DNA of 35,953 nucleotides from an uncultured Acholeplasmataceae bacterium (lineage in GTDB: Bacteria > Bacillota_I > Bacilli_A > Acholeplasmatales > Acholeplasmataceae). The notes under the pieces are model-generated. The model ran no database searches, was not told where the DNA came from, and saw nothing but the letters and a program-made list of their open reading frames with translations. The stretch is from contig CAKMKH010000060.1 in the NCBI GenBank assembly GCA_927441705.1, positions 77,194 through 113,146 of the forward strand, in the 5' to 3' direction. Numbering within the stretch: the stretch's first letter is position 1; the number at the start of each line of letters is the position of its first letter. Below, in pieces: positions 1 to 35,953 of this stretch. Both the position numbers and the translations under genes were made by a program.

Positions 1-1524
1 TTTTTTAGTGAAGTTAGACCTCAAACAGGTTCTAAGGTTTATGATATCAATGATTACCAATGGCATGACCAAAAGTGGTTGTATGAAAAGAAAAAACCAT
101 ATCAAGAACCTTTATTAATCTATGAGGTTCATTTAGGTTCGTGGCAACGTAAATTTGGAGAGTTTAATAATTACAATGAAGTCGTCGAAGACTTAATCAA
201 ATATGTTTTAGAATGCGGATTTACGCATGTAGAGTTCTTGCCTTTATATGAGCATCCACTAGATGATTCATGGGGATATCAAGGCACAGGATATTTTGCT
301 GCTACATCACGATATGGATCACCTAAAGACTATATGTATCTAGTAGATAGACTTCATCAAGCAGGTATTGGTGTGATTATGGATTGGGTATTGGGACATA
401 TATGTAGAGATGCACATGGCATTAGCTTTTTTGATGGCACACCTTTATATGAATATAATGACCGCCATCATCGAGAAAATGTGACATGGGGCACTGATAA
501 TCTTGATTTTTCTAAAGGGATTACGAGAAGTTTTATGTTATCAGCACTAACTTTTTGGATGGATTATTTCCATATAGATGGCTATAGAATTGATGCTGTA
601 TCTAACCTGATTTATTATTTAGGTCATAAAAATGAAGGTGTTAATCACGATGCGATTAATTTTTTAAGACAATGTTCTTATCATTTATTTGGAAAAGACG
701 ATCGTTTCTTATTTATGGCAGAAGATTCAACTGACTATCCACAAGTTACGCATCCTGTTGATGTTGGTGGAATCGGGTTTAATTATAAATGGAATATGGG
801 ATTTATGAATGATGTTTTAAAGTACTTTAAAGAAGATTCTATTCATCGGAAATTTCATCATGATAAAATTACATTTGGCTTAGTATATGCGTTTAATGAA
901 CAATTCGTCCTACCTTTTTCACATGATGAAGTCGTGCATATGAAAGGTAGTCTAGCTAATAAAATGCCTGGAGAGTTATGGAGAAAGTTTGCTAATTGGC
1001 GACTTCTTATGACACTCTGGATGACACATCCAGGTAAGAAACTCTTATTTATGGGTCAAGAGTTCGCTACCTTTAGTGAGTGGGCATTTAAAAAAGAACT
1101 AGATTGGCATAATTTAGCTCAAATAGAACACCAAAAACAACATAGATTTTTTAAAGATTTAGCTTTAGTTTATAGACATCATCCAGCACTTTTTCAATAT
1201 GATCATCATCCAAAAGGCTTCGAATGGTCTGTTGTAGATGATAGAGACCAATCAGTATTTGCCTACATAAGATATAGTGATCATGAAATTTTAGTTATTA
1301 TTTTGAATATGACGCCTAATGTACATCATACTTATGAAGTAGGAGTTCCTAGGGCAGGTAGATACCAAGAGATTTTAAATAGTGATAAAGAAATATATCT
1401 TGGATCAGGTCAATATAATGGCACACAACTTTATACGACAAAAGGGGATCGAAATGGGTTTAAATATTATGTTAAACCTAAATTAGGACCACTTACAGGT
1501 ATCATTTTACAATTTAAAAAATAA
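1..1524 (+). CDS. glgB: 1,4-alpha-glucan branching enzyme, 3' part (GH13)
   Basis: The frame is open from base 1, so the gene enters from outside the window. The 507 visible codons lack roughly the first 120 residues (end of the CBM48-type N-terminal domain) relative to a usual ~630-residue GlgB. It forms alpha-1,6 branches by cutting and transferring alpha-1,4 glucan chains in the cytoplasm. Counting from base 1, the catalytic triad is visible: nucleophile Asp198 in GYRIDAVSN, acid/base Glu241 in MAEDST, and Asp309 in SHDEVVH. The DAHGISFFDGTPLYEY stretch before the nucleophile is typical of GlgB. Two positions differ from common versions: VLGHICRD where most have VPAHFPKD, and AEDST where most have AEEST. 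The TTG at 79 is internal, not a start. A bidirectional terminator follows at once. Family assignment is firm. The rest of a glycogen operon, if present, lies upstream. Confidence 0.95.
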   Translation, partial: FFSEVRPQTGSKVYDINDYQWHDQKWLYEKKKPYQEPLLIYEVHLGSWQRKFGEFNNYNEVVEDLIKYVLECGFTHVEFLPLYEHPLDDSWGYQGTGYFAATSRYGSPKDYMYLVDRLHQAGIGVIMDWVLGHICRDAHGISFFDGTPLYEYNDRHHRENVTWGTDNLDFSKGITRSFMLSALTFWMDYFHIDGYRIDAVSNLIYYLGHKNEGVNHDAINFLRQCSYHLFGKDDRFLFMAEDSTDYPQVTHPVDVGGIGFNYKWNMGFMNDVLKYFKEDSIHRKFHHDKITFGLVYAFNEQFVLPFSHDEVVHMKGSLANKMPGELWRKFANWRLLMTLWMTHPGKKLLFMGQEFATFSEWAFKKELDWHNLAQIEHQKQHRFFKDLALVYRHHPALFQYDHHPKGFEWSVVDDRDQSVFAYIRYSDHEILVIILNMTPNVHHTYEVGVPRAGRYQEILNSDKEIYLGSGQYNGTQLYTTKGDRNGFKYYVKPKLGPLTGIILQFKK

Positions 1525-1526
1525 AA

Positions 1527-1560
1527 AAAAGTGGAAAATCAAATTTGATTTTCCACTTTT
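1527..1560. terminator. Bidirectional terminator between glgB and the LacI-family gene
   Basis: A perfect 17-bp palindrome (AAAAGTGGAAAATCAAA and its complement) begins two bases after the glgB stop. A- and T-rich ends on both sides supply a U-tract in each direction. It serves the convergent genes on both strands. Confidence 0.85.
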
Positions 1561-1566
1561 ATATAA

Positions 1567-2544
1567 TTAAGATTTTTTTGTTGATGCTCTTTCGATAAGT
1601 CTTACATCTATAATTTCATGTAAACTATCTAATTCAATGCCTCTAATTAGCCTAGTAAGGTTGATAAATGATTGTTTACCCATAAAATTAATTGATTGAT
1701 GAATCGTAGAGATAGATGGTGTAATCCACTTACTATATGGTGTATCATCATATCCAACTAATGAGACATCATCAGGTACTTTCTTACCTAATTTCTGTAA
1801 AATATTTAGAGTTGCGATTGCAAGTGTATCACTGAAAGTAAAGATACCATCGACTTGAGGATTACTCTTTAATATTTCTTCGATGAGCTTAATGTCAGGA
1901 CTAACTAAGTCGAAATCAAATATATCAGCGTATATTTTAGTTGGCTTTAATTCATTTAGAAATCCTATGGTACGCTCCATGGTTGTTAATAAGAAAGATG
2001 GACCTCTAAAGACTAAAATATTTTTAGAGCCAGTGTCAATAAGTTTTCTTGCTGCTAATTGACCACCCTTGACATTATCAGAAGTAATAGATGGAATATT
2101 TTCATCTAAAATGTGGTCAACAGTCACCACTGGTATTTTTAATTCTGCAAGTTTATCTTTATTAGAAAAATTAGCTGCAATAATTAAACCTTCAATATTA
2201 TATTGTTCAAAAAACTTTAAATACTCTAGTTCACGATCAGGATCATCTTGTGTATTACAAAACATGATTTTGTATCCATAAGCAGAGGCTTGCGATTCAA
2301 TACCTTCTAAAAGTTCTCCATAAAAGCTAGGACCAATATGAGGTACAATTACCCCAATAATTTTTGAACTTCTTGAAGTTAGTGATCTTGCAAGTTGATT
2401 TGGAATAAAACCGAGTTCTTCAATTGTTTTTTCAACGATGATTTTTGTGTCTTCGTGAACATACCCTTTTTGATTAATCACCCGTGAAACAGTTGAAACA
2501 CTGACATTGGCTTTTCTTGCAACATCCCTAATCGTAGCTTTCAT
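1567..2544 (-). CDS. LacI-family transcriptional regulator (MalR-like)
   Basis: A 325-residue LacI/GalR repressor. The N-terminal helix-turn-helix and hinge are visible at residues 3-55 (IRDVARKANVSVSTVSRVIN, then LGFIPNQLARSL). A periplasmic-binding-protein-like effector domain follows (GVIVPHIGPSFYGELLEGIE near 65-85, DGIFTFSDTLAIATL near 230, VSLVGYDDTPYSKW near 260). It is the second gene of a leftward operon, 5 nt after the amylase gene, and its AAAGGAAG ribosome site lies inside the end of that gene. The context suggests control of the alpha-glucan genes, with a maltose-type sugar as inducer. A good operator candidate is present in the divergent promoter region at 4389-4403. The effector cannot be read from sequence. 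A CcpA role is less likely, given its place inside a sugar operon. Confidence 0.9.
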   Translation of the reverse strand: MKATIRDVARKANVSVSTVSRVINQKGYVHEDTKIIVEKTIEELGFIPNQLARSLTSRSSKIIGVIVPHIGPSFYGELLEGIESQASAYGYKIMFCNTQDDPDRELEYLKFFEQYNIEGLIIAANFSNKDKLAELKIPVVTVDHILDENIPSITSDNVKGGQLAARKLIDTGSKNILVFRGPSFLLTTMERTIGFLNELKPTKIYADIFDFDLVSPDIKLIEEILKSNPQVDGIFTFSDTLAIATLNILQKLGKKVPDDVSLVGYDDTPYSKWITPSISTIHQSINFMGKQSFINLTRLIRGIELDSLHEIIDVRLIERASTKKS

Positions 2545-2549
2545 ATAAT

Positions 2550-4343
2550 TTACACTTCCTTTGAAAGAATTAAAAACTCATAAGTTTCTAAAACTATTTT
2601 ATCATGAATATTGATAGTTTTAGAATTTAAAAGATTTTTATAGGCTCCCTCATAGGCTTTTGGCAATGTAATGGTTGTTTGACTACCATTATTGATTAAA
2701 ACTAGAATTTCATCAGAAGTTTCTTGCTTAGTGAAAGCTAAGATATTTGAGTCGATGAAATGATAATCATAGGTTTTAAATGATGGATGTGTTTTTCTTA
2801 AATGGATTAGAGCTTTTGTGAATGCTTTAAAATCAATATCTTGATCATCTTCATCCCATAACATACAACGTCTGTTATCAGGATCGTGTTCACCCGTCAT
2901 ACCGACTTCATCACCATAATATATATTAGGTGCACCGCTTGATAAGAACATAAAAACATAACTCAATTTCACACGTCTAATATCATCTTTAAGACGTTTT
3001 TTGATTCTTACGGTATCATGACTACCCACAAGGTTAAACATATTTTCCATGACATGTTTTGGGGTTTGTGCTAAGTATTTAGTCACTAAATTTTTAAAAG
3101 TATGTAGATCCATTTCATGTTCGAGATATTTCCATAATGGATAGCTTAAATCATAATTCATAACTGAATCTAATTGATCACCTTGAAGCCATGGCATTGA
3201 TGAATCCCAGTTTTCGCCTAAGATGAATGTATCTTTTTTAGCATCTCGACTAACTTTTTTAATTTTTCTTAAAAAATCATGACTAATTTCATTAGATACA
3301 TCTAATCTCCAACCATCTATATCAAAGTTTTCAATCCAGTATTTAATACAAGATAGAAGATGTTGTTCTGCTAAAGGATTTGATGTATTCCATTTAGGCA
3401 TAAAAGGTGTAAACGCAAAGGTTTTTAAGTTTAGTTCTATACCATAATAATGTGTTGGTTTTCCCTCTTCATCAAGAGGGAAGTTAACAACAGGAAATTC
3501 TTCGATGAAGAAACAGTCTTTATAGATGCTTTCTTCTCCATTTTTAATGACATCTTGGAAAAATGGATGATCATAGCCAGCGTGATTAAAAACGCCATCT
3601 AACATGACTTTAATGCCGTGTTCATGTGCCTTTTCAACGAGCAATTTAAAATCATCATTTGTTCCAAATTGTGGATCGATATTAAAGTAATCTGTAGTAT
3701 CATATTTGTGTGCAGAAGGAGAAGTAAATAAAGGTGTGAAATATATACCTGTTACACCTAAATTTTTTAAGTATGATAATTTATCAACGACACCTAAAAG
3801 ATCACCACCATATAATTCATGATTGCTTACTGGAAGTTTACCCCATGATAGTGATGATGTTTTATTTTTAGAATGAAAACGATCAGGAAATATCTGATAC
3901 CATACCGTATCTTTTACCCAAGACGGTGTATGATGTAGATCTTCATGATTGATATAAGGGAAATTAAAATATTCGCTTAAATCATATGTTTCATAATAAG
4001 CGTTCTCTTTACTTATAAGTCTTGCTTGTCTTGCTCCAAATAAATAGTTTTGATTATCATCTTTTAGCATAAAGGCATATTTAGTGCGTAGATAAGGAGG
4101 TTTGATTGCGACAAAATAATAATCAAACTCATCTGTTTGATATCTGAGTTCCATGCTAGATATGGTATGTTTCCAAGTTGGCTTTGAACCTTTAGTTCCA
4201 ACCCAATGGAAAGGATCTCCGTGGATGAGGCTAACCTCATCAACGTCATTTTTTGCGGTTCTTAAAATAATGTGAAGCGTGTTTTTGTCATATGCATAAG
4301 CGTATTCAGATTTTGCTTGATGCCATAATGCTAATTTATTCAT
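2550..4343 (-). CDS. GH13 neopullulanase/cyclomaltodextrinase/maltogenic-amylase-type enzyme
   Basis: An intracellular alpha-amylase-family hydrolase of about 597 residues. The N-terminal ~120 residues resemble the CBM34 domain of the GH13_20 subfamily. The barrel follows from VKDTVWYQIFPDRF. Visible motifs: DGVFNHAG (region I), nucleophile Asp in GWRLDVSNE, acid/base Glu in ILGENWD, third Asp in VGSHD, and MPKWN, close to the MPKLN signature of cyclomaltodextrinases and neopullulanases. It should open cyclodextrins or pullulan and malto-oligosaccharides to maltose or panose. No signal peptide is seen. The ATG at 4343 (MNKLALWHQ) is preferred over the TTG at 4355 because GGTGAT sits 6-7 nt upstream. 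First gene of the leftward operon with the LacI-type regulator, divergent from the alpha-glucosidase. Exact substrate is uncertain. Confidence 0.9.
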   Translation of the reverse strand: MNKLALWHQAKSEYAYAYDKNTLHIILRTAKNDVDEVSLIHGDPFHWVGTKGSKPTWKHTISSMELRYQTDEFDYYFVAIKPPYLRTKYAFMLKDDNQNYLFGARQARLISKENAYYETYDLSEYFNFPYINHEDLHHTPSWVKDTVWYQIFPDRFHSKNKTSSLSWGKLPVSNHELYGGDLLGVVDKLSYLKNLGVTGIYFTPLFTSPSAHKYDTTDYFNIDPQFGTNDDFKLLVEKAHEHGIKVMLDGVFNHAGYDHPFFQDVIKNGEESIYKDCFFIEEFPVVNFPLDEEGKPTHYYGIELNLKTFAFTPFMPKWNTSNPLAEQHLLSCIKYWIENFDIDGWRLDVSNEISHDFLRKIKKVSRDAKKDTFILGENWDSSMPWLQGDQLDSVMNYDLSYPLWKYLEHEMDLHTFKNLVTKYLAQTPKHVMENMFNLVGSHDTVRIKKRLKDDIRRVKLSYVFMFLSSGAPNIYYGDEVGMTGEHDPDNRRCMLWDEDDQDIDFKAFTKALIHLRKTHPSFKTYDYHFIDSNILAFTKQETSDEILVLINNGSQTTITLPKAYEGAYKNLLNSKTINIHDKIVLETYEFLILSKEV

Positions 4344-4359
4344 ATTTATCACCAAAATA

Positions 4360-4368
4360 ATTATATCA
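4360..4368 (-). promoter_or_regulatory. Extended -10 promoter of the leftward amylase-lacI operon
   Basis: On the minus strand the sequence reads TGATATAAT, a consensus extended -10, 17 bases before the chosen start codon. No good -35 is seen, as is common with an extended -10. The cre-like site lies just upstream. Confidence 0.5.
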
Positions 4369-4388
4369 CAAGCAATTTTTTTTAAAAT

Positions 4389-4403
4389 ATGAAACCGCTC
4401 ACA
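4389..4403. promoter_or_regulatory. cre/LacI-family operator between divergent alpha-glucan operons
   Basis: ATGAAACCGCTCACA matches every fixed position of the cre consensus WTGNAANCGNWNNCW. It lies in the 119-bp gap between the divergent genes, just upstream of the -35 zone of the leftward promoter and next to the expected -35 of the rightward one, so a bound repressor could affect both. The ligand may be the LacI-type regulator encoded at 1567-2544 or a CcpA encoded elsewhere. Confidence 0.6.
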
Positions 4404-4424
4404 TTATATCTTATCATGTGCTTC

Positions 4425-4430
4425 TATGAT
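4425..4430 (+). promoter_or_regulatory. Putative -10 box of the alpha-glucosidase-malQ operon
   Basis: TATGAT lies 32 bases before the start codon, followed by an AAAAGGAG ribosome site. No convincing -35 is present at the right spacing, where the end of the operator falls, so this is only a candidate. Confidence 0.35.
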
Positions 4431-4462
4431 AAAATATATATGTATAAAAAGGAGCTTTTGAC

Positions 4463-6160
4463 ATGCAAAAAAAATGGTGGATGGAAAGTGTTGGGTATCA
4501 AATATATCCGAAAAGCTTTTATGATAGTAACCAAGATGGTGTTGGTGATTTAAATGGTATATATGAAAAACTAGAATATTTAAAAGACTTAGGTATAAAT
4601 CTTGTTTGGATTTGCCCTTTTTATGATTCACCAATGGATGATAATGGTTATGATGTCCGCGATTTTTATAAAGTGAGTAAACTATTTGGTAGTCTTGAAG
4701 ATTTTAGAAAATTAGTTGATAAAGCTCATGAGTTAGGTATTAAGATAGTTATGGATTTTGTTTTAAATCATACTTCAGATGAACATCAATGGTTTATTGA
4801 ATCAAAATCAGCTGTTGATAATCCGTATCGTGATTATTATATTTGGCATGAAGGAAAAATAGTAGATGGTAAAAAAATAGAACCTACCAATTGGGGATCG
4901 TTTTTTGGTGGTAGTTGCTGGAATTATGATGAAACTACTGATAGTTATTATATGAAAATATTTTCTAATAAGATGCCTGATTTAAATTGGAATAACCCTA
5001 TGGTGCAAGAAGAAATGGTTCAAGTTGGTAAATGGTGGTTAGATTTCGGTGTTGATGGGTTTAGAATTGATGCTGTCTCACATTTAGATCGTGATGAGTT
5101 TATTGATATTAAAGATAGTACTGATAAATATCCACTTGATTGGAAAAAGTTTTCTAATCTGCCTAAAGTTCATGATTATTTAAAAAAAATGAATTATGAG
5201 TTATTTAAGCCATATGATGCTTTAACAATTGGTGAAGTTGGTGGACAAGCAACCATTGAAGAAGCGAAAAGATATGCAGGCTTTGATTCAAATGAACTTT
5301 CTATGGTTTTTAATTTTGACCATAATTGGTGTAATAATTTATTTGAAATAACGAATCCTAAAAAATTAAAAACAAATGTTCTTGATTTAAAGAAAACATT
5401 TAATAAATGGCAAACAGCGTTTGAAAACGATGGATGGGTACCATTAAATTGGCTTAATCATGACCAACCACGACTTATGAGTCAATATGGAGATTTTAAA
5501 TATCCATTGGAATCAGGAAAAATGTTAGCGACTGCTCTACATATGAAAAGAGGTACACCTTTTATTTATCAAGGTGAAGAAATTGGAATGACAAATTATC
5601 CGTTTGATGATGTCAATGAATTTAATGATATTTCATCAAAGGCAACCTATACATATGAGTTAGAAAAAACACCTGATGATCCTGTAAGAGCTTTAAAGGT
5701 TGCATCTTTAAGATCTAGAGATAACGCAAGAACAGCGATGCAGTGGAGTAAAGATTTATATGGTGGTTTTTCAGAAGTTAAACCTTTATTACCAGTCAAT
5801 AGAAATTATCGAAAAATAAATGTAGAAGATCAAATCATAGATAAAAATTCTTTATGGCATCATTATAAGAAATTAATTGAATTAAGAAGATTTAGTGCTT
5901 ATAGAGATGTTATTACATATGGAACTTATGAACAAATTGATTTAGATCACGATCAAATCTATATTTATAAGCGCAAACTAAATGATCAAACGTTATTGAT
6001 TATAAATTCTTTTAGTAAAAAAGATATAAAATATGATTTAAGTTCATATGGCATTCTATCAGTTTTACTTTCAAATTATAAGAACCAAAAGATTAAACAA
6101 TCGCACATCACATTAAGACCATTCGAATCAATTGTGTTCGAAATAAAGGAGAAATCATGA
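4463..6160 (+). CDS. GH13 alpha-glucosidase (oligo-1,6-glucosidase/maltase family)
   Basis: A 565-residue cytoplasmic exo-alpha-glucosidase of the oligo-1,6-glucosidase family, which is usually 550-565 residues. Motifs in order: YQIYPKSFYDSNQDGVGDL at the N-terminus, VMDFVLNHTSDEH (region I), nucleophile Asp203 in GFRIDAVSH, acid/base Glu258 in TIGEVGG, Asp334 in NHDQPR, and GTPFIYQGEEIGMTN. The residue after the nucleophile is Ala. Strict isomaltases carry Val there and alpha-1,4-active enzymes often carry Ala or Thr, so maltose or malto-oligosaccharides are likely substrates (inference). Trehalose-6-phosphate hydrolase is a related alternative. The ATG is preceded by AAAAGGAG at good spacing. 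It overlaps malQ by 4 nt (ATGA), implying one operon and translational coupling. Confidence 0.9.
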   Translation: MQKKWWMESVGYQIYPKSFYDSNQDGVGDLNGIYEKLEYLKDLGINLVWICPFYDSPMDDNGYDVRDFYKVSKLFGSLEDFRKLVDKAHELGIKIVMDFVLNHTSDEHQWFIESKSAVDNPYRDYYIWHEGKIVDGKKIEPTNWGSFFGGSCWNYDETTDSYYMKIFSNKMPDLNWNNPMVQEEMVQVGKWWLDFGVDGFRIDAVSHLDRDEFIDIKDSTDKYPLDWKKFSNLPKVHDYLKKMNYELFKPYDALTIGEVGGQATIEEAKRYAGFDSNELSMVFNFDHNWCNNLFEITNPKKLKTNVLDLKKTFNKWQTAFENDGWVPLNWLNHDQPRLMSQYGDFKYPLESGKMLATALHMKRGTPFIYQGEEIGMTNYPFDDVNEFNDISSKATYTYELEKTPDDPVRALKVASLRSRDNARTAMQWSKDLYGGFSEVKPLLPVNRNYRKINVEDQIIDKNSLWHHYKKLIELRRFSAYRDVITYGTYEQIDLDHDQIYIYKRKLNDQTLLIINSFSKKDIKYDLSSYGILSVLLSNYKNQKIKQSHITLRPFESIVFEIKEKS

Positions 6161-7638
6161 GAAGAAGTGGAATATTATGTCACATTTCTAGCTTACCAAG
6201 TCCATATGGTATTGGATCATTTGGAAAAAAAGCTTATGAATTTGTAGACTTTCTCGTAAGTACAAAACAATCATATTGGCAAATACTGCCTTTAGGACCA
6301 ACATCATATGGTGATTCACCATATCAAACATTTTCAGCTTTTGCGAATAACCCATATTTTATAGATCTTGATTTTCTAGTTGAGGAAGGATTACTTAAAC
6401 CATCAGATATAAAAGCAACCTTTCATTCAAGTAGATATGTTGATTATGATCTTTTATATCAAGAAAGATTTGATGTTTTAAGGATTGCGTTCACAAATTT
6501 TGATTTAACAAATAAAGACTATAAAAAGTTCTTGAATAAAGAAGGTTATTGGGTTTATGATTACGCTCTTTTCATGGCTTTAAAAGGCTATCACAATGGC
6601 GATTCATGGCTATATTGGGATGACAAAATTCGCTTAAGAGATAACGATACACTCAATCACTTTAAAGAGATATTAAAGGACGATATAGAATTTTATCAGT
6701 TTCTACAGTTTAAGGCATATGAACAATGGTTTAAACTAAAAAAATACGCAAATGATAACAACGTTGAAATCGTTGGAGATATGCCAATTTACGTATCTTA
6801 TGATAGTAGTGATGTTTGGGCTAATCCAAATATGTTTGACCTTGATCAAGAAAGATTACCATATCACGTTGCTGGTGTACCACCAGATAACTATTCATCA
6901 GATGGTCAATTATGGGGAAATCCTCTATATGATTGGGCATATCTTGAAAAACATGATTTTTCATGGTGGATTGAACGTGTTAAATCATCGATGGAATTAT
7001 TTGATATGATTCGTATCGATCATTTTATTGGATTTGTAAATTTCTTTAGCATTAAATATGGTGAAAAAACAGCTAAAAAAGGCACATGGAAAAAAGGTCC
7101 TGGTAAAAAACTGTTTGAAAGTATTAAAAAGCATATTGGCCATGTAAACATTATTGCTGAAGATTTAGGTGTTGTAACCGATGATGTTAGAGCACTTTTA
7201 AAAGAGACTGGTTTTCCTGGCATGAAGTTGTTGCAGTTTGCATTTGATTCAAGAGAAGAAAGTGATTATATTCCACATCTTTATCCAAGAAATGTCATTG
7301 CTTACACAGGGACACACGATAATCAAACAACAGCATCATGGTTTGAAACACTACCTACTGAGGATTTAGAATATTGTTTAAATTATATTAATCATCAAGG
7401 TGAAGGTTCCCCTGTTGACAGCCTTATTAAAACAACATTAGGGTGTGTAGCAGATACAGCTATCATTCCAATTCAAGATTATCTACACTTGAAATCTGAA
7501 GGCAGAATGAACATTCCATCCACACTTGGAAACAACTGGAGATGGAGACTTTTAGATAGTGAGCTTACACAAGAATTGATGGAAAAGATTGAGATGCTTA
7601 CAAAATTATATGGAAGAGAATATGAAAAAGAGGATTAA
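6157..7638 (+). CDS. malQ: 4-alpha-glucanotransferase (amylomaltase, GH77)
   Basis: A 493-residue MalQ of normal length. It moves alpha-1,4-glucan segments between malto-oligosaccharides and releases glucose. Visible family motifs: RRSGILCHISSLPSPYGIGS at the N-terminus, GDMPIYVSYDSSDVWAN, GVPPDNYSSDGQLWGNPLYDW (loop typical of GH77), nucleophile Asp288 in IRIDHFIGF, acid/base Glu335 in IIAEDLG, and GTHDNQT with the third carboxylate. The start overlaps the alpha-glucosidase stop as ATGA, with AAGGAG upstream inside that gene. Together the pair would convert malto-oligosaccharides to glucose and transferable dextrins. The stop codon lies inside the loop side of its own terminator hairpin. Confidence 0.96.
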   Translation: MRRSGILCHISSLPSPYGIGSFGKKAYEFVDFLVSTKQSYWQILPLGPTSYGDSPYQTFSAFANNPYFIDLDFLVEEGLLKPSDIKATFHSSRYVDYDLLYQERFDVLRIAFTNFDLTNKDYKKFLNKEGYWVYDYALFMALKGYHNGDSWLYWDDKIRLRDNDTLNHFKEILKDDIEFYQFLQFKAYEQWFKLKKYANDNNVEIVGDMPIYVSYDSSDVWANPNMFDLDQERLPYHVAGVPPDNYSSDGQLWGNPLYDWAYLEKHDFSWWIERVKSSMELFDMIRIDHFIGFVNFFSIKYGEKTAKKGTWKKGPGKKLFESIKKHIGHVNIIAEDLGVVTDDVRALLKETGFPGMKLLQFAFDSREESDYIPHLYPRNVIAYTGTHDNQTTASWFETLPTEDLEYCLNYINHQGEGSPVDSLIKTTLGCVADTAIIPIQDYLHLKSEGRMNIPSTLGNNWRWRLLDSELTQELMEKIEMLTKLYGREYEKED

Positions 7639-7652
7639 AAAATCCTCTTTTT
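7625..7652. terminator. Terminator between malQ and the ABC transporter operon
   Basis: A perfect 12-bp stem (AAAAAGAGGATT and its complement) with an AAAA loop and a T-run. It overlaps the last codons of malQ. The A-rich left side can serve as a U-tract for the leftward ATPase gene that ends two bases away, so it may work in both directions. Confidence 0.8.
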
Positions 7653-7653
7653 T

Positions 7654-8406
7654 TTATATCACATTCACTCTTTTTAAAAATGTTTTGGTTCTTTCTTCTT
7701 TGGGTGTAGAAAAGATATCTTCAGGACGTCCCTCTTCAACAATTAATCCTTCTGCCATAAAAATGACTCGATCAGAAACATCTTTTGCAAAACTCATTTC
7801 ATGAGTAACGATAACCATCGTCATACCTTGATTTGCTAGGTCTCTCATTACTTGTAAGACTTCGCCGACCATCTCAGGATCAAGCGCAGAAGTAGGCTCA
7901 TCGAATAACATCACATCTGGACTCATCGCAAGTGCTCTTGCAATCGCAACTCTTTGTTTTTGACCACCTGATAACTGGTTAGGATAAGTATCAATCTTTT
8001 CACTTAACCCAACTTTTTTTAATAAATCTTTAGCTAATTCGTTTGCATTTTCCTCACTCATTTTTAAAACTATTTTAGGGGATAATGTTATGTTTTCCAA
8101 CACACTTAAGTGTGGGAAAAGATTAAACGATTGGAAAACCATACCCATTTTTTCACGTAATTTATTAATGGTTTTATCTTTAATATCCAATGTGTGACCA
8201 TCAAAAATCACTTTGCCAGATGTAGGAATTTCCATAAGATTTAAGCATCTTAAAAGTGTTGATTTTCCAGAACCAGAAGGTCCAATTATTGTTACAACCT
8301 CACCTTTATGTACTGAAAGATTCACGCCGCTTAGCGCATGTATATCGTCATTAAAAGTCTTAGTTAAGTCATTTACTGTAATCATAGTTTTAGCGACTGT
8401 CTGCAT
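7654..8406 (-). CDS. Polar amino-acid ABC transporter, ATP-binding protein
   Basis: An ABC ATPase of about 250 residues, close in type to GlnQ/ArtP. Visible: Walker [11 protein letters not shown]-loop [17 protein letters not shown], signature LSGGQKQR, Walker B VMLFDEP, D-loop SALD and switch THE. It powers uptake with the permease and binding protein encoded just upstream in the same leftward operon. The ATG at 8406 (MQTVAKT) is chosen because AAGGAG stands 8 nt before it. This gives a 17-nt overlap with the permease gene. An ATG at 8385 (MITVNDL) is a possible shorter start. Specificity (for example glutamine, arginine or cystine) cannot be read from the ATPase. Confidence 0.93.
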
Positions 8407-9079
8407 AGCGTAATCTCCTTTCAACTTTATTCATGATTTTAGATAACGGGAATGTAAGAGATAAATACAACAATCCAGCAATGATATAAAGTTCAGTAAC
8501 TGCAGGAGAACTAGACTTAACAATACCAACTTGATACATTAATTCAGCAACCCCTAAATACATAAAAATTGATGTTTCTTTGATGATCGTAACAAACTCA
8601 TTTCCAAGAGCTGGAAATATATTTTTGATTGCTTGAGGTAACACAATTTTAACCATGGTTTGTTTTTGACTTAAACCTAAAGATCTTGCGGCTTCAGTTT
8701 GACCTTTATCTACAGCTAAAATGCCACCTCTGATTATTTCAGAGATATAAGCTGAACTATTAATTAATAAGGCAACTAAACCTGGTATGAAACTACCCAT
8801 ATCAATACCACCAATAAGAAATAAAGGGATATTTAATATTTGATAAATTAATAATACTTGAACAAGCATTGGGGTTCCTCTTATAACTTCAACATAAAGT
8901 GTCGCAGGGACTGACATTATCTTATTTGATGATAATCTCATAAATGCGGGAACTAATGCTAGTATACTACCTAATGCTACAGCAAGCAAAGCTAGTATTA
9001 AGGTCATCATAAGACCTTGTAATAATAAGCTTATGCTGTACCAGTCTAGTAGAAATGAAAAATTTAAGAAGATGTTCAT
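8390..9079 (-). CDS. Polar amino-acid ABC transporter, permease (HisM/GlnP type)
   Basis: A ~229-residue inner-membrane permease with about five hydrophobic segments. The conserved cytoplasmic loop typical of the His/Glu/Gln/Arg/opine family is visible: [33 protein letters not shown]. The ATG at 9079 overlaps the stop of the binding-protein gene as ATGA, so translation is probably coupled. No clear ribosome site is seen, and an in-frame TTG 21 nt upstream is less likely. Only one permease gene is present, so the channel is presumably a homodimer. Confidence 0.92.
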
Positions 9080-9882
9080 GACGAATATTCTGATAGCCAA
9101 GTAGTTATACTACCATCACTTAAGAGTTCATCAATAACTTCGTTAATTACATCTAATAATTCACTATTTCCTTTTTTAACACCTACAGCATTTCCTTCAT
9201 AGCCCTCTAAAGAAGATAATTGAAGCTTAATGAAGTTTTCATACCCATTATTCATATGTGTTGTAGCAACTTCATCTTCTGTAAATAAAGCATCTATTTG
9301 TTTATTTTCTAGATTGTTCAATAATTCTTTTAAATCTTGAAGAATTTTAGCAGTAGCAAGTGGTGTGAATGTTTCAGCAAATTCTGCTTGAATCGAACCT
9401 GTTTGAGCACCAACTCTAACTGTTGCACTATTTAAATCTTCAATAGACTGATAAAGTGACAAATTATCTTTATGTATTAAGACAACTTGAACAACACTTT
9501 CTTCAGTATAATAAGATTTAGAAAAATCGATAATTTCAGCTCTAGATGGCGTTGGAGTCATCCCAGCAATAATAAAATCTACTTTTCCTGATCTAACATC
9601 TTCAACTAAGAAGTCAAAGCCTTTATGAACAACTCTTAAATTTTTGTTTAATCTGTGTGCAATTGCTTTTGCAATTTCAATGTCTACGCCTTCAACTGTA
9701 TTCTTACCATTAGCACCTTGAACTATGTTTTCATATGGTGGGTAGTCAGCTGATGTAGCCATGGTTACAAACCCATCGTAGTTTTCATCTAAAATGAAGT
9801 CAAAAACGTTTGAACTGTTTTGACAGCCCACTGTAAGGATTGTTACGAATCCTAGGACAACCACTAAAAATAACTTTTTCAT
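9076..9882 (-). CDS. Amino-acid ABC transporter substrate-binding lipoprotein
   Basis: A 268-residue solute-binding protein (bacterial extracellular binding protein family 3). The N-terminus is a lipoprotein signal: MKKLF, a hydrophobic stretch, then LTVGC with Cys20 as the lipidated residue. The mature part has the family fold signs: GFVTMATSADYPPYEN, GVDIEIAKAIAHRLNK, DFIIAGMTPTPSRAEIIDFS and RVGAQTGSIQAEF. The arginine in the PSRAEIIDFS segment fits alpha-carboxylate binding, so an amino acid is the likely ligand. It is the first gene of the leftward operon, has AAGGAG before the ATG, and sits behind a structured leader with an intrinsic terminator. Confidence 0.92.
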   Translation of the reverse strand: MKKLFLVVVLGFVTILTVGCQNSSNVFDFILDENYDGFVTMATSADYPPYENIVQGANGKNTVEGVDIEIAKAIAHRLNKNLRVVHKGFDFLVEDVRSGKVDFIIAGMTPTPSRAEIIDFSKSYYTEESVVQVVLIHKDNLSLYQSIEDLNSATVRVGAQTGSIQAEFAETFTPLATAKILQDLKELLNNLENKQIDALFTEDEVATTHMNNGYENFIKLQLSSLEGYEGNAVGVKKGNSELLDVINEVIDELLSDGSITTWLSEYSS

Positions 9883-9990
9883 TTATCATTCTCCTTTTTA
9901 TTCGTAAAAAAAAGCCACGAATGGCTTTGTCCATTTATACTCAAGAGAATTTATACTCTATCTTGGAATTAGCCATGCTCTTTTTTCGAT
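9883..9990 (-). promoter_or_regulatory. Structured leader/transcription attenuator of the amino-acid ABC operon
   Basis: The ~108-nt leader can fold two ways. Near its end a hairpin (AAAGCCA, loop TTCG, TGGCTTT) followed by a U-run forms an intrinsic terminator (9906-9928). Upstream, ATGGCT (complement of 9971-9976) pairs with AGCCAT (complement of 9921-9926) inside the terminator's 5' arm. TCCA/TGGA adds a second helix, so the two folds exclude each other. The enclosed part has a direct repeat GAGTATAAAT (twice, 6 nt apart) and an AGAG/CTCT hairpin. It matches no riboswitch class I can recognise, and it has no T-box motif. Confidence 0.6.
9906..9928 (-). terminator. Leader (attenuator) terminator upstream of the ABC binding protein
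   Basis: On the minus strand a 7-bp hairpin with a stable UUCG tetraloop is followed by eight consecutive T residues, three of which can also belong to the stem. It stands about 25 nt before the binding-protein start codon and so would cut off the operon unless prevented. Confidence 0.75.
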
Positions 9991-9996
9991 GAGATA

Positions 9997-10005
9997 ATTT
10001 TAGCA
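9997..10005 (-). promoter_or_regulatory. Putative extended -10 promoter of the ABC transporter operon
   Basis: The minus strand reads TGCTAAAAT, an extended -10 with a poor -35 (TTGTAT) 16 bases upstream. Transcription would begin near 9990 and include the whole attenuator leader. Confidence 0.45.
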
Positions 10006-10046
10006 CATTCAAAAAAAAATACAATAATAAAATTAAAATATAATTA

Positions 10047-10060
10047 AGTAAACGTTCTCA
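10047..10060. promoter_or_regulatory. Near-consensus cre/LacI-family operator
   Basis: The minus strand reads TGAGAACGTTTACT, matching TGWNANCGNTNWCA at all fixed positions but the last. It lies between the divergent ABC-transporter and acpP promoters, about 45 bp upstream of the former's -10. In an AT-rich genome such a site can occur by chance. Confidence 0.35.
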
Positions 10061-10112
10061 TAACAAATTTAGCACGATACTTTGAACATCAAAAAATAAT
10101 GGACAATTTGCA

Positions 10113-10141
10113 TTGACAAAAATCTAAGAATATCTTATAAT
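10113..10141 (+). promoter_or_regulatory. acpP promoter, consensus -35/-10
   Basis: TTGACA, 17-bp spacer, TATAAT: both hexamers and spacing are ideal for the housekeeping sigma factor. It lies 30 bases before the acpP start, fitting a strongly expressed gene. Confidence 0.85.
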
Positions 10142-10170
10142 AACACTGTTATATAAAGGAGGATCTACAC

Positions 10171-10398
10171 ATGGTATTCGAACGCGTAAAAGAAATGATT
10201 GTAGAAGAGTTAAGTGTTGAAGCAGAAAAAATTACAATGGAATCAAGATTGGCTGAAGATTTAGGTGCCGATTCAATTGATGCAGTAGAACTTATTATGA
10301 ATATTGAAGATGAATTCGAAATTCAAGTAAGCGACGAAGAAGCTCAAAACATTAAAACTGTAGGGGATCTTGTTAAGTATATTGAAGCTGCTAAATAA
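10171..10398 (+). CDS. acpP: Acyl carrier protein
   Basis: A 75-residue acidic protein with the full ACP pattern. Ser36 in GADSIDAVEL is the site for 4'-phosphopantetheine. Helix II (SIDAVELIMNIEDEF) and the C-terminal TVGDLVKYIEAAK are typical. It carries acyl chains for fatty-acid and phospholipid synthesis in the cytoplasm. The ATG has a strong AAAGGAGG site. It is a single-gene unit with a consensus promoter and its own terminator. No fab genes are nearby. Confidence 0.97.
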   Translation: MVFERVKEMIVEELSVEAEKITMESRLAEDLGADSIDAVELIMNIEDEFEIQVSDEEAQNIKTVGDLVKYIEAAK

Positions 10399-10403
10399 AA
10401 AAT

Positions 10404-10433
10404 AAGGGTTATATGAAAATATACCCTTTTTTT
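10404..10433 (+). terminator. acpP terminator
   Basis: A hairpin (AAGGGTTATAT, loop GAAA, ATATACCCTT, one bulged T) is followed by a T-run just after the acpP stop. Confidence 0.8.
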
Positions 10434-10434
10434 A

Positions 10435-10464
10435 TTGGCAAAAAGAAGCTTTTTTTATTATAAT
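10435..10464 (+). promoter_or_regulatory. leuS promoter
   Basis: TTGGCA, 18-bp spacer, TATAAT, located right after the acpP terminator and 28 bases before the leuS start. No T-box or other leader fits in the short 5' region. Confidence 0.65.
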
Positions 10465-10492
10465 AGATATATGGTGAAAGAAGGTATAGCAC

Positions 10493-12901
10493 ATGTATTA
10501 TAATTTTAAGGACATAGAAACAAAATGGCAGAATTATTGGCACGAAAATAAACTGTTTAAAACGCAAAATGACCGATTTAAAGAGAAGTATTACGTTTTA
10601 GACATGTTTCCCTATCCAAGTGCAAATGGCCTTCATGTTGGACACATAGAAGGATATACAGCAACTGACATTGTCAGTCGCTTTAAACGTATGCAAGGGT
10701 ATAATGTTCTTCATCCGATGGGATGGGATGCTTTTGGTCTACCTGCAGAACAATATGCGTTATCTACTGGTAAAGATCCAAGAGAGTTTACATATCAAAA
10801 CATTGAAAATTTTAAACGTCAAATTATTGAATCTGGTAAGGGTATAGATTGGGATAGAGAGTTTGCGACTGCAGATCCTGGATATTTCAAATGGACCCAA
10901 TGGATCTTTAAGAAGATGTATGAACATGGATTAGCAGTTTTAAAAGATGTAGAAGTTAATTGGTGTGAAGGACTAGGCACAGTTTTAGCTAATGATGAAA
11001 TCGAACTTGTTGATGGGAAAATGGTTTCTGAAAGAGGCGGTTATCCTGTTGTTAAAAAAGCAATGAGACAATGGGTTCTTCGTATTACAGAATATGCTGA
11101 TCGCTTATTAGATGATCTTGATCTTCTTGATTGGCCAGAACACCTTAAAGAGATGCAAAGAAACTGGATTGGCAAATCTGAAGGTGCAATGATGACTTTT
11201 AAAGTTGACCAATTAGATGAGGATTTCGAAGTATTCACTACTAGACCAGATACTATCTATGGGGCAACTTATTGTGTATTAGCACCAGAACACCCATTAG
11301 TGCTTCAAATATCTAGTGAAGATGAAATGGCAGAAGTGAAAAAATATATTGAGATCACAAAATCTAAAACTGATATTGATAGATCTATGGATAAACAAAA
11401 AACAGGTGTTTTTACTGGTGCATATGCAATCAACCCTGTTAATAATAGAAAAGTACCTATTTGGATTTCTGATTATGTATTACCACATTATGGCACAGGT
11501 GCTGTGATGGCTGTACCTGCACATGATGAAAGAGATTTTGAATTCGCACAAAAATATGGTCTTGATATTATTGAAGTTGTTAGAGGTGAATCTGAAGGCG
11601 CATTTACTGGCAATGGTATTCACTTTAATTCAGGAATCATTGATGGATTAAATAATGAAGATGCGAAAGCAAAAATTGTTGAATATTTAGAAAAAACAAA
11701 ACAAGGCTATAAACATGATACATATCGTTTAAGAGATTGGGTGTTTTCTAGACAAAGATATTGGGGAGAACCTTTTCCTGTCATTTTTGATGAAAATGAT
11801 CAAATTTATCTTTTAGATGATGAAGATCTACCACTTGAATTACCGATATTAAAAAATATTAGACATAGTGGTACCGGTGAATCTCCACTTGCTAATGCAC
11901 ATGATTGGTTAAATGTTGATTATAAAGGTACTAAAGGTAGAAGAGATACAAATACTATGCCACAATTAGCGGGTAGTTCTTGGTATTTTATGGGTTATAT
12001 TTTAAAAAATCATTTATCAATGGTTCCTCTTGATTCAGATGAAGCGAAAGCTTTACTTGATACTTGGTTACCAGTAGATTTATATATTGGTGGAACTGAA
12101 CATGCAGTAGGTCACTTACTTTATGCACGTTTTTGGACTAAATTCTTATATGATTTAGGTCTAGTTTCTCATAAAGAACCATTTAAAAAACTATTTAATC
12201 AAGGCATGATCTTAGGAGATGACCATTCTAAGATGAGCAAATCAAAAGGAAATGTTGTTAATCCTGATGAAGTAATTGAATCTCATGGTGCAGATTCTCT
12301 ACGTCTATATGAAATGTTTATGGGACCTTTAGAAGCTGAAAAGCCATGGTCAACTGAAAGTTTAAATGGAGCTAAAAAGTTCTTAGATAGAGTTTGGAGA
12401 ATGTTTGAATTTGAAGTTGTTAATGAAGAGGTAAAAGATTTAAGAACTATTTATCATCAAACTGTTAAAAAAGTGACTGATGATTATGAAAAACTTGCTT
12501 TTAACACAGCAATTAGTCAAATGATGATTTTTGTCAATGAAGTCTATAAAGTTCAAAAGATTTCAAAAGATCAAGCAAGAGGATTCTTGAAATTATTAAA
12601 TCCAATTGCGCCACATATGACTGAAGAAATCAATGAAGCGCTATTAAAACAAAACGAACAGTTATTATATGCTGAATGGCCAACATATAAGGCATCTTAC
12701 TTAATCGTAGATGAAATTGAATTTGTTGTTCAAATTAACGGTAAGTTAAGAGCTAAATTTATTGATAGCAGAGAAATCACCCAAGATGAGTTGAAACAAA
12801 AAGCACTTATCCAAGAAAATGTTGTTAAACACTTAGAAGGCTTAACAATAAGAAAAGTAATTGTGATAAAAGATAAGTTAGTTAATATCGTCGCTAATTA
12901 A
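10493..12901 (+). CDS. leuS: Leucyl-tRNA synthetase
   Basis: An 802-residue class I synthetase of usual bacterial length, joining leucine to tRNA-Leu. The ATP-binding HIGH motif appears as HVGH at residues 48-51 ([12 protein letters not shown]), and KMSKS is at about residue 582. The CP1 editing domain is inserted at about 220-400, with [13 protein letters not shown] and the [20 protein letters not shown] motif needed to hydrolyse mischarged tRNA. The anticodon-binding and C-terminal domains complete the protein. The ATG has GAAGG upstream. It is transcribed alone between its own promoter and terminator. One of its substrates, tRNA-Leu(GAG), is encoded at 32514-32599. Confidence 0.98.
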
Positions 12902-12914
12902 GTATTAATCAAAT

Positions 12915-12950
12915 AAAGTGGAGTAAGCATTTGCTTATTTCGCTTTTTTT
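12915..12950 (+). terminator. leuS terminator
   Basis: A 14-bp stem (AAAGTGGAGTAAGC with GCTTATTTCGCTTT, a few G-U pairs in RNA) with a short loop and a T-run. Confidence 0.8.
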
Positions 12951-12991
12951 TATCGTTGTTAGTGATAAAATGAAGTATAGAAAAAAATATA

Positions 12992-13021
12992 CCAATAATT
13001 TAGACAACTATTTTGTATATA
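12992..13021 (+). promoter_or_regulatory. Putative alternative-sigma promoter of the sigma/anti-sigma operon
   Basis: CCAATAA, exactly 15 bases, TGTATATA. The same two words at the same spacing stand before the lipoprotein gene (14643-14672). In both places the motif ends 6-8 bases before the ribosome site, as expected for a promoter with a very short leader. It fits neither a standard -35 nor a standard -10, so autoregulation by the ECF-like sigma encoded here is the simplest reading. Confidence 0.55.
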
Positions 13022-13040
13022 TAGTGTAAGGGGAATGTTT

Positions 13041-13556
13041 ATGGGTAAGCAAATGAATGAAATCATCAAAGCATTTAAGCAAAAAAACTACGAATCATTT
13101 GATCAGTTTTATGAAATGACGAATCGTCAAGTATACTATGCAATCATCCAAATTGTTAAAGATGATGAGGTTGCAGCAGACTTGATGCAAGAAGTCTATA
13201 TGACTTTTTTAGAAAAAATAGATCAATTTAGACTAGACGGTAATGTATACGCTTATTTATCAATGATGGGTAGAAATACAAGTATTAATTATTATCACAA
13301 ACAAAAAAGAGAAGTTCATTCAGATGAACTTTTAGAAACATTTGAATCAGAAGAAAAAGTAGTTGATAAAGATGTCAGTGACATCTTATCATTACTAAAT
13401 CTATTAAATAAAGATCAAAGAGAAGTTGTCGTACTACATACGATTAACAATCTTAAATTTAAAGAAGTTGCTGAAATTATGGATAAACCACTTGGAACAG
13501 TATTGTGGCTTCATAGTGAAGCAATCAAAATATTAAAAACGAAGGTAGGTGATTGA
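13041..13556 (+). CDS. ECF-like sigma-70-family RNA polymerase sigma factor
   Basis: A small (about 171-residue) sigma factor with only regions 2 and 4. Region 2 is seen in DDEVAADLMQEVYMTFLEKI and the following VYAYLSMMGRNTSINYYHK. Region 4 is LLNLLNKDQREVVVLHTINN followed by LKFKEVAEIMDKPLGTVLWL, a helix-turn-helix. It should direct RNA polymerase to a small regulon. The second ATG (13041) is chosen because AAGGGG lies 7 nt before it. The ATG at 13035 would be too close. The next gene begins 1 nt after the stop and encodes a membrane protein, the usual place for an anti-sigma factor. It resembles ECF factors more than SigI. The target promoter may be the CCAATAA-N15-TGTATATA motif. Confidence 0.88.
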   Translation: MGKQMNEIIKAFKQKNYESFDQFYEMTNRQVYYAIIQIVKDDEVAADLMQEVYMTFLEKIDQFRLDGNVYAYLSMMGRNTSINYYHKQKREVHSDELLETFESEEKVVDKDVSDILSLLNLLNKDQREVVVLHTINNLKFKEVAEIMDKPLGTVLWLHSEAIKILKTKVGD

Positions 13557-13557
13557 T

Positions 13558-14625
13558 ATGAAAGATAAAAAAGTCATGAAAATCATTAAACAAAAAGCAG
13601 ATGAAAAACAAATTCCAAATGTATCAATGCTTATTAAAGAAAAACTAAATATCAATCAACAAATTCAAGAAGAACGCATTATTGTTAAAAAAAGATTTAA
13701 CTTTAAAGCTTTATACGTTTCGTTTTCTTTAGTACTAACTGCATCAGTTGTTGTTGTACTTACATTACTTAGTCAAGGACAAAGTGTTGATTTATTCGAT
13801 AATTCTGAATTTAGTGATCAAGTTATATTATCTGCAATCTCAACAGTTGAACTTATAGATCTAGATACTGAGCTTAACGTTGATTATTCAACAAACGTTT
13901 TATTATCATTAGAAGATGAAGATGATTTTGTTGAAAATCAAATTGATGAAGTATTAAAATATACTGAATTTATGGAAACATTGTTAAATAATCCTGATCA
14001 ATATCAAAAAGAGATTAAAGAAGTTTCATATTTAGGATATAAAAATCTTTTATCTTATGAGTTTAAAGATATGATGGGCGAAACGAATACCTATAATTTT
14101 TATTATCATCAAGATATCGATAGTAAAAGTAATACATATAAAATTAAAGGTTTATTGGTAACTGAAGATGATAATTTCGAACTTACTATTGATGGTTTGA
14201 TAGCTGAAGATGAATTTGTAATGACTTATCATATTGATGAAAATCAAAAAATAAATGTAATTTATCAAATGATTAATAACGAACATCAATTGACATTAAA
14301 AAGATATAATCAAAATATCATCATGAAAGAATCAAAGATTAACTTTAATAATAAAGAAGAAGCAACACTTACATTTATAAAAGGAGAAGCTAAAGGTATT
14401 TATCGTTTCCAAATGGATCAAGAGTTTATAAATGGAAAACAAATGCGAATTAATTATAAAATCGATGATATTGATGAAGGTGAAATTGATCTTTTAGTAG
14501 AATCAGAAACAAATCATAGCTATATCATTAATATTAGACCAGATAATAGACCTGAAATCATAGTAGAACGCGATAGACCAATGCAACCTGGACATGGAAG
14601 TAGACCAGATAATGGAAGAAATTAA
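13558..14625 (+). CDS. One-pass membrane protein, probable anti-sigma factor
   Basis: I do not recognise the family. The 355-residue protein has a basic cytoplasmic N-terminus of about 50 residues (KDKKVMKIIKQKADEKQIPN), one membrane segment at about 51-72 (ALYVSFSLVLTASVVVVLTLL) and a long acidic outer region. A proline/arginine-rich tail contains RPDN twice (IRPDNRPEIIVERDRP, then SRPDNGRN). There is no zinc-binding ZAS Cys/His motif. The ATG at 13558 has AGGTGA upstream, and the gap to the sigma gene is 1 nt, so translation is probably coupled. Gene position, topology and the downstream RsgI-like lipoprotein together support an anti-sigma role (inference). The cytoplasmic part is short for that job but long enough for a helical sigma-binding segment. 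Confidence 0.7.
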   Translation: MKDKKVMKIIKQKADEKQIPNVSMLIKEKLNINQQIQEERIIVKKRFNFKALYVSFSLVLTASVVVVLTLLSQGQSVDLFDNSEFSDQVILSAISTVELIDLDTELNVDYSTNVLLSLEDEDDFVENQIDEVLKYTEFMETLLNNPDQYQKEIKEVSYLGYKNLLSYEFKDMMGETNTYNFYYHQDIDSKSNTYKIKGLLVTEDDNFELTIDGLIAEDEFVMTYHIDENQKINVIYQMINNEHQLTLKRYNQNIIMKESKINFNNKEEATLTFIKGEAKGIYRFQMDQEFINGKQMRINYKIDDIDEGEIDLLVESETNHSYIINIRPDNRPEIIVERDRPMQPGHGSRPDNGRN

Positions 14626-14642
14626 CAAAATTTAAGAAAATC

Positions 14643-14672
14643 CCAATAAAAACGGATGTCAGAATGTATATA
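14643..14672 (+). promoter_or_regulatory. Putative alternative-sigma promoter of the RsgI-like lipoprotein gene
   Basis: CCAATAA, 15 bases, TGTATATA, identical in words and spacing to the motif at 12992-13021. The AGGAGG ribosome site begins 8 bases downstream. No terminator separates the anti-sigma gene from this gene, so read-through is also possible. Confidence 0.55.
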
Positions 14673-14694
14673 GAGTGAATAGGAGGTATTCATT

Positions 14695-15780
14695 ATGAAA
14701 AATTTAAAATTAGTTTTAACATTTATCGCATTATTTGCAGTAGTAGGATTAATCGTCGGGTGCAGTACAACAGCACAAGCCGAAGATAGTTATGTTACTT
14801 TAGATATCAACCCTAGTGTTGAATTGATCGTTTCACCAAGAGACAAAGTTATTTATGCAAATCCATTAAATGAAGATGCAGAGGTATTATTAGTAGAACT
14901 AGACTTAATAGGTATGGATTTAGAAGATGCTATTGATCTTATTATAGAAACATCAATCGAATTAGGATATATCTCAGTAGACGAAGACACTGAAACTTAT
15001 GTATCAGTATCAACAATCAACACTGATGATGCAATTCAAGAAAAAATTCAAAATAAAGTTAAAGAACATGTAAACAAGGCGTTTGAAGACAGAGGTATGT
15101 TTGGAAAAGCGAAAGATAAAGAATTCAATCAAGAATTCCTTACTGAAGCTCAAAGTTTTGGAGTTACTCCAGGATTTTTATTCCTAGCAAAAGAAGCTGT
15201 AGAACTTAAGGATGATTTATTACTAGAAGATGCTGTCTTAATGACAAGAGCAGAACTATTAGATATCGTTAAGGAAGCTAGACAAGCAGCTAAAGATGTA
15301 GCATTTGAATTAAGAGATGAATTTCATGCAGATCGTGATGCACTATTCTTAGAATATCATCCACAAATCGAAGCATTAGAAGTACAAATCTTAGCAATTG
15401 AAACAAGAATTTTAGAAATTGATGCAGAAATACTTGCACCAACTGAAGAAACTGTTGTTGAAGACTTAGAAGCTGAAAAAGCTACTTTAGAAACAGACCT
15501 TGAAACTTTAGAAGCTGAGTTAGAAGCATTACAAGTTGAATTCAAAGAAAAACTTGAAGTGATTAGAGATGAATTTCATACTCAAAGTCAAGCTTTAAGA
15601 GAAGCTTTCAAAGAAGCTAAACAACAAATGAGAAATCAACATCAAGAAACTGTAAATCAGTTTCGTGAAGAAATGGAAGACCGCAAAGACCAAATGAGAG
15701 ATCGTATTAGAGAATATCAAGAAGGTCAAGAAGATGAAGAAACTAACGAAGAAACAAATGGTAACGCATCAAACAGATAA
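14695..15780 (+). CDS. Lipoprotein with RsgI-like DINPS domain and long coiled coil
   Basis: A 361-residue surface lipoprotein. Signal peptide residues 1-22 end in LIVGC, with Cys23 lipidated. Residues ~32-100 (SYVTLDINPSVELIVS, VIYANPLNEDAEVLL, LEDAIDLIIETSIELGYI) closely match the extracytoplasmic middle domain of RsgI-type anti-sigma-I factors. That domain is known to self-cleave at the Asn-Pro bond, here Asn39-Pro40. After it comes a helical region, then at ~235-345 a highly charged Glu/Leu-rich coiled coil ending in a Gln/Arg/Glu-rich tail. In known RsgI proteins this domain sits in the same chain as the membrane segment and sigma-binding domain. Here it is separate and lipid-anchored. 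Strong AGGAGG site. It shares a promoter motif with the sigma gene. Confidence 0.8.
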   Translation: MKNLKLVLTFIALFAVVGLIVGCSTTAQAEDSYVTLDINPSVELIVSPRDKVIYANPLNEDAEVLLVELDLIGMDLEDAIDLIIETSIELGYISVDEDTETYVSVSTINTDDAIQEKIQNKVKEHVNKAFEDRGMFGKAKDKEFNQEFLTEAQSFGVTPGFLFLAKEAVELKDDLLLEDAVLMTRAELLDIVKEARQAAKDVAFELRDEFHADRDALFLEYHPQIEALEVQILAIETRILEIDAEILAPTEETVVEDLEAEKATLETDLETLEAELEALQVEFKEKLEVIRDEFHTQSQALREAFKEAKQQMRNQHQETVNQFREEMEDRKDQMRDRIREYQEGQEDEETNEETNGNASNR

Positions 15781-15809
15781 CCCATATCCCCTTATGGGCG
15801 TAAAAAAAG

Positions 15810-15845
15810 AAAGAACTTAAATGTAAAAATTTAAGTTCTTTTTTG
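15810..15845. terminator. Terminator between the lipoprotein gene and ytqB
   Basis: A perfect 13-bp stem (AAAGAACTTAAAT and complement) with a 6-base loop, T-run on the right and A-run on the left, so probably bidirectional for the convergent genes. A weaker 6-bp hairpin (CCCATA/TATGGG, 15781-15798) without T-run precedes it. Confidence 0.8.
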
Positions 15846-16385
15846 TTTATATATAGTGATTAAATACGGCGGTTTGTTATCTTGATAAGGTAGATATGTT
15901 TTAATCGTTTTATATTTAATTTTATTTAATTTTTTTAGGTAATCTTCAAGTGCTGTGCTTTCCTCATAACCTTGTTCATGACCGGGATAAACAACCATAA
16001 ATATTATGCCTTCGTCAGCAATATGATTTAACACTATATCTAAAGAATGTATGGTAGACTCTTTTTTTGTCGTGATATGTTTATCACCAGTAGGAAGATA
16101 ACCTAAATTATAGACTGCATATTTAAATTGGTTGACATAATTAGCGATGTTTTCATGGGAATCATGAATGCATTTAACATTAGTTACACCATGTTGATTT
16201 AATAATGTTTGTGTATGTTCAATTGCTTTATCTTGGATGTCGAAACTATAAACAAATTTAGCTAATCGTGATAAAAAAAGTGTATCATATCCATTGCCCA
16301 TCGTCATATCTATAACGATATCATCTTGTGTGATATAGGTTTTAATTAAGTTGTGTGTGATATCAAGAATTTGAGAATTTCTCAT
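15831..16385 (-). CDS. mnmM: tRNA wobble-uridine methyltransferase MnmM (YtqB family)
   Basis: A class I SAM-dependent methyltransferase of about 184 residues in the YtqB family. SAM-binding motif I is VIDMTMGNGYDTLFLS. YNLGYLPTGDK and MVVYPGHEQGYEES are characteristic of the family. YtqB of B. subtilis is MnmM, which methylates aminomethyl-uridine at tRNA position 34 to mnm5(s2)U. The ATG at 16385 is used because AAGGTG stands 8-9 nt before it. A GTG 9 nt further upstream is less likely. The gene overlaps the 3' end of the radical-SAM ytqA homologue by 23 nt, repeating the B. subtilis ytqA-ytqB pairing and supporting a shared pathway. Confidence 0.85.
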   Translation of the reverse strand: MRNSQILDITHNLIKTYITQDDIVIDMTMGNGYDTLFLSRLAKFVYSFDIQDKAIEHTQTLLNQHGVTNVKCIHDSHENIANYVNQFKYAVYNLGYLPTGDKHITTKKESTIHSLDIVLNHIADEGIIFMVVYPGHEQGYEESTALEDYLKKLNKIKYKTIKTYLPYQDNKPPYLITIYKQKRT

Positions 16386-17307
16386 AATAATCACCTTGAA
16401 ATAAGTTTAAAGCCCTAAGCTTTTTATCAATTTCATTTGTAACTACAAATTTCTTTTTTGTCCATGTTGGTGCAATCAGCATTTTTGATGGTGCATCACC
16501 AGTAAGTCTATGAATAATGATATCTTTTCTAAGCCATAAGATTTGATCAACGGTAGTATCAACATATTCTTCTAGTGATAAAAGTGGCCAAGGATTCAAT
16601 TTATAATCATAACCCATTTTAGTTTTTTCCATGAGATGGAGCATATGGATTTTTATACCTTGCACATCTAGAGTGTTGACATGTTTGATTGTATCAATCA
16701 TCATTTCTTTAGTTTCATAGGGTAAACCATTAATAACATGCACAATCACTTCGATATTTCTTTTTCTAAGTTCAAATACCGCATCATCAAAGCATTTTAA
16801 ATCATGTGCACGATTGATAAGATCAGAAGTTTTCTCATGAATCGTTTGAAGCCCGAGTTCAACTTGAACAGGTATTCTTTGATTTAAGTCTTCTAAATAG
16901 TCTAAGACATCAGTGGGCAGACTATCAGGTCTAGTTCCTATAGAAAGCATAACTATGTTAGGATCTAAGGTGATTGCTTCTTCATATAAGGTTTTTAATT
17001 TACTCAGGGGTGCATGTGTATTTGTATTTGCTTGAAAGTATGCAATATATAAACCATCTTTCCATTTAAGTTGCATCATATCTTTCACATGTTCGAATTG
17101 TGATTTTAAAGGCTCTCTTTTATTGCCTGCAAAATCACCGCTACCCATAAATGAACAAAAAGTACAGCCACCTGTTGCTACTGTTCCATCTATATTTGGG
17201 CATGTAAAACCACCATTAAGAGGTATTTTATACACCTTTTTTTGATATTTGTTTTTATAATAATTATTAAGAGTATTATAATGCTTTTCATGATTCATTA
17301 AATTCAT
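16363..17307 (-). CDS. Radical SAM protein, YtqA/TIGR01212 family (MnmL)
   Basis: A radical-SAM enzyme of about 314 residues. The iron-sulphur cysteines are Cys36, Cys48 and Cys51 in FTCPNIDGTVATGGCTFC, the unusual spacing typical of the YtqA family. The barrel includes IAYFQANTNTHAPL, ELGLQTIHEKTSDLINRAHD and VHVINGLPYETKEMM. In B. subtilis the homologue (YtqA, called MnmL) acts with MnmM in turning cmnm5U into mnm5U in tRNA. The ATG at 17307 has GGTGAAAAAT just upstream. The open frame continues to 17457, but that would run across the divergent promoter region. Leftward operon with mnmM. Confidence 0.83.
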   Translation of the reverse strand: MNLMNHEKHYNTLNNYYKNKYQKKVYKIPLNGGFTCPNIDGTVATGGCTFCSFMGSGDFAGNKREPLKSQFEHVKDMMQLKWKDGLYIAYFQANTNTHAPLSKLKTLYEEAITLDPNIVMLSIGTRPDSLPTDVLDYLEDLNQRIPVQVELGLQTIHEKTSDLINRAHDLKCFDDAVFELRKRNIEVIVHVINGLPYETKEMMIDTIKHVNTLDVQGIKIHMLHLMEKTKMGYDYKLNPWPLLSLEEYVDTTVDQILWLRKDIIIHRLTGDAPSKMLIAPTWTKKKFVVTNEIDKKLRALNLFQGDYYEKFSNS

Positions 17308-17346
17308 ATTTTTCACCAAATTCATTTTATCATAAATGTCTAAATA

Positions 17347-17355
17347 TGATATAAT
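17347..17355 (+). promoter_or_regulatory. Extended -10 promoter of the DUF1189-polC unit
   Basis: TGATATAAT, a consensus extended -10, 23 bases before the DUF1189 start codon, in the 70-bp gap between divergent genes. A leftward promoter for ytqA must overlap this region but is not clear. Confidence 0.55.
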
Positions 17356-17377
17356 AATATGAAAAGGAGTTGAAGGT

Positions 17378-18154
17378 ATGTTCAAGAAATTTACAACCAG
17401 TTTATCCAAGCCCCCTTTGACGATTTTTTTTATAAAGGATTCGTGGTTTAAGGTCATTTTTTATTTATTATTCGTGACTTTTTTAGTCGTTATTCCTGGA
17501 TTTATAAAAATCGCAATCAATCCTACGATGGATTACACTAGATATCAAAATATGCAGGCTTTGTTGGAAAAAGATTTTATCATTGAAAATGCTCAAATCA
17601 CAGATGGAACATTAACATATGAAGATATTGATAAAGTCAATTTTGAGTATTTTGAAGTGTATTTAGGCACGCAAGATTTGACACCTAACAAAGTCAATTT
17701 TGTATTTGAACAACAGCACTTAGTCGTCTATATGACTGGTGTTGAGATGGACAAACTTGATTATCAAACACTTAATTTATATAATTTTGATTTTAGTTCA
17801 TCTGAAAAAGAAGACTTAACAAGGCTAAGTGTAGCCCTTAAAACGATGTATGAAAGACAAGATATCGTCTTTGTTGCGGAAGTTTTTGCTGAGTATTTTA
17901 TTATAATCGCAGATTATTTATTTGTTGCCTTACTTATGGCGGTTTTAATGTCTGTATTTGTCAATAGAATACCCATGCCATTTGGAATGCGCTTTAAATT
18001 ATCAATTTATTTAACAACGATATATGCAGTTGTGCAACTAATTTTAGTTTTATTTAATGCTTCATATTTTAATATATTTGGCATGTTTGCAGTTTACTTT
18101 TATCATGTATGGGCATATCGCACTATTAAGATTATACCGAAAGGAGTTATTTAA
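17378..18154 (+). CDS. DUF1189-family membrane protein
   Basis: A 258-residue integral membrane protein resembling the DUF1189 family, whose function is unknown. One membrane segment lies near residues 25-47 (VIFYLLFVTFLVVIPGFIKI). A ~125-residue outer region follows, with short patterns such as ENAQITDGTLTYEDI and a motif like VVYMTGVEMDKL. Three more segments lie at about 172-195, 205-223 and 228-245. There is no signal cleavage site. AAAAGGAG precedes the ATG. The next gene, polC, starts directly after the stop, so the two are co-transcribed and probably coupled. That gives no clue to function. Confidence 0.75.
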   Translation: MFKKFTTSLSKPPLTIFFIKDSWFKVIFYLLFVTFLVVIPGFIKIAINPTMDYTRYQNMQALLEKDFIIENAQITDGTLTYEDIDKVNFEYFEVYLGTQDLTPNKVNFVFEQQHLVVYMTGVEMDKLDYQTLNLYNFDFSSSEKEDLTRLSVALKTMYERQDIVFVAEVFAEYFIIIADYLFVALLMAVLMSVFVNRIPMPFGMRFKLSIYLTTIYAVVQLILVLFNASYFNIFGMFAVYFYHVWAYRTIKIIPKGVI

Positions 18155-21100
18155 GTGGAGAAAAATAAATTTCAATTATTTCTAGAACAGTCAAAATTCC
18201 AATCTTCCATTATAAATAATGCCAATTTAGAGTATGTTTTAGTCGATGATAAATCAAAAAAATGGACATTTGTTTTAACCTTGGATGAAATGCTTGAACC
18301 TGAGGTTCTTTTACCATTTATCGACCAATTAAAAAGTTATTTTAGAATTCCAAAAGTTGTCTCTAAAGTTGATGTGAATCTGACATATAAATCACTTACG
18401 AAACTGCCTGATTTAGCTTGCAAATATTATGATTATGCAATCATTGATCTTGCGAAAGATAAAGCAAGTTTTTTAGTTTTGAAAAACTTTAAAACAATCT
18501 TTGAAGAAGATAAGATTAAAATCTTGATTGATCAAGATAGCACATATGTTAAACAGTATTTTAAACAGATTCAAAAGGTTTTAGTAGCAATAGGTATTGA
18601 ACTTGATATTGATTATAAGATTTCTGATACGTTAGAATCAACTTCGAAGATTATTTCTAAATCTATCAAAGCACAAGAAAAGGTATTAGAACAAAGAGGA
18701 CAATACGCAAGACAAACAGTAGAAAAGGTTACTAAAAAAACATTTACTAAAAAAAGTAGTCCTAAAGCGATTGCTATTAAAGAAATACCTTTAGACCAAT
18801 ATCGCTTAGATCAATATAAAAACCAAAAAGGTGATACCAACTTCTTAATTGAAGGTGTCATTCAGAAAATAGAAGTTAGACAGCTTACAAATACTAAGCT
18901 ATTAAGCTTTGTGTTGTATGATGACGATGATGCTATTCATGTAAAAAACTTTTTAAGTCGTAAAAAAGATATTGATGTTGCTGAATCACTTCATGATGGA
19001 GATGTTGTACAAGTTGAAGGTAGAGCACAATTTGACACATATCAAAAAGATGTCGTTATTTTTGCAAATGCGATTAATTTCTTAGAAAAAACGAAAAAAC
19101 TTGAAAGATTAGATAAAGCGAAAGAAAAAAGAATTGAATTTCATGTCCATACAAAGATGAGTAACATGGATGGTATTGGTGATGTATCAGAATATGTCGA
19201 TCAAGCCATAAAGTGGGGACATGAAGCAATTGCTTTTACTGATCATAATGCACTATATGCTTATCCAGAAATTTATAAATCTACTAAGAATAAAAATATT
19301 AAACCGATTTATGGTGTCGAATTAGATTTTGTTGACGAAAAAGCTTTTAAGATCACAACAGATTCTAATAAAGATTTAAACTTAAAAGAACAAACTTATG
19401 TCATTTTTGATATTGAAACTACAGGTCTATCATCAACAAGAGATAAAATCATTGAAATTGGTGCTGTAAAAGTGACATCAACATCTGTTGTTGATAAATA
19501 TCAAAGATTTGTTAATCCAAATGAAGGATTATCAGAGTTTACGACTAAACTAACAAGTATCACCGATGAAATGGTTAAAGATGCACCTCAAATAGAAGAA
19601 GTACTTCCAAGTTTCTTAAAATTTTGTGAAGGTAGTATATTAGTTGCGCATAATGCGCTATTTGATGTTGGACATATTAAAGAAAATGCATCAAGATTAG
19701 GTTTAACCTTTGATGATTCTTTAGTTATTGATACTTTAAGTCTAGCTAGATATTTCTATTCAGATCAACTCAAAAGGTTTAATTTAAAGGCAGTTGCAAA
19801 ACTGTTTAAAGTCAAACAAGAACAGCATCACCGTGCGGATGATGATGCATATGTAACTGCACAAATATGGCAATCTATGTTACAAGATTTAATGTCTAAA
19901 AACATAAGAACATATAAAGAGATAAATGAAGCTATTGATATCAAAGAAGCTTGGAAACACCAAATGCCTTATCATATCAATGTTTTAACTCAAACCCAAG
20001 AAGGGTATAAAAACTTATTTAAAATCATAAGTGATGCTTTAACAGATCATTTTTATAATGGACCTAGAACTTTAAAATCAGTTTTAGTAAAACATAGACA
20101 AGGCATATTAGTGGGTAGTGGATGTGCTAATGGAAATGTATTTGAAATTGCTTTAAATAGAGATGATGAATCTTTAAAAAAAGCTATTGATTTCTATGAC
20201 TATATCGAAGTTCAACCCCCTCAAGCATATCAACATTTAAAACAAGATTTAGGACAATATGCAGATGAAATAATTGAAGCTGTTATTGCTAAAATCATTA
20301 GATTTGCCAAAGAAAGAAATAAATTAGTTATTGCATCTGGTGATGTCCATTATTTGGATAAAAAAGATGTTTTATATCGTGAAATCTATATTAGAACACC
20401 TTTAGTTGGTGGAGGTATCCACCAACTCAATAAATATAATGAGATGCCAGAACAATATTTTTTAACAACTGATGAAATGTTAAAATCTTTTAGTTTCTTA
20501 GATCAAGATCTAGCTTATGAAATCGTTGTTAAAAACACACATTTACTAAATGATAAAATCGAACACATAGAAGCATTTACAAATCAACTATATGCGCTTC
20601 CTGATGATGCGTTTGTTGAGCAGTTAGGTATTGAATCTATTTCAGGAGAAGTTAAACGTCTTGTTTATGACAAGATGTTAGCTCTTTATGGTGAAAAACC
20701 ACATCCAATAGTTTCTGAACGTGTCCAAAAAGAACTTAATAGTATCATTGGAAACGGGTTTGCAGCAAACTACTATATCTCTCATTTGCTTGTTAAAAAG
20801 TCTTTAGAAGATGGATATTTGGTTGGATCTCGTGGATCAGTTGGTTCATCTTTAGTAGCAACACTTCTTGATGTAACAGAAGTTAATCCGTTAAAGCCGC
20901 ATTATAGATGCCCTCATGGAGATTTTACTGTTTTTCATTTAACAGATGAAGAAAAACTAGCTTATGGACTTACACCAGAACAAAAAGCTTTTCAAGACTA
21001 TTTTATAGATATCCAGTGTGGATATGATTTACCAACACATGAGTGTCCTGTGTGCGGATCAAAACTTGTTAAAGACGGACATGATATTCCATTTGAGACT

Positions 21101-22612
21101 TTCTTAGGTTTTGAAGGCGAAAAAGTGCCTGATATCGATCTGAATTTCTCTGGTGATTATCAGTCAAAAGCACATGCATACGTTAGAGAGCTTATTGGTG
21201 CTGATCACACCTTTAGAGCAGGTACAATTCAAACAGTTGCGGAAAGAAATGCTTTTGGGTATGTTAAAGGTTATTTAGAAGATAAAAAATTAGAAAAGCG
21301 ACCAGCACAAATAGAAAGATTAGCCAAAAAAATTGAAGGTGTTAAACGTTCAACTGGACAGCACCCTGGTGGGATTGTTGTTGTGCCGAAATCAAAAACT
21401 ATTTTTGATGTCACACCGATTCAATATCCAGCTGATGATGTCAATAGTGAGTGGAAGACTACTCATTTCGATTATCACTCATTTGAAGATAACTTGTTAA
21501 AACTTGATATACTGGGTCATGATGATCCGACTCTTATCAAATTTTTAATGGATTATGTGTTTGAAAATCTTGATGAATTTCCATTTGATAAAGCTCAAGA
21601 TATTCCATTAGATGATCCTGTGGTTTATCAACTATTTTCTGGAACAGAAGTTATTGGTGTCGAGCCACATGAAATCATGAGTGATGTCGCATCTTATGGT
21701 ATTCCAGAATTTGGAACATCATTTACAAGACAAATGTTAGTTGACACAAAGCCGAATACCTTTGCAGGACTTGTTAAAATATCAGGTTTATCTCATGGTA
21801 CAGATGTTTGGCTAAAAAATGCCCAATCTTTAATTAATAATAAAACCGAGTATGGTAAAATATCGTTCAAAGATATTATTGGGTGTCGTGATGATATTAT
21901 GGTCCAACTTTCAGAGTTTGGATTGCTTCCAATAAAAGCATTTGAAATCATGGAATTTGTAAGAAAAGGTAAACCAAGTAAAGATCCAGCAAAATGGCTT
22001 TTATACGAACAAGAGATGAGAACTCATAATGTTCCAGAATGGTATATTTGGTCTGCTAGTCAAATTAAGTATATGTTCCCAAAAGCTCATGCCGCAGCAT
22101 ATGTTATTATGGCAATGAGAATTGCTTGGTTTAAAGTACATAAACCATTATTATTCTATAGTGGATTCTTCTCAAAAAGAGCAACCCAATTTGAATATGA
22201 AATTATGGTCGCAGGTTCAAATGCGATTAGAAACAAGTTAAATGAATTAACAGCTCAATATAACTTAAAAGCTAAAGATGAATCATTATTAGTGACGCTT
22301 GGTGCGGCACTAGAAATGACTAAGCGTGGATTTAACTTCCTACCGGTAGATATTCACACATCTGATGCTACAACATTTATTATGGAAGATAAAGGACTTA
22401 GAATGCCTTTTAATTCTATTGATGGACTTGGAGAACAAGTTGCTATTGATATCGTAGCAAAGAGAACGCAAAAAGAGTTTACGTCCATTGATGATGTGAA
22501 AAACAGAACAAAGATTAATAAAACAGTCTTTGAAAAGATGGAATCTTATGGTGCATTTAAAGACCTAAATTCGGAAAATCATGTGATTGAATCGGGTTTG
22601 TTTGCACTTTAG
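18155..22612 (+). CDS. polC: DNA polymerase III alpha subunit, PolC type
   Basis: The 1485-residue replicative polymerase of low-GC Gram-positives, slightly longer than B. subtilis PolC (~1437). Domains in order: N-terminal domain and OB fold (~210-310), first PHP half from HVHTKMSNMDG (~330) with AFTDHNALYAYPEIY, inserted 3'-5' exonuclease starting VIFDIETTGLSSTRDKIIEI (~417) with HHRADDDA, second PHP half (SGDVHYLDKKDVLYRE), polymerase core with GSRGSVGSSL (~890), zinc-binding cysteines (YRCPHGDF ~917, HECPVCGSK ~963), PDIDLNFSGDYQ (~992) and FPKAHAAAYVIMAMR near the end. The start is GTG at 18155, placed right after the DUF1189 stop, with AAAGGAG inside that gene. All catalytic parts look intact. 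Confidence 0.98.
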   Translation: MEKNKFQLFLEQSKFQSSIINNANLEYVLVDDKSKKWTFVLTLDEMLEPEVLLPFIDQLKSYFRIPKVVSKVDVNLTYKSLTKLPDLACKYYDYAIIDLAKDKASFLVLKNFKTIFEEDKIKILIDQDSTYVKQYFKQIQKVLVAIGIELDIDYKISDTLESTSKIISKSIKAQEKVLEQRGQYARQTVEKVTKKTFTKKSSPKAIAIKEIPLDQYRLDQYKNQKGDTNFLIEGVIQKIEVRQLTNTKLLSFVLYDDDDAIHVKNFLSRKKDIDVAESLHDGDVVQVEGRAQFDTYQKDVVIFANAINFLEKTKKLERLDKAKEKRIEFHVHTKMSNMDGIGDVSEYVDQAIKWGHEAIAFTDHNALYAYPEIYKSTKNKNIKPIYGVELDFVDEKAFKITTDSNKDLNLKEQTYVIFDIETTGLSSTRDKIIEIGAVKVTSTSVVDKYQRFVNPNEGLSEFTTKLTSITDEMVKDAPQIEEVLPSFLKFCEGSILVAHNALFDVGHIKENASRLGLTFDDSLVIDTLSLARYFYSDQLKRFNLKAVAKLFKVKQEQHHRADDDAYVTAQIWQSMLQDLMSKNIRTYKEINEAIDIKEAWKHQMPYHINVLTQTQEGYKNLFKIISDALTDHFYNGPRTLKSVLVKHRQGILVGSGCANGNVFEIALNRDDESLKKAIDFYDYIEVQPPQAYQHLKQDLGQYADEIIEAVIAKIIRFAKERNKLVIASGDVHYLDKKDVLYREIYIRTPLVGGGIHQLNKYNEMPEQYFLTTDEMLKSFSFLDQDLAYEIVVKNTHLLNDKIEHIEAFTNQLYALPDDAFVEQLGIESISGEVKRLVYDKMLALYGEKPHPIVSERVQKELNSIIGNGFAANYYISHLLVKKSLEDGYLVGSRGSVGSSLVATLLDVTEVNPLKPHYRCPHGDFTVFHLTDEEKLAYGLTPEQKAFQDYFIDIQCGYDLPTHECPVCGSKLVKDGHDIPFETFLGFEGEKVPDIDLNFSGDYQSKAHAYVRELIGADHTFRAGTIQTVAERNAFGYVKGYLEDKKLEKRPAQIERLAKKIEGVKRSTGQHPGGIVVVPKSKTIFDVTPIQYPADDVNSEWKTTHFDYHSFEDNLLKLDILGHDDPTLIKFLMDYVFENLDEFPFDKAQDIPLDDPVVYQLFSGTEVIGVEPHEIMSDVASYGIPEFGTSFTRQMLVDTKPNTFAGLVKISGLSHGTDVWLKNAQSLINNKTEYGKISFKDIIGCRDDIMVQLSEFGLLPIKAFEIMEFVRKGKPSKDPAKWLLYEQEMRTHNVPEWYIWSASQIKYMFPKAHAAAYVIMAMRIAWFKVHKPLLFYSGFFSKRATQFEYEIMVAGSNAIRNKLNELTAQYNLKAKDESLLVTLGAALEMTKRGFNFLPVDIHTSDATTFIMEDKGLRMPFNSIDGLGEQVAIDIVAKRTQKEFTSIDDVKNRTKINKTVFEKMESYGAFKDLNSENHVIESGLFAL

Positions 22613-22637
22613 AAAATAAAGAGATATAATATCTCTT
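22602..22637 (+). promoter_or_regulatory. Promoter with palindrome over the -10, before the Bax-inhibitor-like gene
   Basis: TTGCAC, 17-bp spacer, TATAAT (22625-22630). The -10 is the centre of a 19-bp palindrome (AAGAGATAT-A-ATATCTCTT, 22619-22637). It lies between the polC stop and the next ribosome site. The dyad could be an operator or could form an RNA hairpin. It has no T-run, so it is not a usual terminator. Confidence 0.4.
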
Positions 22638-22654
22638 GAAAAGGAGTGAAGTTG

Positions 22655-23404
22655 ATGAGAAGTTCTAATCCAGTTTTTAGTAAGATACAAAGAGATGAAG
22701 CTTATGTTGGTGTAAATGAAGCTACTTATGGTGGCATCACATTAAAAACTATTTTATTACTATTTTTGGCAGTTATCAGTGGTTCAACAGTTATCACATT
22801 AACACTTGATGGAACTATTCCAGCATCCTCAATTGGAGGATTACTCATAGGTTCAATGATTGTGGCATTAATTGCAGTTTTAATTGCAAGTTTAAGTCCT
22901 AGACTAGCGATGCCTTTCGCAATCATTTATGGAATTTCTGAAGGTTTACTTCTTGGATTTGTAACGATGATATTTGATGCAATGTATCCAGGTGTAGCAT
23001 TAACCGCAGTACTTGTAACTGCAACTATTTTCGTGGTGATGTTGTTCTTGTATTCAAGTAGAACTATTAGGGTGACTTCGAGATTTAGAAAGATTATGTA
23101 TACAGCATTATTCTCTATTTTAATTCTTTCTATTATCTTTGGTATATTATCATTTACCAATTCACCATTAGTTGCAAGCATTACAGGTGATTATTTCATG
23201 TTTAGTCTTATTATTTCTGGCGTTTTAATTATCTTTGGAGCATTAATGCTAACACTAGATTTTGATAGAGCAGAAATGATTGTTGAAAGTGGTGCTGATA
23301 AGACTTATGAATGGGTTGTTGCAGTTGGATTAATGGTAACAATCGTATGGATTTACATTCAGTTATTAAGATTCTTAGCTATACTAGCGTCAAGAAGAGA
23401 TTAA
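22655..23404 (+). CDS. Bax-inhibitor-1/YccA-like membrane protein
   Basis: A 249-residue integral membrane protein of the bacterial Bax-inhibitor-1-like group (BaxI_1 type). The N-terminal MRSSNPVFSKIQRDEAYVGV is typical, and about seven hydrophobic segments fill the rest, from TLKTILLLFLAVISG to VVAVGLMVTIVWIYIQLLRF. Related proteins (for example YetJ) act as pH-sensitive calcium leak channels, and YccA-type relatives modulate FtsH. The exact role here is unknown. The ATG at 22655 is set by AAAAGGAG 8 nt upstream. The longer GTG start at 22646 would overlap that site. Single-gene unit before the pheST leader. Confidence 0.85.
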   Translation: MRSSNPVFSKIQRDEAYVGVNEATYGGITLKTILLLFLAVISGSTVITLTLDGTIPASSIGGLLIGSMIVALIAVLIASLSPRLAMPFAIIYGISEGLLLGFVTMIFDAMYPGVALTAVLVTATIFVVMLFLYSSRTIRVTSRFRKIMYTALFSILILSIIFGILSFTNSPLVASITGDYFMFSLIISGVLIIFGALMLTLDFDRAEMIVESGADKTYEWVVAVGLMVTIVWIYIQLLRFLAILASRRD

Positions 23405-23407
23405 ATA

Positions 23408-23436
23408 TTGAACGAATAAAAAATAAATCATAAATT
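23408..23436 (+). promoter_or_regulatory. Putative promoter of the pheST T-box transcript
   Basis: TTGAAC, 17-bp spacer, TAAATT. It starts 4 bases after the Bax-inhibitor-like gene and would give transcription from about 23443, ahead of T-box stem I. Confidence 0.5.
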
Positions 23437-23442
23437 AATGAT

Positions 23443-23655
23443 AGAAGAGTAGTAATATATGATAAGGTTTTATAAGAGAGTATAGGATGGTGAAATCTAT
23501 ACAGACACATCATATATGAATTCATTTCTAGAAAGATGCTAATCACATCCGCAGATCTGCGTTAAAGATTTAAAGGGCTAGATGTTTATCTAGAACTAAG
23601 GTGGTACCGCGATATATTCGTCCTTAGACATATTTTGTCTAAGGACTTTTATTTT
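23443..23655 (+). ncRNA. T-box leader (tRNA-Phe sensing) of pheST
   Basis: A T-box riboregulator. The conserved 14-base T-box AAGGTGGTACCGCG is at 23598-23611. Stem I is closed by ATATATGAT/ATCATATAT. Its specifier loop has AGTA on the 5' side and GAA followed by TTC at 23521-23523 on the 3' side, and TTC is a phenylalanine codon that fits the genes controlled. A terminator hairpin follows, whose 5' arm (CCTTAG) can instead pair with CTAAGG next to the T-box. Uncharged tRNA-Phe should favour the antiterminator and raise pheST transcription when phenylalanine is short. Confidence 0.95.
23620..23655 (+). terminator. T-box regulated terminator
   Basis: An 11-bp stem (GTCCTTAGACA and complement) with a 5-base loop and T-rich tail, about 20 nt before the pheS start. 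It is the off-state of the T-box switch. Confidence 0.9.
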
Positions 23656-23674
23656 TATAAAGGAGAAGAAAAAA

Positions 23675-24694
23675 ATGAATGATACACTAAGTTTATTAAA
23701 ACAAGAAGCATTATTAAAAATTAAAGATATCAATACTTTATCTGATTTAGAAAATGTGCGTCTTGAATATTTAAGTAAAAAAGGGCACATTTCTTTAATG
23801 ATGTCTAAATTAAGAGATTTGCCTAATGAAGAAAGACCAGCATTTGGTGCGATGGTTAATACAGTTAAACAAGATGTAGAAAAAGCACTTTATGATAAGA
23901 AACAAATATTAGAAGAAAAAGCTTTACTTGAAACACTTCAAAATGAACATATTGATGTGACGCTTCCTGGATATAAACTATATCAAGGATCAACACATCC
24001 GCTTAATCAAGTCATTGAAGACATTGAAGACCTTTTTATGGGGATGGGATATACCGTTGAAGAAGGTCCGGAATTAGAAAATGATTTGTATAATTTTGAA
24101 ATGATGAATCTAGATAAAGACCATCCTGCTAGAGATATGCAAGATACCTTTTATGTAGATGAAAACACACTACTTAGAACACATACATCTCCTGTACAAG
24201 CAAGAACCATGCTTAAGATGAAGGGAGAACCTCTAAAAATCATTTGTCCTGGTAAAGTTTATAGAAGAGATGATGACGATCCAACACATTCTCATCAGTT
24301 CACTCAAATTGAAGGATTAGTTATTGATAAAGATATTTCTTTTGCCCATTTAAAAGATGCCCTTTTAACCATGGTTCAACATTTATTTGGAAGTGAAAGA
24401 AACATTAGATTAAGACCTTCATATTTCCCTTTTACAGAGCCTAGTGTAGAAGTTGACGTATCATATATCAAAAAAGATGGAAGTGTCGGTTATATCGAAA
24501 TTTTAGGCGCTGGACTTGTACATCCAAATGTTTTAAAGATGGGTGGATATGATCCAAACATCTACAAAGGATTTGCATTTGGTGTTGGTGTTGAAAGAAT
24601 TGCTATTCTAAAATATAATATCGACGACATTAGACATTTTTATGTCAATGATTTAAGATTTTTAAATCAGTTCAAAGGGGTTAAAAAGATATGA
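23675..24694 (+). CDS. pheS: Phenylalanyl-tRNA synthetase alpha subunit
   Basis: A 339-residue class II synthetase catalytic subunit, of normal length. An N-terminal coiled-coil tRNA-binding region (residues ~1-85) precedes the catalytic core. Visible motifs: [15 protein letters not shown] (motif 2 area), [20 protein letters not shown], and motif 3 [16 protein letters not shown]. It works as an alpha2-beta2 complex with PheT. AAAGGAG precedes the ATG, and the gene overlaps pheT by 4 nt (ATGA). Expression is controlled by the upstream T-box. Confidence 0.98.
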
Positions 24695-27048
24695 TTATCA
24701 CACAAAATATGTTAAAAAAATGGGTTAAAATCCCTGATAATATTTTAGAAGTTACCAATCAAAAGATTATTGAAGTTGAAAGCTTTGAAAAGTTAAATGA
24801 AGCGACTAATTTAGTTATTGGTAAAGTTTTGACATGTGAACCACATCCGAATTCAGATCACTTAAATTTAACGACTGTTGATATTGGTGATCGAGTAGAA
24901 AAAATTGTTTGTGGTGCACCAAATGTAGGTAAAGACCAATATGTGGTTGTTGCACAAGTAGGAACTATTTTGCCTGGGAATTTCGAAATTAAGAAATCAA
25001 AGATTCGTGGTGAAGAATCTAATGGTATGATCTGTTCGCTTCAAGAATTAGGGATAGATGATGAACTCATTCCTGATGATTTTAAAGATGGTATTTATTA
25101 TTTCAATGAACCAAAGGAAATTGGAACTCCAGCTTTAGAAGCATTAAGCCTAGAAGGATGGAAAATGACACTTGGTTTAACTCCTAACCGTGCTGATTTA
25201 CTTTCTGTTTTAGGATTTGCGTTAGATTTGGCTTCACTAACGAATCAAAAAGTGGTGATGCCAATATTTAAAATAAAAGAATTAGGTGCAGAAAATCCTG
25301 TAAAAGTAGAGATTAAAACTGATGGATGTTTAACATATCATGCAAGACATATTGAAAATCTTAGCATTAAGGAGTCACCATGGTGGTTAAAAAGTGCCTT
25401 GCTTGCTCAAGATATAAAACCAATCAATAATGTTGTAGATATATCTAATTATGTTTTAATTGAATATGGTACACCACTACATATGTTTGATGCGGCTAAA
25501 GTTAAATCAAATCATATAGTCGTAAGAGACGCAAAAGATGGCGAAGAAGTGGTGTCGTTAGATGGTCAAAAGCGCATATTAGCTAAAGATGACGTTGTCA
25601 TTACAGATGGACAAAAACCAATTGCGATTGGTGGTGTCATGGGCTTAGAAAATACGATGATTGATGATCAAACAACTTCAGTCATTTTAGAAGCTGCTTA
25701 TTTTGGACCAAAACGCATTCAAAAGACATCAAAAAGACTTAATTTGAGAAGTGATTCATCACTTCGCTTTGAAAGAGGTATTGATGATAAGCGTGTGATT
25801 CTAGGATTAGAAAGAGCAACAGAATTATTAATAGAACTTGCAGATGCTAAAGTATCTAAAGGTATTACTAGTGTTGTTACTAAAGCATTAGAAGAAAAAC
25901 ATATTGAAATAGAAAAAGACTATTTTAGTGAATCATTAGGTGTTGATTTTGATGAAAAAGTGTTGTTAACATATTTTGATCGTTATGCATATGAAGTTGA
26001 AATTAAAGATGATGTATATGTGATTACACCGCCAAGCTATCGCACTGATTTAGAAATCAAAGCTGATATATTAGAAGAAATTGCACGTATGCAAGGCTTA
26101 AATGAAGTACCAACAACAAAACATTTAAATAAGACGAATGGTTATTTAACTGATAGACAAAAGAAACTAAGAAATTTAAGACATCAACTCGCGTTTATGG
26201 GCTTAAATGAAGTCATCACATATTCATTAGTTGCAGAAGATGATTATGATCGTTATCATCATATTGGTGAAAAAGTTAACATGCTTATGCCTTTATCAGA
26301 AGATAAGAAAACGCTAAGACAGAGCTTATTAAATGGAGTCTTAGGAACTGTTAACTATAATCAAAATAGACAAGTAAATGACATTCATATCTTTGAAATC
26401 GGACATGTGTTTGCTAAAGATGTTGAATATCAAAATCTGGCGATTGCGATGAGTGGTTCATGGCATGAGTTAAAATGGCAAAAGAAAGAAACAAGTGTTG
26501 ATTTTTACCTTATTAAAGGTATCTTAGATCAAATCATGGAAGCACTTGATGTTAGATTGACTTATAAACAAACATCAGCACACAATCAATTGCATCCTTA
26601 TCGTCAAGCAGATATCTTATATGGTAAGAAAGTGATTGGTTACATCGGAGAAGTTCATCCTAAGACATTAAAGAATTTAGATATTAACTTAACTTATGTA
26701 TTAGAAATGAAACTAGATGAAGTTTTAAAAGAACAAGAAACAAAACTTTTTGAAACCATTTCTAGATATCCAAATATTGAAAGAGATTTAGCTGTTGTTG
26801 TTGATGATAAAGTCACGGCTAGTGAACTTTTAGATCTGATAAAACAAACAGCTAAGCAAGTATTAGTTTCACTTGATATCTTTGATGTTTATCAAGGATC
26901 TCATATTGAGGAAGGCAAGAAGTCAGTTGCATTCAATTTGATCTTTAATGACAATCAAAAAACATTAGAAACTGAAGAAGTTGATAAGATCATGAAAAAG
27001 ATTATATCAAGATTAAGTTTTGAATATCAAGCAGAAGTAAGAAAATAG
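24691..27048 (+). CDS. pheT: Phenylalanyl-tRNA synthetase beta subunit
   Basis: A 785-residue beta subunit of usual length. Domains in order: an EMAP/OB-type tRNA-binding domain at ~40-150 ([20 protein letters not shown]), the B3/B4 editing domain at ~205-380 ([22 protein letters not shown]), B5 at ~400-470 ([22 protein letters not shown]), a catalytic-like core, and a C-terminal ferredoxin-fold anticodon-binding domain at ~695-785 ([17 protein letters not shown]). AAAGGGG lies upstream inside pheS, and translation is coupled by the ATGA overlap. Confidence 0.98.
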
Positions 27049-27069
27049 ACTAGCACAAGCTAGTTTTTT
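27049..27069 (+). terminator. pheST terminator
   Basis: ACTAGC, loop ACAA, GCTAGT and a T-run beginning immediately after the pheT stop codon. Confidence 0.75.
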
Positions 27070-27112
27070 CTTGTTTAGTAAAAAATCGTGTATAATAAAT
27101 ATAGGTGATGAA

Positions 27113-28129
27113 ATGTTAATTTATGATGTAACAAAAGAAGAACTCATAGAGTTTTTAAAGGCGCATGACTTTAAGAAATATCGTGCAGAGCAAGTATGGC
27201 ATTGGCTCTATAAACAAAAAATAACTGCATTTAATGAAATGCTTAATATGCCTAAAGAGTTAATTGAATTACTTGAACAAAATTATAGTTTACAAGCACT
27301 AGAACTTGTTATTAAACACAAGTCTCAAGATGGGACACTAAAGTGTTTATATAGCCTACATGATGGGCATTTAATCGAATCTGTTTTAATGAGACAGCAT
27401 TATGGCAATAGCATTTGTGTCACAACTCAAGTGGGTTGTAACATCGGATGCTCGTTTTGTGCATCCGGTCAGTTAAAGAAAAAAAGAGACTTAACTGCTG
27501 GAGAAATAATTGCTCAAATTATTGATACTGAAAGAGAATTAAAAGAACGTATCAATTATGTTGTAGTAATGGGTATTGGTGAACCGTTTGATAATTATGA
27601 GAATTTATTAAGATTCTTAAGCATTATTAACGATCCCAAAGGCTTATCTATTGGAGCTAGACATATAACAGTTTCAACAAGTGGCATCGTTCCTAAGATA
27701 AAGGAATATGCGCATATGGGCATGCAAGTTAATCTTGCGATTAGCCTACATGCACCAAATAATGAAATTAGAACGAAATTAATGAAAATTAATCAAGCAT
27801 ATCCTGTTGAAGAGGTTATTGACGCGATTAGATATTATTTAAAAGTCGCAAACAGAAGAGTAACAATTGAGTATATATTAATTGATGAAGTCAATGATAT
27901 GGAAAGCGTTGCTAAAGAATTAGTTACTGTATTAAGAGGACTTAATGTATATGTTAATTTAATTCCTTATAACGAAGTCATAGAAGCTCCATATAAGAGA
28001 TCTAAGATGGAATCACAGTTGAAATTCTATGATATTTTAAAGAAGAATCGTATTCAAGTGACATTAAGAAAAGAACAAGGCCACGATATTAACGCGGCTT
28101 GTGGACAATTAAGAAGTCAACATTTATAG
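27113..28129 (+). CDS. rlmN: Dual-specificity 23S rRNA A2503/tRNA A37 C2-methyltransferase
   Basis: A radical-SAM methyltransferase of 338 residues. The cluster cysteines are Cys109, Cys113 and Cys116 (VGCNIGCSFCASG). VVMGIGEPFDNYENLLRFL and the C-terminal catalytic cysteine in INAACGQLR mark the RlmN/Cfr family. Gene order with rsgA, rpe and thiN favours RlmN over Cfr. The open frame begins at 27071, but the ATG at 27113 is chosen because AGGTGAT stands just before it and a TATAAT at 27091-27096 gives a promoter in between. It is the first gene of a tight rightward set, and rsgA follows after 10 nt. Confidence 0.93.
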   Translation: MLIYDVTKEELIEFLKAHDFKKYRAEQVWHWLYKQKITAFNEMLNMPKELIELLEQNYSLQALELVIKHKSQDGTLKCLYSLHDGHLIESVLMRQHYGNSICVTTQVGCNIGCSFCASGQLKKKRDLTAGEIIAQIIDTERELKERINYVVVMGIGEPFDNYENLLRFLSIINDPKGLSIGARHITVSTSGIVPKIKEYAHMGMQVNLAISLHAPNNEIRTKLMKINQAYPVEEVIDAIRYYLKVANRRVTIEYILIDEVNDMESVAKELVTVLRGLNVYVNLIPYNEVIEAPYKRSKMESQLKFYDILKKNRIQVTLRKEQGHDINAACGQLRSQHL

Positions 28130-28139
28130 GAGGAATTTC

Positions 28140-29096
28140 TTGAAAAAAGGATTTATAAAAAAGCTTATCGCAAATCAATACACCGTTGTGGATGATATCA
28201 CTAAAACAGAAGTGATATGTCAAGCACGCGGCAAATTCAGATATATGAAAGTCGACGAAGACAGCGCGTTTAACAAACAACTTACAAAAAGAACTAAATT
28301 AGATACTAAATTCATACAAGTAAGCCCTAAAGTAGGGGATAATGTATACTATGATGATAAAGAAGATCAAGTGTTTATTACTGAAATCTTACCAAGAAAA
28401 AACGATTTAGTTAGACCTGATGTAGCAAATGTTGATCAAGTCTTGTTGGTTTTTTCTGCGGTCAATCCTGATTTTAGTTTTCATTTACTTGATATGTTTT
28501 TAATCATTATGAATCAAGAACATCTAACCCCAGTGTTAGTAATTTCTAAAATCGATTTAATTGATTTAGAGACTCTAAATCAACTAAAAGAAGACTTAAA
28601 ATATTATGAAAAAATAGGATATAATGTCTATTATGTGAATAGTAAGCAACGTATTGGTATAGATGTTCTAACAAATATTTTTAAGCATAAAATTACTGTG
28701 TTAGCGGGCCAAACTGGTGTTGGTAAATCAACACTGTTAAATGCTTTAATGCCTGAATTACGCCTAAAAACACAAGAGATATCAAAGGCTTTAGGCAGAG
28801 GTAAACATACAACTAGACATACCGAACTCTATAATTACAATGAAGGGTATATCGTTGATACACCTGGATTTTCTAAAATTGAATTCAAGATCTTTTATGA
28901 AGAAAACTTAAAGCTCTATTATAAGGATTTCGAGAAGTACCAAGAAGATTGTAAGTTCAAAAATAAATGCAATCATGTCCATGAACCTGGTTGTGCAGTG
29001 AAAAAAGCGTATGAAGATGGAGAAATACTCGCTTCTAGATATGAATTATATGTAGATTTTTTCAATCAAATTAAAGACCAAAAATCAAAGTATTAA
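28140..29096 (+). CDS. rsgA: Ribosome small-subunit assembly GTPase RsgA
   Basis: A 318-residue circularly permuted GTPase that helps mature the 30S subunit. An N-terminal OB fold (~1-80) is followed by the GTPase with motifs in permuted order: G4 as SKIDLI (~138), G1 GQTGVGKST, then G3 DTPGF. The C-terminal zinc site is seen in DCKFKNKCNHVHEPGCAVKKA. The start is TTG at 28140, supported by AGGAGG 6 nt upstream, directly after the rlmN stop. In B. subtilis prpC and prkC lie between rlmN and rsgA. They are absent here. Confidence 0.95.
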   Translation: MKKGFIKKLIANQYTVVDDITKTEVICQARGKFRYMKVDEDSAFNKQLTKRTKLDTKFIQVSPKVGDNVYYDDKEDQVFITEILPRKNDLVRPDVANVDQVLLVFSAVNPDFSFHLLDMFLIIMNQEHLTPVLVISKIDLIDLETLNQLKEDLKYYEKIGYNVYYVNSKQRIGIDVLTNIFKHKITVLAGQTGVGKSTLLNALMPELRLKTQEISKALGRGKHTTRHTELYNYNEGYIVDTPGFSKIEFKIFYEENLKLYYKDFEKYQEDCKFKNKCNHVHEPGCAVKKAYEDGEILASRYELYVDFFNQIKDQKSKY

Positions 29097-29105
29097 AAGG
29101 AGAAT

Positions 29106-29738
29106 ATGATGTTAGTTGCACCATCAATTTTAACTGCAGATTTCGCAAAACTAGAATCTGAAATCAAGAAAATCAGTCAATCTGATTATATCCATTTAGA
29201 TGTTATGGATGGCCATTTCGTGCCAAATATTTCTTTTGGCCCTCACATATCAAGAGTCATTTCACATACAACTCGTATTGGACTTGATATTCATTTAATG
29301 GTTACAGATCCATATCCATGGATTGAACAATTTGTTTTTGATACAACTAAATATATTACTATTCATTATGAAGCTAATGATGTTGTTAATACCATTAAAA
29401 AGATTAAAGAAAAAGATATTAAAGTCGGTATTTCAATTAAACCTAAAACGCCTGTTTTTGATATTGTTCCTTTATTAAAAGACGTTGATCTAGTGCTTGT
29501 GATGACGGTTGAACCTGGCTTTGGTGGTCAATCATTTATGGCGTCTATGATGGAAAAGGTTAAAGAACTTGTAAAACTTAGAGAAGAAAAGAAACTAGAT
29601 TTCATAATTGAAGTTGATGGTGGCATTAGTGACCAAACAATTGATGTATGTAGAGTTAGTGGTGTGGATATGGTTGTAGCGGGTAGTTATGTGTTTAATC
29701 ATAAGGATCCAGAAGAAGCGATTAGGAGCTTAAAATGA
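29106..29738 (+). CDS. rpe: Ribulose-phosphate 3-epimerase
   Basis: A 210-residue TIM-barrel enzyme that interconverts ribulose-5-phosphate and xylulose-5-phosphate in the pentose phosphate pathway. Family motifs: VAPSILTADF at the N-terminus, HLDVMDGHFVPNISFGP with metal-binding His/Asp, DIHLMV, LVMTVEPGFGGQSF and IEVDGGI. Two adjacent ATG codons follow AAAAGGAG. The second (29109) has the better spacing, so the first Met may not be used. It overlaps thiN by 4 nt. Confidence 0.96.
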   Translation: MMLVAPSILTADFAKLESEIKKISQSDYIHLDVMDGHFVPNISFGPHISRVISHTTRIGLDIHLMVTDPYPWIEQFVFDTTKYITIHYEANDVVNTIKKIKEKDIKVGISIKPKTPVFDIVPLLKDVDLVLVMTVEPGFGGQSFMASMMEKVKELVKLREEKKLDFIIEVDGGISDQTIDVCRVSGVDMVVAGSYVFNHKDPEEAIRSLK

Positions 29739-30343
29739 GAGCAATTATCGTTTGCCATCCGACGCCAAAAGACATCAAAAAAATTGCTTCATTGAAAGAT
29801 GATGATTATATCATTGCTGTTGATCAAGCAGTGACTGATTTATACAAACAAAGAATCAAAATCGATTTAGCAATTGGTGATTTTGATTCTCTTAAAAATC
29901 ATGGTGTTTTAACCAATTTAAACGTGATTAAATTAATGCCTGAAAAAGATGTCACGGATACTTATCAAGCGCTTCTAGAGGCTAAAAAACTAGATGTGAG
30001 TGAACTTATCTTAGTTGGTGGTATTGGTGGAGATAGAATTGAGCATTTTATGGTACATCTTATGCATTTTAATGAGTTTCGTAATCTGAAAATTATGGAT
30101 GACCACAGTGAGATTTATTTGTTAGGTGAAACTGTAAAAGAAGTGTCATTTGATGGTTATGTTTCGATATTTGCATATCCTGAAGCAATGGTGACATTAG
30201 AAGGTTTCAAATATCCTTTAAATGAGTATTTGTTAAAAGCTTATGATCCGCTTGGAATAAGTAACGAAATTGTAAAAGAAAAAGCACAAATCCATGTGTT
30301 AAAAGGACGTGTGCTTGTAGTCTTATCTAAGACTGATAGATAA
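29735..30343 (+). CDS. thiN: Thiamine pyrophosphokinase
   Basis: A 202-residue thiamine pyrophosphokinase making thiamine diphosphate from thiamine and ATP, a salvage step. Visible: IAVDQAVTDLYKQRIKIDLAIGDFDSL near the N-terminus (the DFDS motif), MPEKDVTDTYQAL, and ELILVGGIGGDRIEHFMVHL. It overlaps rpe as ATGA, so the two are coupled, as in B. subtilis rpe-thiN. It ends at a bidirectional terminator facing rpmB. Confidence 0.93.
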   Translation: MRAIIVCHPTPKDIKKIASLKDDDYIIAVDQAVTDLYKQRIKIDLAIGDFDSLKNHGVLTNLNVIKLMPEKDVTDTYQALLEAKKLDVSELILVGGIGGDRIEHFMVHLMHFNEFRNLKIMDDHSEIYLLGETVKEVSFDGYVSIFAYPEAMVTLEGFKYPLNEYLLKAYDPLGISNEIVKEKAQIHVLKGRVLVVLSKTDR

Positions 30344-30377
30344 AAAAATAAAAGGCGGTTGCCTTTTTATTTTTTTA
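30342..30377. terminator. Bidirectional terminator between thiN and rpmB
   Basis: Stem AAAAGGC/GCCTTTT with loop GGTT, extended by an A-run/T-run after a one-base bulge. A- and T-rich sides serve both convergent genes. Confidence 0.8.
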
Positions 30378-30563
30378 AACGCGTTCTAAATTGTTCTTTT
30401 TTAAAGCTCTTGCAGATACTTTAACTTTAACAACGTTGCCATTTTCGTCTTTTATACGAACTGTTTGTAAATTACTCTTCCAAGTACGGCGAGTAGCATT
30501 CAATGCATGACTGCGTTTGTTACCAAAAATTGTCTTTTTTCCTGTTACATAGCATGTAGCCAT
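30375..30563 (-). CDS. rpmB: 50S ribosomal protein L28
   Basis: A 62-residue L28 with the usual [33 protein letters not shown] start. The ATG at 30563 has AGGAG at 9 nt. An in-frame upstream extension to 30584 is not needed. A strong-looking leftward promoter is present. It is divergent from fakA here, whereas in B. subtilis rpmB is also transcribed apart from yloU-yloV. Confidence 0.97.
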
Positions 30564-30589
30564 TATTCTCACTCCTAACTGCACAATTC

Positions 30590-30618
30590 AATTTAACATA
30601 ATTTACCAAAAATTGCAA
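30590..30618 (-). promoter_or_regulatory. rpmB promoter
   Basis: On the minus strand TTGCAA, 17-bp spacer, TAAATT, about 27 bases before the rpmB start codon. Confidence 0.5.
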
Positions 30619-30674
30619 TATATAAAGTTATAAAAATGAGTTTTTTACATATTTACTGTATTTATATACAAATA

Positions 30675-30683
30675 TGATATAAT
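30675..30683 (+). promoter_or_regulatory. Extended -10 promoter of fakA
   Basis: TGATATAAT, a consensus extended -10 without a clear -35. Transcription would start near 30690, leaving a leader of about 140 nt. Confidence 0.5.
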
Positions 30684-30689
30684 ATAGTT

Positions 30690-30831
30690 GAAATTTTAAC
30701 AGCTATGATACTTATTGCATTTTATATCGATTGATGCTATACTGTTAAAGTATTTATTTGATATACGAAATAAAGTTGAAATTAAATGAATGTACAGATA
30801 ACATTTTTTAAAAAATATGAGGAGGATCAAA
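30690..30831 (+). promoter_or_regulatory. Long structured 5' leader of fakA
   Basis: TTTAACAG-c-TAT (30695-30706) pairs with ATACTGTTAAA (30739-30749), an 11-bp stem with one bulged C. Inside it GCAT/ATGC can form a further helix. The direct repeat AGTTGAAATT occurs at 30686 and 30773. There is no terminator and no pairing with the AGGAGG site that I can see. No known riboswitch is recognised. Confidence 0.35.
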
Positions 30832-32484
30832 ATGGCGAATAAAACAGTCAGTGGATCTCTATTTAAAAAAATGGTAACAAACGGAGCAGTAAATTTAAAA
30901 AACAATCACAAAGAAATTGATCACTTAAATGTTTTTCCTGTCCCAGATGGTGACACTGGAACGAATATGCAAATGACAATGATGGCCGGTATTAAAGAAG
31001 TTAACAATTTGGAAAGCCAATCTATTATAGATATTTCAAAAATTTTATCGCGTGGACTACTTATGGGAGCAAGAGGTAACTCTGGAGTTATACTTTCCCA
31101 ATTTTTTCGTGGTGTCTACTCTGAAATAGCTAAAATCGATAATGGATCAGCAACAGTTCAAGAATTTATTCAAGCACTTGTTGGTGGCTACCAAATGGCA
31201 TATCGTGCAGTGATGGATCCAGTTGAGGGGACAATTTTAACAGTTGTTCGTGAATCAGCTGAAAAGGTACTCCGTGAACAACCTAACCTAAATAGTGTCG
31301 AAGAAGTATTAAAAATGTATTTAGATCAAGCAAAAGAAACTTTAATTAAAACCCCAGACTTATTACCAGTATTAAAAGAAGCTGGTGTTGTAGATAGTGG
31401 TGGTGCAGGATTTATTAAGATTATTGAAGGTTGGATGATGGCACTTAACGGTCAAATGTTAAATGAATCAGAAGCAAGTTCCGCTCCAGAACCTATGGAA
31501 CATTATCATGGTGCTGAAAATTTGGGTGCTTTTGATATTAAATTTGGATATTGTACAGAGTTTATCGTTAAATTACATAATCCTGATAAGTTCACTGAAG
31601 ACTTTATGAAAAATCCTTTATCACAAATGGGTGATTCATTAGTTGTTGTTACTGATGATGACTTATTAAAAGTACATGTTCATACGAATCAACCAGGTGT
31701 TGCGTTAACGTTGGCACAAAAATATGGAGATTTACAAACGATTAAAATTGAAAATATGAGAGTTCAACACTCTAATATTATGCATACAGATGATAAGAAT
31801 GTGAATAAGGTTGAAAAACCAAGAGCTAAATTTGGTATTATTGCAGTCGCATCAGGCGAAGGCATTAAAGATGCTTTTAAAGAATTAGGTGTAGATACGA
31901 TTATTGATGGTGGTCAAACGATGAATCCATCGACTGAAGCTTTTGTTAAAGCTGTTGAAGAACTTAATGCAGAACATATCATTATTTTACCTAATAATAA
32001 AAATATTATTTTATCAGCAGAACAAACTCTAGATTTACTACAAGACCGTTCAATTAGAGTCTTAAAGACTAAGAGTATTGCTCAAGGATATTCATCATTG
32101 ATGGCATTTGATCCAACAGGTGAGTTAGATGACAATGTTGAGGAAATGAGCGCTATTGTTTCAAATATGAGGTCAGCTGAGATTACTTACGCTGTTAGAG
32201 ATACTGAAATTAATGGTGTTAAGATTAAAAATGGTGAATTTATTGGTATTACAAAAAATGAAATTTTAGTTTCTACGCCAAGTAGAATTGAAACAGCTAA
32301 AAAATTATTAGATGACATGATTGATGAAGATCGTGAAATCATTACTATTTTCCATGGTGTTGATGCAACCGAAGATGAAATCTTAGGTGTTGTAGAATAT
32401 GCTAAGAAGTTAAATCCTGATATCGAAGTGGATTTAATCAATGGGAAACAAGAGATTTACTCATTTATTATTGCAGTTGAATAA
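30832..32484 (+). CDS. fakA: Fatty acid kinase FakA (DAK2/YloV family)
   Basis: A 550-residue protein of the YloV/FakA family. The N-terminal Dak2-type kinase domain (~1-205) has the metal-binding PVPDGDTGTNM, GARGNSGVILSQFFRG and GVVDSGGAGF. A middle domain and a C-terminal DegV-like domain (FGIIAVASGEGIKDAF, IDGGQTMNPST, ILPNNKNI) follow. FakA phosphorylates fatty acids held by a FakB partner so that exogenous fatty acids enter phospholipid synthesis. No FakB gene is in the window. The ATG at 30832 has AGGAGG. The longer frame from 30817 would start inside that ribosome site. The usual upstream Asp23-family gene (yloU) is missing. Confidence 0.92.
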   Translation: MANKTVSGSLFKKMVTNGAVNLKNNHKEIDHLNVFPVPDGDTGTNMQMTMMAGIKEVNNLESQSIIDISKILSRGLLMGARGNSGVILSQFFRGVYSEIAKIDNGSATVQEFIQALVGGYQMAYRAVMDPVEGTILTVVRESAEKVLREQPNLNSVEEVLKMYLDQAKETLIKTPDLLPVLKEAGVVDSGGAGFIKIIEGWMMALNGQMLNESEASSAPEPMEHYHGAENLGAFDIKFGYCTEFIVKLHNPDKFTEDFMKNPLSQMGDSLVVVTDDDLLKVHVHTNQPGVALTLAQKYGDLQTIKIENMRVQHSNIMHTDDKNVNKVEKPRAKFGIIAVASGEGIKDAFKELGVDTIIDGGQTMNPSTEAFVKAVEELNAEHIIILPNNKNIILSAEQTLDLLQDRSIRVLKTKSIAQGYSSLMAFDPTGELDDNVEEMSAIVSNMRSAEITYAVRDTEINGVKIKNGEFIGITKNEILVSTPSRIETAKKLLDDMIDEDREIITIFHGVDATEDEILGVVEYAKKLNPDIEVDLINGKQEIYSFIIAVE

Positions 32485-32486
32485 TT

Positions 32487-32510
32487 AAAAAAGGCCTTGT
32501 GCCTTTTTTT
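32487..32510 (+). terminator. fakA terminator
   Basis: AAAAAAGGC, loop CTTGT, GCCTTTTTTT, starting 3 bases after the stop codon and ending 3 bases before the tRNA gene. Confidence 0.8.
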
Positions 32511-32513
32511 AAA

Positions 32514-32599
32514 GCGGATGTGGTGGAATGGTAGACACGCATGCTTGAGGGGCATGTGGCTTTAGGGCCGTGTGAGTTCAAATCTCATCTTCCGCACCA
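32514..32599 (+). tRNA. tRNA-Leu (anticodon GAG)
   Basis: An 86-base class II tRNA with encoded CCA. Anticodon stem CATGC/GCATG encloses the loop TTGAGGG, giving anticodon GAG (32547-32549) for CUC/CUU codons. The long variable arm has a GGC/GCC stem, and the T-loop is TTCAAAT. The acceptor stem is GCGGATG/CTTCCGC and contains a T-T mismatch at pair 6-67 (CATCCGC would pair fully). The gene has no clear own promoter and may depend on fakA read-through or on an unseen promoter in the short gap. Confidence 0.95.
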
Positions 32600-32616
32600 A
32601 AATAACTAAAAAGATT

Positions 32617-32667
32617 AATGTCTTAAATTATTAAAGTTTTATATTTAATAATTTAAGACATTTTTTT
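32617..32667 (+). terminator. tRNA-Leu terminator
   Basis: A perfect 19-bp stem (AATGTCTTAAATTATTAAA and complement) with an 8-base loop and a run of seven T. Confidence 0.85.
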
Positions 32668-32669
32668 AT

Positions 32670-32704
32670 TAAAACAGGAGAAATCATTTTATGATATCTC
32701 CTGT
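32670..32704 (-). terminator. Terminator of the arsR-ATPase operon
   Basis: ACAGGAGA and TCTCCTGT pair, then ATCA/TGAT after one mismatch, with a 5-base loop. On the minus strand it is followed by only four T, so strength is uncertain. Confidence 0.5.
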
Positions 32705-32717
32705 ATATATTCAATAT

Positions 32718-34670
32718 TTACTTTTTAATTTTAGGCTTAATTGTTCTAAGTAATCTTAACCCACTTAATATTACTACTATTGTACTTCCTTCATGAAATA
32801 CTACAGCAATTGGCATATCCATTTTACCAATAAAGTTCATAGTTAGTAAAAACACTACGATAGTCATAGCAAAAATAATGTTTGTAATGACTACTCTTCT
32901 TAACTTGGTTGCTACTTTATGAGTATAATTAAGTTTTTCTAAATCACTTTGCATTAATACAGCATCTGCTGCATCAATTGCAATATCAGTTCCACTTCCC
33001 ATTGCAACTCCAATGTCTGCTTGAGCTAGTGCTGGTGCATCATTTACACCATCACCAACCATTGCTACTGCGCCGTAAGTAGCTTTTAAATCAGCAATGA
33101 TATTTGACTTATCTTCTGGTAATACATTACCTATTACTTGAGTTATGCCAAGTTGTCTACCTATTGCTTCTCCTGTTTTTATTGCATCTCCCGTAATCAT
33201 TACAGTATGGATTCCTTGTTCGTTGAAATATTTAATTGCGTTAATTGATGTTTCTTTTGGAATGTCTTGAATAGCAATCAATCCAACTATTAAATCGTTC
33301 TCACTGAAATATACAACTGTTTTACCTTCATCTTCAAACTTCTCAGTTACTTCAAATATTTCTTTTGATACATTTTTATATGAACTAGGTTTACCTATTT
33401 TATATTTATTGCTTCCATAACTTGTAATTAATCCGGTACCAATGATATTTTCTGCATCTAACTCAACTTCTTTCACCTCTGTAAATCTGTTAATAATGGC
33501 ATCTGCAAGAGGATGATTTGAGTGTTTTTCCATTGCAACTATAATAGCAAGGTAATCATTCTTTTTATCTTCTGATAATGTGTCGATAAAGTAATTATCA
33601 GTTACTACGGGTTTACCTTCAGTAAGTGTTCCTGTTTTGTCAAATGCTATTGCTTTAACATCTGCAAAGTTTGAAAGGTATGAACCACCTTTAAATAATA
33701 TTCCATTTTTAGCTAAGTTTGAAATGGCTGATAGTGTTGCTGGAATATCTGTTGCTGCAAGTGCACAAGGTGATGCTCCAATTAGTAATACCATAGTACG
33801 ATAAAAACTTTGATAATGATCCCAGCCAAATCCAAATCTTCCTAACACATAAAATAATGGTGCAATTATTAACACTATAGTTACATAGATTGGTTCAATT
33901 CTTTTAATCAATACTGCTGTTTTTGAAACGTTTGTTTGAGTTTCACTAACAAGTTGTAATATCTTAGCAAAAACAGTGTCTTTACTATCTTTAGTAACTT
34001 TCATTGTAAATGTACCATTACCGTTAATTGTACTTCCAAAGACAATATCACCTACTGTTTTTTCTTTTGGAATACTTTCACCAGTAATACTTGATTCATC
34101 AATATTTGAAATTCCCGTTAAGATAATTCCATCAGTTGCTACTTGATCACCATTTAACACTTGTAATATATCACCTATAACTAAATCGGCTACATCAACA
34201 ATTGTGATACTGCCATCTGCATTAATTCTTCTACCTTGAGTTGGGTTTAAGTCAAGTAAGTTTTTAATTTCTTTTTGACTTTTAGCTTCGGCATATTCTT
34301 CTAAAATATGTGCTCCTGCAAATATTAGTATTAACAGTGCTCCCTCAAAGTATTCTGCAATAATAATTGCACCTACAGCAGCAAGTGCCATAAGGACGTG
34401 AATATTGGGTTTAAATCTTTTATGTTTAATACTCGATTTGATTGTATCAGCAAAACCTTCATATATTACATGGTATCCTGAAATTACAGTTGTTATTAAG
34501 TAAAACAAGTTTTTAATAACTACTTCAAAATTACCTACTGTAAATGCAATACTTTCGGGCAAAAATATTGCCACTATAAATAATAATAATCCTGTAAAAT
34601 ATAAGATTAATTCTACTACTTCCCCGTGATTATGATTATAATAATGATTGTGTTTTTTCTCTTTATTCAT
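32718..34670 (-). CDS. P1B-type (P1B-4-like) heavy-metal efflux ATPase
   Basis: A 650-residue metal-transporting ATPase. The N-terminus is short and His-rich (KKHNHYYNHNHGE) and lacks a CxxC metal-binding domain. Motifs: actuator TGES (TGESIPKEK ~197), the ion-site SPC at 300-302 (GASPCALAAT), phosphorylated Asp344 in DKTGTLTEGKP, HP-type SNHPLADAI, nucleotide-binding MVGDGVNDAPALAQADIG and, near the end, HEGST (from His626). SPC plus HEGST defines the P1B-4 group, linked to Co, Fe or Zn efflux, unlike the CPC of Cu/Zn/Cd pumps. It overlaps the ArsR-type gene by 8 nt, with GAGGAG before the ATG. Metal choice is inferred only. Confidence 0.92.
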   Translation of the reverse strand: MNKEKKHNHYYNHNHGEVVELILYFTGLLLFIVAIFLPESIAFTVGNFEVVIKNLFYLITTVISGYHVIYEGFADTIKSSIKHKRFKPNIHVLMALAAVGAIIIAEYFEGALLILIFAGAHILEEYAEAKSQKEIKNLLDLNPTQGRRINADGSITIVDVADLVIGDILQVLNGDQVATDGIILTGISNIDESSITGESIPKEKTVGDIVFGSTINGNGTFTMKVTKDSKDTVFAKILQLVSETQTNVSKTAVLIKRIEPIYVTIVLIIAPLFYVLGRFGFGWDHYQSFYRTMVLLIGASPCALAATDIPATLSAISNLAKNGILFKGGSYLSNFADVKAIAFDKTGTLTEGKPVVTDNYFIDTLSEDKKNDYLAIIVAMEKHSNHPLADAIINRFTEVKEVELDAENIIGTGLITSYGSNKYKIGKPSSYKNVSKEIFEVTEKFEDEGKTVVYFSENDLIVGLIAIQDIPKETSINAIKYFNEQGIHTVMITGDAIKTGEAIGRQLGITQVIGNVLPEDKSNIIADLKATYGAVAMVGDGVNDAPALAQADIGVAMGSGTDIAIDAADAVLMQSDLEKLNYTHKVATKLRRVVITNIIFAMTIVVFLLTMNFIGKMDMPIAVVFHEGSTIVVILSGLRLLRTIKPKIKK

Positions 34671-34977
34671 GACTACACTCCTCTTCCCTTACGTGGTCAA
34701 TCGCTTGATTGAATATGTCATATACGTGATTATCTGAAAGTGAATAAAATATGTTTTTACCTTCTCTTTCATCCTTAACTAAATTAACATCTTTTAATAC
34801 TCTAAGTTGATGACTTATCGCACTTTGACTCATATTTAGTTTGTCTTTAATTTCTGAAACAGAAAGTCTAGAATCTTTAAGTGTATATAAGATATCAATT
34901 CTTGTGGGATCAGCAATTACTTTAAATAAATTACTGACTTTCTGTTTTTCTATTTCGTTTAATAATTTGATTTGCAT
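34663..34977 (-). CDS. ArsR/SmtB-family metal-responsive repressor
   Basis: A winged-helix repressor of about 104 residues. The DNA-binding helix is SVSEIKDKLNMSQSAISHQLRVL. The C-terminal helix carries Asp82, His84, His95 and Glu98 in the D-x-H-x10-H-x2-E pattern of the alpha-5 zinc/cobalt site of SmtB/CzrA. The Cys pair of CadC helix 3 is replaced by Ser (LSVSE), so a Cd/Pb alpha-3 site is unlikely. The ATG at 34977 is preferred because AAGGAG lies 9 nt upstream. The ATG at 34995 would add MKECSC but leave almost no leader. It should repress itself and the ATPase until metal binds. Confidence 0.87.
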   Translation of the reverse strand: MQIKLLNEIEKQKVSNLFKVIADPTRIDILYTLKDSRLSVSEIKDKLNMSQSAISHQLRVLKDVNLVKDEREGKNIFYSLSDNHVYDIFNQAIDHVREEECSHE

Positions 34978-34993
34978 ACATGAACACTCCTTC

Positions 34994-35013
34994 ATATGAT
35001 TGTTTACTCATAT
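34994..35013. promoter_or_regulatory. Operator for the ArsR/SmtB-type repressor
   Basis: ATATGA, 8 bases, TCATAT: a perfect inverted repeat like known SmtB/CzrA-type sites. It directly abuts the -10 box and covers the expected transcription start, so a bound repressor would block initiation. Confidence 0.65.
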
Positions 35014-35041
35014 ATTATACTCTAAAAATTATAGTTGTCAA
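35014..35041 (-). promoter_or_regulatory. Promoter of the arsR-ATPase operon
   Basis: On the minus strand TTGACA, 16-bp spacer, TATAAT. Both hexamers are consensus. Confidence 0.75.
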
Positions 35042-35061
35042 TAGTTTGAAACAATTTTATT

Positions 35062-35320
35062 TTAATTTATTAAGATTTCTTCTAAGTTTTCTCTATCTAA
35101 TAAGATAATAATTCTTTGTCCTTTAAGCTCAATATAACTTTGATCTTTAAATAGTTTTAAAGTTCTACTTAAAGCTTCACTGCTCATTCCAAGTTCGTTT
35201 GCCCATTCCCTCTTTGAGATTGGTAAAACAATTTGTTTTAATTTGAAATCTAAAATTGCTTTTGCAACTCGCTTTTCAACTGTAAGTAAATCTACCCCAA
35301 CAGAAATCACACAAGCACAC
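35062..35320 (-). pseudogene. CRP/FNR-family regulator, C-terminal fragment (copy 1)
   Basis: About 85 codons encode only the DNA-binding end of a CRP/FNR-type regulator: VEKRVAKAILDFKLKQIVLP, then ISKREWANELGMSSEALSRTLKLFKDQSYIEL and a normal-looking C-terminus (GQRIIILLDRENLEEILIN). The sensory N-terminal domain is missing. Upstream the frame runs through ACVISVGVD to 35320, then meets unrelated DNA and a stop (TAG). A GTG at 35310 has no ribosome site. This is most likely a truncated gene, though a stand-alone HTH peptide cannot be excluded. Confidence 0.75.
35216..35320. repeat. 105-bp direct repeat, copy 1
   Basis: Identical over 105 bp to 35849-35953 (offset 633). Left of it, similarity falls but continues through the regulator fragment. 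Right of it (35321), sequence changes abruptly to the surface-protein fragment. Confidence 0.95.
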
Positions 35321-35503
35321 TATGAATTATTACATTCTGATACAGTCATATACAATCAAAGTATTATGGAATACGTACCATTACGAGATGGATATACATT
35401 TAGTGGTTGGTACAGTGATATCAATTTAAAAACACCATATATATTTGGGTCTATGCCCGCAGAAGATATTACACTTCATGGTAAATGGGTATCAAATGAT
35501 TGA
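35321..35503 (+). pseudogene. Fragment of an InlB/Flg_new-repeat surface protein (C-terminal end)
   Basis: About 60 codons plus stop with no start of their own. PLRDGYTFSGWYSDINLKTP followed by YIFGSMPAEDITLHGKWV is the Listeria-Bacteroides (InlB B-type, Flg_new) repeat, found in tandem in long secreted proteins. The frame runs backwards into the antisense strand of the regulator fragment, so the 86-codon open frame from 35243 is a chance chimera. It appears to be the last repeat of a lost large surface-protein gene. Confidence 0.65.
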
Positions 35504-35607
35504 AAAAAATATTTTATTGGCTCAACACCCCACAATAAGTAGATAGTTGAAGAACCTATTTTGATACAAAGAAATCACTACTTTCAAACAAATCCAAAAT
35601 AAAAGGG
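35504..35607. other. Gap with no recognisable gene
   Basis: No gene, hairpin terminator or promoter is evident between the surface-protein fragment and the inverted-repeat element. The sequence could be debris of a mobile element, but I find no protein match by eye on either strand. Confidence 0.4.
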
Positions 35608-35764
35608 CGAAATTAAGCCATAATTTAGGGGTGTTAAAATTTCTACACGATATGACGCAAGGGTGCTAAAAATACACGATATTACACTAGTGTGCTAAAA
35701 TATTTTCACGATTTGAAGGTAGGGGTGCTAAATTGTATTACCCCTAAATTATGGCTTAAGTTCG
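35608..35764. mobile_element. Small inverted-repeat element with internal tandem motifs (MITE-like or IS-end remnant)
   Basis: Perfect 20-bp inverted arms TTAAGCCATAATTTAGGGGT (35613-35632) and complement (35740-35759), extended to 25 bp with one mismatch. Inside, a motif GGGTGCTAAAA is repeated four times at 29-33-bp steps (TGYTA at 35632, 35664, 35693, 35726). The first three copies are followed by CACGAT. No coding capacity. TTAA at both outer ends could be a target duplication or part of the arms. Repeated TGCTAAA/CACGA words near a terminus recall IS21-family transposase-binding ends, so it may be a non-autonomous derivative (inference). The right arm joins the regulator copy 2 exactly where its reading frame is broken. 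Confidence 0.6.
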
Positions 35765-35953
35765 ATATCCCCTTGATCTTTGAATATTTTTAAGGTTCTA
35801 CTTAAAGCCTCACTACTCATACCAAGCTCATTTGCCCACTCTCTTTTAGAGATTGGTAAAACAATTTGTTTTAATTTGAAATCTAAAATTGCTTTTGCAA
35901 CTCGCTTTTCAACTGTAAGTAAATCTACCCCAACAGAAATCACACAAGCACAC
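35749..35953 (-). pseudogene. CRP/FNR-family regulator fragment (copy 2), broken at its C-terminus, open at window edge
   Basis: It encodes the same helix-turn-helix region as copy 1 (ISKREWANELGMSSEALSRT, then LKIFKDQGDIEL) and then runs into the inverted-repeat element, giving Lys-Pro-stop in place of the last ~20 residues. The upstream side is still open at the window end, so the sensory domain may lie beyond it. The differences from copy 1 (LKIFKDQGD against LKLFKDQSY, plus many silent changes) show a paralogue and not a simple duplication, apart from the identical 105-bp part. Confidence 0.7.
35849..35953. repeat. 105-bp direct repeat, copy 2 (reaches window end)
   Basis: Identical to 35216-35320. 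The last base of the window corresponds exactly to the last base before the junction at 35320/35321. Confidence 0.95.

Follow-up and report, generated by a model that had tools for sequence, protein, structure and literature searches.

A CCAATAA promoter motif predicted to be read by an ECF sigma factor in an uncultured Acholeplasmataceae bacterium and its relatives

Introduction

AAC/CGT promoter elements, an anti-sigma factor and autoregulation were the early hallmarks of ECF sigma factors, which were later defined by the sigma2 and sigma4 domains alone, as described in the accessible portion of PMC8103513. For SigH, the available text of PMC6411747 gives a -35 element GGAAYA, an optimum of 17 bp to the -10 element and GTT in the scaffold, with contacts from R186 to G-34, from S182 to G-33 and from M181 to A-31. 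At the -10 element, ECF promoters follow a rule X-G-T-Y in which X is C or G, according to the accessible part of PMC10575876. In the SigI-RsgI systems, a SigIC domain replaces sigma4, and the anti-sigma factor carries an RsgI_M periplasmic domain.

The DNA considered here, referred to as the window, is the whole analysed stretch of 35,953 nucleotides from an uncultured Acholeplasmataceae bacterium (GCA_927441705.1, contig CAKMKH010000060.1, positions 77,194 to 113,146). An initial annotation of the window had pointed to a two-part motif that recurs with identical spacing ahead of a sigma gene and a lipoprotein gene, and had proposed it as the candidate recognition sequence of that ECF-like sigma factor, providing autoregulation and induction of the lipoprotein.

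Results

The sigma gene and its module

The module comprises an ECF sigma gene, a gene for a single-TM protein that starts from the sigma gene end, and a lipoprotein gene, in that order, and no further regulator gene was found in it. The preceding gene (10493-12901) ends at 12901, and its intrinsic terminator (12915-12946, forward strand) separates it from the sigma operon.

The sigma gene occupies 13041-13556 on the forward strand and matches TIGR02937 (2.6e-21), PF04542 (1.3e-10) and PF08281 (6.5e-9). Its ORF was listed from the ATG at 13035, but the ATG at 13041 better suits the GGGG at 13030. The domain composition is that of the ECF (group IV) sigma factors, with only sigma2 and sigma4 domains and a short linker; in the place where SigI has SigIC, this protein has a sigma4 domain, matched by both PF08281 and PF04545. 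A second ECF sigma gene, G000:C76:4887-5363 (L031), encodes the same GTVLW helix and has no CCAATAA box ahead of it.

Upstream of the motif, TGATAAAAT (12963-12971, forward strand) resembles an extended -10 element and is a probable housekeeping signal. A TAxAAT-like hexamer occurs no more than 45 nt ahead of the box in 23/29 sigma regions versus 8/30 lipoprotein regions, a difference that makes a basal housekeeping promoter ahead of the sigma gene likely.

The gene that begins at the sigma gene end (13558-14625, forward strand) belongs to no Pfam family and probably encodes an anti-sigma factor. Its AlphaFold2 model shows two helices in a short cytoplasmic part, a single TM helix (49-72) and an extracellular beta-rich domain, with a mean pLDDT of 78 and values below 65 in the cytoplasmic part. 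At all 21 loci where one was sought, a long ORF predicted to encode a TM segment starts at the sigma end. Pfam searches found no RsgI family in this protein (P0002) or in 26 relatives, and the RsgI_M periplasmic domain typical of the anti-sigma factor in SigI-RsgI systems is not part of it. Foldseek with the model returned nothing at E<=0.001; MucB, which ranks second (E 0.088), was set aside as a structural match, as was the best VIA-align result (Z 7.1), which is tied with unrelated beta folds. PDB sequence searches with the alignment of this protein gave chance-level matches only.

The lipoprotein gene (14695-15780, forward strand) encodes an RsgI_M (SEAL-type) domain (PF23750, 6.4e-27) and a helical C-terminal part. 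The protein has a lipobox Cys23 and a predicted autocleavage site at Asn39-Pro40, and these three residues are invariant in 24/24 aligned lipoproteins. Five cleaved RsgI crystal chains in the PDB begin at the proline aligned with Pro40. The domain match and the Asn-Pro site place the protein in the RsgI_M/SEAL family, with cleavage as a prediction. The G032 lipoprotein (L161, minus strand, 1420-1120), which lies outside the 24-member alignment, has an insertion at the Asn-Pro position and keeps its promoter, and a lipoprotein reading frame at L122 (G028:C15:85297-87422), behind the same promoter, contains three RsgI_M-like stretches in its roughly 790 residues. The lipoprotein matches of G086 and G087 (L094, L156) contain an internal TAA, for which decay or an assembly error is possible.

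The motif at the two window sites

The sequence CCAATAA-N15-TGTATATA is present exactly at 12992-13021 and at 14643-14672, which bears out the initial annotation at both coordinates and lies far above chance. Ahead of the sigma operon, the -35 box CCAATAA is located at 12992-12998 and the -10 box TGTATATA at 13014-13021 (forward strand; T-14, G-13, T-12 and A-11 in ECF numbering), with a predicted transcription start at about 13026-13028. Ahead of the lipoprotein gene, the -35 box at 14643-14649 and the -10 box at 14665-14672 (forward strand) are again exact and are conserved in orthologues, with a predicted start at about 14677-14679. The Shine-Dalgarno cores, GGGG at 13030 and AGGAGG at 14681, stand 8 bases past each motif end.

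These two copies are the only exact ones in the window genome (1.76 Mb), and a search of that genome with two mismatches stayed at noise level (25 matches versus 20 for the reversed control). In the 88 genomes of the family, the exact 30-mer gave 21 matches versus 1 for the control. The conserved unit is larger than the 30-mer and approximates (A)CCAATAAA-N14-(T/C)GTATA-N3-4-RTG. No Rfam families were found within 12880-14720.

The spacers of the sigma and lipoprotein promoters have a mean within-genome identity of 35% over 27 genomes. The interiors are therefore unrelated and the promoter was not recently duplicated, a conclusion that the initial annotation had already drawn from the differing spacers in the window.

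Conservation in the family

A close sigma orthologue (E<=1.8e-43) is found in 33 of the 88 family genomes, and a lipoprotein orthologue (E<=2.7e-38) in the same 33. The upstream regions of 30 sigma and 30 lipoprotein loci were compared, and CCAATAA-N16-GT precedes 29/30 sigma genes and 30/30 lipoprotein genes, always with an interval of 16 bases, so that the motif is in register in 59 of the 60 regions. The initial annotation had named lack of conservation before orthologues as grounds for refuting its proposal, and this result does not refute it. Dinucleotide shuffles (200 rounds) left the motif in a mean of 0.1 of 60 regions, with a maximum of 1. The single miss, the sigma gene of G037, has no box, but its contig begins only 171 bases upstream. 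Outside the 30 loci, further sites precede sigma genes in G075, G076 and G087 and lipoprotein genes in G009, G087 and G032, and at least one site of the relaxed pattern defined below is present in every one of the 33 genomes that carry the close sigma orthologue.

One genome, G010, has a promoter (C33:7221-7255; L111, L163) that is near-identical to the sigma promoter of G009 with no sigma gene behind it. No other relaxed-pattern site is present in that genome, and this one is probably a relic left after loss of the module.

Predicted targets across genomes

A relaxed pattern, CCAATAA-N16-GTA-N6-RTG, was scanned across the 88 family genomes with the reversed pattern as a control, and gave 94 sites in 44 genomes versus 6 control sites. 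A gene start follows 87 of these sites, one is the relic, and six, the same number as in the reversed control, have no gene or lie inside an ORF. The genome-wide search suggested by the initial annotation thus yields a coherent set of targets: 29 sigma genes, 31 orthologous lipoproteins, five further RsgI_M lipoproteins, six S8 proteases (secreted, subtilisin-like), three DUF2202 proteins and one trypsin-like protein, together with four sites before a membrane protein of 171-184 residues, five before a protein of 255-261 residues that adjoins a divergent sigma gene, and three before a different lipoprotein, which a sigma follows in G012 and G017. Pfam matches were obtained for the targets tested, namely one S8 protease (1.5e-50), two DUF2202 proteins (1.7e-7 and 6.3e-7) and the trypsin-like protein (6.3e-18), while the remaining identities were assigned by eye from translations.

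In the window genome, a relaxed-pattern site precedes an S8 protease gene at C23:5772, and a near-match at C14:3227 stands ahead of a DUF2202-like gene. A search of the genus with three mismatches, using a pattern one base off at the 3' end, was at noise level (29 versus 33 control matches), and two of its sites, L306 and L314, were accepted as plausible only because DUF2202-like and S8-like genes follow.

Breadth across the order and beyond

When 160 genomes of the order are considered, the relaxed pattern reaches two further families. In the sister family f2, CCAATAA precedes all 20 of the sigma orthologues fetched, which are the better-scoring among all f2 matches. The second half of the f2 sites is mostly TTGTTTAAAG, because of which they are missed by the strict GTA pattern, and the -10 element has drifted to TGTTTA. 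Among 40 homologues at a greater distance (L257-L296, from Izemoplasma-like bacteria, Clostridia and others), of which at least six lie on contigs already counted in other sets, 30 have the box; it is absent in L259 and several others. The sets of 30, 20 and 40 were all fetched by protein. Over 107 distinct homologues, CCAATAA-N14-18-GT occurs within 260 bases upstream in 84, whereas eight permuted 7-mers are present in only 0-9. In a quick tree, the box accompanies 68/70 main-clade sigma genes and 0/6 sigma2 paralogues. Some tree members were fetched via the motif itself, and the total is inflated by them. The -35 element is constant while the -10 element drifts between clades, as TGTATA, CGTATA or TGTTTA.

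In several genomes of family f4, the motif stands ahead of a leader that resembles a hairpin and of a flavoprotein-like gene with the sequence GGGPAGL (L179:425, L181:479, L183 minus strand 360 and L185:370), which suggests an additional target or an element of the leader. An association by mutual information of the -11 base with residues of the sigma2 domain was set aside as confounded by descent, with seven changes on the tree.

The motif and the sigma4 helix

In the SigH register, the motif reads CCAATA-N17-GTA, as compared with the GGAAYA-N17-GTT of the available SigH text. It has the ECF GT at -13/-12; GT is followed by A or T and preceded mostly by T or C, as against X = C or G in the rule as excerpted from PMC10575876. 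Of the ECF -35 element with its AAC core, CCAATAA keeps AA, with T in place of C and CC in place of GG. Judged by its letters, the motif is thus ECF-like at the -10 element and non-canonical at the -35 element. A consensus scan detected no promoter of the sigma-70 type at this site.

A profile alignment of the 84 motif-bearing homologues places Trp at the position of SigH S182 in all 84, a conservation that in the distant homologues was partly selected for because the search seeds included the peptide GTVxW. The position of M181 is Leu in 81/84, and that of R186 is Lys in 63/84 and Glu in the window sigma. From these correlations between helix and promoter, we infer that the window sigma reads the motif directly.

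Discussion

Interpretation of the motif

The motif very probably serves the ECF sigma factor encoded at 13041-13556 as its autoregulatory and regulon promoter, in line with the proposal of the initial annotation. That it is instead an operator or activator site for another DNA-binding regulator of the same genes is very unlikely: neither half repeats the other, its orientation and 16-base interval are fixed, the second half, which is similar to the ECF -10 rule (as given in the accessible part of PMC10575876), is only a few bases from the leader that comes after it, the site accompanies the sigma clade across the order and outside it, and the module has no other regulator gene. The paralogous sigma2 (G000:C76:4887-5363) has the same GTVxW helix with the invariant Trp (6/6), and might read the motif in place of, or together with, the neighboring sigma. 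However, sites occur in genomes with no detected sigma2 paralogue (for example G001, G030, G078, G086 and G087), and none occur in genomes with only a weaker, sigma2-type match (G011, G015, G019, G020, G023 and G033), with G039, a genome 85% complete, as an exception to that pattern. The sigma2 genes themselves lack the box, both in the tree and in four upstream regions compared, so that the motif tracks the main-clade sigma gene, and we give a role of sigma2 very little weight. Least credible of all is a housekeeping sigmaA promoter that has TATATA as its -10 element and no -35 element. The TATATA of the window genome is indeed similar to TATAAT, but the same site reads TGTTTAAAG or CGTATTAT in other clades, the CCAATAA box at its fixed distance would be left unexplained, a separate TAxAAT hexamer is available upstream in 23/29 sigma regions, and the consensus scan was negative at the motif.

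Under the preferred reading, with the neighboring ECF sigma at its own promoter, CCAATAA would be the -35 element, bound by sigma4, and (T/C)GTATA the -10 element, melted by sigma2, 17 bp apart as CCAATA-N17-GTA. The probable housekeeping promoter just upstream would provide a basal level of sigma, and the motif before the sigma gene would establish positive feedback on sigma and on the putative membrane anti-sigma factor. An envelope signal would cause the anti-sigma factor to free sigma, and a surface set would then be induced, with the second copy of the motif switching on the RsgI_M lipoprotein, and additional copies in that genome a DUF2202-like protein and an S8 protease that is secreted.

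A broader proposal, which we hold as possible rather than probable, is that a Ser to Trp change in the sigma4 helix has altered the -35 element of an ECF subfamily found across the order, from GGAAC to CCAAT, and that this subfamily drives a surface-remodelling regulon, the autocleaving RsgI_M domain having moved off the anti-sigma factor onto a self-induced lipoprotein that may serve as a feedback sensor.

These results predict, at genome scale, the regulon of a so far uncharacterised clade of ECF sigma factors in wall-less and related bacteria. They also offer a natural test of how ECF sigma4 sets -35 specificity, with AA kept, GG changed to CC and one invariant Trp, and may supply a sigma/promoter pair that is orthogonal. 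The presence of RsgI_M on a separate lipoprotein raises a question of envelope sensing.

Comparison with known systems

The open-licence literature yielded nothing on this sigma clade or on a CCAATA -35 element of ECF type, which may be in print elsewhere; a single match to CCAATA proved to be a table of CRISPR repeats. Mapped promoters are available for Acholeplasma laidlawii, a member of the same bacterial family (PMC5138195), and the accessible part of that study describes TTGACA/TAWAAT promoters and putative alternative sigma factors, with no mention there of ECF. The SigI-RsgI systems of Bacilli and Clostridia share the RsgI_M (SEAL-type) domain with its Asn-Pro cleavage site. However, the sigma factor here has a true sigma4 domain, RsgI_M is carried by a separate lipoprotein, itself a predicted target, and not by the TM protein, and the promoter is unlike the A-tract/CGWA type described in the available portion of PMC10575876. 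The likeness to SigH/RpoE-type ECF systems extends to the two-domain sigma factor, the adjoining membrane protein as a probable anti-sigma factor, the motif before the sigma factor's own operon, the 17-bp interval and the GT at the -10 element. The difference from them is found in the -35 element, CCAATAA here and GGAAC there, and in the sigma4 helix, which reads PLGTVLW(I/L)Y in this clade and PxGTV(M/R/K)(S/T)R in the SigH/RpoE type.

Follow-up and report, generated by a model that had tools for sequence, protein, structure and literature searches.

A stretch of 35,953 nucleotides from an uncultured Acholeplasmataceae bacterium (the window; contig CAKMKH010000060.1) carries three consecutive genes that quite probably form an envelope-stress module, in which an ECF sigma factor would be controlled by a membrane anti-sigma factor and a sigma-controlled lipoprotein with an RsgI_M domain would be the third conserved part. 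Most likely, the lipoprotein is induced by the sigma factor and serves this ECF system as a surface partner or as a feedback element. The genome (G000, with the window on contig C60) measures 1.76 Mb. The first-pass annotation of the same DNA had recognised genes for a two-domain sigma factor, a one-pass membrane protein and a lipoprotein, all three of which are indeed present in the window, and had interpreted them as a split sensor module derived from RsgI. The RsgI_M domain on a separate lipoprotein, the linkage of the genes and a likely anti-sigma factor are retained here, whereas the splitting of an RsgI protein is not.

The first gene (13041..13556, forward strand) encodes a sigma factor of 171 aa, assigned from domain profiles and family comparison, which possesses regions 2 and 4 only (Sigma70_r2, 1e-10; Sigma70_r4_2, 6e-9) and matches the ECF superfamily model TIGR02937 at 2.5e-21, the first-pass annotation having called it ECF-like. 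Its start is placed at the ATG at 13041, with an alternative ATG at 13035. No SigI model figures among the best 25 of the 92 profile matches to this protein, which, as judged from its sequence, is an ordinary ECF factor and not a SigI-type one.

The second gene (13558..14625, forward strand; ATG 13558 as the best start, GTG 13549 being open too) encodes the candidate anti-sigma factor, so designated on the basis of its predicted structure and of its N-terminus, compared with those of ECF-linked membrane proteins. Residues 1-48 are cytoplasmic and precede one predicted transmembrane helix at about 49-72 and an extracellular all-beta domain at about 150-340; in the structural model (pLDDT 79.6), two short cytoplasmic helices are of low confidence. 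As the first-pass annotation had remarked, the protein belongs to no recognised family, Pfam and NCBIfam searches giving nothing above cut-off. No RsgI_M domain is detected in it by profile search, and its ectodomain finds no significant structural match in the PDB (best E=0.05) and weak SH2 matches alone in a profile search of the PDB (E=0.03 or worse). The 46 N-terminal residues match the N-termini of ECF-adjacent membrane proteins, among which are RsgI_M-bearing ones, with an hhalign score of 29.5 (P=3e-6), compared to a maximum of 13.0 across 60 column shuffles; removal of the closest sequence (L221) leaves the match at P=7.8e-4. Since the reading frames of the sigma factor and of the membrane protein abut or overlap in the module loci, and since its N-terminus resembles those of other ECF-linked membrane proteins, the membrane protein is taken as a likely anti-sigma factor. 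A sigma factor with regions 2 and 4, followed by a one-pass membrane protein with abutting or overlapping frames, is also the arrangement of known ECF sigma/anti-sigma modules.

The third gene (14695..15780, forward strand), followed by an inverted repeat and a T run read from the sequence as its likely terminator (15812..15839, forward strand), encodes a lipoprotein of 361 aa with a signal peptide, an IVGC lipobox whose cysteine stands at position 23, and a complete RsgI_M domain (PF23750, E=6.4e-27) in residues 32-164. The resemblance to the RsgI middle domain reported in the first-pass annotation is thereby upheld, while the domain extends to about residue 164 and not to about 100 as then believed. 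Likewise, the coiled coil formerly put at ~110 residues becomes, in the predicted structure, a helical tail of ~150 residues made of two helices (203-247 and 255-354). The model of the lipoprotein (pLDDT 86.7) matches the fold of solved RsgI periplasmic domains in a PDB search, with E=4e-7 for 8hdj and a TM score of 0.77, by target length, for B. subtilis RsgI (8t9n_B), in line with the structural likeness previously supposed.

The Asn39-Pro40 codons (14809..14814, forward strand), the expected site of self-cleavage, fall in a loop between the strands 32-37 and 41-46. Several RsgI chains of the PDB retrieved by sequence search align from their first residue, which is the proline of the Asn-Pro motif, and begin Pro-Ser, a starting point that fits self-cleaved homologues. 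By analogy with these, self-cleavage of the lipoprotein at Asn39-Pro40 is probable. An alignment of 32 lipoproteins shows Pro40 in every sequence and Asn39 in all but one (L080:1817-2866), where about 30 inserted residues take the place of the asparagine and the remaining domain is kept; another lipoprotein (L066) lacks the lipobox cysteine. In the light of these natural exceptions, neither the Asn-Pro motif nor the lipobox cysteine would be absolutely required everywhere.

The occurrence of the same domain as in RsgI, in a gene adjacent to that of a membrane protein, could also be due to the breakage of one ancestral RsgI gene, its membrane and extracellular portions becoming separate, as the first-pass annotation implied in speaking of a split RsgI. 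This origin is rejected as highly improbable. Besides the fact that the sigma factor is not SigI-like, RsgI_N is found neither in the membrane protein nor in any of 88 Acholeplasmataceae genomes by a search that recovers it in B. subtilis, the membrane N-terminus is unlike RsgI_N (P=0.99 in a profile comparison), the membrane protein has a full, unrelated all-beta ectodomain of its own, and relatives exist with RsgI_M on both proteins. The lipoprotein therefore looks, from these comparisons, like a retained twin of such a pair rather than a split-off fragment.

A close copy of the window sigma factor occurs in 33 of the 88 Acholeplasmataceae genomes, all 33 of which also possess the membrane protein and the RsgI_M lipoprotein, thus bearing out the linkage of the three genes in relatives. 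They are adjacent as a module in these genomes except in G027, where contig ends split them and the sigma gene lies at the end of a separate contig; the membrane protein of G003 is divergent and was identified by position and by profile. Outside these genomes, the sole RsgI_M gene of G039 is another one, located at a contig end, and the remaining genomes of the 88 have none of the three genes. Such conservation of gene order in related loci is, as far as sequence comparison can tell, far beyond chance. In one genome (G087, L093:2270-3260), the lipoprotein gene is broken into two frames inside RsgI_M.

Comparison of the upstream regions revealed the motif CCAATAA-N16-GTATAT-NNN-GTG in front of the sigma and lipoprotein genes alike. 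In the window, an exact match, CCAATAA-N16-GTATATNNNGTG, precedes the sigma-membrane operon (12992..13026, forward strand), and a second copy with 0 mismatches lies upstream of the lipoprotein gene (14643..14677, forward strand). Within the family, CCAATAA-N16-GTA is found upstream of 31/32 sigma genes and 32/33 lipoprotein genes, with a spacer of 16 bases in every case, and of 0/30 membrane genes. From its conserved place upstream of the sigma operon, we infer that the window sigma reads this motif; it is accordingly predicted to be autoregulated through a dedicated promoter, and the lipoprotein, having its own sigma-type promoter copy, is probably an output of the neighbouring sigma factor as well as a possible input, and not merely a sensor.

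The predicted regulon is small. CCAATAA-N15-17-GTATA has three matches in the genome of the window, namely upstream of the sigma gene, of the lipoprotein gene and of a gene whose product, secreted and 831 aa long, has a subtilase domain (E=1.5e-50). The secreted subtilase (L160:1336-3831, G000:C23), a predicted target of the window sigma, carries Listeria-Bacteroides repeats and could be a site-1 protease. With the longer motif, one mismatch brings in the lipoprotein of a second sigma module and up to two mismatches add a secreted DUF2202-like protein. Sites with 0-2 mismatches were accepted, both 2-mismatch sites being conditional on support from relatives, which exists for the DUF2202-like one, as such proteins recur among promoter targets in relatives, and is lacking for the other; three mismatches amount to background (31 matches versus 39 in a reversed control). 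A close version of the promoter also stands at 9/13 further RsgI_M genes of the family. Some RsgI_M lipoproteins of the family are 783-791 aa long and have the domain three times in tandem (L100:3016-5391, L109:2765-5116, L110:3676-6051, L112:957-3308), with Asn-Pro in each domain among those read out, a similar promoter upstream and this sigma not nearby. In a genome devoid of the module, an intact-looking promoter (L153:722, G006:C33) has no gene of at least 60 aa right after it and is perhaps a relic.

These promoters leave appreciable, if lesser, probability to a reading in which the lipoprotein is purely an output. It would then belong to the sigma regulon as a protein of the surface or of structural function, without regulating anything, and RsgI_M would have found a second use in it as a linker that is self-cut, tolerant of force or able to be shed. 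Its own sigma-type promoter, its predicted co-regulation with the subtilase and DUF2202 proteins, and the existence of other RsgI_M proteins, including the three-domain ones, under similar promoters away from any copy of this sigma all point that way. However, unlike the other predicted targets, the lipoprotein gene has kept its place beside the sigma pair throughout the 33 genomes, and in many other families anti-sigma factors with RsgI_M have RsgI_M lipoproteins as neighbours. Tight linkage favours a regulatory role, and the separate promoter together with the other RsgI_M targets favours an output role; both roles may hold.

In the preferred reading, that of a sigma-induced surface partner, the sigma factor and the membrane protein would be co-transcribed from their dedicated promoter, the membrane protein using its cytoplasmic N-terminus to hold the sigma factor. 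Surface stress would lead to loss of the anti-sigma factor, probably by regulated proteolysis ending with a site-2 protease; as the genome encodes an RseP-like enzyme of this type, the membrane anti-sigma factor could be removed in this manner. The freed sigma factor is predicted, from the promoters, to transcribe its own operon, the lipoprotein, the secreted subtilase and the DUF2202-like protein. Since Lgt and LspA are also encoded, the lipoprotein can be lipidated. As suggested by its homologues, its RsgI_M domain would fold and probably cut itself at Asn39-Pro40, the two parts being held together by their shared sheet, so that the helical tail would remain bound non-covalently to the lipid-anchored strand. 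RsgI_M is thought to work by self-cleavage and separation that expose the membrane helix of the anti-sigma factor itself to a protease. The lipoprotein has no transmembrane segment after processing and is thereby barred from the RsgI route as a substrate of the site-2 protease and confined to acting at the surface. It would most likely act there in trans, either in a feedback partnership with the ectodomain of the anti-sigma factor or as an element that can be shed from the surface.

The first-pass annotation had gone further in envisaging a two-part mechanical sensor, where strain on the coiled coil would separate the cleaved RsgI_M domain, which would then act on the outer region of the membrane protein and free the sigma factor. 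The retention of Asn-Pro in nearly all copies, the linkage of the genes and a layout of anchor, strand, scissile loop, domain and long helix that mirrors RsgI are consistent with such a device, which nevertheless appears unlikely given the predicted induction of the lipoprotein itself by the sigma factor and the lack of specificity of the contact signal. Indeed, a partial distance correlation between the membrane ectodomain and RsgI_M (r=0.58), the pattern of which fitted the expected contacts, was dropped as evidence that the two proteins touch, the unlinked subtilase taken as a control correlating with the membrane ectodomain at least as strongly (r=0.88).

Compared with the SigI/RsgI systems of B. 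subtilis and C. thermocellum, the window shares an RsgI_M (SEA-like, SEAL) domain placed immediately beyond the membrane, an Asn-Pro motif in the loop that follows strand one, a long distal region and a site-2 protease in the genome. It differs by an ECF sigma factor in place of SigI, by the absence of RsgI_N, and by an RsgI_M domain on a separate lipid-anchored protein with its own sigma-type promoter, whereas in RsgI a single polypeptide combines RsgI_N and RsgI_M with one membrane span. RseB and MucB, which have been shown experimentally to bind RseA and MucA, respectively, offer another likeness, being separate extracytoplasmic partners of a membrane anti-sigma factor that are encoded nearby; in the window, in contrast, contact between the lipoprotein and the membrane protein is an inferred one, and the likeness is one of arrangement rather than of demonstrated homology. 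In C. thermocellum, RsgI is cut by itself outside the membrane, then by RseP in its membrane helix, ClpXP completing the process (PMC12203970), and the pair sigma24C-Rsi24C is counted among the RsgI-like ones (PMC3990059). The latter pair resembles the Clostridia loci compared here, where ECF sigma factors are paired with RsgI_M membrane proteins, but has its extracellular region on the anti-sigma factor, whereas the window anti-sigma factor has a beta domain and RsgI_M lies on the lipoprotein.

Twin RsgI_M modules of Bacilli and Clostridia (L221, L224, L305-L323) are a further close comparison. The locus of Tenericutes ADurb.BinA124 (L221) encodes a sigma factor, an RsgI_M membrane protein and a separate RsgI_M lipoprotein in the gene order of the window, and a Clostridia locus (L224) has the same trio with the lipoprotein gene first. 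This trio is present in 17/20 loci from a class-wide search, a figure that is not a frequency, the loci having mostly been picked for two nearby RsgI_M matches. These modules share with the window the ECF sigma factor, the membrane anti-sigma factor, the RsgI_M lipoprotein and Asn-Pro, and in 4/7 tested sigma-membrane-lipoprotein loci the sigma and lipoprotein genes have a promoter in common, its own sequence being unlike that of the window; they differ in that their anti-sigma factor bears RsgI_M, whereas that of the window is all-beta. Conversely, a second module of the family (L094:3652-6531 in G000:C76, L095-L099, L113-L115) combines another ECF factor, sigma2, with a membrane protein with a beta ectodomain and, where seen, a lipoprotein whose beta ectodomain is homologous to the membrane one, behind a CCAATAAAA...CGTTTA promoter. 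Membrane proteins related to this type are detected by profile A1 in 97/395 genomes of the class.

In view of these beta/beta and RsgI_M/RsgI_M modules, that of the window looks like a hybrid of a beta-type anti-sigma factor and an RsgI_M-type lipoprotein, and it is proposed to descend from, or to hybridise, modules with the same ectodomain on both proteins. The homology of the two ectodomains in the twin RsgI_M and the sigma2 modules, together with the sigma-type promoter of the sigma2 lipoprotein, would suit a decoy, whereby titration of the signal that the anti-sigma ectodomain senses would allow the lipoprotein twin to switch the response off. However, the ectodomains of the two window proteins are not homologous, and a decoy role is here held to be improbable.

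No description of this arrangement was found in a literature search covering a limited set of papers, and a module with RsgI_M on a separate lipoprotein appears to be undescribed. It is put forward tentatively, at a rather low level of confidence, that a self-cleaving RsgI_M lipoprotein, sensitive to force or damage, co-regulates an unrelated membrane anti-sigma factor in trans, and that twin-ectodomain ECF modules, consisting of a membrane anti-sigma factor and its sigma-induced lipoprotein twin, are an undescribed signalling class, widespread across Bacilli and Clostridia and extending to wall-less bacteria. The conservation of RsgI_M on lipid-anchored proteins devoid of the membrane helix, in wall-less hosts and under apparent sigma control, raises the question of what else self-cleavage serves. 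This question can be tested, since the promoter is defined, the predicted regulon small and the hosts culturable. The presence of twin modules in many Bacilli suggests that feedback is a general principle of design. Finally, a Haloplasma contractile MAG (L222:2062-4924) encodes an ECF sigma factor, a protein whose Cys motif is of the zinc-binding, anti-sigma-like kind, and ~1 kb downstream an RsgI_M protein that is membrane-anchored and not lipidated.
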